A DNA stretch of 64,000 bases from Ruaniaceae bacterium KH17. Lineage in GTDB: Bacteria; Actinomycetota; Actinomycetes; Actinomycetales; Actinomycetaceae. The stretch is taken from contig FZQV01000012.1 of the NCBI GenBank assembly GCA_900199505.1, positions 1 through 64,000 on the forward strand. The letters run 5' to 3'. The translations under genes and the position numbers were made by a program. The notes below the pieces were generated by a model. It made no database searches. It saw nothing but the letters and a program-made list of their open reading frames with translations, and had not been told where the DNA came from. Shown here piece after piece: positions 1 through 64,000 of the stretch; within the stretch, counting starts at the first letter, position 1, and the number at the start of each line of letters is the position of its first letter.

Positions 1-296
1 GGATGGAGGCGCGGCTCGCCGAATACGGACTCATTGGCGAAGCCCCCACCGAGCGCGAGCTGATCGAGGCGTTGCATCGCTACGTGGCCATGACGCCGTC
101 GGCCTTAGTGGGAGTCTCCCTCACGGATGCGGTGGGGGAGCGCCGGACTCAGAACCAACCCGGCACGGATCAGGAGTATCCCAACTGGCGGATTCCACTC
201 GCAGATGGGAGCGAGAAACCCGTGCTCGTGGAAGACTTAGTATCGAATGCGCGCCTACTCTCGCTCATTGGAGCGCTCCGCGCGCAGATGGGATAG
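1..296 (+). CDS. malQ: 4-alpha-glucanotransferase (amylomaltase), C-terminal end only
   Basis: The gene begins before the window; about 98 codons remain and end at TAG 294-296. The residues PSALVGVSLTDAVGE, then RTQNQPGT, then EYPNWRIPL match the conserved tail of GH77 amylomaltases, which transfer maltodextrin segments in cytoplasmic maltose and glycogen metabolism. The catalytic part lies outside the window, so activity cannot be judged. Only four bases separate its stop from the ATG of the PTS EIIB gene, so they are probably co-transcribed. Identification rests on this short tail. Confidence 0.8.
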   Translation, partial: MEARLAEYGLIGEAPTERELIEALHRYVAMTPSALVGVSLTDAVGERRTQNQPGTDQEYPNWRIPLADGSEKPVLVEDLVSNARLLSLIGALRAQMG

Positions 297-300
297 GAAC

Positions 301-528
301 ATGAACGCAGCTGAGATCCTCGCCGCTCTCGGTGGGCGCGAGAACGTGGTCACTCTGGACGCCTGCATCACGCGCCTGCGCGTGACCGTGGCGGAGACGG
401 ACGCCGTCGACGAGGAGGCGCTTGTCGCCGCCGGCGCATTCGGTTCGGCCATCACGGGCCACGACGTGCAGGTGGTGGTTGGCCCCGAGGCCGACGATAT
501 CGCCCGCGAGATCGACGAGCTTCCATGA
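301..528 (+). CDS. PTS EIIB domain protein (glucose/GlcNAc type), stand-alone
   Basis: A 75-residue protein made only of the EIIB fold of the glucose/N-acetylglucosamine PTS family. The phosphorylated cysteine is Cys22 in the motif DACITRLRV, the family's signature. EIIB takes phosphate from EIIA and passes it to sugar bound to the membrane EIIC subunit. The ATG at 301 is chosen because GGATAGGA (291-298) lies close upstream and the sequence then starts in-register with EIIB domains; the frame is open further upstream but only through the malQ coding end. The gene overlaps the next one by four bases (ATGA). No EIIC is present in the window, so the sugar is unknown. Confidence 0.87.
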   Translation: MNAAEILAALGGRENVVTLDACITRLRVTVAETDAVDEEALVAAGAFGSAITGHDVQVVVGPEADDIAREIDELP

Positions 529-950
529 TCGCTGCCCCGCTCCCGGGCAGCGTTCATCCGCTTGAGTACGCCGGCGATCCGGCTTTCGCGATGCTCGGAG
601 CCGGTGTGGCGATCGAGCCGGCGGGCACGCATGCCACGGTGTGCGCGCCCGTGGCAGGGCGGATCGTCTCGATTCACCCGCACGCTTTCGCGATCGACGA
701 CGGCGTCGGCGGCATCCTCGTTCACCTCGGCATCAACTCGTTCCGCAACGCAGAGGCCTTCCAGGTGATGGCTCAGCCGGGCGACGCAGTGATTCCCGGC
801 CTGCCCATCATCGATTGGGATATTGAGGCTACCCGCGCCGCCGGGCTCAACCCCGTTGTGGTCGTTGTGGCGATGAACCGGAAGACGGCGACCCCCACCA
901 TCGCGGACAAGGTGCAGACCGGAGACCGCCTCTTCAGCGTCTCGAAGTGA
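525..950 (+). CDS. PTS EIIA component (glucose/Crr type), stand-alone
   Basis: A 141-residue cytoplasmic phosphocarrier that receives phosphate from HPr and hands it to EIIB. The fold is recognisable from GAGVAIEPAG near residues 25-34, CAPVAGRIV near 40-48, the supporting histidine His53 (HPHAF) and the phosphorylated histidine His67 in ILVHLGI. The length is typical of a single EIIA-Glc domain. Its ATG overlaps the EIIB stop codon, which implies translational coupling. Actinobacteria often carry split PTS proteins, and EIIC and EI/HPr must be encoded elsewhere. It could also have the regulatory role known for EIIA-Glc, but nothing in the sequence shows that. Confidence 0.88.
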   Translation: MIAAPLPGSVHPLEYAGDPAFAMLGAGVAIEPAGTHATVCAPVAGRIVSIHPHAFAIDDGVGGILVHLGINSFRNAEAFQVMAQPGDAVIPGLPIIDWDIEATRAAGLNPVVVVVAMNRKTATPTIADKVQTGDRLFSVSK

Positions 951-1037
951 CTCGCTGTCTTCGGGTAGATGGATCCGGAATCGTAAATGATTGGCGCCGT
1001 TTCGGTCTGTACATCCGTGTGTGCGCGGCGATCGCCA

Positions 1038-1676
1038 CTAACCCCAACTGAGAATTCGGTAGTTGAAGACCCAGTTGATCTCGGCTGTTCCAGGCCTGTT
1101 GTTGACCTTGATAGGGAACGTTATGTTCGAGGCCAGGCTGTATTGGCCACTGTACGCATGGCCAGAGCAACTCGAGTGGAACCAGTAACCAGGTGACTGC
1201 CACTTGCTGTAGTGGCAGTGGTTTCCGGTAGGCCCGTTGGGGGACCGGGTCGCAGTAAACCACCCTTGGCCAGTTGATATTGACACTAGATGTGGCGCAA
1301 CAAGATATGACCAAGACATGGAGGTATTCTGCGACTGCGCGTCAAAACTACCGTTGGTGTCATAGGCGCTAAAACGGGGGCTACTCGGCTTGAACTCCTT
1401 CCAGCCGGACGGCCACGCCTGCGGGACTACTTGCCCTTGCGTTACGCAGTCTTCGGGAACGAGATCAGCGAAGGACTCGGCTACCTGAGGAACAACGGTG
1501 CCAGTTTGGTCGAGCGTATACAGCGTGGGGTCACCATCGAACTCGATCCTCACTTCTGACGTGTAAGCGCAATCAAGCACCAGGCGTGTCTCGGGAGCTG
1601 TTGCGGCGCTGACAGGGCCCCCGCAAATCGCGACCAAGATCATAGAAGTGACTGCCAATGAGACTCGCTTCAGCAC
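1038..1676 (-). CDS. Secreted protein of unknown function
   Basis: I do not recognise this 212-residue protein. It begins with a clear signal peptide: basic MLKR, a hydrophobic stretch to about residue 20 and a likely cleavage after VSA (residue 24). The mature part has four cysteines (36, 77, 154, 170), enough for two disulfides, and many Ser, Trp and Tyr residues. The C-terminal half alternates polar and aromatic residues as beta-rich secreted domains do. The GTG start at 1676 is preceded by GGAGGAG. Base composition is visibly less GC-rich than the flanking genes and third positions are less biased, so it may have been acquired. No neighbour suggests a function. Confidence 0.65.
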   Translation of the reverse strand: MLKRVSLAVTSMILVAICGGPVSAATAPETRLVLDCAYTSEVRIEFDGDPTLYTLDQTGTVVPQVAESFADLVPEDCVTQGQVVPQAWPSGWKEFKPSSPRFSAYDTNGSFDAQSQNTSMSWSYLVAPHLVSISTGQGWFTATRSPNGPTGNHCHYSKWQSPGYWFHSSCSGHAYSGQYSLASNITFPIKVNNRPGTAEINWVFNYRILSWG

Positions 1677-1678
1677 GT

Positions 1679-1702
1679 CTCCTCCTCTTGTCCTCCTCTT
1701 GT
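1679..1702 (-). promoter_or_regulatory. Tandem duplicated Shine-Dalgarno segment before the secreted-protein gene
   Basis: An 11-base unit (CCTCCTCTTGT on the plus strand) occurs twice in a row just upstream of the GTG start at 1676. On the minus strand this gives two consecutive AGGAGG-type ribosome-binding sequences, of which the proximal one is correctly spaced. The duplication is seen directly; any effect on translation is inference. Confidence 0.5.
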
Positions 1703-1882
1703 CATGGGCGTGGCACTACCCTCCGACAACAATACTAACGGGCGTCGGGGCTCCTGTGTGAGTGTTATCATACTATAAAACTACGTAGGGACTTGTTCTC
1801 GCGACGAACCGAACGCGGTGAGCAGGCACGATTGGGCTCTTCGAAGAGTGCGGTTGTCGAGGTGCTGCCAGGAGAACTGACA

Positions 1883-2134
1883 ATGGGACGCGACCATGAC
1901 GAGATGCGGACCGGGCGTGTCCGTGTGTGGCATCCAGAGAAAGGTTGGGGCATCGTCGATCTTGACTCAGGGGAGGGCAAGTGCCTGGTAATCTTCTCTG
2001 ACTTGACTGGGGAGGGATTTCGAGAGCTTCATGACGACGATATTGTGAGAATGAAGATTGAGGAGTTTCGAGACGGCAAACAACATGGTTGTCGATATCG
2101 GCCCGCCAGTGAGGTCGAACTAGTCGATCCTTGA
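1883..2134 (+). CDS. Cold-shock-like (OB-fold) small protein
   Basis: An 83-residue protein resembling a divergent cold-shock domain. GRVRVWHPEKGWGIVDLD fits the first beta strands and the RNP1 region (KGFGFI in CspA), and CLVIFSDL fits the RNP2 strand. The region then ends in short charged strands. Such proteins bind single-stranded RNA or DNA. The ATG at 1883 is chosen over an in-frame ATG at 1793 because AGGAG (1870-1874) sits eight bases upstream and homology begins just after it. The aromatic residues of RNP1 are partly replaced (Trp for Phe), so nucleic-acid binding may differ from CspA. It shares the lower-GC patch with the divergent secreted protein. Confidence 0.6.
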   Translation: MGRDHDEMRTGRVRVWHPEKGWGIVDLDSGEGKCLVIFSDLTGEGFRELHDDDIVRMKIEEFRDGKQHGCRYRPASEVELVDP

Positions 2135-2322
2135 GGGGAGGCCGCATATCTGTAGCCTGCACTGGTGGCACGCTCTCTTGATCCTCGCTCCGCTCGTGAC
2201 GCAATGATTCTGACTTATCGTGACTGGGACATTGAGGCGACGCGCGTTCGTGGAATCTGGGACGGCGCCTCCGGTTCCGCGCAGAGAGATGAGAGCGGGA
2301 CGTTCGAGTCTAGAGTGGTCCC

Positions 2323-4263
2323 ATGACTGTTTCCCCACGCGATGACCTCTTTCGGCATGTCAACGGCGAATGGCTCGCCACCCACGAGATTCCCGCAGAC
2401 CGCGGGCGCGACGGCGCATTCATGGCGCTACGTGACCAGGCCGAGCTGGACGTCCGCGCGATTGTCGAGGACTGCGCCAACGGCACGCTGACCGGCCCGA
2501 ACGCAGACAAGATCGGCGCCGTCTTCGCCTCCTTCATGGATGAAGAGTCGATCGAGGCCGCAGGAGCGACCCCACTTGCCGAGGACGCGCAAGCCATCCG
2601 GGGCGCCGTCGACCATGAGGACCTGGCGCGCGTGATGGGCGCGCTCGAGGTGACGGGTGCGGGCAGCGCCTTCGATTGGGAAGTCTCGAACGACGTCAAC
2701 GAGCCCACCCGCTACACGATGTTCATCTATCAGGGCGGGCTCGGCTTGCCGGACGAGGCGTACTACCGCGAGGACGCGCACGCCGAGACCCGCGTGAAGT
2801 ATGTGGAGACGCTCGGCACACTCCTCCGTCTGGCCGGACTCTCGGAGGACCCTGAGGGGGACTCCGCCAAGATCATGGAGCTCGAGACCGCGCTTGCCGC
2901 CGAGCACTGGGACGCCGTCACCACGCGGGACGCGATCAAGACCAACAACCCCATGAGTTACGACGAGTTCCGTGAGTTCGTGGGCGATTTCCCGCTCGAC
3001 GCGTGGGCGGAGGGCACCGGCCAGCGCGCCGCCTTCGAGCGGCTGAACGTGATGACGCCGCCGTATTTCGAGGCGTTGGGCCGGATCTGGCCCGACACGG
3101 ATCTCGACACGCTCAAGTCCTGGTTGCTCGCGCACCTCGTGATCGCGCGTGGTCCGTACCTGAGTAGCGACATCGTGCAGGCCCGGTTCGACTTCTACGG
3201 CACGGTTCTCACCGGTGCCACCGAGATAAAGGACCGCTGGAAGCGCGCCCTCGTGCTCGTCGATTCCGCGCTGGATGAGGCCGTGGGTGAACTCTACGTC
3301 TCCCGGCACTTCCCACCAGCTGCGAAGGAGCGGATGGATGCGCTTGTTGCGAACCTGCTCGCCGCATACCGCGAGTCCATCACCGCGCTGGACTGGATGG
3401 GTGAGGAGACCAAGGTCGAGGCGCTGAAGAAGCTCGACACCTTCCTGCCCAAGATTGGCTACCCGAACAAGTGGCGGGACTACTCGGCGCTCGAGGTCAG
3501 CTCGGACGATCTGCTGGGCAACGTGCGCGCGATCATCGCGCACAACGTGGCGTATGAAGTGAATAAGCTCGCTGGCCCCGTGGACCGCGATGAGTGGCTC
3601 ATGCCCCCGCACATGGTCAACGCCTACTACATGCCGCCCACCAACGAGATCGCCTTCCCCGCGGCTATTCTGCAGCCACCCTTCTTCGATCTCGAGGCCG
3701 ACGACGCCACCAACTTTGGCGGGATTGGTGCGGTGATCGGGCACGAGATTGGGCACGGTTTTGACGATCAGGGCGCGCAGTACGATGCCACCGGTCAGCT
3801 CCGCTCCTGGTGGACGGACGAGGACCGTGAGGCTTTCGAGGCGCGCACCAAGGCGCTGATCGGGCAGTACGACGTGCTCACACCGCAGCAGCTTGAGGGG
3901 ACCGAACACCACGTGAATGGTGGGCTCACGATCGGCGAAAACATCGGGGACCTCGGAGGCCTCTCGATCTCGCTCAAAGCACTCGCGATTGCGCTCGCCG
4001 AGCGCGGTTCATCTCTGGCGGACGAGCCGGAGATTGACGGCGCCACCGCCCTGCAGCGCTACTTCCTGAACTGGTCGCTCGTGTGGCGGGAGAAGTCGCG
4101 CCGCGAGGACCAGATCCGGCTGCTCACGATCGATCCGCACTCGCCCGCCGAGTTCCGCTGCAACCAGACCGCCAAGAACGTGCCCGAGTTCCACGAGGCC
4201 TTCGGGGTCACCGAGGGCGACGGCATGTGGCTCGCCCCCGAGGACCGCGTCAAGATCTGGTAG
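2323..4263 (+). CDS. M13-family zinc metallopeptidase (PepO/neprilysin-like)
   Basis: A 646-residue endopeptidase of the M13 family, which cleaves short peptides. The zinc site is complete: HEIGH at residues 474-478, with the third ligand Glu539 in ENIGDLGG. The N-terminal helical domain starts with the family's typical PRDDLFRHVNGEWL, and the C-terminus ends in FRCNQTAKNVPEFHEAFGV, close to the conserved end of M13 enzymes. There is no signal peptide, so it should act in the cytoplasm, like bacterial PepO. It is monocistronic and is followed by a palindromic repeat separating it from the convergent gene. Length is normal for the family. Confidence 0.95.
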   Translation: MTVSPRDDLFRHVNGEWLATHEIPADRGRDGAFMALRDQAELDVRAIVEDCANGTLTGPNADKIGAVFASFMDEESIEAAGATPLAEDAQAIRGAVDHEDLARVMGALEVTGAGSAFDWEVSNDVNEPTRYTMFIYQGGLGLPDEAYYREDAHAETRVKYVETLGTLLRLAGLSEDPEGDSAKIMELETALAAEHWDAVTTRDAIKTNNPMSYDEFREFVGDFPLDAWAEGTGQRAAFERLNVMTPPYFEALGRIWPDTDLDTLKSWLLAHLVIARGPYLSSDIVQARFDFYGTVLTGATEIKDRWKRALVLVDSALDEAVGELYVSRHFPPAAKERMDALVANLLAAYRESITALDWMGEETKVEALKKLDTFLPKIGYPNKWRDYSALEVSSDDLLGNVRAIIAHNVAYEVNKLAGPVDRDEWLMPPHMVNAYYMPPTNEIAFPAAILQPPFFDLEADDATNFGGIGAVIGHEIGHGFDDQGAQYDATGQLRSWWTDEDREAFEARTKALIGQYDVLTPQQLEGTEHHVNGGLTIGENIGDLGGLSISLKALAIALAERGSSLADEPEIDGATALQRYFLNWSLVWREKSRREDQIRLLTIDPHSPAEFRCNQTAKNVPEFHEAFGVTEGDGMWLAPEDRVKIW

Positions 4264-4278
4264 TTGTCCGCCGTCCCT

Positions 4279-4390
4279 CGTCATTCTGCGCGGAGCGAAG
4301 CGGAGTCGCAGAATCCAGGAAGGTACGTTGGATCCGTGTCACGATCCTGGATCCTGAGATCCCGCGCTTCGCCCTGCACGCAGGATGACG
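4279..4390. repeat. Intergenic palindromic repeat, family A, copy 1
   Basis: A 112-base element bounded by CGTCATTCTGCG (4279-4290) and CGCAGGATGACG (4379-4390), which are inverted repeats with one mismatch. Inside is a second inverted pair around GAGTCGCAGAATCCAGG and CCTGGATCCTGAG. Two more copies occur at 7659-7764 and 56543-56636. This copy lies between convergent genes, where its hairpin could also stop transcription from both sides. It resembles REP or MITE-like elements in form; no transposase is linked to it. Confidence 0.8.
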
Positions 4391-4401
4391 AAGAGGCGGG
4401 C

Positions 4402-5004
4402 TTAGTCGAAGCGCGGGCTCGTGTTCCGCGAGCGCTTCAGCTCGTAGAAGTCGGGGTACGAGGAGAGTGCTACGGCGCCGTCGAACACGCGCACCGCATC
4501 CTCCCCGCGAGGGATCGATGAGAGCACCGGCCCGAAGAAGGAGACGCCGTTCACCGTGATGGTGGGTGTGCCGACGTCGTCGCCCACGAGTTCGGAGACC
4601 TTCTTCTGGCCGCGGCGGAGCGCGTCATCCCACTCGGGGGAGTCCCACGCGTCCATCAGGCTCTCCGGCAGCCCAACCTTCGCAACCTCCTCGGCGACCA
4701 GTTCTCGGCTCGGCCCGCCCTCGCCGTCGGTGTGTACGCGGGTGCCGATCGCCGTGTAGAGCGCCTTCACCGCGTCCGAACCGCACAGCTCCTCGGCGGC
4801 AAAGACCACGCGCATGGGCGCCCAGGAGTTGTCCATCTTCGCCCGGTAGGCTTCCGGCAGGTCGCGGCCCTCGTTGAGCGCGGCGAGGCTCATTGGCCGG
4901 AAGGTCAGATCGATCTCCTTATTCGCCTCCACTTCGAGGATCCAGCGCGAGGAGACCCACGCCCACGGGCAGTGCACATCGAAATAGAAGTCAACTTTGT
5001 CCAT
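4402..5004 (-). CDS. DsbA-like thioredoxin-fold protein, mycothiol-dependent nitroreductase homologue (Rv2466c-like)
   Basis: A 200-residue cytoplasmic thioredoxin-fold protein. It follows the mycobacterial Rv2466c protein almost end to end: FYFDVHCPWAW near the N-terminus, then RWILEVE, DVGTPTITVNG, FFGPVLSSIPRGE and the C-terminal YPDFYELKRSR. Rv2466c uses mycothiol to reduce substrates and has a CPWC centre. Here the centre is CPWA (Cys12 present, second Cys replaced by Ala15), so a monothiol mechanism is expected if it is active. The ATG at 5004 is chosen because homology begins there; the frame is open to 5127 but that part is unrelated and overlaps the divergent pepN. Confidence 0.85.
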   Translation of the reverse strand: MDKVDFYFDVHCPWAWVSSRWILEVEANKEIDLTFRPMSLAALNEGRDLPEAYRAKMDNSWAPMRVVFAAEELCGSDAVKALYTAIGTRVHTDGEGGPSRELVAEEVAKVGLPESLMDAWDSPEWDDALRRGQKKVSELVGDDVGTPTITVNGVSFFGPVLSSIPRGEDAVRVFDGAVALSSYPDFYELKRSRNTSPRFD

Positions 5005-5077
5005 GCCTCCATTGTTACCCGGTTTCGCGTCGCGCGCGGGCGCGTGAAAGTATCGATGTTGACACGAAAGGAGCCCC

Positions 5078-7618
5078 ATGCCCGGGCAGAATCTCACCCG
5101 CGTTGAGGCGGAGGCGCGAGCCGCCATCGTTACGACGCACAGCTACAACGTGGTCCTCGACCTCACCACCTCCGAGACCACCTTCCACTCGATCACCACG
5201 ATCAACTTCTCCGCCACCGAGGGTGCCGAGACCTTCGTGGACCTGATCGCCGAATCGGTGGAGGCGATCACGCTGAACGGCGCCCCGGTGGACACCGCGG
5301 CGTTCGCCGATTCGCGTATCCAGCTCACCGGCCTGGCGGCCGAGAACGAGCTCGTGGTGGATGCTACCTGCGTGTACTCGAACACGGGCGAGGGCCTGCA
5401 CCGCTTCGTGGATCCGGCCGACGGCGAGGTCTACCTCTACTCGCAGTTCGAGGTCGCCGATTCCCGCCGCATGTTCGCGGTGTTCGAGCAGCCGGATCTG
5501 AAGGCCACCTTCGCCTTCACGGTGACCGCGCCCGCGCACTGGGAGGTGCTCTCCAACCAGCATGGCGTGAAGTCCGAGCCCGACGGCGATACGGCCACCT
5601 GGGAGTTCCCGGCCACCGAGGTCATCTCCTGCTACATCACGGCCCTCGTGGCTGGCCCGTACTATGGCGAACACTCGGAGCTCACGAGCACTGATGGCCG
5701 CGTGATCCCGCTCGGGGTGTACTGCCGCAAGTCGCTCGCGCAGTACCTCGATGCCGAGAACGTCATTCGCATTACCACGGCCGGCTTCGACTTTTACGAG
5801 AAGGCCTTCGAGCAGCCCTACCCGTATGCGAAATACGATCAGATCTTCGTCCCGGAATACAACGCGGGCGCCATGGAGAACGCCGGCTGCGTCACCTTCA
5901 CCGAGTCCTACGTGTTCCGCGGCAAGGTTCCCGAGGCCCGCCGGGAGCGGCTCGTGGTCACGATCCTGCACGAGCTCGCGCACATGTGGTTCGGTGACCT
6001 GGTCACCATGAAGTGGTGGAACGATCTCTGGCTGAATGAGTCCTTCGCCGAGTTCATGTCCACCCTCGCCACGGCTGAGGCCACCGAGTGGACGGACGCC
6101 TGGACCACCTTCAACTCGCTGGAGAAGTCCTGGGCGTACAACCAGGACCAGCTGCCCTCCACGCACCCGATCGTCGCCGAGATCAACGATCTCGAGGATG
6201 TCGAGGTGAACTTCGATGGCATCACCTACGCCAAGGGCGCCTCGGTGCTCCGCCAGCTCGTGGCCTGGGTGGGCCAGGAGGAGTTCCTGCGCGGTGTTGC
6301 TAAGTACATCCGCACGCACCGCTGGGGCAACACGGTCCTGAACGATCTGCTAGTGGAACTGGAGGCCACCTCTGGCCGCGAGCTTGCCACATGGTCCGCC
6401 AAGTGGCTGGAGACAGCCGGCGTTGCCACGCTCCGCCCCGTGGTGGAGGAGTCCGACGGCGCCGTCACCCGTTTTGCAATCGCGCAAGAGGTTGCGAAGG
6501 GTTATGAAACGCTTCGACCGCACCGCGTGGGTGTGGGTGCGTTCCGGTTCCAGGACGGTGCTCTCGTGCGCACCGAGTCGCTGGAGCTCGATGTCGATGG
6601 CGAACTCACCGAAGTGCCGGAGTGGAATGGCCTCGCGCGCCCCGATCTGATCCTCGTGAACGATCGCGATCTCACCTACGCCAAGATCCGCATGGACGAG
6701 CGCTCGCTGGAGACGGCCAAGGCGCACGTGGGGGACATCCACGATTCGCTGGCTCGCTCGCTGGTGCTCTCGGCGGCGTGGGACATGACTCGCGACGGCG
6801 AGTGGTCGGCAACTGCGTATGCGGACCTGGTGCTGGGCTGCATCGGTGGCATCGCAGACTCCACAGTGACTATGGTGCTGCTGCGTCAGCTCTCCACCGT
6901 GGTGAACCACTACAGCGACCCAGCCGGGCGCGCGGCGCTTGCCGAGCGCGTGGCCGATGGCCTCTTCGCCCTGGCTGAATCCGCCGCGGCGGGTTCCGAC
7001 TCGCAGTTCCAGCTACTGAAGGCGGCCGTGGCGACGGCGGCCACGCCGGCGCAGTTCGATACGGTTGCCGCGATTCGCTCGGGGCAGAAGAAGCTCGACG
7101 GCCTGGAGATCGATACCGATCTCGCGTGGGACCTCATGGCTGCCCTTGCCTCTGCAGGCAGGGTGGCGCCGTCGGAGATCGACGCGGCACTTGCGGCAGA
7201 CACGACGGCGAACGGCCAGCAGGCCGCGGCTCGTGTGCGCGCGGCGCTTCCGGGCGCCGACGACAAGCGCGCGGTGTGGGACTCGGTTGTGGAGCGCGGC
7301 GGACTCCCGAACGCGATCCAGCTCGCCACGCTACAGGGCTTCGATCAGGTGCAGGATCGTGGCGTCCTCGTGGAGTTCGTGGAGCCGTACTTCAACGTGC
7401 TGGAGCGGATCTGGGACGAGCGGACCGCGGAGATGGCCGAGCAGATTGTGGTGTGGCTGTTCCCGCTGAAGCTTGCGGGCATCGAGCCGGTGGTGGAGCG
7501 GGCCGAGAAGTGGCTCGCTGAGAACGCCTCGGCGCCCGCCGCGCTGCGCCGCCTCGTGAGCGAGCAACTCGACACCGCCAAGCGAGCCGTCCGCGCCCAG
7601 AAGGTCGACGCGGCATAG
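5078..7618 (+). CDS. pepN: Aminopeptidase N (M1 family)
   Basis: An 846-residue cytoplasmic zinc aminopeptidase that removes N-terminal residues from peptides. The exopeptidase motif GAMEN is at 264-268. The zinc site is HELAH at 298-302 with Glu321 in NESFAEF, exactly the HExxH-18-E pattern of M1 enzymes. The C-terminal half is the ERAP1-like helical domain (LARSLVLSAAWDM onward). The length matches actinobacterial PepN (about 850 residues). GAAAGGAG (5066-5073) precedes the ATG. It diverges from the Rv2466c-like gene with only 73 bases between the starts, so both promoters must lie there or overlap coding sequence. Confidence 0.96.
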   Translation: MPGQNLTRVEAEARAAIVTTHSYNVVLDLTTSETTFHSITTINFSATEGAETFVDLIAESVEAITLNGAPVDTAAFADSRIQLTGLAAENELVVDATCVYSNTGEGLHRFVDPADGEVYLYSQFEVADSRRMFAVFEQPDLKATFAFTVTAPAHWEVLSNQHGVKSEPDGDTATWEFPATEVISCYITALVAGPYYGEHSELTSTDGRVIPLGVYCRKSLAQYLDAENVIRITTAGFDFYEKAFEQPYPYAKYDQIFVPEYNAGAMENAGCVTFTESYVFRGKVPEARRERLVVTILHELAHMWFGDLVTMKWWNDLWLNESFAEFMSTLATAEATEWTDAWTTFNSLEKSWAYNQDQLPSTHPIVAEINDLEDVEVNFDGITYAKGASVLRQLVAWVGQEEFLRGVAKYIRTHRWGNTVLNDLLVELEATSGRELATWSAKWLETAGVATLRPVVEESDGAVTRFAIAQEVAKGYETLRPHRVGVGAFRFQDGALVRTESLELDVDGELTEVPEWNGLARPDLILVNDRDLTYAKIRMDERSLETAKAHVGDIHDSLARSLVLSAAWDMTRDGEWSATAYADLVLGCIGGIADSTVTMVLLRQLSTVVNHYSDPAGRAALAERVADGLFALAESAAAGSDSQFQLLKAAVATAATPAQFDTVAAIRSGQKKLDGLEIDTDLAWDLMAALASAGRVAPSEIDAALAADTTANGQQAAARVRAALPGADDKRAVWDSVVERGGLPNAIQLATLQGFDQVQDRGVLVEFVEPYFNVLERIWDERTAEMAEQIVVWLFPLKLAGIEPVVERAEKWLAENASAPAALRRLVSEQLDTAKRAVRAQKVDAA

Positions 7619-7658
7619 TAGTGCGTCATCTCGCGCGGGCCCGCATTTCGTCATCCTG

Positions 7659-7764
7659 CGCGGAATGAGCGAAGCGAATGGAGTCGCAGGATCCAGGAAC
7701 GTGCGTTTGATCGATCGTGCGATCTGGATTCTGCGACTCCGCTGACGCTCCGCGCAGAATGACG
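7659..7764. repeat. Intergenic palindromic repeat, family A, copy 2
   Basis: A 106-base copy bounded by CGTCATCCTGCG (7659-7670) and CGCAGAATGACG (7753-7764). The inner arms GTCGCAGGATCCAGG and CTGGATTCTGCGACTCC pair as in the other copies at 4279-4390 and 56543-56636. Like copy 1 it sits between two convergent genes (pepN and the TetR gene). Confidence 0.8.
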
Positions 7765-7768
7765 GGAA

Positions 7769-8482
7769 TTAGTGCCCACCGCGGAGGTCGCGGCGGGCGA
7801 ATGCGCGGTCAATCCGGTGCTGGACGATCGGCCCCAGTTCCCGCACGAGCCGCTCGTGTGTCATCGATGCGAGCGGCTCCAGCCGCACCAGGTACCGCAT
7901 CGTCACCACGCCGAACAGCGTGGCGATCGCAAACTCGATCTCCTCGGCGAGCTCCTTGTTCATCCCGAGTTCACCACTCACCTCGCCCATGACGTCGTTG
8001 CTCACGTACTCGCGAAAGCGCTGGCTCGTGGCGGCATCGGTCATGAGTGCGTTCATGAGTGCCAGCATGGTGTCCTTGGTGAACTGCTCCTCGTAGAGCT
8101 GGAGGCTACTGCTAACGACGCGCTCGCCGGCGCCTTCGCGTCCCTCGGCGAGCACCTCAAGGATCATCGATGCCGGGTCTACCGGCAGGTCCATGCATTC
8201 GCGGAAGAGCCTCGACTTCGACTCGAAGTAGTAAGTCACCATTGCGGGCGTGCATCCTGCGTTCTTGGCGATCTGACTCATCGTGACGTCGTCGTATCCC
8301 TTCGACGTGAACTGTGCGCGAGCCTCCTTCAGGATCCGCTGGCGCACCTCGCCACGCTGCGAACGCGGGCCTCTCCCGTGGGGCAATTTAGCGGCCTCAG
8401 CGCGATCTGGGACGTCGGTCCCAGATTCGGTGGCTGCCCGTCTTCCTTGAGATTGCAACGATTGTTCGGCTTCCCTCGACAT
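7769..8482 (-). CDS. TetR-family transcriptional regulator
   Basis: A 237-residue regulator. The DNA-binding helix-turn-helix is at about residues 45-95 (RQRILKEARAQFTSKGYDDVTMSQIAKNAG in sense, then TPAMVTYYFESKSRLF), followed by a helical ligand-binding domain. The first 40 residues are an unusual polar, basic extension. GGAGGA lies only about one base before the ATG at 8482, too close for a good ribosome site, so a later start is possible. It is divergent from the giant activase gene, sharing an 83-base intergenic region with an inverted repeat, so it probably controls that gene and itself. The ligand is unknown. Confidence 0.88.
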   Translation of the reverse strand: MSREAEQSLQSQGRRAATESGTDVPDRAEAAKLPHGRGPRSQRGEVRQRILKEARAQFTSKGYDDVTMSQIAKNAGCTPAMVTYYFESKSRLFRECMDLPVDPASMILEVLAEGREGAGERVVSSSLQLYEEQFTKDTMLALMNALMTDAATSQRFREYVSNDVMGEVSGELGMNKELAEEIEFAIATLFGVVTMRYLVRLEPLASMTHERLVRELGPIVQHRIDRAFARRDLRGGH

Positions 8483-8503
8483 TCCTCCATCTTAATTTAG
8501 TGG

Positions 8504-8549
8504 TTCTAGAAATTCTTGGCTTTTGCTCCCTACTATCGAGCTAACTCGA
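8504..8549 (+). promoter_or_regulatory. Promoter and putative TetR operator before the activase gene
   Basis: The palindrome TTCTAGAA lies at 8504-8511 and the inverted repeat TCGAG-CTAA-CTCGA at 8536-8549, overlapping a plausible -10 element TACTAT (8531-8536). The ribosome site AGGAG is at 8554-8558. Position between divergent genes and overlap with the -10 suggest repression by the TetR protein; no consensus is known for it, so this is inference. Confidence 0.4.
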
Positions 8550-8565
8550 CAACAGGAGCGATACG

Positions 8566-11500
8566 TTGTTACTCGGCAAGGAAGAGCTTCACCTGGGGCT
8601 CGACATTGGCTCTACGACCGTCAAGGCCGTCCTCATGCACGGCAGCCACGTGGTGTTCTCGGACTATCGCCGCCACAATGCCGATGTCCGCGGTGAGCTG
8701 CTGAACCTGCTCGAAGAGATGGCGGAGAAGTTCCCGCACGCCACGGTCACCGCCGCAGTGACCGGCTCGGCTGGACTCTCGTTGGCATCCGCGATGGGTG
8801 TGCAGTTCGTCCAAGAGGTCATCGCCGGAACTGAGGCCGTGCAGCGCCTGCACCCGGAGGTCGACGTCGTCATCGAGCTCGGTGGCGAAGACGCCAAGAT
8901 CACCTACCTGCACCCGAGCCCCGAGCAACGCATGAACGGCACCTGCGCGGGCGGCACCGGCGCCTTCATCGACCAGATGGCAACGCTCCTACACACCGAT
9001 CCCACCGGCCTGAACGAACTCGCCACGAACCACACACAGCTTTACCCGATCGCCTCGCGCTGCGGCGTGTTCGCCAAGTCGGACCTGCAGCCGCTACTGA
9101 ACCAAGGCGCCGCGCATGAAGACCTCGCCGACTCGATCTTCACCGCCGTTGCCACGCAAACCATCGCCGGTCTCGCCAACGGCCGTCCAATACGTGGCAA
9201 CGTGATGTTCCTCGGTGGGCCGCTACACTTCCTGCCCGAGCTTCGCAAGGCCTACGAGACGCTCCTCCCAAAGGCCGAGAGCTTCGTGACGCCCGAGAAC
9301 GCCCAGCTCTACGTGGCCGTGGGTGCCGCGCTCGTGGCCGCGAACACTGATGCCTACCACTCGCCGCACCCGCCGCGCCCACTCGCCGTGCTGGGGGAGG
9401 AACTCGCGCGCGCCACTGTGGCCGCCGAATCGGTCCGGATGCGTCCCCTCTTTGCCGACGCCGCCGAACGGGCCGAGTTCATGGAGCGGCACGGCCGCGA
9501 CGAGGTCGAGATCCTCCCTATCTCCGAAGCAAAAGGCCGCTGCTGGCTCGGCATCGATGCCGGTTCCACGACGATCAAGGCCGTGGTGATCGACGAGGAG
9601 CAGCGGATCCTCTTCTCGCACTACGCCTCGAACGAGGGTGATCCAGTGGCCGCCGCCGTGGCGATCCTGAAGCGGGTGCGCACCGAACTGCCAGAAGGTG
9701 CGAGCATCGGCCGCGCCTGCTCCACCGGATACGGCGAGGCGCTCGTGAAGTCCGCGCTGCGCATGGACGAGGGCGTCGTGGAGACCATGGCGCACTTCCG
9801 CGCCGCCGATCACATGATGCCCGGTGTCACCTCGGTGATCGACATCGGTGGTCAGGACATGAAGTACCTGAAGATCCGCGACGGCGCCGTGGACTCGATC
9901 TCCGTGAACGAGGCCTGCTCCTCCGGCTGTGGCTCGTTCCTACAGACCTTCGCCGCCACCATGGGCACGGACGTGCAGACCTTCGCCCAGCGCGCCGTCG
10001 AATCGACCGCCCCGGTAGACCTTGGCACACGCTGCACCGTGTTCATGAACTCTTCGGTGAAGCAGGCACAGAAGGAAGGCGCGAACGTCCGGGACATCTC
10101 GGCCGGCCTCTCCTACTCCGTGATCCGCAACGCCCTCTACAAAGTGATCAAGCTGAAGGACCCCTCGGACCTTGGGGACAAGGTCGTGGTCCAGGGCGGA
10201 ACCTTCCTGAACGACGCCGTGCTGCGCGCCTTCGAACTGCTCACCGAGCGCGAGGTGGTGCGCCCGAGCATTGCCGGCTTGATGGGAGCGTACGGAGCGG
10301 CCCTGACCGCGAAAGCGAACGACGTCGGGCAAGATTCCACGCTCGCGCAGCTCAGCGATCTTGACAACTTCAGCGTGGAGACCACGCGCAAGACGTGCCG
10401 GCTCTGCCAGAACCACTGCCAGATGACGATCTCGACCTTCTCCAACGGTGAGCGGAACGTCTCGGGCAACCGCTGTGATCGCGGTGCGTCGCTGGAGCGA
10501 ATCCCGAAGAAGTCCGAGCTGCCGAACATGTACGACTGGAAGTACAAGCGGCTGTTCGGCTACCGCCGCCTCACGGAGGACAAGGCGACCCGTGGCGACA
10601 TGGGCCTGCCGCGCGTGCTCAACCTGTACGAAAACTACCCGTTCTGGTTCACGATGCTCACCAAGCTGGGCTTCCGTGTGATGATCTCGGGACGTTCGGA
10701 TCACGACCTGTTCGAGAAGGGCATGGAGTCGATCCCGTCCGAGAACGTCTGCTATCCGGCGAAGCTCGTGCATGGGCACATCGAATCGCTGCTGGACAAG
10801 GGCGTGGAGACGATCTTCTACCCGTGCGTCAACTACGAGGTCAAGGAGTTCGAAGGCGCGGATAACAATTTCAACTGCCCCGTGGTGGCCACCTATCCCG
10901 AGGTGATTCGCAACAACATTGAGCGGATCGTGGGCGGCCAGGCGCGGCTGGTCTCCCCGTTCGTGAACCTGGGCAACCGCGAGTACCTCGCCAAGCACCT
11001 CGCCGAGGAGTTTGCGGACTGGGATGTCACCGTCGACGAGATGCAGGAGGCGCTCGACGCCGCCTGGGAGGAGCAGGAGTCCTTCAAGCGCGACGTTCGC
11101 GAAAAGGGCGAGGAATACATCGAGTGGATGCGGGAGCGGGGCGTGCGCGGGATCGTGCTCGCGGGCCGGCCCTACCACCTCGACCCCGAGATCAACCACG
11201 GCATCCCCGAGGTCATCAACGGCCTCGGCATGGGCGTGCTCACCGAGGATGCGGTTTCCGATGGGCGCCTGGAGCGGCCGCTCCGCGTGCGCGATCAGTG
11301 GTCCTACCATTCGCGGCTCTACGAAGCCGCCGCCCGCGTGGGTGACGAGCCGGACCTGCAGATGGTGCAGCTGAACTCCTTCGGTTGTGGCGTGGATGCC
11401 GTCACGGCGGATCAGGTGCAGGAGATCCTCGAAGGCCGCAACGACGTGCACACGGTGCTCAAGATCGACGAGGTCTCCAACCTCGGTGCCGCCAAGATCC

Positions 11501-13080
11501 GGCTGCGCTCGCTGGAGGCCGCGGTGGAAGAGCGTTCCTCGCTGACCTCGGAGCACGTCGACACGTTGAGGATTGTTGACCCCTCGGGCCGCGCGGCTGC
11601 CGAAGAGAAGAAGGCCGCCGACGCCGGCCACATCACGCCGCGGGCGGTGTTCACCGAGGAGATGCGCGACGCGGGCTGGGAGATCCTGGTCCCGCAGATG
11701 GCGCCGATCCAGTTCCGGCTCCTCGAGCCGGTGCTGCGAAATGCTGGAATCAACGCGCGCGTGCTTGAGCACACGAACCGCGACACCATGGAGACGGGCC
11801 TCAAGTTCGTCAACAACGACTCCTGCTATCCGGCGATCGTGGTCATCGGCCAGCTGATCGACGAGTTCATCACCGGCCGCGCAGACCCGAACAAGACCGC
11901 CGTGGCGATCACGCAAACCGGTGGCATGTGCCGCGCAACCAACTATGCGGCGCTGCTCCGCAAGGGTCTGAAGGACGCCGGATACGCGCAGGTTCCGGTG
12001 ATCGCCATCTCGGTCCAGGGGATTGAGGATAATCCCGGCTTCCACGTGGGTGCGGGCGATCTGCACAAGGCGATCCAGGCCATCGTTCTTGGCGACACGA
12101 TCCAGTCCATGCTGCTCCGCGTCCGGCCTTACGAGGCCGTGCCCGGCTCGGCGATGGACCTCTACGAGGAGTGGAACGCGCGCTGCAGCGACTGGCTCAC
12201 CAAGGGCGGCTACTCGGAGCACTGGCGCGGGCACTGGTCCTACCGGAAGCTCATCTCGCGCATGGTCGAGGCCTTCGATCGCTTCGAATTGCTGGACATT
12301 CCGCGCAAGCCCCAGGTGGGCGTCGTCGGCGAAATCCTGGTGAAGTTCCACCCGGATGCGAACAACCACGCCGTGGATGTGATTGAAGCGGAGGGCTGCG
12401 AGGCCGTGCTGCCTGGGCTGATGCAGTTCTTCCACAACTCCTCGGCCACCGGCGCGTGGCGGCAGAAGCACCTGGGCGAGTCCACGAAGTCTCGCGTGGC
12501 GAAGGGCGCAGCGCTGTGGGCCATGGAGCGGTACGAGGACGCCGTGCACGCGGCGTTCAAGCGCTCGACCCGGTTCGAACCGCACCGCGGCATCCGCGAG
12601 ATGGCGGAGCGCTCACAGGACATCGCGCGGGTGGGCAACCAGGCCGGTGAGGGCTGGTACCTGACCGCGGAGATGGTGGACATGATCGAGCACGATTGCC
12701 CGAACATTATCTGCGCGCAGCCGTTTGCCTGCCTGCCGAACCACATCATCGGCAAGGGCATGTTCCGTGCGCTGCGAAACCGGTACCCGGAGGCGAACAT
12801 CGTCTCGGTGGACTTCGATCCCGGCGCGTCCGAGGTGAACCAGCTCAACCGCATCAAGCTCATGCTTTCGACCGCGTTGCAGCAGCACACCGATGGAGAC
12901 CCCCGCCTCGACTTCTCCGAGGATGTGGGCATCGTGTGGGATGAGATCCAGGCGGCGGAGTCGAGTTGCGGCGGCTGCGGCCTGCTGGCGCTCGCCGACG
13001 ACGGCGAGGTTGCGCTCCCGAAGCCCGTGAACCTGGGCATCCCCACCGTGCGTGAAGGGGCCCCCGTCCCCGTCGGCTGA
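8566..13080 (+). CDS. Giant acyl-CoA dehydratase activase-related protein (two BadF/HgdC-type ATPase domains plus DUF2229)
   Basis: A 1504-residue protein related to activators of (R)-2-hydroxyacyl-CoA dehydratases. Two ASKHA ATPase domains lie in tandem: residues about 9-265 (LDIGSTTVKAVL, CAGGTGAF) and about 327-590 (LGIDAGSTTIKAVVID, ACSSGCGSF). A four-cysteine cluster follows (611, 614, 618, 637), then the DUF2229 and dehydratase-like region with SCYPA motifs, and a C-terminal SCGGCG at 1467-1472. Classical activators are iron-sulfur ATPases that inject an electron into the dehydratase. This fused class is known in anaerobes and some actinobacteria but has no firm function. Start is TTG at 8566 with AGGAG seven bases upstream. 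No separate dehydratase subunits are nearby. Confidence 0.92.
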   Translation: MLLGKEELHLGLDIGSTTVKAVLMHGSHVVFSDYRRHNADVRGELLNLLEEMAEKFPHATVTAAVTGSAGLSLASAMGVQFVQEVIAGTEAVQRLHPEVDVVIELGGEDAKITYLHPSPEQRMNGTCAGGTGAFIDQMATLLHTDPTGLNELATNHTQLYPIASRCGVFAKSDLQPLLNQGAAHEDLADSIFTAVATQTIAGLANGRPIRGNVMFLGGPLHFLPELRKAYETLLPKAESFVTPENAQLYVAVGAALVAANTDAYHSPHPPRPLAVLGEELARATVAAESVRMRPLFADAAERAEFMERHGRDEVEILPISEAKGRCWLGIDAGSTTIKAVVIDEEQRILFSHYASNEGDPVAAAVAILKRVRTELPEGASIGRACSTGYGEALVKSALRMDEGVVETMAHFRAADHMMPGVTSVIDIGGQDMKYLKIRDGAVDSISVNEACSSGCGSFLQTFAATMGTDVQTFAQRAVESTAPVDLGTRCTVFMNSSVKQAQKEGANVRDISAGLSYSVIRNALYKVIKLKDPSDLGDKVVVQGGTFLNDAVLRAFELLTEREVVRPSIAGLMGAYGAALTAKANDVGQDSTLAQLSDLDNFSVETTRKTCRLCQNHCQMTISTFSNGERNVSGNRCDRGASLERIPKKSELPNMYDWKYKRLFGYRRLTEDKATRGDMGLPRVLNLYENYPFWFTMLTKLGFRVMISGRSDHDLFEKGMESIPSENVCYPAKLVHGHIESLLDKGVETIFYPCVNYEVKEFEGADNNFNCPVVATYPEVIRNNIERIVGGQARLVSPFVNLGNREYLAKHLAEEFADWDVTVDEMQEALDAAWEEQESFKRDVREKGEEYIEWMRERGVRGIVLAGRPYHLDPEINHGIPEVINGLGMGVLTEDAVSDGRLERPLRVRDQWSYHSRLYEAAARVGDEPDLQMVQLNSFGCGVDAVTADQVQEILEGRNDVHTVLKIDEVSNLGAAKIRLRSLEAAVEERSSLTSEHVDTLRIVDPSGRAAAEEKKAADAGHITPRAVFTEEMRDAGWEILVPQMAPIQFRLLEPVLRNAGINARVLEHTNRDTMETGLKFVNNDSCYPAIVVIGQLIDEFITGRADPNKTAVAITQTGGMCRATNYAALLRKGLKDAGYAQVPVIAISVQGIEDNPGFHVGAGDLHKAIQAIVLGDTIQSMLLRVRPYEAVPGSAMDLYEEWNARCSDWLTKGGYSEHWRGHWSYRKLISRMVEAFDRFELLDIPRKPQVGVVGEILVKFHPDANNHAVDVIEAEGCEAVLPGLMQFFHNSSATGAWRQKHLGESTKSRVAKGAALWAMERYEDAVHAAFKRSTRFEPHRGIREMAERSQDIARVGNQAGEGWYLTAEMVDMIEHDCPNIICAQPFACLPNHIIGKGMFRALRNRYPEANIVSVDFDPGASEVNQLNRIKLMLSTALQQHTDGDPRLDFSEDVGIVWDEIQAAESSCGGCGLLALADDGEVALPKPVNLGIPTVREGAPVPVG

Positions 13081-13123
13081 AGCTGAACGCCGCGCAAACC
13101 GGCGGTTGATCCCGGGCTCTTGG

Positions 13124-13190
13124 CACTCACGTGAGTGTCAAATGTGCGCGTTTGGACCACGTTCTGGCCTTCTGCCACTCACGTGAGTGG
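13124..13190. repeat. Two identical palindromes in the 3' region of the activase gene
   Basis: The 14-base perfect palindrome CACTCACGTGAGTG occurs at 13124-13137 and again at 13176-13189; the second extends to 16 bases (CCACTCACGTGAGTGG, 13175-13190). Spacing is 52 bases start to start. They lie 44 bases after the activase stop, in a 318-base gap (13081-13398) that otherwise holds only a repeat-B copy. They may form terminator hairpins or a double protein-binding site; there is no long T tract. Confidence 0.7.
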
Positions 13191-13310
13191 AAAAGGGCCG
13201 GGGACGACGGCGTGCGGTGAGTTCGTGGTGAGTCTCGCCAAATCGTTGGGTTCAGTCGCAAGGCTGGGGACAACGGCCGCGGCCGAACGGTTTTCGTTTC
13301 TTGAGCACTT

Positions 13311-13368
13311 CGTGGAGCAAATGACGTTCTATTCCGCGGCTTAGGCGGTTGTGCGCTCCAGAACCGCG
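13311..13368. repeat. Intergenic repeat, family B, copy 1 (degenerate)
   Basis: This stretch shares GTTCTATTCCGCGG, TTAGG and GTGCGCTCCA plus AACCGC with 57396-57452, and the outer GTGGAGC/GCTCCA pairing with 19219-19276. It lies 30 bases before the DUF2804 gene. The inverted-repeat arms are less perfect here than in copy 2, so it is probably a decayed copy. Confidence 0.6.
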
Positions 13369-13398
13369 AGCGGGGGAGTTTGTGGCTAGGCTGATGGC

Positions 13399-14406
13399 AT
13401 GTCAACGGAGCCGGAGATCACCGAATGCCTGCCGCTGGTCGTGAATGGCCGGCTGAACCGGGACGCCGTCGGGTGGATGCGGCAGCCGCTGCTGGACACC
13501 TCCGGCATTGACGGCCGCCACACGTGGGGCCGGAACAAGCGCTGGGAGTACTGGAACGTGGTGACGCCCACGCACATTCTGGCGCTCACGGCGTCGTCTA
13601 TTGACTACGCCGGAGTTCACGAGGTGTGGGTGTATGATCGCCGCACTGAGCAGACCTGGCACGTGAACCGATCAGATGTGCTGAAGCCGATCGATCTGCC
13701 GGCGTCCCTCGAGGACGGGCCGCTCCACGTCGCGTCCGGAAAGCTCCAGATCGCCATTGATCCGGTCACCGCGGGAACCCGTCTCCGCGCCCGAATCCCG
13801 GGTGCCTCGTTCGATGTCGTCGCGCACCTGCCTGACGGGCACGAGCGGCTCGGGGTGGTGGTGCCATGGTCGGATACGCGGTTCCAGTACACGGTGAAGG
13901 ACATCGCGCGCCCTGCCTCCGGCTGGGTGGAGACGGATGGCCGCCGCGAGGAGGTTCCCGACGGCGAGTCCTGGGCAACGCTCGACCACGGCCGGGGCCG
14001 CTGGCCGTACCAGATCATGTGGAATTGGGGCGCCGCGTCGGGTCGCGTCGAGTTCGCGGGAGAGCGGCACGTGCTCGGCATCCAGATCGGCGACAAATGG
14101 ACCGACGGCACTGGCATGACCGAGAACTCGATCTACTTCGACGGCCGCATCACCAAGGTGGGTCCGCTCGCGTGGGAGTACGACATCGCGGATTGGCGCG
14201 CGCCCTGGCGGATTCACGGTCCGCAACTCGATCTGACCTTCGAGCCGTTCCTCAACAAGAGCGGCGGCACGAACCTCGTGGTGGTCTCGAATCGTACCGA
14301 TCAGTGCTTTGGCGCGTATCGCGGCACGGCCCAGCCCGACGGCGTCGGCCCGGTCGCATTTGAAGGTCTCGTGGGCTGGGCGGAAGAAGTCCACAACCGC
14401 TGGTAG
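13399..14406 (+). CDS. DUF2804 family protein
   Basis: A 335-residue protein of the DUF2804 family. The family is recognisable by the opening ITECLPLVVNGRLN, the segment GWMRQPLLDTS with KRWEYWNV, and the central GRGRWPYQIMWNWGAASG and TDGTGMTENSIYFDG. It has no signal peptide and no membrane segment; the composition is that of a beta-rich soluble protein with many Trp residues. Its biochemical role is not established in any organism known to me. It faces cysE tail to tail with one base between the stop codons and is probably monocistronic. Confidence 0.85.
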   Translation: MSTEPEITECLPLVVNGRLNRDAVGWMRQPLLDTSGIDGRHTWGRNKRWEYWNVVTPTHILALTASSIDYAGVHEVWVYDRRTEQTWHVNRSDVLKPIDLPASLEDGPLHVASGKLQIAIDPVTAGTRLRARIPGASFDVVAHLPDGHERLGVVVPWSDTRFQYTVKDIARPASGWVETDGRREEVPDGESWATLDHGRGRWPYQIMWNWGAASGRVEFAGERHVLGIQIGDKWTDGTGMTENSIYFDGRITKVGPLAWEYDIADWRAPWRIHGPQLDLTFEPFLNKSGGTNLVVVSNRTDQCFGAYRGTAQPDGVGPVAFEGLVGWAEEVHNRW

Positions 14407-14407
14407 C

Positions 14408-14974
14408 TCAGATATAGATGGCCGGGTCCATGTGGGGTAGGACGTCGTCGGCCGTGATGTGCTTCTTGATCTTGGCCGGGACCCCAATCGCCACGGCGGC
14501 ATCCGGCACGTCCTTCACGACGACGGCGTTCGCGCCAATCCGCGCATCGTTGCCGATGGAGATGGGGCCGAGGACTTTTGCCCCGGCCCCAATCACGGCG
14601 CGGTCACCCACGGTGGGGTGACGCTTTCCTTGGGTCATCGAGGTGCCCCCAAGCGTGGTGCCGTGGAAGATCGTGACGTCCTCGCCCACCTCGGCGGTCT
14701 CGCCGATCACCACGCCCATGCCGTGATCGATGAACAGCCTGCGCCCGAGCGTCGCTCCAGGGTGGATCTCAATCCCGGTGAGGCCGCGTGTGACCTGGGA
14801 GATGATGCGCGCGGGGAGCTTCGCGCCACGGCCCCAGAGGGCGTGTGCCACCCGATATGCCCATACGGCGTGCACTCCTGGGTAGGAGAGCACAATCTCG
14901 AGCCGCGAGCGCGCGGCCGGGTCCTCGCGCAGCGCGGTCTCGAGATCCTCAACGAGTTGCCGCCGGATGGGCAT
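14408..14974 (-). CDS. cysE: Serine O-acetyltransferase
   Basis: A 188-residue acetyltransferase that makes O-acetylserine from serine and acetyl-CoA, the first step of cysteine synthesis. After an N-terminal helical part come the left-handed beta-helix hexapeptide repeats: [41 protein letters not shown] and [14 protein letters not shown]. The catalytic Asp/His pair is in FIDHG and the second His in FHGTTLGG. It is short compared with the enteric enzyme (about 270) but normal for Gram-positive CysE. It follows cysK by 13 bases. The ATG at 14974 has no strong ribosome site; a GTG at 14986, just after the cysK stop, is an alternative. Confidence 0.93.
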
Positions 14975-14987
14975 TCGGGGGGACACG

Positions 14988-15920
14988 TTAGTCGACCAGG
15001 CCTTCGAAGAGCGGGGTCGAGAGGTAACGCTCGCCGAAGTCGGGAACGATGGCAACGATGGTCTTGCCGGCGTTCTCGGGGCGCTTGGCCACCTCGATCG
15101 CCGCCTTCAGCGCAGCGCCGGAGGAGATGCCCACGAGCAGGCCCTCCCGGGTGGCGGCGGCGCGTGCGGTGGCGATGGCATCGTCGGACGCGATGGCCGC
15201 GACCTCATCGTAGATCTCGGTGTTCAGCACCTCGGGCACGAAGTTCGCACCGATGCCCTGGATCTTGTGCGGGCCGGCAGTGCCCTCGGACAGCAGCGGC
15301 GACTCCTTGGGCTCCACCGCCACGATCTTCAGATCGGGGTTCTGCTCCTTCAGGTACGCGCCGGCACCGGTGATGGTGCCGCCGGTGCCGATCCCGGAGA
15401 CGAAGATGTCCACGTTGCCGCCGGTGGCCTCCCAGATCTCGGGGCCGGTGGTGGCGTAGTGGATCTTCGGGTTGGCCTCGTTGGCGAACTGGCGCGCAAG
15501 AACGGCGCCTTCGCGTTCGGACGCGATCTGCTCGGCGGCCTCCACTGCGCCCTTCATGCCGAGCGGCGGGGGAGTGAGCACGAGCTCGGCGCCGAACGCA
15601 CGCAACAGGGCGCGACGCTCCTTGGACATCGACTCGGGCATGGTGAGCACCACGTTGTAGCCGCGGGACGCGCCCACGAGTGCTAGTGCGATACCGGTGT
15701 TGCCGGAGGTGGCCTCGACGATCGTGCCGCCCGCGGGAAGCTGTCCGGACGCCTCGGCAGCGTCCACAATGGCCACACCGATCCGGTCCTTCACGGAGTT
15801 GGCGGGGTTGTAGAACTCGAGCTTGGCGAGGACGGTGGCCTCGGCGCCGTCGGTGATGTTGTTGATGCGAACGAGCGGGGTGCGGCCCACGAGTTCGCTG
15901 ACGTTCTGGTACACGGTCAT
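14988..15920 (-). CDS. cysK: Cysteine synthase A (O-acetylserine sulfhydrylase)
   Basis: A 310-residue PLP enzyme that replaces the acetyl group of O-acetylserine with sulfide to give cysteine. The PLP lysine is Lys44 in [11 protein letters not shown]. The substrate loop TSGNTG and the phosphate-binding GTGGTITG are intact. Length is typical. The ATG at 15920 is preceded by AAGGAG (15926-15931). It is the first gene of a cysK-cysE pair. The transcript probably begins upstream of a short cysteine-rich open reading frame (16009-16056) with hairpins in between, so expression is likely tuned to cysteine supply; this is inferred from layout. Confidence 0.96.
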
Positions 15921-15960
15921 GTTTTCTCCTTGGAAGTTCGGTGGGGTGTGGTGCCTGTGG

Positions 15961-16007
15961 GGAGCACCCAGCACGCGCGGTGGCGCGCTCCTAGAGCCGG
16001 GCGCTCT
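15961..16007 (-). promoter_or_regulatory. Hairpins between the cysteine leader peptide and cysK (putative attenuator)
   Basis: Read on the minus strand, AGAGC-GCCCG-GCTCT (16007 to 15993) folds directly after the leader stop codon. A larger hairpin follows, with outer arms GGAGC (15991-15987) and GCTCC (15965-15961) and an inner GCGCG/CGCGC pairing. No U-tract follows, so termination may need Rho, or control may act on translation of cysK. The hairpins are seen; the mechanism is inference. Confidence 0.45.
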
Positions 16008-16008
16008 A

Positions 16009-16056
16009 TCAACACATCAGACACATGCACCTACGGGCGGCGGCGACAGTAGTCAT
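16009..16056 (-). CDS. Cysteine-rich leader peptide upstream of cysK
   Basis: A 15-codon open reading frame encoding MTTVAAARRCMCLMC, with cysteines at positions 10, 12 and 15; the last codon before TGA is Cys. The sequence AAAGGA lies six bases before its ATG, so it can be translated. It is 88 bases upstream of cysK and is followed at once by hairpins. Short cysteine-codon leader ORFs that control cysteine-synthesis genes by ribosome stalling are described in mycobacteria. Three Cys codons among six at the end of a tiny ORF before cysK is unlikely by chance. Too short for homology, so the call rests on layout. Confidence 0.62.
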   Translation of the reverse strand: MTTVAAARRCMCLMC

Positions 16057-16082
16057 CGCGCATCCTTTCCGAAGGTGGCCTT

Positions 16083-16147
16083 ATGGAATCCATTCATATC
16101 GTGCACCTATTGCCGGTCCGATGTCTAATCGGGCGGGATGGATTCCA
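16083..16147. promoter_or_regulatory. Two TGGAWTCCA palindromes in the cysK-arsR divergent region
   Basis: TGGAATCCA at 16084-16092 (within ATGGA-A-TCCAT, 16083-16093) and TGGATTCCA at 16139-16147 are the same odd palindrome on opposite strands, 55 bases apart. They lie in the 304-base region (15921-16224) between cysK and the ArsR gene, upstream of the leader peptide. They could be a paired operator; no known regulator is assigned. Confidence 0.3.
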
Positions 16148-16207
16148 CGATGCGGCTACGGGTGTCCTGCGTGCCCAGGTGCACTCCAGGGCGTGCCGAG
16201 CGTCGCT

Positions 16208-16226
16208 GGTATGATGACTTCATCAT
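16208..16226 (+). promoter_or_regulatory. Extended -10 promoter overlapping an inverted-repeat operator, arsR-sulP
   Basis: The perfect inverted repeat ATGATGA-CT-TCATCAT occupies 16211-16226 and overlaps an extended -10 sequence TGG-TATGAT (about 16207-16215). Transcription would begin within a few bases of the ATG at 16225, and no Shine-Dalgarno precedes it, so the mRNA is probably leaderless. The repeat is well placed for self-repression by the ArsR-type protein. Confidence 0.5.
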
Positions 16227-16596
16227 GCCATTAAGTAATTCCCAGCGTCCCCTCTACGAAGTCAAGGCGGGCGTCTTCAAGGGGCTCGCACATCCCATTC
16301 GCATCCACATCCTTGAGTTGCTGTGCGACTCACAGGAGCACTCGGTGAGTGAGCTACAGGCACACACGGGCCTTGAGGCGTCGCATCTCTCCCAGCATCT
16401 TGCGGTGTTGCGCCGGAACCGGGTGGTCAGCTCTGTGCGGCGCGGTAGCCACGTCTACTACCGCGTCACGTCTCATGAGGTTGTCGAACTGCTTGGTTCG
16501 GCGCGGCGGTTCCTCGCCGAAGTTCTCAACTTTGAGCGCGCACAGATTGCCGACGCCGATCGCCTCGCGGAGCTTCCGAGCACCACATCCTCGTGA
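16225..16596 (+). CDS. ArsR-family winged-helix regulator
   Basis: A 123-residue regulator. GVFKGLAHPIRIHILELL (about 13-30) is the typical ArsR entry, and the recognition helix is in GLEASHLSQHLAVLRR, followed by the wing VVSSVRRGSHVYYRV. The ELCVCDL metal site of ArsR/SmtB is absent (ELLCDSQEHS instead), so a classical metal sensor is unlikely. The ATG at 16225 is chosen because the domain begins soon after and an inverted repeat sits on the start; an in-frame ATG at 16138 would add 29 residues with no homology. It overlaps the SulP gene by four bases (GTGA), which ties the two functions together. Confidence 0.85.
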   Translation: MPLSNSQRPLYEVKAGVFKGLAHPIRIHILELLCDSQEHSVSELQAHTGLEASHLSQHLAVLRRNRVVSSVRRGSHVYYRVTSHEVVELLGSARRFLAEVLNFERAQIADADRLAELPSTTSS

Positions 16597-18245
16597 GTAC
16601 CTGGGAACACGTGCGCGGTCTGCTGCCACGCCGCGACGATTATCGCGCAGTTCGGAACACATGGCGGCACGACCTACTCGCCGGACTAACAGTCGGCATC
16701 GTCGCGTTGCCGCTCGCACTCGGTTTCGGAATCTCCTCCGGAGCGGGAGCCGAGGCGGGTATCATCACGGCGATCGTTGCAGGCTTCGTTGCCGCGATCT
16801 TCGGCGGATCTAGCGTGCAGGTCTCCGGTCCAACGGGGGCGATGGTCGTGGTTCTCGCGCCCATCGTCGCCACGCACGGGGTGGGCGCGGTTGCGGTGGT
16901 AAGCCTGCTTGCGGGCGCGATCCTGTGCGTGACCGGAGTGATGAGGATGGGACGCGCCGTCACCCTCATTCCGTGGCCGGTGATCGAGGGCTTCACTTTG
17001 GGAATCGCCGTCATCATCTTCCTGCAGCAGATCCCCGCCCTGATCGCGCCCTCGCAGCGGCTCTCGACGAATGCCGTGATTGCGGCGTTCCAAGCCATCG
17101 GGTCGGCCGACCTCGGCTACGCGATCTGGGCGCTGGGATGCGTCGCCATCGTGGCCACCTGCATGATCGGGCTGCCGAAGATCCACGCCAGAATCCCGGC
17201 GTCTCTGGTGGGGATTGTGCTCGCGACCGTGTTCACGTCGCTGGTACCGAATCCGCTTGAAGTGATCGGCGAACTACCAAACTCGCTTCCCGCTCCAGCC
17301 CTGCCGCAGATGGACCTTGCGCTCATCCAGCAGCTCGCACTGCCAGCTCTCGCGGTCGCCGCACTGGCGGGGATCGAGTCGCTGCTGTCCGTTCGAGTTG
17401 CCGCATCGATGGCCGACACCGGGCGTTACGAGCCCGATCGGGAACTTCTCGGTCAAGGGCTCGCTTCGATCGCTTCGGGGCTGTCGGGCGGAATGCCCGC
17501 CACAGGTGCAATCGCTCGCACGGCTGTGAATCTGCGGGCGGGGGCGCGCACGCGACTCGCCGCCGCATTCCACGCGGTGGTGTTGCTCGCCATTATCCTC
17601 TTTGTCGCGGCCCCCGTCGGTGCGGTGCCGCTCGCGGCGCTTGCGGGAGTGCTGATGATGACGGCGATCCGGATGGTCGATCGCACAACGTCACGTGCGA
17701 TTCTGCGCTCCACCCGCTCGGGCGCCGCGGCATTCGTGATCACCGCCGTCATCACGGTCTCGGTCGACCTAATCTTCGCTGTGATCATCGGAGTTGCGGT
17801 CACGGGGTTCTTCGCCTTGCGCGCGCTGGCACAGGCCACCGGTGTGCGGCGGGAGCCGATCGCCGGAGCGGAGCCGGGAGACGAGAAGATAGCGTTCATG
17901 CGATTCACCGGCCCGCTCTTCTTCGCGGCCTCCGATCGGGTCGCCGAGTCCGTCGCCGAGCACGGAGATGCCGAGGTGGTGATCCTCGCGATGTCGCAGC
18001 TGGAAGTTGTGGACGCGACGGGAGCCCGTGCGTTGAGCGAGATCATTGCGTCGCTGCAGCGCCGCGGTGCGGTTGTGCTCGTCAAGGGGGTGTTGCCTCG
18101 GCACGCGGATCTGTTCGAGCGGGTGGGTGTCTGGGAGGCGCTCGAGAATGACACGCACATGTTCTCCGAGATGGGGCCGGCGCTCGTGCACGCCCGCTTC
18201 CACATCGAGCGCGGCCGGTGCACGCGCGAGAACTCGGTCACGTAG
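16593..18245 (+). CDS. SulP-family anion transporter with STAS domain
   Basis: A 550-residue inner-membrane transporter for sulfate, bicarbonate or another inorganic anion. It has 10-12 hydrophobic segments, starting with LLAGLTVGIVALPLALGFGI and the SulP signature around GGSSVQVSGPTGAMVV. The cytoplasmic C-terminal STAS domain is at about 425-530 (GPLFFAASDRV, LEVVDATGARAL). GTG start at 16593 overlaps the ArsR stop. The substrate cannot be read from sequence. The nearby divergent cysK-cysE operon makes sulfate attractive, but actinobacterial SulP proteins also carry bicarbonate. The linked ArsR regulator is its likely repressor. Confidence 0.92.
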   Translation: MSTWEHVRGLLPRRDDYRAVRNTWRHDLLAGLTVGIVALPLALGFGISSGAGAEAGIITAIVAGFVAAIFGGSSVQVSGPTGAMVVVLAPIVATHGVGAVAVVSLLAGAILCVTGVMRMGRAVTLIPWPVIEGFTLGIAVIIFLQQIPALIAPSQRLSTNAVIAAFQAIGSADLGYAIWALGCVAIVATCMIGLPKIHARIPASLVGIVLATVFTSLVPNPLEVIGELPNSLPAPALPQMDLALIQQLALPALAVAALAGIESLLSVRVAASMADTGRYEPDRELLGQGLASIASGLSGGMPATGAIARTAVNLRAGARTRLAAAFHAVVLLAIILFVAAPVGAVPLAALAGVLMMTAIRMVDRTTSRAILRSTRSGAAAFVITAVITVSVDLIFAVIIGVAVTGFFALRALAQATGVRREPIAGAEPGDEKIAFMRFTGPLFFAASDRVAESVAEHGDAEVVILAMSQLEVVDATGARALSEIIASLQRRGAVVLVKGVLPRHADLFERVGVWEALENDTHMFSEMGPALVHARFHIERGRCTRENSVT

Positions 18246-18248
18246 CAC

Positions 18249-18875
18249 TCAGTGACGTGCAGCCTCGACCACACGGCTACCGGCCGGGCTGAGGCGGCCC
18301 TCGCCTCGGGTGAGTTGCCCGACGACGTCCACTAACCCGCCGTCGTCCACGAGCGTCAGCACTGCCTCAGCTCCGTACTCGGTGCCCACGATGTCCACGC
18401 CCCGCGCGATCAGTTCTGCGGTGATCCTGCCCGCCTCCGCGTGAGGGAGTGCGAGGGTGAACAACGGCCGCTCGATCAGCTCCACGCGCGGTGCGATCGC
18501 GATCGCCTGCGAAACCGAATCCGAATACGCGCGCACCAATCCGCCCGTGCCGAGGAGAACTCCGCCGAAGTAGCGCGTCACCACGGCGGTCACGTCGCGC
18601 AGGCCCGAGCCGCGCAGTACCTCTAGCATGGGCTTGCCTGCCGTGCCGGCCGGCTCGCCGTCGTCATTGGAACGCTCGATGTCCATCGCATCCGGCACGC
18701 GGACGATGAACGCGGAGCAATGATGCCGCGCGTCCGGGTAGCGGGAGCGTTCGGTGGAGATGGCCGCACGGGCCGTTTCTTCGCCGTCGGTGCGGGCAAG
18801 AAGCGTCACGAACCGCGAACGCTGAATGACCAGCTCGGTCCGCTCGGCGTATCCTGTTGGCAACCACACACTCAC
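18249..18875 (-). CDS. YigZ/IMPACT family protein
   Basis: A 208-residue protein of the YigZ (UPF0029, IMPACT) family. The N-terminal domain carries the signature DGEPAGTAGKPMLEVLRGSGLRDV in two blocks followed by VVTRYFGGVLLGTGGLVRAY, which is diagnostic. The C-terminal DUF1949-type ferredoxin-like domain follows (about 130-200). The bacterial proteins are soluble and their role is unclear, though the eukaryotic relative IMPACT modulates translational control by GCN2. GTG start at 18875. It diverges from rpmF and ends three bases after the convergent SulP gene, so it is monocistronic. Confidence 0.9.
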   Translation of the reverse strand: MSVWLPTGYAERTELVIQRSRFVTLLARTDGEETARAAISTERSRYPDARHHCSAFIVRVPDAMDIERSNDDGEPAGTAGKPMLEVLRGSGLRDVTAVVTRYFGGVLLGTGGLVRAYSDSVSQAIAIAPRVELIERPLFTLALPHAEAGRITAELIARGVDIVGTEYGAEAVLTLVDDGGLVDVVGQLTRGEGRLSPAGSRVVEAARH

Positions 18876-18891
18876 AGCCTACGTTCTCGGC

Positions 18892-18920
18892 TTGGTCCGG
18901 CGGCGCGCGTGAGCTAACAT
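18892..18920 (+). promoter_or_regulatory. Promoter of rpmF
   Basis: TTGGTC (18892-18897) and TAACAT (18915-18920) are separated by 17 bases, a good fit to a housekeeping-sigma promoter. The ribosome site GAAAGGAG (18966-18973) and the rpmF start follow. Transcription would start near 18927. Confidence 0.5.
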
Positions 18921-18983
18921 TGTGGGGTTGCCACGTGGCCGGATGCCACGATTGGCGAAGACTATGAAAGGAGCGGCAGGGCT

Positions 18984-19148
18984 ATGGCAGTTCCCAAGCG
19001 CAAGATGTCCCGCAGCAACACCCGCTCGCGCCGGTCGCAGTGGAAGTACGCTCCCACCGAGCTCGTCACCGTGACCGTCCAGGGCCGCGAGGTTCAGATT
19101 CCTCGTCGTCTCGCGAAGGCCTACCAGAAGGGCCTCGTGGAGGGCTGA
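18984..19148 (+). CDS. rpmF: Ribosomal protein bL32
   Basis: A 54-residue basic protein: [20 protein letters not shown] is the conserved bL32 start, followed by a short beta region and the C-terminal [11 protein letters not shown]. It is part of the large ribosomal subunit. No cysteine is present, so this is the zinc-independent form usual in actinobacteria rather than a CXXC form. GAAAGGAG lies upstream and a strong intrinsic terminator follows 15 bases after the stop, so it is transcribed alone. Confidence 0.97.
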
Positions 19149-19163
19149 GCTCACACGCACTGA

Positions 19164-19192
19164 TGGGGATTCCTTTGGGAGTCCCCATTTTT
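19164..19192 (+). terminator. Intrinsic terminator of rpmF
   Basis: The stem TGGGGATTCC / GGGAGTCCCCA with a short TTT loop is followed by ATTTTTG, a classical hairpin plus T-tract 15 bases after the rpmF stop. Confidence 0.9.
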
Positions 19193-19218
19193 GTTGCCCT
19201 GAACTGATTGTCGATGTG

Positions 19219-19276
19219 TGTTGTGGAGCGTGCGGCCTTCTAAGAGGCGCTATAGAAGGGCACACGCTCCACAACC
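19219..19276. repeat. Intergenic inverted repeat, family B, copy 2 (best preserved)
   Basis: Perfect 13-base arms GTTGTGGAGCGTG and CACGCTCCACAAC, with a second inner pair CTTCTA / TAGAAG and a short loop. Related sequences are at 13311-13368 and 57396-57452. It lies between the rpmF terminator and the convergent alpha-glucosidase gene, where it could act as a terminator for that gene. Confidence 0.75.
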
Positions 19277-19318
19277 GTGGCGAGCCGCGGGGTTACTTCG
19301 GCTCCACTCAGCCAGCGA

Positions 19319-20959
19319 CTAGTGCGTGAGCCAGGCGGTGGTGGCCGCGGGGAGGAGGCCGTCCTCGAGCGGCGCGCTCGACAGGATGATCTCGCCCTCG
19401 GGAAGGGCGAGCGGCGCGCCGGTGAAGTTGGCGATGCACACCCATCCGCCGGGTCGCTCGAAGCCGAGCACGCCCTCTGGCGTCTCGAGCCAGTGCAAGG
19501 CTGCCTCGCCCTGCAACTCGTGCCGGAGCGCCAGCGCCCGCCGGTACATCTCCAACGTGGAGCCCCAGACGTCGTCCTGAAGATCCGCGGCGAACGCCCC
19601 GAACCAGTCTGGTTGCGGTAGGTGGGACGCGCCCGATCCGAATCCGAACGACGGCGCATCCGCCACCCATGGGATCGGCACACGGCAGCCGTCGCGGCCG
19701 GGATCCACGCCGGGGCTGCGGAAGAACGTGGGATCCTGCCGTTGCGAGTCCTCGATTTCGAGCACCTCGGGCAGGCCCAACTCCTCGCCTTGATAGATGT
19801 ATGTAGACCCAGGCAGTGCCAGCAGCACCATCGTGGCGGCACGCGCCCGGCGCAGCCCGAGCACCGCATCCGAAGCCGGTTCGGCGCCGCCGGTCAGCTT
19901 CCACACGCGGGAGTCATCCTCCGGCTCGTTACCCGTGGGGGAGATCGCGTACCGCGAGGCATGACGCACCACGTCGTGGTTCGAAAGCACCCAGGTCGAC
20001 GTGGAGCCCACCTCCGCGGCGATCGTGAGGTTCTTCGAGATGCTCTCGCGGAACGCCGCCGCATCATATGGTGCTTTCAGCAAGTCGAAGTTGAAGGCCT
20101 GCCCCAGCATTTGCGGCCAGAGGTAGGTGCGGCGCCGCTCTGGTGTCAGCCATGCCTCGGCGACGGCCATGCGCGGCGGATCGTACTCATCGAATACCTC
20201 GCGCCAGCCGGCGTAGATCTCGTTCAGTGCGGGTAGGCCGTGCAGGCGGTGGTGCCCGAGATCCGGCTCGGCGTCCAACTCGGCCTGTGACGGCAACGGC
20301 TCGGTCAGGTCTTTCGCCAGCAGATCCGCTACGTCCACGCGGAAGCCGTCGACCCCGCGATCAGACCAAAAACGCAGGGTCTCGAGGAACTCGGCGCGCA
20401 CGTCTGGGTGGTCCCAGTTGAAGTCCGGTTGTTCGACGGCGAACTGGTGCAGATAGAACTGACCATCACCCACGGGCTCCCACGCAGAGCCACCAAACAC
20501 TGACCGCCAGTCCGTGGGTGGCTCGGACTTGTCCGGGCCGAGGCCATCGCGGAACACGTAGCGCTCCCGCTCGGGAGAGCCGGGGCCCGCCGCCAGGGCC
20601 TCTTGGAAGAAGCGGTGCCGGTTCGAGGAGTGGTTCGGGACGATGTCCACGATGACCCGAATCCCTGCGAGGTGCAGCGTGGCGATCATCTCGTCGAATT
20701 GTGCGAGCGTGCCGATCTTGGGGTCAACGTCCCGGTAGTCGTCCACGTCGTAGCCACCGTCGGCCAGGGCCGAGGGGTAGAAGGGGGAGAGCCAGACGGC
20801 GTCCACCCCCAGTGCCTTCAGGTACGGTACCCGGGAGGTGATTCCGGGCAGGTCGCCAATCCCGTCCCCATTCGAGTCCGCAAAACTGCGCGGGTAGATC
20901 TGGTAGACGACCGCCTGACGCCACCAATCGGCGTCGGGCTCGAGAACTCGGTAGACCAT
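19319..20959 (-). CDS. Alpha-glucosidase / oligo-1,6-glucosidase type (GH13)
   Basis: A 546-residue cytoplasmic glycoside hydrolase. The GH13 regions are all present: WWRQAVVYQIYPRSFADSNG at the start, DIVPNHSS, the nucleophile Asp in DGFRVDVADLL, the acid/base Glu in VAEAWLTPE and the third Asp in LSNHDVVRH. The family releases glucose from alpha-linked oligosaccharides; sucrose or the glucosyl end of raffinose-type sugars are fitting substrates here. AAGGAG precedes the ATG. It is the last gene of the ABC-importer operon (66 bases after the permease). Exact linkage specificity cannot be read from sequence. Confidence 0.93.
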   Translation of the reverse strand: MVYRVLEPDADWWRQAVVYQIYPRSFADSNGDGIGDLPGITSRVPYLKALGVDAVWLSPFYPSALADGGYDVDDYRDVDPKIGTLAQFDEMIATLHLAGIRVIVDIVPNHSSNRHRFFQEALAAGPGSPERERYVFRDGLGPDKSEPPTDWRSVFGGSAWEPVGDGQFYLHQFAVEQPDFNWDHPDVRAEFLETLRFWSDRGVDGFRVDVADLLAKDLTEPLPSQAELDAEPDLGHHRLHGLPALNEIYAGWREVFDEYDPPRMAVAEAWLTPERRRTYLWPQMLGQAFNFDLLKAPYDAAAFRESISKNLTIAAEVGSTSTWVLSNHDVVRHASRYAISPTGNEPEDDSRVWKLTGGAEPASDAVLGLRRARAATMVLLALPGSTYIYQGEELGLPEVLEIEDSQRQDPTFFRSPGVDPGRDGCRVPIPWVADAPSFGFGSGASHLPQPDWFGAFAADLQDDVWGSTLEMYRRALALRHELQGEAALHWLETPEGVLGFERPGGWVCIANFTGAPLALPEGEIILSSAPLEDGLLPAATTAWLTH

Positions 20960-21026
20960 GAGACTCCTTCAGTGAATAACGTGTGCCCCACCAAGGATAT
21001 GGGCGGGGCACACGTGATGTGCAGGC

Positions 21027-21911
21027 TTACTTGATGGAACCTCGCGTGACGCCGGAGATGACCCAGCGCTGGGCGAAGATATAGACCAGCAGGAGCGGCG
21101 CCATCGCCATCAGGTACGAGGCGAAGGAGACCGTGTGATCGATGTTGTACTGCCCTTGGAAGATCGACTGCGCCAGGACGAGTGTTCGATCGGACGGGTC
21201 CGTGAGCACCACCAACGGCATGATGTAGTCGTTCCAGGCCCAGACACAGGTGAGGATCCCCACGGTGGCGTTCATCGGTGCGAGCAGTGGGAAGATGACC
21301 TTCCAGAACACGCGCCAGGTCGAGGCGCCATCCACGCGGGCGGCCTCCTCAAGTTCCAAGGGAATCGAGCGGACGTACGCCGTGTAGATGAACGAGTTCA
21401 TCGAGATGCCGAAGATCGTGTAGAGGATGATCATGCCCCACTTGTTATCGAGCCCGAATGCTGCGGTCTGCTTCACCAGCGGCAGCATGATGATCGGGAA
21501 CGGGATGAACATGGCCGAAAGGAAGTAGAAGAACGCTCCTTTGAAGAACGGCCGGTGCATGTTGCGGGCGAGTGCCCACGAGACGATCGAGCTGGTGAGG
21601 ATCGTGAAGATCACCGTGAGCACCGTGATGATGCCGGTGTTCGCCAGCGTGGTGGGATAGTCTGCCGCCGTCCAGGCCTCGGAGAAGTTCTCCCAGCGCA
21701 CCGAGGTGGGCCATTCGAAACCGCTGCCGCCGAGGATTTGATCGGGTGTCTTGAGGGCGACGACGACGGCGAGGTACAGCGGGATCAGAACCGTCAGTGA
21801 GGCCACAGCTATGAAGGCTGTGGCCCACCAGTTGATCCGGTGCAGGCCGGGCCGGTGTTTCTTCGTCCGTGCGGGTGCCGCCGCGGGTGTGTTAGCTGTT
21901 GTTGCACTCAT
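21027..21911 (-). CDS. Sugar ABC transporter permease (MalG type)
   Basis: A 294-residue inner-membrane subunit with about six membrane segments. The cytoplasmic EAA loop that docks the ATPase is LEEAARVDGASTWRVFWKVIFPLL. It pairs with the MalF-type permease encoded just upstream, whose stop codon overlaps its ATG (ATGA). The N-terminus is a polar Ala/Pro-rich stretch before the first hydrophobic helix (WWATAFIAVASLTVLIPLYL). Together with the lipoprotein they form a type I importer for oligosaccharides. The ATPase is not encoded here and is probably shared, as MsiK is in other actinomycetes. Confidence 0.93.
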   Translation of the reverse strand: MSATTANTPAAAPARTKKHRPGLHRINWWATAFIAVASLTVLIPLYLAVVVALKTPDQILGGSGFEWPTSVRWENFSEAWTAADYPTTLANTGIITVLTVIFTILTSSIVSWALARNMHRPFFKGAFFYFLSAMFIPFPIIMLPLVKQTAAFGLDNKWGMIILYTIFGISMNSFIYTAYVRSIPLELEEAARVDGASTWRVFWKVIFPLLAPMNATVGILTCVWAWNDYIMPLVVLTDPSDRTLVLAQSIFQGQYNIDHTVSFASYLMAMAPLLLVYIFAQRWVISGVTRGSIK

Positions 21912-22807
21912 CAGAAGTCCGAATCCTTAGAAGCCATGCCCCTGAACTGCAGCAGAGACAGGACCGTGATCACGATGAAGAAGACCACGGCGTTCGCGGT
22001 CTGGTAGGCGAACTCGCCACCGGTGAGACCACCACGCTGGATCAGCATGGTGACCGATTCAGTGGAGGTGCCCGGGCCGCCGTTCGTGAGGGCCACGATC
22101 GGGTCGAACACTTGCAGGAAGCCCTTGACGCTCAGCACCACGTTGATCGTGAAGTATGCCCAAATCATGGGAAACGTGATCGAGCGGAACTGCTGCCAGG
22201 GACTCGCGCCGTCGAGCGAGGCGGCTTCGTACAACTCCTCCGGAATGGTCTGCAGACCCGCGAGGTAGAGGATGATCGCGAAGGCACAGGACTGCCAAAC
22301 AGCCAGAATCACGATCGCCGTCCACGCCCAGGTTTGGTTCGTGAGGATGTTGTCCGCGAAGAGTGGGATGCCTGAGAGCAGCTTCGGAAGCGAGGTGCCG
22401 AAAATGAACTTGAAGACATATCCAATGACGAGCATCGCGAGCACGTATGGAATGAAGAACACGCCGCGGAAGAAGTTCCGGAACTTGATCTTCGCATTCA
22501 GTGCCAGCGCGATCACGAGCGATAGTGCGTTCGTCAGGATGGTCGCCACGATCGCGAACAGGAACGAGAACCCGTAGGCACTGAGAACACGGCTGTCGCG
22601 GAAGAGGTTGATGTAGTTGGCGAAGCCCACCATCTTGTAGTCGCCGAACCCGGCGTAGTTGGTGAAGCTGTAAAAGATGCCGGTGAGCACCGGGAACGTG
22701 TGGAAGATGGCGAAGAGCACCACCATCGGCACAACGATCCAGTAGTAGGTGCGCGTCTGGCTCTTGTCTTTCGCACGCGGCGCGGCCGCTTCAGTTACTG
22801 CAGACAT
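21911..22807 (-). CDS. Sugar ABC transporter permease (MalF type)
   Basis: A 298-residue inner-membrane permease. Hydrophobic segments begin at YYWIVVPMVVLFAIFHTFPV, and the EAA loop is LYEAASLDGASPWQQFRSITFPMI. The conserved LTNGGPGTSTESV segment near the C-terminus is typical of MalF-like subunits. It starts 12 bases after the lipoprotein gene and overlaps the MalG-type gene. It contributes half of the translocation pore. The substrate is inferred from neighbours (alpha-galactosides or alpha-glucosides). Confidence 0.93.
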   Translation of the reverse strand: MSAVTEAAAPRAKDKSQTRTYYWIVVPMVVLFAIFHTFPVLTGIFYSFTNYAGFGDYKMVGFANYINLFRDSRVLSAYGFSFLFAIVATILTNALSLVIALALNAKIKFRNFFRGVFFIPYVLAMLVIGYVFKFIFGTSLPKLLSGIPLFADNILTNQTWAWTAIVILAVWQSCAFAIILYLAGLQTIPEELYEAASLDGASPWQQFRSITFPMIWAYFTINVVLSVKGFLQVFDPIVALTNGGPGTSTESVTMLIQRGGLTGGEFAYQTANAVVFFIVITVLSLLQFRGMASKDSDF

Positions 22808-22819
22808 GTCTTCTCCTCC

Positions 22820-24112
22820 CTAGCGGATCGTCCGCGCGGCGACCTTGGCCCACTCGCTATCGAGGCGGGCCATCGCGCTGGCTGGGTTGCGGTCCATGAG
22901 GCCTCCGGCAACGATCGAGTCGAGCGGTATACCTGCGGGAACCTGGTGGTCAATGAAGCCGGCGATCTTGCCGTCGTCGAAGAATGGCTTGACGTCCTGA
23001 AGCGCGGGCTCGTCGCTCCACTCGGCGCCCTCCACGGAGGGGATCATGTTCTGTGACTGAGCGAATGCTTGAATCACGTCAGGCTGGAAGAGGTACTCGA
23101 CGAAGCGAAGTGCCTCCTCTTTGTGCGGGGTGTCGTTCGCGATCAGGACCGCCACGTCGACACCGGAGACGAGCACACGATCGTCAGGGTTCTCTGGGAC
23201 GGGGTAGGGGAAGATTCCCGCGTCGATGTCCGGGTTCACCTGCTTGATCGGGTTCAGCGCCCAGACACCTTGCATGTACATCGCGACCTCGCCGCGCGCG
23301 AACGCCGCATTGCCGTCGTCGTAGTTGCGGCCCCTGTAGCCGTCCTGTGCGTACGAGTACAGGGTGGCCTGCTTCTCGGCGATATCGGCAAAGTCCTTCG
23401 AGAATGAGCGTGCCGAACTCGCGCTCACATCGGAGCCGATCTCGCGCATCTCATCGAAGAATCCGTCCTTCGCCGGGTACGCGCCCATCCCGTTGAACGA
23501 GGGAAGTACGGTCCAGGAGTCGGCGAGCGTGCCGTAGAACGGTGTGATTCCGGCGTCTACAAGGGCGTCACAGACGGCGATCAGTTCGTCCCAGGTGGTG
23601 GGAACCTCGAGGCCCTGCTCCTCGAAGATCGCCTTGTTGTAGATGATGCCATTGGCGTTGTTGACGTAGCCGAGGGCGTTCACCTCGCCATCGTGGCTAC
23701 CGAGCGCCATGATGATCTCTTGCACCGCGGGGTTGATCGTCTGAAGCACTGGTTCGTTGGTGAAGTCGTAGAAGACGCCCGCATCGAGTAGTTGGCCGAG
23801 CTTGCCGCCGGCGTTCAGCGTGACCACATCCGGGGTGCGGCCCTTGACAAGGAGCGTTCGGATCGCGGTATCGGCATCGGGTTGCTGGTTCTGGATGACC
23901 TTGATGTCCGGGTTATCCGCCTCGAAGTCGGCAATGATCCGCTCAAAGTCCTGTAGCGCCTCGCCCTTGAACTGGAAGAAGTTCAGCTCAGTCACGTTCG
24001 CAGCGCTCTCACCTCCTCCACATGCGGTGAGAGCGGATGTTGCCAGCACGGCTGCCGTGAGTACGGCCGCGGCTGTGCGCCTTCCGCGTTGTTGTTTGTG
24101 ACGTTGAATCAT
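22820..24112 (-). CDS. Sugar ABC transporter substrate-binding lipoprotein
   Basis: A 430-residue extracytoplasmic solute-binding protein of cluster CUT1. A basic N-terminus and hydrophobic helix lead to the lipobox LTAC, with the lipidated Cys at about residue 31. The mature protein starts as a typical binding protein (ELNFFQFKG, then FEADNPDIKV) and contains GVDVAVLIANDTPHKEEALRFVEYL near the end. It captures the oligosaccharide and delivers it to the two permeases. It is the first gene of the operon and diverges from the ROK regulator. Two hairpins lie in its 5' leader. Confidence 0.94.
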   Translation of the reverse strand: MIQRHKQQRGRRTAAAVLTAAVLATSALTACGGGESAANVTELNFFQFKGEALQDFERIIADFEADNPDIKVIQNQQPDADTAIRTLLVKGRTPDVVTLNAGGKLGQLLDAGVFYDFTNEPVLQTINPAVQEIIMALGSHDGEVNALGYVNNANGIIYNKAIFEEQGLEVPTTWDELIAVCDALVDAGITPFYGTLADSWTVLPSFNGMGAYPAKDGFFDEMREIGSDVSASSARSFSKDFADIAEKQATLYSYAQDGYRGRNYDDGNAAFARGEVAMYMQGVWALNPIKQVNPDIDAGIFPYPVPENPDDRVLVSGVDVAVLIANDTPHKEEALRFVEYLFQPDVIQAFAQSQNMIPSVEGAEWSDEPALQDVKPFFDDGKIAGFIDHQVPAGIPLDSIVAGGLMDRNPASAMARLDSEWAKVAARTIR

Positions 24113-24146
24113 TCCGATGCGCCTCCTTGCGTCGGGGGATTGAGGT

Positions 24147-24204
24147 CAGGCACCTATTGCCTGGGAGACGGTGTATGAGAACGTCTCGGGGCGGATGCCC
24201 CGAG
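24147..24204 (-). promoter_or_regulatory. Two hairpins in the 5' leader of the ABC importer operon
   Basis: CAGGCA-CCTAT-TGCCTG (24147-24163) and the perfect CTCGGGGC-GGAT-GCCCCGAG (24185-24204) lie between the binding-protein start (24112) and the divergent ROK gene. They are in the region that should be transcribed as the leader, so they may affect mRNA stability or act as ROK operators. The rest of the 229-base gap (24113-24341) is AT-richer and must hold both promoters. Confidence 0.4.
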
Positions 24205-24341
24205 GGTTGGATGACGGCCGTGCCTCATCGCATGAACAGATGACATATTTCTACCGCGGAACTAACTGTGCCGTCAATACCTAGTTTTCGGCTGACAGAA
24301 CCGGATGTTATGTGCCAATATGAAACAAAGGAGGTTGGTGG

Positions 24342-25466
24342 ATGTACGACAGCGGAGTCGAACTCGTGCGAGAGGTGCTCGTACGGGGCCCGATCGCACG
24401 CAGCCAACTCGCGGCCAACCTTGGGCTCTCTCCTTCCAGCCTGACGCGCATCACCCGGCCATTCACCGAACGCGGTCTACTCGTGGAACGCGACGAGACC
24501 CGTGACGGTTCGATGGGCCGGCCCACTCGCCCGCTGGAGATCTCCGCCGAGGTTGGGGTCGTCGTCGGCGTGAAGCTCACGGGGGATCTCGCTCAGTTGG
24601 TGCTCTCCGATACGGGCGCAAATGAACTTGCACGTGCGCAGGCAGCACTCGATAGCACCGCCCCAGTGGTGGTCGCAACGCAGCTTTCTTCCCTCATCCG
24701 GGACCTCGCAGCGCGAGGATCACGACTGCCGCTACTCGGCGTGGGAGTCTGCCTCGGCGGGGCTGTCTCAGAAGATGGCGTGGTACATCGAGCACCCTTC
24801 CTCGGTTGGCGGAACGTGCCTTTTGCAGAGCAACTCGAGGCGCAACTTGCGCTACCGGTGGTGCTGGAGAACGACGTCGTGGCGCTGACCGAGGCGGAGT
24901 ACCTCCTCGGGCGAGCGCGTGGCATTTCCAACTTCGCGATGCTTACGATCGGCGCCGGCATCGGCTACGGGCTCGTGATGCACGGCCAGGTGGTGCGTTC
25001 GGTGGACGCAGGGCTCGGACTCGCGTCGCATATCCCACTCGATCCCACAGGACCTCTTTGTGCCGATGGCCACCGCGGCTGTGCTCAGGCGATGCTTTCC
25101 TCTGAGAGTATGTGCGCGCAGGCGAGCATGGCACTGGGGCGGCCGGTGGATTATCAGGAGTTGCTGAAGCTCGCGGTTGCGGGTCAGGAGCCCGCCGAGA
25201 CGATTGTTGCGGCGGCCGCCGTTGCACTTGGCCGCTTGATCGCGCTCACCGCGAACCTCACGATGCACCCCACGGTGGTGCTCGGCGGGGAGGGGACCGG
25301 GCTCTGGACCGCCGCCGAGCAGACCATCTGCGAGACCGCACGCGAGCTACGGGACCCTGATGCCCAACCGCTCGATATCCGTGTGGACCCCTCCGGATTC
25401 GAAGTATGGGCACGTGGCGCCGCCGCAGTGGCCATTGAACGTTCCCTGACCCGCCTTGCCGATTGA
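24342..25466 (+). CDS. ROK-family transcriptional regulator
   Basis: A 374-residue repressor with an N-terminal winged helix (VLVRGPIARSQLAANLGLSPSSLTRITRPF, about residues 12-40) and a C-terminal ROK sugar-kinase-like domain. The kinase-like part has GVGVCLGGAV and TIGAGIGYGLV. The ROK metal site is partly recognisable in GPLCADGHRGCAQA, which keeps the CxxGxxGC pattern. It is divergent from the importer operon and lies 12 bases upstream of the alpha-galactosidase gene, so it most likely controls both. The inducer is probably the imported oligosaccharide or a product of it. The ATG follows AAAGGAGG. Confidence 0.92.
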   Translation: MYDSGVELVREVLVRGPIARSQLAANLGLSPSSLTRITRPFTERGLLVERDETRDGSMGRPTRPLEISAEVGVVVGVKLTGDLAQLVLSDTGANELARAQAALDSTAPVVVATQLSSLIRDLAARGSRLPLLGVGVCLGGAVSEDGVVHRAPFLGWRNVPFAEQLEAQLALPVVLENDVVALTEAEYLLGRARGISNFAMLTIGAGIGYGLVMHGQVVRSVDAGLGLASHIPLDPTGPLCADGHRGCAQAMLSSESMCAQASMALGRPVDYQELLKLAVAGQEPAETIVAAAAVALGRLIALTANLTMHPTVVLGGEGTGLWTAAEQTICETARELRDPDAQPLDIRVDPSGFEVWARGAAAVAIERSLTRLAD

Positions 25467-25478
25467 CGAGGAGTTGCT

Positions 25479-27611
25479 ATGACCGAACTGCCCATCACCC
25501 TGCACCTGAACCGTGGTGGAACCTCCGCAGTGCTGCACGTTCCCGCCGACGGCGTCCCCCACCTCGCGCATTGGGGAGAGAGTCTCGGTGAGCTGAGCGA
25601 GGAGCAGCTCGATGCCCTTGTGACGGCGCAGATTCCTCCCGTTGTCTCCGGAAGCGCGGACATGCCACCCACCATGGCTCTCGTGCCGCTACAGAGCGAC
25701 GGCTGGCTGGGAACGCCAGGTCTCGTCGGTTCGCGCCGGGGGCGTGGTCTCTTCCCCGCCTTCCGTCCGGTGGCTGTGCGCGCTGAGGATGCCGCAATCG
25801 GCGTCGACCTCCACGATGACGAGGCGGAGCTTGATCTCGTCCTCGAGCTCGAACTCACGGACGCGGGGCTGCTTCGTGCCCGTGCCATCCTGACCAACGC
25901 GGGGGAGGACGGGTACGACCTGGAGTCGCTCGTGCTGGCTCTGCCAACCCCCGCCGCCGAGACCCGCGTGATCGATCAAACGGGGCGGCACCTACGTGAA
26001 CGTGATATCCAGACTCACGAGTTCACGATCGGTAGTCACGAGCGCACCGTGCGGGTGGCGCGTGCCCACGCGGCGTCCGCAATTCACGGCACGTGTACCG
26101 CGGGTGCTGGTTGGCAGAGCGGGCTTGTGCATTACATCCACGTGGCCTGGTCCGGCAACATCGTGAGCAAGGCGGAGCGGGACACGCTCGGTCTTCAAGG
26201 TCTGCTCGGCGGTGAGCTGCTCTACCCGGGCGAGATCACACTCGACACTGGTGAGAGTTACGAGACGCCGTGGATCATAGCCACATGGGGTGACGGCCTC
26301 GACGCCGCTGCCGCACGGGTTCACTCCTATGTCCGCTCGTTCGCGAACTACCCAGCGACTCCGCGCCCGGTCACGCTGAATGCCTGGGAGGCGGTCTACT
26401 TCGACCACTCGCTGCCACGCTTGCTGAAGATTGTGGACGCGGCCGCGGCGATCGGGGTCGAACGCTTCGTGCTCGACGACGGCTGGTTTGGCTCGCGCCG
26501 CGATGACACCTCGGGCCTCGGCGACTGGGTGATCTCGCCGGAAGTGTGGCCGGACGGCATCACCCCGCTCGCCGACGCGGTGCATGCCCACGGCATGCAG
26601 TTCGGGTTGTGGGTGGAACCCGAGATGATCAACCCCGATTCGGATGCGGCGCGCGCCCACCCCGAGTGGATCTTGAGCCCGACCACGCACCAGCCGCGCC
26701 TTGCCCGGCACCAGCAGGTGATCGATCTGACGAACCCCGAAGCCTTCGAACACGTGTGCTCCCAGCTCATTGCGGTGCTCGATTCGACGCCGATCGACTA
26801 CCTCAAGTGGGACTTCAACCGCGATCTCTACGAGGCTGTCTCCCCGCGCACGGGCCTGCCCGCCTATCACGCGCAGACTTACGCCGCCTATGCGCTGATC
26901 GACGCGCTGATCGAGCACCAGCCCGGGCTCGAGATCGAGTCCTGCGCAGGAGGTGGCGGCCGCGTGGACCTGGAGATCATGAGGCGCACGGTTCGCGTGT
27001 GGGGTTCGGACTGCATCGACCCGCTCGAGCGCAAGCTGATCGAGGCGGGCACGGCGCTGCTGCTTCCGCCCGAACTCGTGGGCTCGCACGTTGCCTCGCC
27101 CACCTCGCACACCACCGGCCGCACGCAGGAGCTCGGGTTCCGCGCCTCGAACGCGCTGTTCTCGCACATGGGCATCGAGTGGGACCTCACTAAGGCCTCC
27201 GAGGCGGACCGCGCCGAACTCGGCGCATGGGTGGCACTCCACAAGCGGCTCCGACCGTTCCTGCATTCGGGCACCACGGTGCACGCCGATCACCCGGACC
27301 GCTCCTGGTGGGTGCACGGCGTCGTGGGCGAGGATCGTGCGATCTACGCGCTCACCCGGATGGTCACCGGAGCGGCGCGGCCCACCCCACCGCTCTGCCT
27401 GCCGGGTCTCGATGCGGACACCGTCTATCTGGTCCGCGAGCTCCTGCCCGACGGCGTCGCCTCACCCGCGTCCGGGCACCACTTCCCGATGGTGCCCTGG
27501 TGGGAGAACGGGCTGACGCTTACCGGGCGCGTGCTCGCCACGGCGGGCCTACGCTTCCCGGACCTGAACCCCGAGCAGACGATCCTGCTCGAGGCTCGCG
27601 TCGTCGGCTGA
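25479..27611 (+). CDS. Alpha-galactosidase (GH36)
   Basis: A 710-residue cytoplasmic hydrolase that releases galactose from raffinose-type and melibiose substrates. The N-terminal beta-sandwich is followed by the TIM barrel with VLDDGWFGSRRDD, the nucleophile Asp445 in YLKWDFNRD and the acid/base Asp511 in VWGSDCIDPLER. The glycine-rich ESCAGGGGRVDLEIM block is the GH36 signature. The length matches tetrameric bacterial enzymes. It is probably co-transcribed with the ROK gene. Its products would enter galK-galT (galactose) and the GH13 enzyme (glucosyl part). Confidence 0.95.
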   Translation: MTELPITLHLNRGGTSAVLHVPADGVPHLAHWGESLGELSEEQLDALVTAQIPPVVSGSADMPPTMALVPLQSDGWLGTPGLVGSRRGRGLFPAFRPVAVRAEDAAIGVDLHDDEAELDLVLELELTDAGLLRARAILTNAGEDGYDLESLVLALPTPAAETRVIDQTGRHLRERDIQTHEFTIGSHERTVRVARAHAASAIHGTCTAGAGWQSGLVHYIHVAWSGNIVSKAERDTLGLQGLLGGELLYPGEITLDTGESYETPWIIATWGDGLDAAAARVHSYVRSFANYPATPRPVTLNAWEAVYFDHSLPRLLKIVDAAAAIGVERFVLDDGWFGSRRDDTSGLGDWVISPEVWPDGITPLADAVHAHGMQFGLWVEPEMINPDSDAARAHPEWILSPTTHQPRLARHQQVIDLTNPEAFEHVCSQLIAVLDSTPIDYLKWDFNRDLYEAVSPRTGLPAYHAQTYAAYALIDALIEHQPGLEIESCAGGGGRVDLEIMRRTVRVWGSDCIDPLERKLIEAGTALLLPPELVGSHVASPTSHTTGRTQELGFRASNALFSHMGIEWDLTKASEADRAELGAWVALHKRLRPFLHSGTTVHADHPDRSWWVHGVVGEDRAIYALTRMVTGAARPTPPLCLPGLDADTVYLVRELLPDGVASPASGHHFPMVPWWENGLTLTGRVLATAGLRFPDLNPEQTILLEARVVG

Positions 27612-27675
27612 GAGCCGCGCGGAGCCGAAACGAGGCGCTCGTATCTACTGCGTGCTGTGCCGCTGGGCGCTGAGA

Positions 27676-29154
27676 TCAGCGAATCGAGGCGATGAAGCGG
27701 TCGAAGGCCGCCTGGCCCTTGGGGGTGCGCGCGTAGACGCCGGCATGCTCGAGAACCTTCGCGAAGACCTCTCCCACCTCGCGCTCAATCACGCTCATTG
27801 CGTTCTCGGCGGTGACCTCGGCCGCGAAGGCCTCGGCCCACTCGGCGTGAGATTCGGTCAGCGGGTTCGCGCGCAGATCCGCGCCGCTCACGAGCGCATC
27901 CGCAACCGCGGCGAGCTCCTCCTTCAGGCGCGCCGGCAGCACCGCCAGACCCATCACCTCGATGAGGCCGATGTTCTCCTTCTTGATGTGGTGTAGCTCG
28001 GCGTGCGGGTGATAGAGCCCCATCGGGTGCTCCTCGGTGGTGATGTTGTTGCGCAACACGAGATCGAGCTCGAAGTCTGTTCCACGGCGCCGGGCGATCG
28101 GCGTGATCGTGTTGTGGGGTTCGCCGTCGGTCTCGGCAAAGACGAACGCCGCCTCATCGGTGTACCCACGCCACGCGGCAAGTACCGTCTCGGCCGCGTC
28201 CACGAGCCGCTCGGCCGAGGCGTGCCGCAGCCGCAGAACCGACATCGGCCAGCGCACCACGCCCGCCGTGATGTCCTCGAAGCCGGCGAGCGTGACCTCG
28301 CGTTCGATCGGTGCGCGCTCCATCGCGAACTCGAAGTGGCCGCCCTGGAAATGATCGTGCGCCAGGATCGAGCCGCCCACGATCGGCAAGTCCGCATTCG
28401 AACCCACGAAGTAGTGCGGGAAAAGTCCCACGAAGTCGAGCAGCTTGGCGAAGGCCGCGCGGTCGATCTTCATTGGCGTGTGCTGCGCGTTGAACACGAT
28501 CGAGTGCTCGTTGTAGTACACGTACGGCGAGTACTGGATGAACCACGGCGAGCCATTGATGGTCACCGGCACCGTGCGGTGGTTCTGCCGCGCCGGGTGG
28601 TTGATTCGCCCGGCGTAGCCCTCGTTCTCCATGCACAGCAGGCACTGCGGGTACCCGGCCGCGGGCAGGTTGCGTGCCGCGGCGATCGCACGCGGATCCT
28701 TCTCCGGCTTCGCGAGGTTGATCGTGGTGTCGAGCGTGCCGTAGTCGGTTTCGGACTGCCAGGCCACGTCCTTCGCCATCCGGTCGCGGCGAATGTAGTT
28801 GGTCTCCTGGCTGAAGCGGTAGTACCAATCGGTCGCCGCCACCGGATCCTCGGCGTACAGCCCCGTGAAGCGCGCGTGAACCTCGCGCGGCAGGGGAGTG
28901 AGGCGCCCCATGAGCGCGGTATCGAAGAGATCCCGTGCCACGATCGAGTCGCCATCGAGCAGGCCGCGTGCGGCGGCGTCGTCGATCAGAGCGTTGAGGA
29001 TCTCGTGGAGTTCGGAGCCGCCCGCCTCGAGTTCCTCTGGGTTGGCATCCAGCTGGAGTACCTCGAGAAGGGCGTTTAGCGCCCACACTCGGTCCTCGGG
29101 CTGGATGAGTTCGTGCCCGACGGCGTACTCCACCAAGGCGTCGACGGCGCTCAT
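27676..29154 (-). CDS. galT: UDP-glucose-hexose-1-phosphate uridylyltransferase, type II GalT
   Basis: A 492-residue Leloir enzyme that exchanges UMP between UDP-glucose and galactose-1-phosphate. It belongs to the larger, non-enteric GalT class (about 490-500 residues, Firmicutes and bifidobacteria) rather than the roughly 350-residue HIT-type with HPH. Diagnostic blocks are DWYYRFSQETNYIRRDRM, YPQCLLCMENEGYAGRINHPARQNHR, GGSILAHDHFQGG and GLYHPHAELHHIKKENIGLIEVMG. It overlaps the galK stop codon by four bases (ATGA), so the two are translated together. It converges with the alpha-galactosidase gene. Confidence 0.94.
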   Translation of the reverse strand: MSAVDALVEYAVGHELIQPEDRVWALNALLEVLQLDANPEELEAGGSELHEILNALIDDAAARGLLDGDSIVARDLFDTALMGRLTPLPREVHARFTGLYAEDPVAATDWYYRFSQETNYIRRDRMAKDVAWQSETDYGTLDTTINLAKPEKDPRAIAAARNLPAAGYPQCLLCMENEGYAGRINHPARQNHRTVPVTINGSPWFIQYSPYVYYNEHSIVFNAQHTPMKIDRAAFAKLLDFVGLFPHYFVGSNADLPIVGGSILAHDHFQGGHFEFAMERAPIEREVTLAGFEDITAGVVRWPMSVLRLRHASAERLVDAAETVLAAWRGYTDEAAFVFAETDGEPHNTITPIARRRGTDFELDLVLRNNITTEEHPMGLYHPHAELHHIKKENIGLIEVMGLAVLPARLKEELAAVADALVSGADLRANPLTESHAEWAEAFAAEVTAENAMSVIEREVGEVFAKVLEHAGVYARTPKGQAAFDRFIASIR

Positions 29155-30419
29155 GCGATCACCGCCCCTCCCACGGGCCGGATTCGCACCACGGTGCAGG
29201 CGCCCTCGCCGAGCGCGGCGTCGATTCCCGCGCGGAAGTCCTCGACGAGCTCCTCGGGGACGTATGCCTGCACGGTCCCGGCGAAGCCGCCGCCGTGCAC
29301 GCGCACCGCGCCGCGGCCGCTCAGCAGGTGCTCGGCGAGCGCGATGGTCACGCCCACCGCCTGCTGCGTGGGGGCGCTCGCGGAATAGATGTTCTGGAGG
29401 TGTGCGATCGACGAACCACCGGACTCGGTGACGAGTGAGAGGAAGCGATCGAACTCGCCCTCAGCCAGGGCATCGGCCATACGGGGGACGCGGGCGTCGT
29501 CGGAGAAGAAGTGGATCGCACGCAACACGGCGCGGTCGTTCGAGGCCGCACGCGCGCCCGCGATGCCCGCCCAGAATGCGTCTCGATCGACCTGGGAGAG
29601 GTACTCGGCGCCGAAGTGGGCTGCCACGGCGCGCATCTCCTCAACGATTCCTGCATAGTCATCGGTCAGATCGGCGTGGTCCGCTCCGGAGTCGATGATG
29701 CAGAGCAGGTGCCCAGACTCGGGGCACTCGACCCGCTCCCACTGGGGCTGGGCCGGGTCCGCGAAGTCGATGCTGATCACGCCTCCGATCGAGCAGGCCA
29801 TCTGGTCCATAAGGCCACTTGGCTTCCCGAAGTGCACGTTCTCGGCGTACTGGCCGATCTGGGCGAGCTCCACGGGGGTGAGCTCGTCATTGCAGAAGAA
29901 GTGATTGAGGGCGTTGCCCACGAGGATCTCAAATGCCGCCGAGGAGGAGAGCCCGGAGCCGCCGGGCACATTCGAGGTGGTCACGATCGAGGCTCCAGCG
30001 ATCGGGTAGCCGCGGTCCGCCATGGCGTGCGCGATGCCGCGCACGATCGCCTCGGAGGTGCCTTCCTCGCCCGGCACCGGGTTCAGATCCGTGACGTCGA
30101 TGACCACGGCCGGGTATCCCTCGGAATGCACCTGGATCTCGGTGCCTCCGTTCGGGCCACCGCATGCGATCGCATCGAGCGAGACGGAGGCCGCCAGGAC
30201 GCGACCGTGCTGGTGATCGGTGTGGTTCCCGGCCATCTCGGTCCGGCCTGCAGCCGTGATCAGTGCGGCAGGGGCGCCGGGGAAGCTCTCCCGATAGCGA
30301 TCGCTAAGCGCGAGGAGGCGCTCGCGGGCGGCCGCAACGCCGTCGTCGAAATAGATCTCGGCAAGCCGCGAATCGAGTTCGCCGTTGCGTAAGAGCTGCT
30401 GCAGGGCCTGCGCGTCCAT
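29151..30419 (-). CDS. galK: Galactokinase
   Basis: A 422-residue GHMP kinase that phosphorylates galactose at C1. The ATP loop PGGSGLSSSAAFE is intact. The galactokinase signature reads GRTEMAGNHTDHQHG instead of the classical GRxNLIGEHTDYN; this variant is typical of galactokinases found with type II GalT. The C-terminal GGGFAGTVQAYV motif is conserved. The ATG at 30419 is chosen because AGAGG is five bases upstream; an ATG six codons earlier (30437) is possible but lacks a site. It is followed by galT and preceded 71 bases upstream by the DeoR/LacI-type regulator in the same direction. Confidence 0.93.
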   Translation of the reverse strand: MDAQALQQLLRNGELDSRLAEIYFDDGVAAARERLLALSDRYRESFPGAPAALITAAGRTEMAGNHTDHQHGRVLAASVSLDAIACGGPNGGTEIQVHSEGYPAVVIDVTDLNPVPGEEGTSEAIVRGIAHAMADRGYPIAGASIVTTSNVPGGSGLSSSAAFEILVGNALNHFFCNDELTPVELAQIGQYAENVHFGKPSGLMDQMACSIGGVISIDFADPAQPQWERVECPESGHLLCIIDSGADHADLTDDYAGIVEEMRAVAAHFGAEYLSQVDRDAFWAGIAGARAASNDRAVLRAIHFFSDDARVPRMADALAEGEFDRFLSLVTESGGSSIAHLQNIYSASAPTQQAVGVTIALAEHLLSGRGAVRVHGGGFAGTVQAYVPEELVEDFRAGIDAALGEGACTVVRIRPVGGAVIA

Positions 30420-30490
30420 GGGAACCTCTCTCGTCATGAGCCAACCGCACCGCCATCCTAGTGGGAGAGTGGTGCCCGAACCTGGGCCGT

Positions 30491-31594
30491 TCAGCCGGGA
30501 GCTCGTGGCGGCGCGGTGGATTCTCGCACGTTCAGTTGTGGGCTCAGGCTGATTCGGTGGAGCGGTCGTGCTGGATCGTTCACGCGGCGTAGTAGCAGGT
30601 CCACGGCGGTCCGGCCGATGTGTGCCCGGGCGGGGCTGATCGCGGTGAGGGCTGGGTTGTACAGCTGTGCCACTTCGTCGTCGTAGGCGATCACCGAGAG
30701 ATCATCTGGGACTGTGAGACCGCGTGCGAGGGCATGCTCGACCACACCGATCGCCTCGGGATCCGAGTGGACTAGGAGTGCCGTGGTTCCCGAGGTGATC
30801 ACGGTGTCGATGATTGCCGCGATGGTGGTGTGGAACTCGGGCGAGCGGTGGTCCGAGATGAACTGCTCGAAATGCTCGGCCTTGGTGAGTCCCAACTCCT
30901 CGCACGCCTTCGCCCATCCGGCCGCAATCTTGCGCGAGGTGGGGGAGAGACGTGAGGTCACGAGGCCCACCTTTCGATGCCCGAGTTCGGCGAGGTGGTG
31001 TGCGGCGAGCATGGCACCTCGAGCGTGATCAGTGGTGGCCGATTCGAACGGCGTGTGAGTATCGGAGCGCACCGCATCGCGTTCCACGAGCACCACCGGA
31101 AGGTCGCTCGTGGTGAGCCACTCGATCACGTCAGCGAAGTGCGGGCCGAAGACGTTCGGCGCGAAGATCAGCCCGAGCACGGACTCGTCCTTGAGCAGAC
31201 GCTGCAGCACGGGTCGCTCATCTTCCACCTCGTAGGTGACACCACGGAGCAGTAGCCGGATGCCGTGCCGCTCGGCCTCCGCCTCCATTCCGCGAATGAC
31301 GTCCGCCCAGTAGTAATCGAGGGAGGGGACGAGCACAGCAATGGTGCCCTCCGATGCGGCTGGCGCGCTGGGCGCGGAAGGCTTCGGGCCATCGATCGCG
31401 ATTGCGCCGCCGTGCACGCGCCGCAACAGGCCCTCCTTCTCGTACTGGGCGAGATCTCGGCGCAAGGTCATGGCGCTCACGCCGAGCTCGACGGTGAGCT
31501 CGGACACGCGCACGCTACCGTCCCGCTCAAGCGCGGCGAGAATCCGCGAGCGCCGGTTCGCGGGAAGTGGAGTGGTCACGGGTGGCTGCGTCAT
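30491..31594 (-). CDS. Chimeric regulator: DeoR-type HTH with LacI-type sensor domain
   Basis: A 367-residue regulator with an N-terminal DeoR winged helix (ILAALERDGSVRVSEL, then SAMTLRRDLAQYEKEGLLRRVHGG, about residues 15-55). It is joined to a periplasmic-binding-protein-like sensor of the LacI/GalR kind (IAVLVPSLDYYWADVIRGME, then LAELGHRKVGLVT, and DDLSVIAYDDEVAQLYNPALT). DeoR proteins normally carry a sugar-phosphate sensor, so the combination is a distinct class. The ATG at 31594 overlaps the heparinase-like stop by four bases and has AGGAAGG upstream. It probably controls the divergent uronide locus and perhaps galK-galT downstream. Confidence 0.88.
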   Translation of the reverse strand: MTQPPVTTPLPANRRSRILAALERDGSVRVSELTVELGVSAMTLRRDLAQYEKEGLLRRVHGGAIAIDGPKPSAPSAPAASEGTIAVLVPSLDYYWADVIRGMEAEAERHGIRLLLRGVTYEVEDERPVLQRLLKDESVLGLIFAPNVFGPHFADVIEWLTTSDLPVVLVERDAVRSDTHTPFESATTDHARGAMLAAHHLAELGHRKVGLVTSRLSPTSRKIAAGWAKACEELGLTKAEHFEQFISDHRSPEFHTTIAAIIDTVITSGTTALLVHSDPEAIGVVEHALARGLTVPDDLSVIAYDDEVAQLYNPALTAISPARAHIGRTAVDLLLRRVNDPARPLHRISLSPQLNVRESTAPPRAPG

Positions 31595-33489
31595 GGCGCC
31601 TTCCTCTGAGTAATGACAACGGCGATCTCGCGGCGTGCAGTCACGTCGAGTTCGAGTCGGGTGAGCGTGGGCCCCCACACGTCACTGAGCACGGGATCGT
31701 CCAGATCCCACACCGTGGTACTCGCCAGGACGTCGGTGGGCCAGGTCATGGTGACGGGGGAGGCACCATCGAGTGGGGTGACGTAGGCGCAGTTTCCAGT
31801 GAGCTCGAGGTCCCCGGCAACGAGGAAGTGGAGCGTCGTTGCCGGTTCGTTCCCCGGCCCCTCCCACGGTTCGAGGTCCCAGCGGTCGGCGATCACGACG
31901 GCGTCGCCCTCGAGCCGGGCGGTGCGGCGCCAAGACGCGAGTTCGGGCACGGAGTAGGCGTGTGCGAGGTCGAGTGCGAGGCCGTCCGGGAGTACCGTCA
32001 CGTCGCTCGCCCGGAACTCGCGCCCCGGTGACTGCTCGGTGCCGCGCACGAGCGGCACGTTGTGCCAGCCGCTTTGCATGGTCCGGATCTCGTAGCGGCG
32101 CGGCCCGAAGGTCTTGGCCGTGTACGTGGGGCGGCCGGCATCGACAAGGACGGGGACGCCGTCGGACGCCACGATCACCTCACCCACGTCGTTGTGATTG
32201 TGGTGCTCATCGTTGTGCCCGCCCTTCATCACAAGGGTAAGCCCATCGGAGCTGCCGGCGCGCGCGCGGACCAGCCGGATTTGAATCGACTCGAGCCACG
32301 ACTCGCGCGGCAACGGCGGAGCGGCGGGCGCCGCGGCGATCCACAAGTGGTGTGTGAGCGCCAGGATCAGTCTGCCGAGGCCGGCCTCCGCGCGTGCCGC
32401 TGGCTCGTCGGGCGTCCGGTGAGCGGCCGCAAAAGCCGCGGCATCGGTATCGCCCACCTGTAGCGCGAGCCGGAAGAGCGCCTCCCATGCGACCTCGTGA
32501 CTCATCCGCGCCGTGCCATCGGCCGCGTTGATCACCCACGCGCCGCCCAGGTGCATCCGGTGTGGGAAGTCGATTGTGGCGCGCAGTGCCGGGACGTGAG
32601 CGAGCGCGTCGAGGCGGCCGTCGCTCGACACCCGTAGCACGTCGAGCGCTTCCAGTGCGCGCAACGCACCGTTCCACCAGTAGTGGTAGCCCTCATCTGT
32701 TGCGCCATCGGCGGGGAGTACGGCAACGAAGCGATCGATTCCCTCCACACAGAGGTCGACGACGCGCGCGCGAGTCTCCGCTTCGTCGTCGCCATCCACG
32801 AGGCGCAACGCTGCAACGATCACGTTGCCGTGGATCCACGGATTCCAGTTGTGGACATCGCCATCGAGCCCGAGCCAGTGCCAGTCGCGGCGCTGCAGGA
32901 ATGGGTCAAAGACACGCACTCGTGCCTCGTGCCGGATCCGTTGGCGCAGTCCGGGATAAGCCTGGTCGAGCTGCTCGCCGAGCAGATGATCGATCCAGGC
33001 GAGTTGCGCGACAACCTCGCCGGCACCGAGATCGAGGAACGGACGCGTGACATCGGGGAGCACAGACCCGCTCACCGCATGCGCGTCGTCATGGGCGGGC
33101 CAGCACCAGGTGCTCTGCTCGCACAGTTGCCAGACGCCGTCGGCAACCTCATCAATGAGCGCGGCCTCGAGTGTTACGGCCGCGGCAATCGCGGCGCGGC
33201 TCAGCCGATATTGGCGAGTGAACACCAGAGCCTCGTGATCCGTGCGGTGACCCGAGTGGTGGAAGGCCGCGGCCGTGTGCGCAAGGGGGAGCGGCCACGG
33301 CGAACCGAGATCGGCGCGGGCTCGTGTGACGATCTCGTTCGCGGTCGCCTGATCGATCTGGGCCCACACGTCGCGATCGCTCGCGCGCGGCGCGCCCAAC
33401 GCCCGATGCGGTGGGAGGAGGAGGCGAGCCGTGACGTGACCGAACGCACTGCGGAGTCGGCCGCTAGTGGCCGTTGTGTCGTGGCTCAT
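31591..33489 (-). CDS. Heparinase II/III-like protein, cytoplasmic
   Basis: A 632-residue protein with an N-terminal alpha/alpha toroid and a C-terminal heparinase II/III beta-sandwich. The diagnostic block is HNDEHHNHNDVGEVIV, then PVLVDAGRPTYTAKTFGPRRYEI and the following MQSGWHN. The family contains lyases that cleave uronate-containing polysaccharides (heparin, heparan sulfate, alginate). There is no signal peptide, so any substrate must be an imported oligosaccharide. The ATG at 33489 is chosen because TATACT (33501-33496) lies seven bases upstream, suggesting a leaderless mRNA; an upstream in-frame ATG (33525) would overlap the operator. It is co-transcribed with the chimeric regulator. 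Confidence 0.87.
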   Translation of the reverse strand: MSHDTTATSGRLRSAFGHVTARLLLPPHRALGAPRASDRDVWAQIDQATANEIVTRARADLGSPWPLPLAHTAAAFHHSGHRTDHEALVFTRQYRLSRAAIAAAVTLEAALIDEVADGVWQLCEQSTWCWPAHDDAHAVSGSVLPDVTRPFLDLGAGEVVAQLAWIDHLLGEQLDQAYPGLRQRIRHEARVRVFDPFLQRRDWHWLGLDGDVHNWNPWIHGNVIVAALRLVDGDDEAETRARVVDLCVEGIDRFVAVLPADGATDEGYHYWWNGALRALEALDVLRVSSDGRLDALAHVPALRATIDFPHRMHLGGAWVINAADGTARMSHEVAWEALFRLALQVGDTDAAAFAAAHRTPDEPAARAEAGLGRLILALTHHLWIAAAPAAPPLPRESWLESIQIRLVRARAGSSDGLTLVMKGGHNDEHHNHNDVGEVIVASDGVPVLVDAGRPTYTAKTFGPRRYEIRTMQSGWHNVPLVRGTEQSPGREFRASDVTVLPDGLALDLAHAYSVPELASWRRTARLEGDAVVIADRWDLEPWEGPGNEPATTLHFLVAGDLELTGNCAYVTPLDGASPVTMTWPTDVLASTTVWDLDDPVLSDVWGPTLTRLELDVTARREIAVVITQRKAP

Positions 33490-33495
33490 GGGAAC

Positions 33496-33573
33496 AGTAT
33501 ACACGAAACGATCAAAAACGATCATAACAGTTCAGTAACGAATATTGTGGAACGCATCGTGATCGATTATGGT
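33496..33573. promoter_or_regulatory. Divergent promoters and direct-repeat operator of the uronide locus
   Basis: AAACGATCA occurs twice at 33506-33514 and 33516-33524, exactly 10 bases apart, so both face the same side of the helix. The minus-strand -10 (TATACT, 33501-33496) is immediately beside the repeats, which cover its -35 region. The plus-strand promoter is TTGTGG (33545-33550), 17 bases, TATGGT (33568-33573). Direct repeats are usual for DeoR-type regulators, and the only such gene nearby is the chimera at 30491-31594. Confidence 0.55.
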
Positions 33574-33608
33574 GGTGCGTGTCGAGGACGACCGCGTAAG
33601 GATGCGAG

Positions 33609-35555
33609 ATGAACGACACGACTAATACCCGCCAATGGTGGGCCGAACGGGCGGACCAGCTACTGGCTGGCGCGCGGGCGTACGCCTCAGAGAATGGTGC
33701 TCGCATCACGCTCCCCGGCGCCGAGGGCGGCTATGGCCGCGCCGTGGACGGCCTCGAAGGCTTCGCTCGGACGCTCCTGATCGCCGGCTTCCGCATCGCC
33801 GGCGAGCGTGGCGAGGGGCTCGACGACTTGATCGACTTCTATGCGCGTGGCATCGCCGCCGGCGTGAATCCGGATCTTCCCGATCGCTGGGTGCGCCCCA
33901 CAGAGCACGCCCAGGCGAAGGTCGAGTCCGCCTCGATCGCGCTCGTGCTAGACATGACTCGTCCCTGGATCTGGGAACGCTTCGACGAGCTGACCAAGCA
34001 GCGCGTCATTGATTACCTCGCCGAGCTGGTGGGCGATGCCACCTTCCCACGCAACAACTGGTGCTGGTTCCGGATCGTGACCGAGACCTTCCTGCGCTCC
34101 GTGGGCGGCCCATGGTCGCAGGCGGACATCGACGCGGACCTCGCACTTCACGAGTCCTTTGTTCGTGACGGCGGCTGGATCTCGGACGGTGACGAGCGCG
34201 CCTATGACAACTACGTGGGTTGGGCGTTGCACCTCTATCCCGTGATCTGGGCCCGCATGCAGGGCGCGGACGAGCTGATGGGGGAGCGCAAGGACCTTGA
34301 GCGGCTCGATGCCTACCTCCGTGACGCACTCACTCTGATCGGCGCCGACGGCGCCCCGCTCTTCCAGGGCCGCAGCCTGATCTACCGCTTCGCAGCCGCC
34401 GCGCCCTTCTGGGCTGGCATCGTGGCAGGAGTTCCATCCTCAACGTCGGGCGAGTTGCGCCACGCCGCGGAGAAGATCGTGGGTCACTTCTTCGAGAATG
34501 GCGCGCCAGACGAGCGCGATCTGCTCACCATGGGCTGGTTCCACGAGTGGCGCACTCTCGCACAGCGTTACTCCGGCCCGGGCTCGCCATACTGGGCTGC
34601 TAAGGGCTTTTTCGGCCTTGTGCTTCCCGCCGATCACCCTGTGTGGACCGCCCCCGCCGAGCCGCTGCCTGTTGAGCGTGGCGATGTGCTGCGCGTGATC
34701 GAAACACCCGGATGGCTGGTCTCTGGTACTGCGGATGATGGCATCGTGCGCGTCTCTAACCACGGCACCGATCACGCTCTGCCCGGCGATGTGGTGGGCG
34801 ATTCGCCTCTTTACACTCGCATTGGCTACTCCACCGCCACGGCGCCGCTTCTCGACGAGCGAGCCTGGCGCGATCCCGTTGAGCAGTCGGTTGCGGTGCT
34901 CAACGCCGACGGCGTCGGCACCCACCGCGCTGCCCTCAACCTGCTGGGAACGTGGATTGATGGCGACGTAGGGATTGCAGGATCGTCCTCCGTGGCCCAC
35001 TGGCTTGTTTCGGCACCGCAGCAGCCGAACCATGGCTCGGGCCTCTCCGGCGAGTTTGAGTCGCTGGCGGAACTCACGGTGTGGTCGCTCGTACGCGGCC
35101 CGTGGGAGATTCGTCTGGCGCGGCTCGAGAACGACGCACCGCAGACGATTCGCATGGGCGGCTGGCCCTTGGTCAACGCGACAGCGAATGCCGAGACGGA
35201 CGCCGTCGTCCTCACCGATGGCACCCACACGAGCTTCATATCGGCGTTGCTCGGCACGGCGCAGGCGAGTGCCTCCGAGCGTCCCGAAGCGAGCGCACTC
35301 GGAGCGGTTGCGACCGTTCCCACAGTGAACTTCTCGACGAACGGCGGCGAATGGATCGCCGCGCTCATCGGGTTGTCGGGTCACGAGCTCTCCGCAGGAG
35401 CGGCGGCGGTGGCCCTGGTCGAGGGAAACCTCGCAGTGACGTGGCCAGACGGAACGGTCACGTCGCATCACCTAGACCCCCAGAACGCGATGGACGCGTT
35501 CGAGGTAGATCGTGGCCCGAGCTCCGGGTCCGAACTGAAGGAGAATGAGAAATGA
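33609..35555 (+). CDS. DUF2264 family protein
   Basis: A 648-residue protein of the DUF2264 family, recognised by GYGRAVDGLEGFARTLLIAGFRI, the FPRNNWCWFRIVTETFLRSVGG block and GRSLIYRFAAAAPFWAGIVAG. The N-terminal two thirds is helical, as in an alpha/alpha toroid, and the rest is beta-rich. It has no signal peptide. The family is found repeatedly beside GH88/GH105 enzymes and polysaccharide lyases, so a role on uronide oligosaccharides is likely, but no reaction is proven to my knowledge. AAGGA (33598-33602) precedes the ATG. Its end overlaps the binding-protein gene by four bases. Confidence 0.87.
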   Translation: MNDTTNTRQWWAERADQLLAGARAYASENGARITLPGAEGGYGRAVDGLEGFARTLLIAGFRIAGERGEGLDDLIDFYARGIAAGVNPDLPDRWVRPTEHAQAKVESASIALVLDMTRPWIWERFDELTKQRVIDYLAELVGDATFPRNNWCWFRIVTETFLRSVGGPWSQADIDADLALHESFVRDGGWISDGDERAYDNYVGWALHLYPVIWARMQGADELMGERKDLERLDAYLRDALTLIGADGAPLFQGRSLIYRFAAAAPFWAGIVAGVPSSTSGELRHAAEKIVGHFFENGAPDERDLLTMGWFHEWRTLAQRYSGPGSPYWAAKGFFGLVLPADHPVWTAPAEPLPVERGDVLRVIETPGWLVSGTADDGIVRVSNHGTDHALPGDVVGDSPLYTRIGYSTATAPLLDERAWRDPVEQSVAVLNADGVGTHRAALNLLGTWIDGDVGIAGSSSVAHWLVSAPQQPNHGSGLSGEFESLAELTVWSLVRGPWEIRLARLENDAPQTIRMGGWPLVNATANAETDAVVLTDGTHTSFISALLGTAQASASERPEASALGAVATVPTVNFSTNGGEWIAALIGLSGHELSAGAAAVALVEGNLAVTWPDGTVTSHHLDPQNAMDAFEVDRGPSSGSELKENEK

Positions 35556-36898
35556 ACCGACGCATGAAGGGCGCAGTAGGCCTCGCTATTGCCGCTGCCC
35601 TAGTGCTCTCCGCTTGCGGGGGCGACGCCGAGACCCCGGACGCCGGCGACACCGGCGCAGCGACCGACGGTGGTTCGGACGCGGGCAACGAGGGTGGCGA
35701 AGAGATCACCCTGACGATGTCCGGCTGGAGCCTCGACACCACCCCCGAGTTCCAGCTCCTCGCGGACGCGTTCCACGCCGCCAACCCGAACATCACGGTC
35801 GAGCTTGCCGAGTACGACGCCGGCGAGTACAACACCCTGCTGACCGCGGACCTCGCGGCCGGTGCGGCCCCCGATCTGATCACGCAGAAGGAGGCCAAGT
35901 ACACCCCGGTGTTCGTGAACGGTAACCAGCTCCTCGACGTCTCCGACGTTGCGTTGCCCGATGGCATCAACGGCGTGGGCTCGTACCAGGTTGACGGTAC
36001 CTCGTACGCCGTCCCCTACCGCAACGACAGCTGGGTTATCTTCTACAACGTTGACCTGTTCAACCAGGCCGGTGTGGACCTGCCTGACGGTAGCTGGACC
36101 TGGGACGACTACGGCCAGGCCGCCAAGGATCTGAAGGCGGGCCTCGAGGCTGCCGGCAGCTCCGCGTACGGTGCCTACCTGCACGGTTGGCAGTCCACCG
36201 TCCAGGGCTTCGCGAACGCGCAGTCCCCGAACGGCATGGATTTCCTGGAGGGCAGCATCGACCACCTGGCCCCGTACTACGAGCGCGTGCTTGATCTGCA
36301 GGACTCCGGTGCACAGATCGACTTCAACACCCGTGGCGCGAACCAGTTGACCTACCAAGGCGAGTTCGGCAAGCAGAACGCTGCTCTAATGCCGATGGGC
36401 ACCTGGTACGTGGCTACGCTGCTCGCGCAGCAGGCCTCGGGCGAGGCCGACACCTTCGAGTGGGGCATGGCTCCCGCTCCGCAGTACGACGCTTCTACTG
36501 CGGGCACAGACAACACCCCGGTTACCTTCGGTGACCCGACCGGTATCGGCATCAACGTGGCGATCGACGACTCGAAGGTTGACGCCGCGAAGGAGTTCCT
36601 CGCCTTCATCGCCTCCGAGGACGCCGCCAAGGCGCTCGCGGGTATTGGTATCACCCCGGCCCTGATCACCGACGACGTGGTGAGCGTCTACTTCGGGACC
36701 GAAGGCGCCCCGCAGGATGAGCTCTCGAGCTTCGCGTGGTCCACCAATGAGGTGCTCCCGGAGAACCCGCCGAGCAACTCCACCGCGACCGTCCAGACGA
36801 TTCTGGGTGACCTGCACACGGCTGTCCTCTCGGAGTCCTCCTCCGTGGCGGACGAGATCGAGAACGCCAAGCAGCGCATCGAGAACGAGGTTCAGTAA
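35552..36898 (+). CDS. Sugar ABC transporter substrate-binding lipoprotein (uronide locus)
   Basis: A 448-residue CUT1 binding protein. A lipobox LSAC gives the lipidated Cys at about residue 23, followed by a flexible Asp/Gly/Ala/Thr-rich linker to about residue 50. The mature domain begins ITLTMSGWSLDTTPEFQLLADAF, with FHAANPNITVELAEYDAGEY after it. Trp- and Tyr-rich loops (YRNDSWVIFYNVDLF) suggest carbohydrate stacking. It would present unsaturated uronide oligosaccharides to the permeases. It overlaps the DUF2264 gene, and a strong hairpin lies between it and the first permease. Confidence 0.93.
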   Translation: MNRRMKGAVGLAIAAALVLSACGGDAETPDAGDTGAATDGGSDAGNEGGEEITLTMSGWSLDTTPEFQLLADAFHAANPNITVELAEYDAGEYNTLLTADLAAGAAPDLITQKEAKYTPVFVNGNQLLDVSDVALPDGINGVGSYQVDGTSYAVPYRNDSWVIFYNVDLFNQAGVDLPDGSWTWDDYGQAAKDLKAGLEAAGSSAYGAYLHGWQSTVQGFANAQSPNGMDFLEGSIDHLAPYYERVLDLQDSGAQIDFNTRGANQLTYQGEFGKQNAALMPMGTWYVATLLAQQASGEADTFEWGMAPAPQYDASTAGTDNTPVTFGDPTGIGINVAIDDSKVDAAKEFLAFIASEDAAKALAGIGITPALITDDVVSVYFGTEGAPQDELSSFAWSTNEVLPENPPSNSTATVQTILGDLHTAVLSESSSVADEIENAKQRIENEVQ

Positions 36899-36905
36899 TC
36901 CTCAC

Positions 36906-36936
36906 AGCCGGGTTGGGCGCAGCGCCCAACCCGGCT
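36906..36936 (+). terminator. Intercistronic stem between binding-protein and permease genes
   Basis: AGCCGGGTTGGGCGC (36906-36920) and GCGCCCAACCCGGCT (36922-36936) form a perfect 15-base stem with almost no spacer. No T-tract follows and the operon continues, so it more likely protects the 3' end of the binding-protein message or partly terminates, giving more binding protein than permease. Confidence 0.65.
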
Positions 36937-36956
36937 GGATTCCGTAAGGAGAACTC

Positions 36957-37877
36957 ATGTCAACCGCCACCGCTGAGCGGGTGCGCAAGAGCCAACGGCC
37001 TGGCGCGAAGCTCCGGCGCAGAAATGCTCTCATCGGCTGGACCTTCATCCTGCCCAACTTCCTGGGCTTTGCGATTCTGACCTTGGTGCCAGTTCTCGCA
37101 CTGTTCTACATCTCCCTGACCGACTGGAACGCCTTCGGCAACGCGAACTTCGTGGGGCTCGCGAACTTTGAGCGGCTGGTTAACGACAACAGCTTCCAGA
37201 TCGCCCTGGTCAACACGATCAAGTACGCGGTCATGTATATCCCCATGACCCTCGTCGTCTCCCTGGGTCTCGCTCTGCTACTCAACACCAAGCTCAAGGG
37301 CGTGGCCTTCTTCCGGACCGCGGCATTCTTCCCCTACATCACCTCGATCGTTGCCATCGCCATGGTCTGGAACATTCTGTTCAGCCCGGAGTACGGCCCG
37401 ATCAACCAGATTCTGGGCTTCATCGGAATCTCGAACCCGCCCGGCTGGCTGACGTCGCAGACCTGGGCCATGCCCGCCGTTGCGCTGATCTCCATGTGGC
37501 GTGACTCCGGCTACTACATGATTCTGCTCCTTGCCGGATTGCAGACCATTCCGCGCGAACTCTATGAAGCCGCCCGGATGGACGGTGCCAACGCGTGGCA
37601 GCGCTTCTGGTACGTGACGTTGCCGGGACTACGCCCGCAGATGTTCTTCGTGACCGTCATGATGGTGATCGGATCGTTCAAGATCCTTGACTTGATTCTC
37701 GTGCTCACCAAGGGTGGGCCCGGCCAGGCGACCCTGGTGATCTCGCAGTTCATCTACCGCGAGGGTTTCGAGCGAAACAGCTTTGGCTACGCCTCGGCCG
37801 CAGCGATCGTGCTCTTCTTCATCTGCATCACGGTGACCATCGTTCAGTTCCTGATCAACAAGAAGAGGGAGGCGTGA
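36957..37877 (+). CDS. Sugar ABC transporter permease (MalF type, uronide locus)
   Basis: A 306-residue membrane permease with about six helices, beginning LIGWTFILPNFLGFAILTLV. The EAA loop is LYEAARMDGANAWQRFWYVTLPGL, and LTKGGPGQATLVISQFIY is the conserved C-terminal segment. AAGGAG precedes the ATG at 36957. It follows the binding-protein gene after the 15-base stem and precedes the second permease by one base. It forms the importer pore with that partner. No ATPase gene is present in this locus. Confidence 0.94.
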   Translation: MSTATAERVRKSQRPGAKLRRRNALIGWTFILPNFLGFAILTLVPVLALFYISLTDWNAFGNANFVGLANFERLVNDNSFQIALVNTIKYAVMYIPMTLVVSLGLALLLNTKLKGVAFFRTAAFFPYITSIVAIAMVWNILFSPEYGPINQILGFIGISNPPGWLTSQTWAMPAVALISMWRDSGYYMILLLAGLQTIPRELYEAARMDGANAWQRFWYVTLPGLRPQMFFVTVMMVIGSFKILDLILVLTKGGPGQATLVISQFIYREGFERNSFGYASAAAIVLFFICITVTIVQFLINKKREA

Positions 37878-37878
37878 G

Positions 37879-38754
37879 ATGACCACCAAGCAACTCGCGT
37901 TGCCCGCACCTCGGGTCAAGACGACCTCGCCATTGAAGCGAGTCGGTAGGGGATTCCTCTACATCGGACTGCTGGCATTCTCGCTGTGGCTGCTACTGCC
38001 GTTCTTCTGGCTCGTGATGAGCTCGCTGAAGATGTCCAACGACGTCTTCTCGATTCCGATTACGTGGTGGCCGGATCCGCTGACCTGGCAGCACTACTCG
38101 GACATTTGGCAGAAGACCAACATGGTGACATGGATTAGGAACTCCCTGTTCCTTGCCACCATCGTTACCCTCCTGCAGGTGCTCACGGGATCCTTCGCGG
38201 CGTACGGCTTTGCGAAGATGCGCTTCCGTGGGCGCGACGTGCTGTTCCTCGCCTACGTGGGGACGATCGCCGTGCCGTGGCAGTCCTACATGATCCCGCA
38301 GTTCATCATGATGTCGCAGTTCAAGCTCTCGAACACCCTGCTCTCGATCATTCTGTTGCAGGCCTTCGGCGCGTTCGGTGTGTTCCTGATGAAACAGTTC
38401 TACGAGTCGATTCCCGAAGAGCTTTCGGAATCGGCCCGGCTCGATGGACTCTCGGAGTATGGCATCTGGCGCAGGATCATCCTGCCGCTCTCGACGCCAG
38501 CTATCGCGACGCTCTCGCTGCTGACCTTCGTCAATACCTGGAACGACTACATGGGTCCGCTCATCTACCTGCGTGATCGTGATCTCTGGACCATCCAAAT
38601 CGGTCTGCGCAACATGGTGTCCAACCAATTCGATGCGAACTATGCGCTCATGTTCGCAGGCTTGACGATCTCGATCATCCCGATCACGATCATCTTCCTG
38701 CTCGGCCAGCGCTACTTCGTTGAAGGTATTGCGACCACCGGAATGAAGGGCTGA
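37879..38754 (+). CDS. Sugar ABC transporter permease (MalG type, uronide locus)
   Basis: A 291-residue membrane permease. Its first membrane helix is GFLYIGLLAFSLWLLLPFFW, and the EAA loop is LSESARLDGLSEYGIWRRIILPLS, with the late LTFVNTWNDYMGPLIYL segment typical of the MalG group. It starts one base after the MalF-type gene stops and ends three bases before the YesL-like gene, so it is in the middle of a tight operon. Together with its partner it needs an ATPase encoded elsewhere. Confidence 0.94.
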   Translation: MTTKQLALPAPRVKTTSPLKRVGRGFLYIGLLAFSLWLLLPFFWLVMSSLKMSNDVFSIPITWWPDPLTWQHYSDIWQKTNMVTWIRNSLFLATIVTLLQVLTGSFAAYGFAKMRFRGRDVLFLAYVGTIAVPWQSYMIPQFIMMSQFKLSNTLLSIILLQAFGAFGVFLMKQFYESIPEELSESARLDGLSEYGIWRRIILPLSTPAIATLSLLTFVNTWNDYMGPLIYLRDRDLWTIQIGLRNMVSNQFDANYALMFAGLTISIIPITIIFLLGQRYFVEGIATTGMKG

Positions 38755-38757
38755 CGG

Positions 38758-39441
38758 ATGCGCCGGATTTCTCCCGACACCTTCACATTGGTGTTCGGTG
38801 TCGCCTACATCGGGCTCATGGGCAACGCGATGTTCCTCGTGGCGTGCCTGCCCGTGGTGTTCTTGGCGATGTTTACGGATCCGGCGCAGACGTGGCTCCT
38901 CCTTGCCATCCTCGGGGTCCTCGTCGCCCCAGCCCTTGCGGCCCTCTTCTCCGTGTTCCGTGCGTACTCGGAGGAGGGGAGCCTCGAGGTAGTGCGTGGC
39001 TTCTGGCGAAGCTGGCGCGCCACCGCGAGGAAGGCGCTGACCATCGGAGCGCTTGTCAGCATCGCCCTCGTGATCCTCGTCCTCGACATCCGGGTACTCA
39101 CGGAGACCTCGTACGCCGGTCTCACCGTCCCGCTCCTGGCCGTCCTGGCCGTGCTCGTTGTCGCGATCACACCGCTCGCGCTGGCGGCGCTGGCAGACGT
39201 ACCCGATGCGCGGATTCGTGACCTCCTCAAGGTGAGCGCACTGCTGGGAGTTCGCCGCTGGTACCTCACCGCGCTCTCGGTGATCATCCTGATCACACTC
39301 ATTGCCTTCTTTGCCTACCGGCCGGCGCTTGCTCTCGGGCTCGCCGCTACGCCGCTGCTGTACGTCGTCTGGGCGAACAGCAGATTCACCCTTAAGCCCG
39401 CCGTCGTCGACGTCGAGATTACGACCACGGCGACGTCCTAG
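38758..39441 (+). CDS. YesL-like DUF624 membrane protein
   Basis: A 227-residue protein with about five or six membrane segments. It opens with FTLVFGVAYIGLMGNAMFLVACLPVV, a DUF624 (YesL) type start, and has FWRSWRATARKALTIGAL at the first cytoplasmic loop. YesL-family proteins are commonly encoded next to CUT1 sugar importers in oligosaccharide loci, including the rhamnogalacturonan locus of Bacillus, but their function is unknown. It lies three bases after the permease and 15 before the GH88 gene. The call comes from topology, motif and neighbourhood. Confidence 0.72.
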   Translation: MRRISPDTFTLVFGVAYIGLMGNAMFLVACLPVVFLAMFTDPAQTWLLLAILGVLVAPALAALFSVFRAYSEEGSLEVVRGFWRSWRATARKALTIGALVSIALVILVLDIRVLTETSYAGLTVPLLAVLAVLVVAITPLALAALADVPDARIRDLLKVSALLGVRRWYLTALSVIILITLIAFFAYRPALALGLAATPLLYVVWANSRFTLKPAVVDVEITTTATS

Positions 39442-39456
39442 ATCAGGAGATACTTG

Positions 39457-40632
39457 ATGACAACCGGACTCGAGCCTGCGCTCGACGACGCCCTCGCGAC
39501 CTTGCGTGCGAACATCGCGGTGTTCGATGGCAGTTACCCCGATGACACCACCGCCGCGAACGTGTATCCGTTGCGCAAGGCGCAGAACGGCATCGCCCTC
39601 GGCGGCAACTCGGGGTGGACCACTGGCTTCTGGCCGGGCATGTATTGGCTTGCCTGGGAGCTCACCGGTGACGAACAGTTTCGCGCCAACGCCGCCCGGT
39701 ACGCGGAGGATTTCGCCCGCCGAGTACGCGCAGAGGAGGACCTGGACCACCACGATCTGGGCTTCCTCTTCTCGCTCTCGCTGGTCGCTTCATGGCGCCT
39801 CACCGGCAACGGAGACTCGCGTGATGCGGCACTCGAGGCAGCCCACATCCTTACCCGCCGCTTTCTCGAGCCCGCCGGCATCATCCAGGCGTGGGGAGAC
39901 TTGAATGATCCGGCACAGCGTGGCCGCACGATCATCGACTCGCTCATGAACACGCCGCTGTGGACCTGGGCCGCGCAGGAGACTGGAGACGAGCGCTTCA
40001 CCGAGATGGTGCGCCGCCACACCGAGCAACTCGCGTTGCACATCCTTCGTGAGGATGACTCCACCTTCCACACGTTCTACTGGGACGCCGAGTCCGGCGA
40101 GCCATTGCGTGGTGGCACCGAGCAGGGCGCGGCCGATGGCTCCTGCTGGGCCCGCGGCCAGGCGTGGGGGATCTACGGCTTCGCCATGAACTACCGCCAC
40201 ACCGGAAATCGGCTTCTACTGGACGCCTCGCGTCGCTGCGCAGGCTACTTCCTCGCGCATCTTCCGGATGACAGCGTTCCTTACTGGGACCTCATCTTTG
40301 GGGACGAGAGCGGGGAGCCGCGGGACTCGTCGTCGGGAGCGATCGCCGTCTGCGGACTGGACGAGCTCGCGTCTGTCGTGGACGATCCTGAGGAGGCGGC
40401 TCGGTACCGCGCTGCTGCCGAGACGATCATGAGCTCGCTGGTCGAGCACTACACCCCGTCCGAGCCGGCCGACGGCGCAGCCCTCCTCGTGCACAGCGTC
40501 TACGACCGTCCCAAATCCGTGGGCGTCGATGAGGGTAGCCTGTGGGGAGACTACTTCTTCCTTGAGGCGATCGCTCGCCGCGCACTGCCGTCCGAATGGC
40601 GTCCCTATTGGGAAGCCCCCAAGAAGAACTAA
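39457..40632 (+). CDS. Unsaturated glucuronyl hydrolase (GH88)
   Basis: A 391-residue cytoplasmic hydrolase that removes the 4,5-unsaturated uronic acid from oligosaccharides left by polysaccharide lyases. Two aspartates in the right places and spacing (Asp100 in DHHDLGFLFSLS and Asp161 in TIIDSLMN, 61 apart) match the catalytic pair of the family. The alpha/alpha barrel is rich in Trp and has GFWPGMYWLAWE and CWARGQAWGIYG. ATG at 39457 is chosen, with AGGAGA (39445-39450) upstream; a TTG one codon earlier is also in frame. The product is a free 4-deoxy-5-keto uronate that KduI accepts. Confidence 0.94.
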   Translation: MTTGLEPALDDALATLRANIAVFDGSYPDDTTAANVYPLRKAQNGIALGGNSGWTTGFWPGMYWLAWELTGDEQFRANAARYAEDFARRVRAEEDLDHHDLGFLFSLSLVASWRLTGNGDSRDAALEAAHILTRRFLEPAGIIQAWGDLNDPAQRGRTIIDSLMNTPLWTWAAQETGDERFTEMVRRHTEQLALHILREDDSTFHTFYWDAESGEPLRGGTEQGAADGSCWARGQAWGIYGFAMNYRHTGNRLLLDASRRCAGYFLAHLPDDSVPYWDLIFGDESGEPRDSSSGAIAVCGLDELASVVDDPEEAARYRAAAETIMSSLVEHYTPSEPADGAALLVHSVYDRPKSVGVDEGSLWGDYFFLEAIARRALPSEWRPYWEAPKKN

Positions 40633-40648
40633 CGATACGGAGAACATG

Positions 40649-41413
40649 ATGATCCTTGACAGCTTCCGCCTCGATGGAAAGGTTGCGCTGGTCACCGGCT
40701 CCAGCCGCGGGCTCGGCCAGGGTGCCGCGCTTGCGTTCGCCGAAGCCGGTGCCGATGTTGCGCTGCTCGACCGCGTTGAGCCCGAAGAGACGATCGCACA
40801 GATCGAGGCGCTCGGCCGCCGCGCCTACGCGGTGACGCTCGACCTGATTGCCGCCACGCCCGAGGACATCCACGCGGCCATCGACGAGATCGTCGAGAAC
40901 CTCGGGAGCTTGGACATTGTGGTGAACAACGCGGGCATCATCCGCAGGCACCCGGCGATCGACCACCCGGCCCAGGATTGGGATGACGTCCTCAAGATCA
41001 ATCTGGACGCCGTCTTCCACATCACCCAGGCTGCCGGCAAGCACATGCTTCCGAAGGGCTACGGGCGCATCATCAACATCGCCTCGATGCTCTCGTTCCA
41101 GGGTGGCATCCTGGTGCCCGGCTACACGGCCTCCAAGCACGCCGTCGCCGGCATCACCAAGTCTTTCGCAAACGAGTGGGCAGCCTCAGGCGTGACGGTG
41201 AATGCCGTCGCCCCCGGCTACATGGCCACCGACAACACCGCGCCGATCCGCGCGGATGAGGATCGTGCGAACTCGATCCTGAGCCGGATCCCGCAGGGCC
41301 GCTGGGGCACCCCAGCTGACCTGCAGGGCGCCTTCGTGTTCCTCGCCTCGGAAGCTGCCTCATATGTGACGGGCGCGATTCTTCCAGTCGACGGCGGCTG
41401 GCTCGTTCGGTAA
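40649..41413 (+). CDS. kduD: 2-deoxy-D-gluconate 3-dehydrogenase / 2,5-diketo-3-deoxygluconate reductase (KduD)
   Basis: A 254-residue short-chain dehydrogenase that reduces 2,5-diketo-3-deoxygluconate to 2-keto-3-deoxygluconate with NAD(P)H. The cofactor loop is TGSSRGLGQG (about 16-25), NNAG follows near 90 and the catalytic Tyr159-Lys163 is in YTASK. It opens MILDSFRLDGKVALVTG, close to enteric KduD (253 residues). The ATG at 40649 is six bases after GGAG; an ATG one codon earlier is too close. The position between GH88 and kduI, plus the length, favours KduD over other dehydrogenases of this superfamily. Confidence 0.9.
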   Translation: MILDSFRLDGKVALVTGSSRGLGQGAALAFAEAGADVALLDRVEPEETIAQIEALGRRAYAVTLDLIAATPEDIHAAIDEIVENLGSLDIVVNNAGIIRRHPAIDHPAQDWDDVLKINLDAVFHITQAAGKHMLPKGYGRIINIASMLSFQGGILVPGYTASKHAVAGITKSFANEWAASGVTVNAVAPGYMATDNTAPIRADEDRANSILSRIPQGRWGTPADLQGAFVFLASEAASYVTGAILPVDGGWLVR

Positions 41414-41446
41414 GAGACGTTCAACAAGAAAGACAAGGAGACGAAA

Positions 41447-42265
41447 ATGGAGCAGCGTTACGCTGTGAGCCCCGATCAGATTCCCGGAATGGACACGCAG
41501 GAGATGCGCGATCGGTTCCTGGTGCAGGATCTCTTTGTGCCGGGGGAGGTGAAGGTGGTCTACACCCACCACGATCGCATCGTGCTGGGTGGCGCGACTC
41601 CGGCGGATGGCCCGCTGGCGCTTCCGACGTTCCCCGAGATGCGCGCGGAGTTCTTCCTCGAGCGCCGCGAAATCGGCATCATCTCGATCGCCGAGACCGG
41701 CACCGTGACCGCCGACGGCGAGGCCTACGAGATGCCGAAGGGTTCCGCACTGTACCTCGGCCGCGGCACCAAAGATGTGGTGTTCGAAGGCGAAGGTGCA
41801 CAGTTCTACCTGTTCTCCGCCCCGGCGCACACCTCCTACCCGAACGCCCTCGTGCTCGCCGGCCAGGGAACCGTGCGCGAGTTGGGCGATCAGTCCACCT
41901 CGAACCGCCGTTCGCTGAACCAGTACATCCACGAGAACGGCATCAAGTCGTGCCAGATCGTGATGGGCGTGACCTCGCTCCACGAGGGTTCGATGTGGAA
42001 CACGATGCCGGCGCACACTCACGATCGCCGCACCGAGTGCTACCTCTACTTCGATGTTCCGGAGGACGCCCGTGTGGTGCACATCCTCGGCGAGCCCTCG
42101 GAGACCCGGCACATGGTGGTCGCCAACAAGGAAGCCATCATCTCGCCGAGCTGGTCCGTGCACTCCGGCGTCGGGACGGCCGCCTACTCGTTCGTATGGG
42201 CGATGGCCGGCGAGAACCAGTCCTTCGATGACATGGACGGCTTCTCCATCACCACGATGCGCTAG
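41447..42265 (+). CDS. kduI: 5-dehydro-4-deoxy-D-glucuronate isomerase (KduI)
   Basis: A 272-residue cupin-type isomerase that converts 4-deoxy-5-ketouronate to 2,5-diketo-3-deoxygluconate. The metal site is intact: His190, His192 and Glu197 in MPAHTHDRRTECYLYF and a later His239 in SWSVHSGVG. The opening RYAVSPDQIPGMDTQEMRDRF in pieces and LFVPGEVKVVYTHHDR are typical. The length is standard. AAGGAG lies upstream. It is the last gene of the plus-strand operon and is followed by a long terminator stem. No KDG kinase or aldolase follows. Confidence 0.96.
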   Translation: MEQRYAVSPDQIPGMDTQEMRDRFLVQDLFVPGEVKVVYTHHDRIVLGGATPADGPLALPTFPEMRAEFFLERREIGIISIAETGTVTADGEAYEMPKGSALYLGRGTKDVVFEGEGAQFYLFSAPAHTSYPNALVLAGQGTVRELGDQSTSNRRSLNQYIHENGIKSCQIVMGVTSLHEGSMWNTMPAHTHDRRTECYLYFDVPEDARVVHILGEPSETRHMVVANKEAIISPSWSVHSGVGTAAYSFVWAMAGENQSFDDMDGFSITTMR

Positions 42266-42273
42266 AAACGCCT

Positions 42274-42317
42274 GACGCTGATGGCGCGGACTCTACGGGG
42301 TTCGCGCCATCAGCGTC
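42274..42317. terminator. Bidirectional terminator stem between kduI and the lacI-type remnant
   Basis: GACGCTGATGGCGCG (42274-42288) and CGCGCCATCAGCGTC (42303-42317) form a perfect 15-base stem with a 14-base loop, nine bases after the kduI stop. It reaches into the last codons of the convergent lacI-type remnant (stop at 42310), so it can serve both directions. TT-GGGGG follows, so there is no T-tract. Confidence 0.75.
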
Positions 42318-43173
42318 TTGGGGGCGCGGTAGAAGCCCGCACAATCAGCTCCGTGGGCAGCCCGATGCGGCTGCTCGCCTGGTCCACGGTGCCGTCCAGT
42401 AGCCCGAGCACGATCCGAACGAGCTCGTTGCCAATCTTCGCCCAATCCTGCTTCACCGTGGTGAGCGCGGGCGAGGAGTATGCGGCGAGGGCGATATCGT
42501 CGAAGCCGACGACGGAGACGTCCTCGGGCACGCGATGGCCGGCTTCGTGGAGGGCCCGGAGCAACCCAAAGGCCATCTCATCATTGCCGGCGAACACGGC
42601 CGTGATCTCGGGATTGGCGGCGATCTCGAGTCCCGCCGCATAGCCAGAGGCCGCGATCCAGTCGCCCCGCCAGGGCTTCGGTCGCGGCAAGCCGGCGAGG
42701 CCGAGTTCACGCTGCCATGTGTGCAGGCGCACGTTCGCCGGATCTGAGTCCGCCGGCCCGGCGATGTGATGGATCCTGCTGTGGCCAAGTTCGAGGAGAT
42801 GCCGGACAGCGTCCTGGGAGCCCTGCACCTGATCGGCAACGACGCCGGGGAAGTGCCCGATCAGCCGCGAATCGGAGACGACGACGGGCAGGCCGCTCGG
42901 CAGCGCGAGCGACTCCGGCTCGGCGCCCTCGGCACGAATGATGATTAAGGCGTCAATTGCCTGGTTCGAGAGTCTCCCTGCTGCCTGCCGCCAGGTCTCC
43001 GCTTCGGTGTCGTGAATGTGCAACAGGGTCACGGTGTGATTGGCCTGCTCGGCCGCGTCGACGACTGCTTCGGTGGTGAGGGCTTCGCCAGTCCGGCCAA
43101 TCTGGTGGGCGATGAGCCCGATCGTGTCGAAGGAGCCGCTGCGGAGTGCGCGAGCCGTCCGGTTGGGCGAGAT
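42310..43173 (-). pseudogene. LacI-family regulator lacking its DNA-binding domain
   Basis: About 288 codons are homologous to a LacI/GalR repressor, beginning at ISPNRTARALRSG, which is the end of the hinge region in intact relatives. The sensor domain is complete (FDTIGLIAHQ, VVADQVQGSQDAVRHLLELGHSRIHHI, VSVVGFDDIALAAYSSPALTTV). The roughly 50-residue helix-turn-helix is missing. Upstream of 43173 the sequence abruptly becomes an ABC permease on the other strand. An ATG at 43215 is in frame but lies inside permease sequence. It cannot bind operator DNA as a normal repressor, so it is called broken. Confidence 0.82.
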
Positions 43174-43174
43174 G

Positions 43175-46434
<3,260 letters not shown>

Positions 46435-46676
46435 AGGATCCTCGTTGGTTGAGCGAAAGCCCGGAGGGCTGAAGTCGAGACCATGTCCCGGTGGCGAGCT
46501 GCTTGAGGCCTGGACGGGAATGATGCTCGCTCTGTTCTTGGCCGGGCTGAGAACGACCGTGCGGGGCTCGTTGACGAGTAGCCGGGCGGAGAATGACCGC
46601 TGGCGGTCGTCCAGGCGCCCGGATGACTGAGATCTGGCCTCTGAACGGTCGTCAACCGCCCGGCGTCGACATGACT

Positions 46677-46706
46677 GTGGCGGGGACGATGATTCGTCCC
46701 CGCCAC
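46677..46706 (-). terminator. Hairpin after the 54-residue small protein gene
   Basis: GTGGCGGGGACGA (46677-46689) and TCGTCCCCGCCAC (46694-46706) form a perfect 13-base stem with a TGAT loop, 9 bases beyond the stop of the minus-strand small gene. No T-tract follows. The rest of the gap 46435-46676 holds degenerate GC-rich sequence with GAGAAYGACCG-like repeats and no gene I can support. Confidence 0.65.
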
Positions 46707-46715
46707 GTCGTGCGG

Positions 46716-46880
46716 TCACCGTGCCGGAGGCATACCCAGCTTCAGATAGTTGAGCCGTGCTTCCTCGGTCAACGTGTGGAGCCGCTCTGCGCGGCTGGTG
46801 CTGCGGCGCTCGAGGTGAACCCGAGCGTTGCGCGCAAGATGGTTCTCACGCCTGTGTTTCAGGCGCTGAAAAGTGGACAT
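46716..46880 (-). CDS. Small basic protein, 54 residues, unknown
   Basis: An ORF of 54 codons with GAGGGA five bases before its ATG and a strong hairpin just after its stop. The protein is Arg-rich and helical: it starts MSTFQRLKHRRENHLARNAR, continues with an Arg/Glu-rich middle and ends EARLNYLKLGMPPAR. It is highly charged and has no membrane segment or cysteine. I do not recognise it. Ribosome site, hairpin and codon composition support a real gene. It could be a small nucleic-acid-binding protein, but this is only from charge. Confidence 0.5.
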   Translation of the reverse strand: MSTFQRLKHRRENHLARNARVHLERRSTSRAERLHTLTEEARLNYLKLGMPPAR

Positions 46881-46953
46881 GATTCCCTCTCAGGATGGAT
46901 TGCGGGCGCGCGAGAGCGCGCTCAAGAAACGATGTGTGGTTGGTGCCGAACCG

Positions 46954-47082
46954 TTAGCGGTTGCCTCGGCGGACCGAGGTCTTCGGCGGAACCACGCGGG
47001 AATGTGCGGGCGTAATCGCCTTCGGCGTGGTGGCCTTCGTGCCGCCGTGGCCGTCCCCCTTGTGGGTGGTCTTCTTGCTCAT
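46954..47082 (-). CDS. Small basic protein, 42 residues, unknown
   Basis: A 42-codon ORF starting MSKKTTHKGDGHGGTKATTP and ending PPKTSVRRGNR. GGAGG lies eight bases before the ATG at 47082. It is rich in Lys, Thr, Pro and Gly, has no hydrophobic stretch and is probably unstructured. It lies between the acyltransferase and the 54-residue protein, in the same direction. Function unknown; low complexity limits recognition. Confidence 0.45.
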   Translation of the reverse strand: MSKKTTHKGDGHGGTKATTPKAITPAHSRVVPPKTSVRRGNR

Positions 47083-47165
47083 CGCACTCCCTCCTTCCGT
47101 GGGTGTCCATGCGCGATGTTGCGCGTGTTCATCCACAGTAGGCACTCGCCGTCGGGCCGGTCCAG

Positions 47166-48764
47166 CTATTTTCTGGCCGGCTCGGGGCGGTGCACGCCGC
47201 GCGGCTCGTAGCCGAGCGCGTCGCTGAGGCCGAGTAGATCGGCCAGGAACCAGATGATCGACGCCCACATCTCGGTTCCTTGCAGCCCAGGCTCGTCATC
47301 GCGCGCGAAGCCGAAACCTTCGCCGGGCACGTACGCCGCGAGGGCGTCGTCGAGTAGCCGGCGGGCGATCCCAGTGATCTCCTCGCTCCGGTGCGAAGTC
47401 TGGCGGCGCGCGAGCCAGAGCGGGTGTGCCACGTCCAGCACGTTGCAGGCGTTCTGGACGCCCGGCGCGAAGTAGCGCGGATCCTCGGTGTGGCTGAGCA
47501 CGGTGTCGATCACGCGCTCGGGATACGGCAGCGGCACGCCGAACTGCGCGAACGTGCCGCGGGATGCACGGTAGAAGCCGTTGACCGGGAGTAGTAGATC
47601 GTCGTCGGTGCCGCCCCAGAGGCCCGTGCGCGGATCAGCAGTGGTGCCGAGCCAGCCGAACCCCGCCTCGCGCGTTCCCGGAGCGCTCGCGGCGCCCAGG
47701 CGCTCATTCCAGAGGAGAGCCGTGCCCAGTGCGTCGACGTCGTGCCCGGCAGTCCACGCATTCTCTCGCCACGGGCGCCCTTCCAGGAACCCGACGATGG
47801 CCTTCGCATCCATGCTTGCCACCTCAGCAATCGGGTACGCGAAGGAGCTCCCGAGCACGTCCAGCGCATAGCCCGCGCAGAGCACGTGATAGTTCACGTC
47901 CGAGTTGCGGAGCTCAAGCGCTGCGTCCGGTGCTTCGAGCGGCGCGATCAGCCCCGTGACCGGATCCTGCAAGCTCCGGAGCCGCTCGATGTGTTCGACG
48001 GCGCCCAGCTGGCCGGGGACGCCGCCCCACATCGCGGCGAGCTCCACGGCATCGCAGTGCGCGCGCACTGTTCGCGGCGCGCCGGGGACGTCAAGATAGT
48101 GGTCTCCCGTCCAAGAACGATCCAGGATCGCGTCGAGATCGCCGTGGAGCCGCGCAGAGAACTCCTGGAGACGTTCCCGATGGTGGCCACCCCGCCAGCC
48201 CTTCACACGTGCAGGCACGCCCGCCACGATCGCACCAGCGGGAACATTCTTGGTGACCACTGCCGCCGCCCCGATCACGGCGCCATCGCCGATTGTGACG
48301 CCGTCCAGGATCACGGCATGGGAGCCGATCCATACGTCGCTTCCAATCTGGATTCCCTTCTCCGTGAGCGGCTGGCGGAACACCTCGATGCCGGGCTCGA
48401 AACCGTGATTGAACGCGAGAATAGAGACATGTGAACCGATCCGAACGCCGTCGCCCATCGTGATCTCGCCTCGCACCGCCGTCGAGATATTGATGGAACA
48501 ATCGCATCCAATCCGGAGCCTTCCCGAGAGGTTGGCATAGGCCGCAATCGTGCTGCGATCGCCGAGTTCGAGCGTTTCGGTTTGTACCGCCGCCAATTCG
48601 GAGATGAAGCAGTCGGCGCCGATCTCTGAGCCGGGGAACGCGCCCACGAACGCCTGCTGGAGCTGACGCTGGTGAGACCGCTCGTCGTCGGTGGCGTGCG
48701 CGCGGAACTCCCATGGGGCGTAGTCGAAGTGGTGCCGGTCGAACGGGTTCTTCACGGAGTTCAT
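47166..48764 (-). CDS. Fusion of hexapeptide-repeat acyltransferase and a helical C-terminal domain
   Basis: A 532-residue protein. Residues about 55-200 are a left-handed beta-helix acyltransferase of the maltose/galactoside acetyltransferase kind: GDRSTIAAYANLSG, GDGVRIGSHVSILAFNHGFE with the catalytic His, GSDVWIGSHAVILDG and VPAGAIVAGVPARV. The remaining about 320 residues are alpha-helical with Trp/Gly-rich turns (TGLWGG, NVLDVAHPLWLARR, GLQGTEMWASIIWF), resembling an alpha/alpha toroid as in GH88 or terpenoid enzymes. It probably acylates a sugar, with the toroid as a binding domain. The ATG at 48764 is chosen from homology start; no clear ribosome site. It follows folA by 35 bases in the same direction. 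Confidence 0.75.
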   Translation of the reverse strand: MNSVKNPFDRHHFDYAPWEFRAHATDDERSHQRQLQQAFVGAFPGSEIGADCFISELAAVQTETLELGDRSTIAAYANLSGRLRIGCDCSINISTAVRGEITMGDGVRIGSHVSILAFNHGFEPGIEVFRQPLTEKGIQIGSDVWIGSHAVILDGVTIGDGAVIGAAAVVTKNVPAGAIVAGVPARVKGWRGGHHRERLQEFSARLHGDLDAILDRSWTGDHYLDVPGAPRTVRAHCDAVELAAMWGGVPGQLGAVEHIERLRSLQDPVTGLIAPLEAPDAALELRNSDVNYHVLCAGYALDVLGSSFAYPIAEVASMDAKAIVGFLEGRPWRENAWTAGHDVDALGTALLWNERLGAASAPGTREAGFGWLGTTADPRTGLWGGTDDDLLLPVNGFYRASRGTFAQFGVPLPYPERVIDTVLSHTEDPRYFAPGVQNACNVLDVAHPLWLARRQTSHRSEEITGIARRLLDDALAAYVPGEGFGFARDDEPGLQGTEMWASIIWFLADLLGLSDALGYEPRGVHRPEPARK

Positions 48765-48799
48765 CACGGTTGCGACTCGGTTTGCTTCGCCCACTCCGC

Positions 48800-49297
48800 T
48801 CAACCAGCGGACGGTGTAAGTGGCTGCGGCGCCGGATTCTGCCAGAGCCCGAAGCGGTAGCGGGTACCGGTGCGTGAGGTCTCCCACGGGCCGTAGCGAA
48901 CCGGACCGGGGAGCTCGGGCGCCTGCGTATCGCCAGGGGCATTCGTCTCGATCTCCGTGACGTATACCCGATCAGCGTAGGGGAGCGCGGCCTCGTAAAC
49001 CTGGCCTCCGCCCATCACCCAGATGTCGCTGTCCGCGGTGAGGCCAGCGAGCAGGTCATTGACCACCTCAGCGCCTTCCGCGACATACTCCTCGTTGCGA
49101 GTGAGCACGATGTTGCGCCTGCCGGGCAGCGGCCGAAACTCCGGCTCCAGCGATTCCCACGTGGTGCGTCCCATGAGGAGCGTCTTGCCGCGGGTCATCC
49201 GCTTGAAGTACGCGAGGTCCTCGGGCACGTACCAGGGCATCACGCCACCCTCGGCAATCACGCGCGCGGGCGTCTGGGCGTAAATCATCGTGATCAC
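48800..49297 (-). CDS. folA: Dihydrofolate reductase
   Basis: A 165-residue NADPH-dependent enzyme that regenerates tetrahydrofolate. Conserved features are GGVMPWYVPEDLAYFK with the substrate-binding acidic residue, TLLMGRTTWESL, RRNIVLTR and the cofactor loop IWVMGGGQVYE, plus the VTEIE strand. GTG at 49297 has AGGAGCC upstream; ATG at 49288 is an alternative. It follows thyA by eight bases, the classical pairing, since ThyA produces the dihydrofolate that FolA reduces. Confidence 0.95.
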   Translation of the reverse strand: MITMIYAQTPARVIAEGGVMPWYVPEDLAYFKRMTRGKTLLMGRTTWESLEPEFRPLPGRRNIVLTRNEEYVAEGAEVVNDLLAGLTADSDIWVMGGGQVYEAALPYADRVYVTEIETNAPGDTQAPELPGPVRYGPWETSRTGTRYRFGLWQNPAPQPLTPSAG

Positions 49298-49305
49298 GGC
49301 GGCTC

Positions 49306-50103
49306 CTACACAGCGATCGGGGCGGAGATTGTGGGGTGGTGTTGGTACCCCACAATCTGGACGTCCTCGTAGACGTATTCGAAGATACTGGGCGCCGTGT
49401 TGAGGTTCAGCGTTGGGAACGGGTAGGCCTCCCGAGCGAGCTGCGTTTCGACGGCCTCGATGTGGTTGGAGTAAATGTGGCAGTCACCGCCGGTCCACAC
49501 GAAGTCGCCCGCCTCGAGTCCGGTCTGCTGCGCCACCATGTGCGTGAGGAGCGCATAGGAGGCGATGTTGAACGGAACTCCGAGGAACAGATCCGCACTG
49601 CGCTGGTAGAGCTGACAGGAGAGCTTGCCACCGGCCACGTAGAACTGGAACAGGGCGTGGCACGGGACCAGCGCCATCTGGTCGAGCTCGGCCACATTCC
49701 ACGCCGAGACGATGTGACGGCGCGAGTCTGGGTTGGCCCGTATCTGCTCGATCACCTGGCTGATCTGGTCGATGTGGCCGCCGTCGGCAGTGGGCCACGA
49801 GCGCCACTGGACGCCATAGACCGGGCCGAGATCGCCCTCCTCATTTGCCCATTCGTTCCAAATCCGCACGCCGTTGTCCTGGAGATACCGCACGTTCGAT
49901 TCGCCGCGGAGGAACCAGAGGAGCTCGTAGACGATGGACTTCAGATGCACCCGTTTCGTGGTGATCAGCGGGAAGCCCTCGGAGAGGTCGAAGCGTAACT
50001 GTGCGCCGAATCGCGAGAGCGTTCCGGTGCCAGTCCGATCGGACTTGGAGGTGCCGTTCGCCAGGACATCGCGGAGCAGGTCTTCGTAGGCCGTGTTCAC
50101 CAT
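49306..50103 (-). CDS. thyA: Thymidylate synthase
   Basis: A 265-residue ThyA that methylates dUMP using methylene-tetrahydrofolate. The active-site cysteine is in [13 protein letters not shown]; the [23 protein letters not shown] block and the DCHIYSNH nucleotide-binding region are complete. The N-terminal [18 protein letters not shown] is diagnostic. The length is standard for bacterial ThyA (264 in E. coli). It is followed by folA and preceded 24 bases upstream by the OsmC gene, all on the minus strand. Confidence 0.97.
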
Positions 50104-50127
50104 GGGGCCGATCCTATGCGTACTCGG

Positions 50128-50529
50128 TTAACGAGTGGGGTCGATGGTCACCATGTAGTCGGCGCCGGCCCGCAACGTCCGCCCCACGGTGCAGTTCTTC
50201 GATATGAGGTGAGCGCTACGCTCGCGAAGCTGCTCCAGCGCGGCGCCATCGAGGCTGGCCGTGTCCAGCTCAAAATCGACGTTGATGCGCTCGTATCGGT
50301 TCTCATCCGGTACGGTATCGGCACCAAACGCGAGCTGGACCTCCACGTCATCGCCGAGCGTGTGCATCAAGCGATGGTCCGCACTCATTCCCGCACACAT
50401 GGCCAGGGCCACCTGGAGCAGTTCCCCGGGTGTGAAGGCGCCCGGAACGTCCTTCGGCCCGACGACGATCTCGCCGCCCCGCTCGTTCATGGCGCGGTAG
50501 GTGCGAGTCCCGATCCGCTCCGCCCTCAT
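50128..50529 (-). CDS. OsmC-family peroxiredoxin-like protein
   Basis: A 133-residue protein of the OsmC/Ohr family, which reduces organic hydroperoxides through two cysteines. They are in ALAMCAGMS (about residue 45) and the second in SKNCTVGRTL (about 112). The conserved GAFTPGELLQVALA comes before the first. The short length fits the OsmC subgroup. Its ATG overlaps the DUF2505 stop codon by four bases. Reductant and substrate cannot be deduced. Confidence 0.9.
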   Translation of the reverse strand: MRAERIGTRTYRAMNERGGEIVVGPKDVPGAFTPGELLQVALAMCAGMSADHRLMHTLGDDVEVQLAFGADTVPDENRYERINVDFELDTASLDGAALEQLRERSAHLISKNCTVGRTLRAGADYMVTIDPTR

Positions 50530-51005
50530 CGGGCGAGGTACTCTGCCGCGGCCTTCGCTTCTGCGCGGACAAGCTGCTCGAGCATGCTGACGGCCTTCTG
50601 CTCGATCGCCTTACCAACGAGGGGTATCGAAACCTTAACCTCGCCTTCGAAGGCGCGCTCGCAGGTCTCGCCGTTGCTGGTGAGCCGGAAATCGGCGCGG
50701 GCGCTCGCAGGAACGCCCGAGAACTCGGCGGTCAGCACGCCGGTGGGCGAGCGGTCTCCGGCAACTGGGTGCCAGAGCTCGGTGATTGTTGCGGTCAATG
50801 AATCCGGAACGAAACGGCGGTAATTCGCGGGCACCAGATCGCCCGAAACGGGGACCACGATGGTGAGCCGATCATCGACCGATTCGATGGATGACGCCTC
50901 GAGTCCGGCCTTCGCCAAGCGGAAGCGGGCGAACTCGGGATCGAGTAGTAACGCGCGGGTGGCCGCGACGTCGGCGGCATAGGCGGCGGTCGTTAGAAAT
51001 TTCAT
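50526..51005 (-). CDS. DUF2505 family protein
   Basis: A 159-residue protein of the DUF2505 family, with a START/SRPBCC-like pattern: helix AADVAATRALLLDPEFARFRLAKAG in two parts, a curved beta sheet, and a long C-terminal helix (LVRAEAKAAAEYLAR). Such folds bind small hydrophobic ligands. It is common in actinobacteria but has no known function. It is the first gene of a minus-strand cluster DUF2505, osmC, thyA, folA, acyltransferase. The start ATG at 51005 is preceded by AGGAGGA. Confidence 0.85.
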   Translation of the reverse strand: MKFLTTAAYAADVAATRALLLDPEFARFRLAKAGLEASSIESVDDRLTIVVPVSGDLVPANYRRFVPDSLTATITELWHPVAGDRSPTGVLTAEFSGVPASARADFRLTSNGETCERAFEGEVKVSIPLVGKAIEQKAVSMLEQLVRAEAKAAAEYLAR

Positions 51006-51052
51006 GGTGTCCTCCTGCCACTAAGCGTATCGGCACCACGTAGTCTTGTGGG

Positions 51053-52498
51053 GTGGCAAACCTCGCCGAGATGCTCCGAGAGAGCGGCACGCATTCACCA
51101 GTCGAAATCGATTGGTTGCACCTGCTCGTCGTCGACTGGCAGGTGATTGCGGACCTCTCCTTCGCCGATCTTGTGCTGTGGGTGGAGCGCGATGACGGGT
51201 TCATCGCCGTCGCCCATTGCCGTCCCTCGACCGGAACCACGGTCCACCAGGATGACGTGATCGGGCTGAACCTACCTGCGGCGCGTGTGGAACTGATGCG
51301 CCGCGCGATGAGTTCGGGGATGATTCAGCACTCGCTCGAGCCGCGCTGGACCGGTAGCTATGCCGTGCGTGAGGACCTCGTGCCGGTGGTCTGCAACGGC
51401 ACGACGATCGGTGTGATGGCGCGCGAATCGAACATCGGGATCGCCCGTTCTCCCTCGCGGCTCGAGGTCAACTACCTGGCGCTCGCGGACGAGCTCTGCG
51501 CGATGGTGGCGCGGGGGGAGTACCCGCAGACCTCCGCCCCCACCTCGGGGCGCGGCACACCGCGTGTGGGTGACGGCATCGTCCGGCTCGATGCCGAGGG
51601 TTCCGTGAGTTATGCAAGCCCCAACGCGATGAGTTGCTTCCACCGGCTCGGCGTGCGTGGCCCGATCGAGGGTCAGTTCCTCGCCGAGGCTGTCGCAGAT
51701 CAACTGGAGCAGACCAGCAGCCTCGACGAGTCGCTCGCCGTGGTGCTGATGGGGCGCGCCGCATGGCGCACCGAGGTCGAGGCAAATGGAGCGAGCCTCT
51801 CGTTGCGCTCGATTCCGATTACCGAATATGGACAGCGCCGTGGTGGCGCCGTCCTCGTTCGAGACATTTCCGAGATCCGGCTGCGTGAGCGTGAGCTGCT
51901 CTCCAAGGACGCCACTATTCGCGAGATCCACCATCGCGTCAAGAACAACTTGCAGACCGTCTCGGCGCTACTGCGGCTCCAGGCGCGGCGTTCCACGAAC
52001 CCCGAGACGACCTCGGCGCTGCAGGAGGCGCAGCGGCGCGTGGCGATCATCGCGCTCGTGCACGAGACGCTCTCGCAGACCATCGACGAGCAGGTGGACT
52101 TCGACGAGATGATCAACCGGATCTTGACGGTCTCCTCGGACATCGCCGCACCGGATGCGCACGTGCAGACGCGATTCGCTGGTAGCTTCGGTCGAATCCC
52201 CTCCCGCGTGGCGTCGTCTCTTGCCGTGGTTGTCACCGAACTGGTGGCTAACGCCGTCGAGCATGGGCTTGCCGAGAAGGGTGGCACCGTGACTCTCACA
52301 GCGCACCGCGACGGCGAAAGCCTCGAGGTGACGGTGGTCGACGACGGCGAGGGAGTGGGCGCGGAAGGCCCCGGTTCGGGACTCGGCACCCAGATCGTGC
52401 GCACACTCGTGGACGCGGATCTACGCGGCTCGATTCGCTGGGATGCCGGCGAGTCCGGCGGAACGATCGTGCACCTCTCGGCGCACGTTGGAAGCTAG
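51053..52498 (+). CDS. pdtaS: PdtaS-type sensor histidine kinase
   Basis: A 481-residue soluble kinase. The N-terminal GAF-like domain (to about 160) is followed by a PAS-like domain (GIVRLDAEGSVSYASPNAM to about 275). Then comes a HisKA_2 helix with the phospho-acceptor in REIHHRVKNNLQTVSALLRL (His293/His294), and an ATPase domain with ELVANAVEHGL and DDGEGVG. This is the architecture of mycobacterial PdtaS, which phosphorylates the antiterminator PdtaR. No membrane segment. GTG start at 51053. It is next to whiB1 as in mycobacteria; PdtaR is not in this window. Confidence 0.93.
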   Translation: MANLAEMLRESGTHSPVEIDWLHLLVVDWQVIADLSFADLVLWVERDDGFIAVAHCRPSTGTTVHQDDVIGLNLPAARVELMRRAMSSGMIQHSLEPRWTGSYAVREDLVPVVCNGTTIGVMARESNIGIARSPSRLEVNYLALADELCAMVARGEYPQTSAPTSGRGTPRVGDGIVRLDAEGSVSYASPNAMSCFHRLGVRGPIEGQFLAEAVADQLEQTSSLDESLAVVLMGRAAWRTEVEANGASLSLRSIPITEYGQRRGGAVLVRDISEIRLRERELLSKDATIREIHHRVKNNLQTVSALLRLQARRSTNPETTSALQEAQRRVAIIALVHETLSQTIDEQVDFDEMINRILTVSSDIAAPDAHVQTRFAGSFGRIPSRVASSLAVVVTELVANAVEHGLAEKGGTVTLTAHRDGESLEVTVVDDGEGVGAEGPGSGLGTQIVRTLVDADLRGSIRWDAGESGGTIVHLSAHVGS

Positions 52499-52512
52499 CG
52501 GGCGGCTGGGCG

Positions 52513-52761
52513 TCAGCCGGCGCGGCGGGCGCGGGCAGTGCGGCGCTTCAGGGCGCGGCGCTCGTCTTCGCCGAGGCCACCCCACACACCGGCATCCTGG
52601 CCGGTGTCGATGGCCCACTTGAGGCACGTGTCGATGACCTCGCAGCCCCGGCATACAGCCTTGGCTTCCTCGAGCTGCACAAGAGCCGGACCCGTGTTCC
52701 CAATGGGGAAGAAGAGTTCCGGGTCCTCAGTGAGGCAGGCTGCGCGGTGACGCCAATCCAT
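52513..52761 (-). CDS. whiB1: WhiB1-type iron-sulfur regulator
   Basis: An 82-residue WhiB protein. Four cysteines (9, 37, 40, 46) bind a [4Fe-4S] cluster that is sensitive to nitric oxide. The sequence opens MDWRHRAACL and carries DPELFFPIGNTGPALVQ, GVWGG and the basic tail ERRALKRRTARARR, all very close to mycobacterial WhiB1. It likely partners with the principal sigma factor. It is convergent with the PdtaS gene, as in Mycobacterium, where the pair is also adjacent. The start is typical and the length exact. Confidence 0.96.
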   Translation of the reverse strand: MDWRHRAACLTEDPELFFPIGNTGPALVQLEEAKAVCRGCEVIDTCLKWAIDTGQDAGVWGGLGEDERRALKRRTARARRAG

Positions 52762-52943
52762 GGTGGCCTTTCAGCTACGTAAAACGAAAAACGCGCCCCC
52801 AAGTTTCTGGCTCCGTCGGCGCTTTCTCAAGGTTCGCATGCGTATCGGTCGCAATCAATAGTTCAGGCGGAACACAAACGGTTATGTTCCTCACACCATC
52901 CCGCGCTCGTGGGGGAGTTTCGCGCTGCCCGTAGGATGAATGC

Positions 52944-53321
52944 ATGCCTACAGCCCCCGGTGGAATCCGAGCCGCAGCCGCACTCAGCATCCTTGGCGCG
53001 CTCGCGCTGGTCGCGACCGCGATCGTGGACATCGTGCGTACGCGGGATTTTGAGATGAGCACCTTCGTCACGGCTGGCTTCTATCTGCTGGTGACCGTGA
53101 TCCTGATTCTCGTGGCGCGGAAGCTCCGGGAAGGCTCGGGGACTGCTCGTAGCATCGTCATCACGTGGTCACTGATCCTGGTGCTCGCGATGATCACGCT
53201 GATCCAGATTCTTGGGTGGGTGTCTTACGTGGGAATCGCGCTCGGCGTAGCCACGCTTATCGTGCTGGCGTTGCCCTCGTCACGTGCGTTCATTCGCCCG
53301 CGCGAGCTCTTCCAGGACTGA
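52944..53321 (+). CDS. Small four-helix membrane protein
   Basis: A 125-residue protein with four hydrophobic segments: about 9-29 (AAAALSILGALALVATAIVD), 40-58, 71-90 and 92-110. Ends in a polar RPRELFQD tail. Small integral membrane protein of unknown function; similar short four-helix proteins are frequent in actinobacteria. It is divergent from whiB1 (182 bases between starts) and convergent with the cupin gene. I do not recognise a family. Confidence 0.6.
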   Translation: MPTAPGGIRAAAALSILGALALVATAIVDIVRTRDFEMSTFVTAGFYLLVTVILILVARKLREGSGTARSIVITWSLILVLAMITLIQILGWVSYVGIALGVATLIVLALPSSRAFIRPRELFQD

Positions 53322-53336
53322 CTCTTCGGAAGCGCG

Positions 53337-53681
53337 CTACCCGCCGTGTGAGCCCTCACCCACCGAGGTGACCGTGGTCAGCATGAACACGCAGTCGGTC
53401 AGGGCCGTCACCGCGTGGCGCTCGTGGGTGAGGACCCACAGCTTGCCCTCCTGGATCTCCTCGGGGGCGTTCTGCCCGCATTCGATCTGGAGCCGGCCCT
53501 CGAAGACCACGATCGTGGCCGCGGGTGGCGAGTTGTGCTCGGCGAGCCGCGTTCCCTTCCTGAGCGCGATCACGGTCTGGCGGAGTTCGCCATCGTGAGC
53601 GACGAGCTTGGCATGGCGTCCATTCGGGGCGGCGCGCGCCTCAACAAGGTAGTCCTCGACGATGCTGGCAAGGTCAATCAC
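53337..53681 (-). CDS. Cupin-like small protein
   Basis: A 114-residue single-domain cupin-fold protein. The pattern GTRLAEHNSPPAATIVVFEGRLQIE followed by GKLWVLTHERHAVTAL matches the two cupin motifs, but the first motif has a single His in place of the usual HxH, so the metal site may be altered. GTG start at 53681 with GAGGAGG upstream. Small cupins of this type are often called anti-sigma or LuxR-adjacent in actinobacteria, but nothing here points to a partner. It lies upstream in the same direction as no other gene. Confidence 0.68.
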   Translation of the reverse strand: MIDLASIVEDYLVEARAAPNGRHAKLVAHDGELRQTVIALRKGTRLAEHNSPPAATIVVFEGRLQIECGQNAPEEIQEGKLWVLTHERHAVTALTDCVFMLTTVTSVGEGSHGG

Positions 53682-53713
53682 GCTGCTACCTCCTCGGTGT
53701 GGTACCTCTCACA

Positions 53714-56425
53714 TTAGGGCACTTCTGCCGAACCCGCGCGTCGGCAGAGGCGGACGGCGCGGGCCCGGCCGGCGTCAATCAGCACCGCGCAGCCGGCGCT
53801 ACCCGGCTCGAGTTCGGGTGCCAGCTCGGGCGCCACGCGTGGACAGAGATCCGGTCGGAGCACCAAGAGCGGGGCGTGGCCTCGGAGGTGACCGAGTACC
53901 CCGCCGAACGCGCCCGACCAACTGTCCGGGGTCGCCGTCGCGATGAGCGTGCCCTCGGGGACCGGGCCGCTTCCGGCGGGGGATTCGACGATCTGCGCCT
54001 CGGCGAGTTGGGTGGCGATCATCAGGGCAGTCTCGGTGCGCCCGGAACCGCGCGGCCCGACGACGGCAATGGAGCCAGCAGGAATCCGCACCTCCGCTTC
54101 GCCATCGTGCCCGAGGTGAATCGTGCCGGGCTGCGGCCGGAGACGTGCGGTGAGTGGCAGTGGCCGGAGAGCGGGGTCGGGCTCGGGTACGGTGCTCTCG
54201 ACCCAGCTGACTTGGGCCATGTGGCCGTCGATCACGGCACGTCCCCTGATAGGCGATTGGAGCAACGCTTGGCCATCACGGTCGAGGCCTGCCAGTGCGG
54301 CGGCGGAACGGTCGAGGCCGGCAAGTACGATCCGGTCGGCGATTCCGCGGCCCCAACGAGGCGTGGTGTCGTGGGTGAGCAGGATCGGCCGTGCGCCGGA
54401 ACGGATGAGGCTCTCGAGTACTTGCTCGGATGCTGCGGGCCCGTGCAGTGCATCGTGCGCCGCGGCCCAGTCCTCGACGCCGTCGAGCACGATCCGGCCA
54501 CCGCCACTCTTGGAAAGCTCGAAGGAGCGCAGCACGAGGCGCGTCTGGCGGGGCTCGATGTCCCCTCCTGTTCCGATCAGCCAGCAGCGTTCGCCGGCCT
54601 GACGTGCCGCCGCCGCGCAGGCGCGGGCCGTTGTGCTGAGTCCGCGACCATGCGCGCCGACCACGAGGAGCGGGGCGGTGGGGAGCACATAGGTGCTGCG
54701 GCGGAGGTGCTCCGGTTCGTCCACGAGCGCCACGCCTCCGGGTGCTGCCGTGAGCCGTGCGGGGAGTGCAGGCAGCCATGGTGGCGTGGCATGGCAACCC
54801 GCCCATCTTCGCCGAATCGCCGCCACCTCGGCCGCCGGATCGGGCGTCCATGCGATCTGCGCGACGCGGTGGGTGCCATCAACCACCACCGCACGTCCAG
54901 GGACGGCGGCGAGCCGGGCTGCCGCGTCGGTCCCAATCAGGTCATGGGAATCGGCCGACTCGGTGGCGCGCAACGCGATCCGGAGTGGGATGTTGGCCCG
55001 CATGTCCGGCGTCACCGCCCCGCTGGGGCGTTGCGTTGCCAAGATCATGTGCACACCGAGCGAACGGCCCTGTGCCGCCAACCGCACCAGTTGATCGAGC
55101 GTGTCCGGGACGTCGTCGGCCAGGGCCCGAAACTCGTCCACGACGATCACGAGGCGGGGCGGGGGATCGTCCAGTTCGGATATATCCCGTGCATGCTGCG
55201 CGGCAAGCACGCGCTCCCGTTCGCGCAGTGCCGCGCGGAGCGAGGTGATGATGCGCTGGGCGCTCGCGGGATCGAGATCGGTGGCGGTATCGGCCACGTG
55301 GGGAAGTTCGGCGAGGGTATCGCTGGTGGCGCCACCCTTGAAGTCGATCAGCACGATGTTGAGGTGGGTGGGAGGCAATCGCGCGGCCATCAGGAGTAGC
55401 CACGAGGTGAGGAGTTCGGACTTGCCGGAGCCGGTGGCTCCTGCCACCAAAGCGTGTGGAGCGCGTGCCAGATCGATTTGCACGGGGCCCGCATCGCTCC
55501 GGCCGAGAGCCACACTGAGCCCGGATCCGGCGATGGCGGAGGCCTCGGCGAACAGGTAGTGGATAGGAAGCGGATCGCGATTCGTGCAGAGTTGACCGGC
55601 CCACCGCGTGGTGGCGCGGCAACCACGCGGGAGGCGCAGCGGGAGTGCCCACTGGGGGCGTCGGGCCCAGGTGATCGCAACGGCGTCGCGGGCTGGTGGG
55701 GTGGCTCCGAAGCTCACGAGCAGGCCCGTGCCGTGCGTGGTCACCCATGGACTGGCCACTGCGAGGACGTCCGGGTCATTCCAAGTGGCGAGGTATCCGG
55801 CCAACCAGATTGCCTCCGCTTCGCTGCGTACGGCCCAGCCCGAGCCCGCGAGCTCGCCGCGGAGAGCCCGGACGGGCACGTGCGGTTCGCTGTGGAAGGC
55901 GCGGCCCTCGTGTGAACTCACCAGGATCGCAAGGGGGCTGCGTAGCGGGCGGAGACGGCGGGACTTCCGGCGAAATGCTTGCGTGAGGAGCAGTGCGGGC
56001 GCGAGCAGGAAGAACCAGCGCCAGGCCGGGCCGTTCGCCAGGAATGGGATAAGGAGCGCGGCGAGCAGGAGCGCGCCAGCGATCAGCCAGGGAAGTCTCG
56101 AACGCCGGTGTGGCCGCCGCTCGAGCCGGAACTGGTTGCCGGCTTCGATGATCGTGCGATGGCTCAGTCTGCGCCAGCCACGGCTCGGGAGGCGGCGGTG
56201 CCAGTGCCGTCCGACGCGTGCCGGATTCGTCCCGACGGCGCGCGCCCGCACCTCGTCCGACGCCCGAATCCGGATGTGTTCCCGTGAGACGTGCCTGCCC
56301 TCGGCCGGGATGTCGCCGGCGCGCCCGATCGTGACGGCGCCCGCGATCGGCCACACGGTTCCGGCGCGCGGGCCGTCGAGCGCGGTGAGAAACCAGCGCG
56401 CTTCCGCAGCGGGTACGATCGGCAT
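53714..56425 (-). CDS. FHA domain-containing FtsK/SpoIIIE ATPase, EssC/EccC-like
   Basis: A 903-residue membrane ATPase. Residues about 28-100 form an FHA domain (VTIGRAGDI, HVSREHIRI) that reads phosphothreonine. Two membrane segments follow (about 113-131, 136-150). The first FtsK ATPase has Walker A GATGSGKSE (329-337) and Walker B LVIVVDEFRA (425-434), with ILATQRPSGAVTPDMRANI. A second nucleotide fold has a degenerate loop GAHGRGLST and a third GPRGSGRTE. FHA, two helices and tandem ATPases are the layout of type VII secretion motors (EssC). No WXG100 substrates or other secretion genes are visible nearby. Confidence 0.88.
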   Translation of the reverse strand: MPIVPAAEARWFLTALDGPRAGTVWPIAGAVTIGRAGDIPAEGRHVSREHIRIRASDEVRARAVGTNPARVGRHWHRRLPSRGWRRLSHRTIIEAGNQFRLERRPHRRSRLPWLIAGALLLAALLIPFLANGPAWRWFFLLAPALLLTQAFRRKSRRLRPLRSPLAILVSSHEGRAFHSEPHVPVRALRGELAGSGWAVRSEAEAIWLAGYLATWNDPDVLAVASPWVTTHGTGLLVSFGATPPARDAVAITWARRPQWALPLRLPRGCRATTRWAGQLCTNRDPLPIHYLFAEASAIAGSGLSVALGRSDAGPVQIDLARAPHALVAGATGSGKSELLTSWLLLMAARLPPTHLNIVLIDFKGGATSDTLAELPHVADTATDLDPASAQRIITSLRAALRERERVLAAQHARDISELDDPPPRLVIVVDEFRALADDVPDTLDQLVRLAAQGRSLGVHMILATQRPSGAVTPDMRANIPLRIALRATESADSHDLIGTDAAARLAAVPGRAVVVDGTHRVAQIAWTPDPAAEVAAIRRRWAGCHATPPWLPALPARLTAAPGGVALVDEPEHLRRSTYVLPTAPLLVVGAHGRGLSTTARACAAAARQAGERCWLIGTGGDIEPRQTRLVLRSFELSKSGGGRIVLDGVEDWAAAHDALHGPAASEQVLESLIRSGARPILLTHDTTPRWGRGIADRIVLAGLDRSAAALAGLDRDGQALLQSPIRGRAVIDGHMAQVSWVESTVPEPDPALRPLPLTARLRPQPGTIHLGHDGEAEVRIPAGSIAVVGPRGSGRTETALMIATQLAEAQIVESPAGSGPVPEGTLIATATPDSWSGAFGGVLGHLRGHAPLLVLRPDLCPRVAPELAPELEPGSAGCAVLIDAGRARAVRLCRRAGSAEVP

Positions 56426-56542
56426 CCTTCAACGAAACCGCGCCGCACCACCGCGTCGCAACGCCCCTGTGGATAGCGCAACACTGCGAGGTCGACCCCT
56501 GTGGATAACGCACCGCGCGTGCCTTCCGTGCAAGAGAATTCT

Positions 56543-56636
56543 CGTCCTGCGCGTAGTCGCAGGATCCAGAAACACACTTCGGATTCGACGGTCGGCCTGG
56601 ATTCTGCGATTCCGCTCCGCTCCACGCAGAATGACG
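56543..56636. repeat. Intergenic palindromic repeat, family A, copy 3
   Basis: A 94-base copy ending in CGCAGAATGACG (56625-56636), with inner arms TCGCAGGATCCAGAA and GCCTGGATTCTGCGATTCC. The left end is shortened relative to the copies at 4279-4390 and 7659-7764. It is between the SRAP stop and the FtsK-like start, two genes in the same direction. Confidence 0.75.
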
Positions 56637-56660
56637 TGTTTCGGCGATGGAGAGGCGCTC

Positions 56661-57347
56661 TTAAACCGCCTGCGAGCCGAGCGGGGCGATGAGTTGCGGG
56701 CCGTTGTTGCGCACGCTGTTGACTGTGGTCGCGACCGGCCGTGCGGTGAGCTCCGGCCCGGGCTCACTGATCAACTCGAGCGCATCTTCGCGATCGCGGA
56801 TGGTGGGGTTCAGCCAATCCGAGATCGAGCTGAGGAACACGGGCTCGCGGTCGTGGATCTCTCGCAGCTCGGGCCGGGCCGCGCGCGTGAGGATCGTGCA
56901 CGTGAGCAACTCGTCCCGCCACAAGGAGTAGAGGCCAGCGGCGGCCAGGGGAGCGCCGTCGGGAGCGGAGACATAGAACGGCTGTTTCGCGCCCTTGGCG
57001 GGAGCCGCCTGCCACTCGTAGTACCCCTCCATTGGCACCGCGCAACGGTAGTACTGCAGCGAGCCGCGGAACGAGGGCTTCTCGGCCACGGTCTCGGAGC
57101 GCGCGTTGATCATGCGTGCGCCCATGCCCGGGTCCTTCGCCCACGAGGGCACGAGGCCCCACTGGGCGGCGTCGAGGATGCGCAGAAGTTCGCCGCCCTG
57201 CTGCATCTCGTAAATCACGCGTACCGCCGTGGTGGGCGCAACGTTCCAGTTCATCGGCAGCTCGGCGGCGACCGGCGAGACCGTGTCCACCGTAAAGATG
57301 TCCGCGAGTTCTTGAGCCTGGCGAAACGACGCATATCTACCGCACAT
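56661..57347 (-). CDS. SRAP-domain protein (YedK/HMCES family)
   Basis: A 228-residue protein of the SOS-response-associated peptidase family, which shields abasic sites in single-stranded DNA by a covalent link. The catalytic Cys2 is right after the initiator Met (MCGRYA). The active-site Asn and Glu are in MINARSETV and GYYEWQ, and the His in LREIHDREPVFL. Self-cleavage of Met1 exposes Cys2. Length is normal. It is monocistronic and divergent from ligA, another DNA repair gene. Confidence 0.94.
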   Translation of the reverse strand: MCGRYASFRQAQELADIFTVDTVSPVAAELPMNWNVAPTTAVRVIYEMQQGGELLRILDAAQWGLVPSWAKDPGMGARMINARSETVAEKPSFRGSLQYYRCAVPMEGYYEWQAAPAKGAKQPFYVSAPDGAPLAAAGLYSLWRDELLTCTILTRAARPELREIHDREPVFLSSISDWLNPTIRDREDALELISEPGPELTARPVATTVNSVRNNGPQLIAPLGSQAV

Positions 57348-57395
57348 GCTCCCATCTTCTCGCAGGAGACAGACATCCCGCGGATGTTCGCAGGA

Positions 57396-57452
57396 TGTGG
57401 AGTTGTGGGCCTTCTATTCCGCAGTTTAGGAGGCCGTGCGCTCCACAACCGC
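57396..57452. repeat. Intergenic inverted repeat, family B, copy 3
   Basis: Outer arms GTGGAG and CTCCAC, with TTCTATTCCGC, TTAGGAGG and GTGCGCTCCACAACCGC shared with 13311-13368 and the arm sequence GCTCCACAACC shared with 19219-19276. It lies in the divergent region between the SRAP gene and ligA. Confidence 0.65.
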
Positions 57453-57499
57453 ACGCGTAGGGCGGGCAGGGGCAGGCCCCGGCTCAGCCGACGGCGTGA

Positions 57500-60994
<3,495 letters not shown>

Positions 60995-61078
60995 GTCCTC
61001 AAGCCTATAGTGGCGCGGCTTCGGGGCGTGCCGTGGGCATGACACGGGGCATCCGCCGAGCGCACGTAGACTTGCCCC

Positions 61079-61375
61079 ATGTCAACAATCAATCGCGACG
61101 AAGTCGCGCGCGTCGCCGCGCTGGCGCGCATCGATCTCACCGACGAAGAGCTGGACCGCTTCGCCGCCGAACTCGGGGTCATCTCCGATGCGGTGGCCGC
61201 CGTGAGTGCGGTTGCCACGGCCGACGTCCCCGCCACCTCGCATCCCATCCCGATGTCGAACGTGATGCGCGAGGACGTCCCCGCCACTCCGTTGGCCGCC
61301 GAGGCGATCCTCGCCGGGGCGCCCGCAGCCGAGGACGGCCGGTTCATGGTCCCGCAGATCCTTGAGGAGGATTGA
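61079..61375 (+). CDS. gatC: Aspartyl/glutamyl-tRNA amidotransferase subunit C
   Basis: A 98-residue subunit that stabilises the GatA-GatB pair. The typical opening is [21 protein letters not shown] and the C-terminal half includes the conserved [16 protein letters not shown] and [15 protein letters not shown]. Length is standard. It starts the gatCAB operon. The stop overlaps the gatA ATG (TGATG). The enzyme corrects Glu-tRNA(Gln) and Asp-tRNA(Asn). Confidence 0.96.
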
Positions 61376-62868
61376 TGAATGAGCTGATCACAAAGACAGC
61401 CGCCGAGCTCTCCCAGCTGCTGCAGGCCGGTGAGGTCTCGAGTGTTGACGTGACCACCGCACACCTCGACCGCATCGCCGAGGTGGATGGCACCTACCAT
61501 TCCTTCCTGCGCACGAGCGCGGACGAAGCGCTCGCCACCGCCTCCGATGTCGACGCACGGCGCGCTGCCGGTGAGGAGCTTGGCCCGCTGGCCGGCGTCC
61601 CGATCGCGGTTAAGGACATCGTGGTGACGAAGGGCCTGGAGACCACGGCTGCCTCGAAGATCCTTGAGGGTTGGGTCCCGCCGTATGACTCCACGGTGTC
61701 GCTGAAGCTCAAGGCCGCGGGCATGCCGTTCCTCGGCAAGACCAACATGGACGAGTTCGCGATGGGTTCGTCGACCGAGCACTCTGCCTTCGGCCCCACG
61801 CTCAACCCGTGGGACACCGAGCGCATCCCCGGTGGTTCGGGTGGTGGCTCGGCCGCAGCCGTGGCCGCGTACGAGGCGCCGCTGGCGATCGGTTCGGACA
61901 CGGGCGGTTCGATCCGTCAGCCCGCCGCCGTCACGGGAACGGTGGGTGTGAAGCCCACCTATGGCAACGTCTCCCGTTACGGGATCATCGCCCTGGCCTC
62001 GTCGCTCGATCAGATCGGCCCAGTCTCGCGCACGGTGCTCGATTCCGCGCTACTACACGAGGTACTCGCCGGGTACGACCCGCTCGATTCGACATCGTTG
62101 AAGGACCCGGTGCCGAGCTACTCCGCCGAGGCCTCTCGCGGTGACATCGCGGGCATGAAGGTGGCGGTCATCAAGGAACTCGGTGGCGAGGGCTACGACG
62201 ACGGCGTTCGCGAGAGCTTTGAGCAGTCGCTGGACGTGCTGCGCGGGTTGGGCGCCGAGATCGTTGAGGTTTCCTGCCCGTCCTTCGAGTATGCCCTGGC
62301 CGCGTACTACCTGATCTTGCCCGCCGAGGCATCGAGCAACCTCGCGAAGTACGACGGCATGCGGTACGGCCTGCGGGTCGAGCCCACCGACGGCCCGATC
62401 ACGGCCGAGCGTGTCATGGGCGCCACCCGCGGCGCCGGCTTTGGTCCGGAGGTGAAGCGCCGCATCATCCTGGGCACGCACGCGCTCTCGGCCGGCTATT
62501 TCGACGCCTACTATGGCAGTGCGCAGAAGGTCCGCACGTTGGTCCAGCGGGACTTCACGGCGGCCTTCGCCCAGGCGGACGTGTTGGTTTCACCAACGAC
62601 GCCCACGCCTGCCTTCAAGTTCGGCGAGCGCATCGACAACCCGATGGCGATGTACTTGAACGACGTCGCCACGATTCCCGCAAACCTCGCGGGCATCCCC
62701 GGCATGTCACTTCCCAGCGGGCTCAGCGAGGGCCTCCCGGTGGGCTTCCAGATCCTGGCGCCCGCACGCGAGGACGCGCGGCTGTACCGCGTAGGCGGCG
62801 CGCTCGAGACCGCCCTGACCGATTCGTGGGGCGGTTCCCTGCTCGAACTGAATGGAGTGGCACGATGA
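61375..62868 (+). CDS. gatA: Aspartyl/glutamyl-tRNA amidotransferase subunit A
   Basis: A 497-residue glutaminase-type amidase that supplies ammonia. The catalytic triad Ser-cis-Ser-Lys is present: Lys in [10 protein letters not shown], the glycine-rich [14 protein letters not shown] and Ser in [19 protein letters not shown] at 61375 with GAGGAGG upstream is chosen; a TTG one codon earlier is also in frame. The stop overlaps the gatB ATG by four bases (ATGA). Length is normal. Confidence 0.97.
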
Positions 62869-64000
62869 CCCAGCTCGCAGAGTGGGAAGAGGCGCTCGAG
62901 TTTGACCCGGTGCTTGGCATCGAGGTGCACGTTGAGCTCAACACCAAGACCAAGATGTTCGACGGCGCCCCGGTCACCTTTGGTGCGGAGCCCAACTCCC
63001 AGCTCACCCCCGTCTCGCTCGGCTTGCCGGGCGCGCTACCGGTGGTGAACAAGACCGGAGTCGAGTCCGCGATCAAGATCGGCCTGGCGCTCGGTTGTGA
63101 GATCGCCGAGACCTGCCGCTTCGCCCGGAAGAACTACTTCTACCCGGACATGCCGAAAAACTTCCAGACCTCGCAGTATGACGAGCCCATCGCCTTCGAC
63201 GGCGCTCTCGACGTCGAACTCGAAGACGGCACCGTGTTCACTGTGGAGATCGAGCGTGCCCACATGGAGGAGGACACCGGTAAGTCCACTCACATTGGTG
63301 GCTCGGCCGGCCGCATCCACGGGGCCGAGTACTCGCTTGAGGACTACAACCGTGCGGGCATCCCTCTGATCGAGATCGTCACGAAGCCGATCACGGGCAC
63401 GGGCGAGCGTGCTCCGGAAGTGGCGCGTGCCTACGTCCAGACGTTGCGGGACATCGTCCGCGCACTCGGCGTCTCCGAGGCGCGCATGGAGCGCGGTAAC
63501 GTCCGCGCGGACATCAACCTCTCGCTACGTGCCAACCCTGAGGCGCCATTGGGCGTGCGCTCCGAGACCAAGAACGTGAACTCGTTCCGCTCGATTGAGC
63601 GTGCCGTCCGTTACGAGATGCAGCGCCAGGCCGCCATCCTCAACGAGGGCGGCAGCATTATCCAGGAGACCCGGCACTGGCACGAGGACACGGGCATCAC
63701 CACCTCCGGCCGAGTGAAGTCGGATGCGGAGGACTACCGGTACTTCCCGGAGCCGGACCTGATGCCGATCGAGCCCTCGCGCGAGTGGGTGGAGGAGTTG
63801 CGCGCACAGCTTCCCGAGTTGCCCGCGCTGCGCCGTCGTCGGCTCCAGGGCGAATGGAACCTGACCGATCCCGAGATGCGGGATGTGGTGAATGCCGGGG
63901 CTCTCGACCTGATCGAGGAGACGATCGCGGCCGGAGCGGATGCAGCCTCCGCTCGCAAGTGGTGGATGGGTGAGCTCTCCCGCCTCAGCAAGGCCGACGG
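62865..64000 (+). CDS. gatB: Aspartyl/glutamyl-tRNA amidotransferase subunit B (incomplete at the window edge)
   Basis: The first about 378 codons of GatB, running off the end of the window. It opens with [18 protein letters not shown] followed by the [15 protein letters not shown] signature. The conserved [30 protein letters not shown] and [11 protein letters not shown] segments follow, then RADINLSLR and [14 protein letters not shown]. This subunit binds the tRNA and phosphorylates the acyl group. It starts inside the gatA stop codon. The C-terminal tRNA-binding tail lies beyond the window. Confidence 0.97.

Follow-up and report, generated by a model that had tools for sequence, protein, structure and literature searches.

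The cysK-cysE operon in the window (the whole 64,000-nucleotide, 64-kb stretch analysed here) is preceded by a short leader ORF rich in Cys codons, the end of which adjoins a conserved, covarying RNA stem. From comparison across related genomes, cysK is very likely under cysteine control, and the leader and stem together probably form a ribosome-mediated cysteine attenuator of cysK-cysE. The features are given below with strand and basis.

16063..16068, minus strand: Shine-Dalgarno site of the leader ORF, AAAGGA, six bases 5' of the ATG (sequence)
16009..16056, minus strand: leader ORF MTTVAAARRCMCLMC, stop UGA (translation; counterparts in relatives)
16012..16014, minus strand: last Cys codon, UGU, the proposed sensor codon (invariant columns 10-12 of alignment A1)
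15961..16020, minus strand: conserved RNA element, leader end plus composite stem, model R1 (cmsearch 56.7 bits, E 8.2e-11, whole genome)
15996..16006, minus strand: 5' arm of the long stem, GAGCGCCCGGC (covarying helix)
15962..15972, minus strand: 3' arm of the long stem, GCUGGGUGCUC (covarying helix)
15973..15988, minus strand: inner hairpin GCGCGC-CACC-GCGCGU (fold and covariation analysis)
15992..16008, minus strand: alternative small hairpin UAGAGC-GCCCG-GCUCUA (mutually exclusive with the long stem; -8.3 kcal/mol in the window)
15932..15960, minus strand: C-rich, G-poor spacer, candidate Rho-binding region (C 56%, G 11%)
15926..15931, minus strand: Shine-Dalgarno site of cysK, AAGGAG (sequence)
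14991..15920, minus strand: cysK, cysteine synthase A, the regulated gene (TIGR01139, E 4e-131, above cut-off)
14408..14974, minus strand: cysE, serine O-acetyltransferase, second gene of the operon (TIGR01172, E 2.5e-72)

A preliminary description of this DNA, made from its letters, had placed an ORF with its own AAAGGA site and the peptide end Cys-Met-Cys-Leu-Met-Cys ahead of cysK-cysE. The ORF was present on the minus strand (16056-16009, with AAAGGA at 16068-16063), the peptide end was right by translation, and the position on the same strand as the two genes agreed with the TIGR01139 and TIGR01172 assignments. Three Cys codons fall among the last six codons of the leader, which ends 88 nt from cysK; Cys accounts for 0.87% of the codons in the window genes. 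ORFs of the leader kind were defined as having 8-40 codons, a good Shine-Dalgarno site and at least three Cys in the last six codons. The window contained one, against an expectation of 0.05 (mean of 20 first-order Markov sequences). No sigma-70-type promoter was located 5' of the leader in the promoter scan.

Loci for comparison were collected via cysK from named genomes and from the family of the window. A leader with Cys codons was found ahead of cysK in 93 of 172 cysK-homologue loci, a few of the lowest-scoring being doubtful; examples are MMTAPMCCCECR, MGTLIPTSSCVCCRCLICL and MSIERSAAPAPASAVPTCALCDTCCRCCGCCCL, and the named holders include Demequina, Cellulomonas, Actinotalea, Isoptericola, Bowdeniella and Winkia. 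The leader was not found in the scanned Arthrobacter or Corynebacterium relatives, nor in most Brevibacterium. TGY codons in the leaders numbered 260 in frame 0 versus 17 and 41 in the other frames, which is partly a selection effect. Shine-Dalgarno matches of 5/6 or better preceded 57 of 79 leaders, that of the window included, and sites of the form (C)GGAAAGGA, similar to the leader site of the window, were present 5' of leaders in many relatives. When the upstream regions of relatives were aligned, conservation ahead of cysK extended through the family for the ORF, its frame, the Cys codons and the stem pairs, and the earlier cysteine-leader reading was thereby borne out comparatively. The cysE gene came immediately after cysK in 105 of 109 relatives.

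The RNA element was searched for with a covariance model, R1, built from 43 sequences, the window sequence among them. Exactly one copy was detected in this genome (E 8.2e-11; next best E 4.5). Matches were obtained in 121 of 213 genomes of the family, representing 23 of its 36 genera, and in 95 of the 99 that could be checked (those with a cysK row) the element lay 40-410 nt upstream of cysK and in the same orientation; the four exceptions were weak (E 9e-4 or worse). A sample of 396 genomes from the order yielded six more with R1, all ahead of cysK, while the class-level model search returned one match besides the window (L245, E 1e-3), with no cysK found nearby. An exact-pattern search over the class gave zero matches, the pattern being stricter than the element of the window itself. 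In a second family, R1 was detected in part of one genus, which to judge by a named member (L004) is apparently Gordonia, and it was lacking in almost every one of 301 genomes from the family holding genus g202. The strict filters applied in the large-sample searches lose weak matches.

The last Cys codon was UGU in 87 of 88 leaders. Earlier Cys codons of the leaders comprised 164 UGC and 70 UGU (of 234), and UGU made up 31 of the 158 Cys codons of the window genes. The last Cys codon was parted from the stop by one sense codon in 77 of the 88 leaders, and the last UGU was separated from the covarying stem by a fixed 5 nt. In nine leaders the last Cys was placed six codons before the stop; those inspected extend into the stem with the UGU-stem spacing kept, as in a leader ending ..CTCLKSVRL, where the stop lies inside the stem and the distance is unaltered. 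In the window the codon after UGU is itself turned into a stop (UGU-UGA-UAG). Three Gordonia-type loci carried a leader with a single Cys (..LLTDHCR), encoded by UGU; within a reading based on a single UGU, this one-Cys form would be a minimal sensor.

Two further observations were made on the leader ends. The stop was moved into the stem, with the 5' arm translated (..CLKSVRL, ..CMQGVRL) and the UGU-stem distance unchanged, at L115, L117, L118, L126 (genus g7), L167 and L162. The base following the last UGU was C in more than 90% of loci (column 13 of A1; L001 excepted), which makes CUN, CGN or CAR the usual codon at the next position. A selenocysteine reading of the leader was rejected because the stop was UAG in 71 of 79 leaders.

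At the leader stop, the consensus in most loci was UGU-CNN-UAG-AGCGYC..GGC, followed by a 5' internal loop, the inner hairpin and GCC..GGCGCUC; forms with a long interior occurred in Cellulomonas and Demequina. In the alignment of 43 sequences, 13 of 16 stem pairs displayed compensatory (two-sided) change and 92.1% of cells were paired. This level of covariation was attained by none of 500 shuffles, and slid controls paired in 29-59% (25-59% when those of the second alignment are included). A second alignment, of 78 sequences fitted to the model, agreed with this result, and such an alignment leans toward the model. The minimum-energy fold in the window consists of a single long stem, 16006-15996 paired with 15972-15962, which bears the inner hairpin; the composite stem has a free energy of -30.8 kcal/mol, and its first paired base is the third base 3' of the leader stop codon. 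Two hairpins had been proposed here; the structure is present, but in the minimum-energy fold it is a single composite stem, and the first of the two was probably the small UAGAGC/GCUCUA hairpin, a weaker alternative formed from the 5' arm alone. Nothing in Rfam 15, T-box included, reached the gathering score in the window or in 16 relatives.

In the proposed attenuator, a ribosome supplied with ample Cys-tRNA would complete the leader and depart, whereupon the stem would form and cysK would be off. In the OFF step transcription would most likely be terminated prematurely, at the stem itself in loci that have a U-run after it and otherwise in the linker, by Rho or with NusG assistance; in inferred order of likelihood the candidates are Rho, hairpin and translation. 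With scarce Cys-tRNA, the ribosome would wait with UGU in the A site. This codon is read by wobble by the Cys tRNA with anticodon GCA, and UGC is assumed to be the easier of the two to read. In the usual ribosome footprint, the first base of the P site and the leading edge are about 13-16 nt apart. While stalled at UGU, the ribosome would thus be expected to cover the base of the stem and its first four or five pairs, the stem could not close, and cysK would be transcribed. A ribosome at the stop codon would cover more of the stem but leave soon. In its most specific form, which is a serious possibility but is advanced tentatively, the element would belong to an undescribed attenuator class in which one wobble-read UGU is kept at a constant distance from a stem free of U-tracts, with codon identity and not just the amino acid selected across the family, the stalled ribosome blocking the stem base, and Rho the likely terminator. 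Several points count against the attenuator model: it has no strongly supported antiterminator, and no U-tract in the window or most relatives; it is not obvious how a ribosome halted before the stem would shield a Rho site in the linker; and starved ribosomes should meet the upstream Cys codons first.

Classical transcription attenuation, in which the position of the ribosome chooses between two exclusive folds, the small UAGAGC/GCUCUA hairpin and the long stem, is the likeliest of the alternatives but rather doubtful. The small 5'-arm hairpin was paired in 84.6-87% of cells with modest covariation above shuffles, and column 16/26 of A2 switches from A-U to G-C even though the long stem leaves column 26 unpaired. 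Its pairs with two-sided change, however, were not above shuffles (the count was reached by 359/500 and 92/500), the long stem and the stop codon constrain the 5' arm and may in this way create the palindrome, and neither fold would be left undisturbed by a ribosome at UGU.

The C/G bias of the window spacer exceeded that of all 296 control upstream regions. Over the loci, the linker from the stem to the cysK Shine-Dalgarno site contained 40.5% C and 20.7% G; C minus G was +0.198, compared with +0.010 for 296 regions upstream of other genes (p 4e-28, kinship ignored), and was also larger than ahead of cysK genes without a Cys leader. This composition is consistent with Rho binding, or with a linker that simply lacks structure. 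At a genus g2 locus (L141) and in Winkia a U-run directly followed the stem, and the stem itself is thereby suggested to be the OFF structure. Such runs were limited to a few lineages of this kind, T making up 19% of the 8 nt after the stem in 79 loci. Intrinsic terminators in the linker, at 17 of 79 loci versus 9.9 expected in shuffles, were not convincing. In genus g3 (L208, L215, L225-L236) a second short hairpin, (G)ACGG-NCGCGAA-CCGU(C), recurred in the linker, and other genera had different second hairpins at the same place.

A translational mechanism appears unlikely. As described in mycobacteria, a structure would hide the cysK ribosome site and a leader ribosome, when stalled, would uncover it; this has been reported for polycysteine sORFs of M. 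smegmatis, whose cysteine genes are cited for translation attenuation in PMC13236596, and the minimum-energy fold of the window does pair bases 5' of the leader with the cysK Shine-Dalgarno region. When 60 loci were folded with and without the leader masked, however, no consistent sequestration of the cysK ribosome site was found: mean accessibility was 0.45 for the full fold against 0.47 after masking of the leader region, with 15 loci up and 12 down. The distance from stem to cysK varied from 23 to 198 nt, and the pairing partners of the Shine-Dalgarno site differed between loci. In these folding predictions sequestration is disfavoured because accessibility follows no trend. The preliminary description had named Rho-based or translational control; the former gains support from the C-rich, G-poor spacer, while the latter found no consistent signal. 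The absence of a U-tract, which it had reported and taken to disfavour a terminator, was confirmed in the window, but the same stem is followed by a U-run in L141 and Winkia.

That the stem acts alone (in RNA stability, processing or protein binding), with the leader ORF a by-product, is very improbable. The stem is indeed the best-conserved part and the leader N-termini are variable, but in-frame Cys codons, Shine-Dalgarno site, frame and the fixed UGU-stem distance are kept across many genera. There is next to no likelihood of a chance ORF beside a GC-rich hairpin, which the GC content of the window (65%, making hairpins common) and a fold z-score of only -1.46 for the whole leader would favour and which conservation, covariation and gene association contradict.

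The cysteine attenuator proposed here shares with amino-acid leader attenuators in general codons for the product (Cys) ahead of a cysteine synthase gene and RNA structure adjoining them, both of which are present, translation being predicted. Compared with trp-type attenuators, there is no U-tract after the stem of the window, and the alternative fold would be the modestly supported small 5'-arm hairpin; with tna-type Rho-dependent attenuators it has in common C-rich, G-poor RNA after the leader stop. Canestrari and co-workers (2020) reportedly found that mycobacterial polycysteine leaderless sORFs control downstream cysteine genes by ribosome pausing and a hidden ribosome site. Those attenuators are leaderless and act on a hidden site, whereas most leaders here have a Shine-Dalgarno site and the cysK site is not consistently hidden.

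Seliverstov (2005; PMC1262725) proposed Cys leader peptides ahead of the cys operons of Mycobacterium and Propionibacterium acnes and ahead of cbs in Bifidobacterium longum, and Shell (2015; PMC4633059) found Cys-rich sORFs preceding mycobacterial cysteine genes. As here, the leaders of PMC1262725 are short ORFs that precede actinobacterial cysteine genes, have Cys codons close to the stop and lack an obvious terminator, and Rho was likewise offered there, as a guess. No conserved hairpin was seen in them, whereas the present leaders have a covarying stem at the stop codon and a last Cys fixed as UGU. The uORFC-8-2 motif of Rhodobacterales (PMC8632094), a Cys uORF ahead of cysS, is similar in that a Cys-codon uORF and a stem are proposed to control a cysteine-related gene, but it belongs to Alphaproteobacteria and another gene, has tandem Cys codons inside the first stem with UGC dominant, and is followed by a 3' U-run. 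In the ilvB leaders of Actinobacteria (PMC1262725; ilvB-II motif, PMC10272879) the regulatory codons also adjoin or lie within the OFF hairpin, but they respond to branched-chain amino acids and have an antiterminator as well as clear U-tracts. The MetL leader of metNIQ in Streptomyces lividans (PMC8079986) ends in RCMCRRMCAF, comparable to RRCMCLMC here, and has hairpins without a clear terminator; it is leaderless, and it differs from the present leaders in preceding another gene and in having been read as methionine-dependent. By analogy of its Cys pattern, MetL (Table 4 of PMC8079986) may sense cysteine.

No description of the R1 element was met in the literature searched, mainly papers outside subscription. 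The peptide, considered undescribed in the preliminary description, was likewise absent from the sources searched, but its class, the Cys leaders of Actinobacteria, dates from 2005 (PMC1262725). Cys leader peptides are thus known; the defined RNA architecture of leader end plus stem is new, and supplies a supporting structure for leaders that were proposed in 2005 without one. With strong covariation, a single copy per genome and one target gene, the element is suitable for entry as an RNA family and for direct testing. The near-absolute UGU at one position (87/88) is an unusual natural case of codon choice in a sensor that looks selected, and the element offers a simple handle on gene control by ribosome position where intrinsic terminators are without U-tracts.

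Several minor observations concern the surrounding DNA. An inverted repeat (TGGAATCCAT ... ATGGATTCCA, 16084-16093 and 16138-16147, about 54 bp apart) lies upstream of the leader and could represent two operator sites for a cysK regulator. Divergently on the plus strand are an ArsR-type regulator (PF01022) and then a SulP sulfate permease with a STAS domain (PF00916), together with an inverted repeat, ATGATGACTTCATCAT; the set is placed at 16211-16226 and 16225-18245. The repeat overlaps the start codon of the ArsR-type regulator and is probably its own operator, and the arrangement is probably a sulfur-linked divergent pair. An unusually long ORF of 1504 aa (8566-13080, plus strand) contains two activase-type halves and CoA-dehydratase-like regions, as read from the translation alone.
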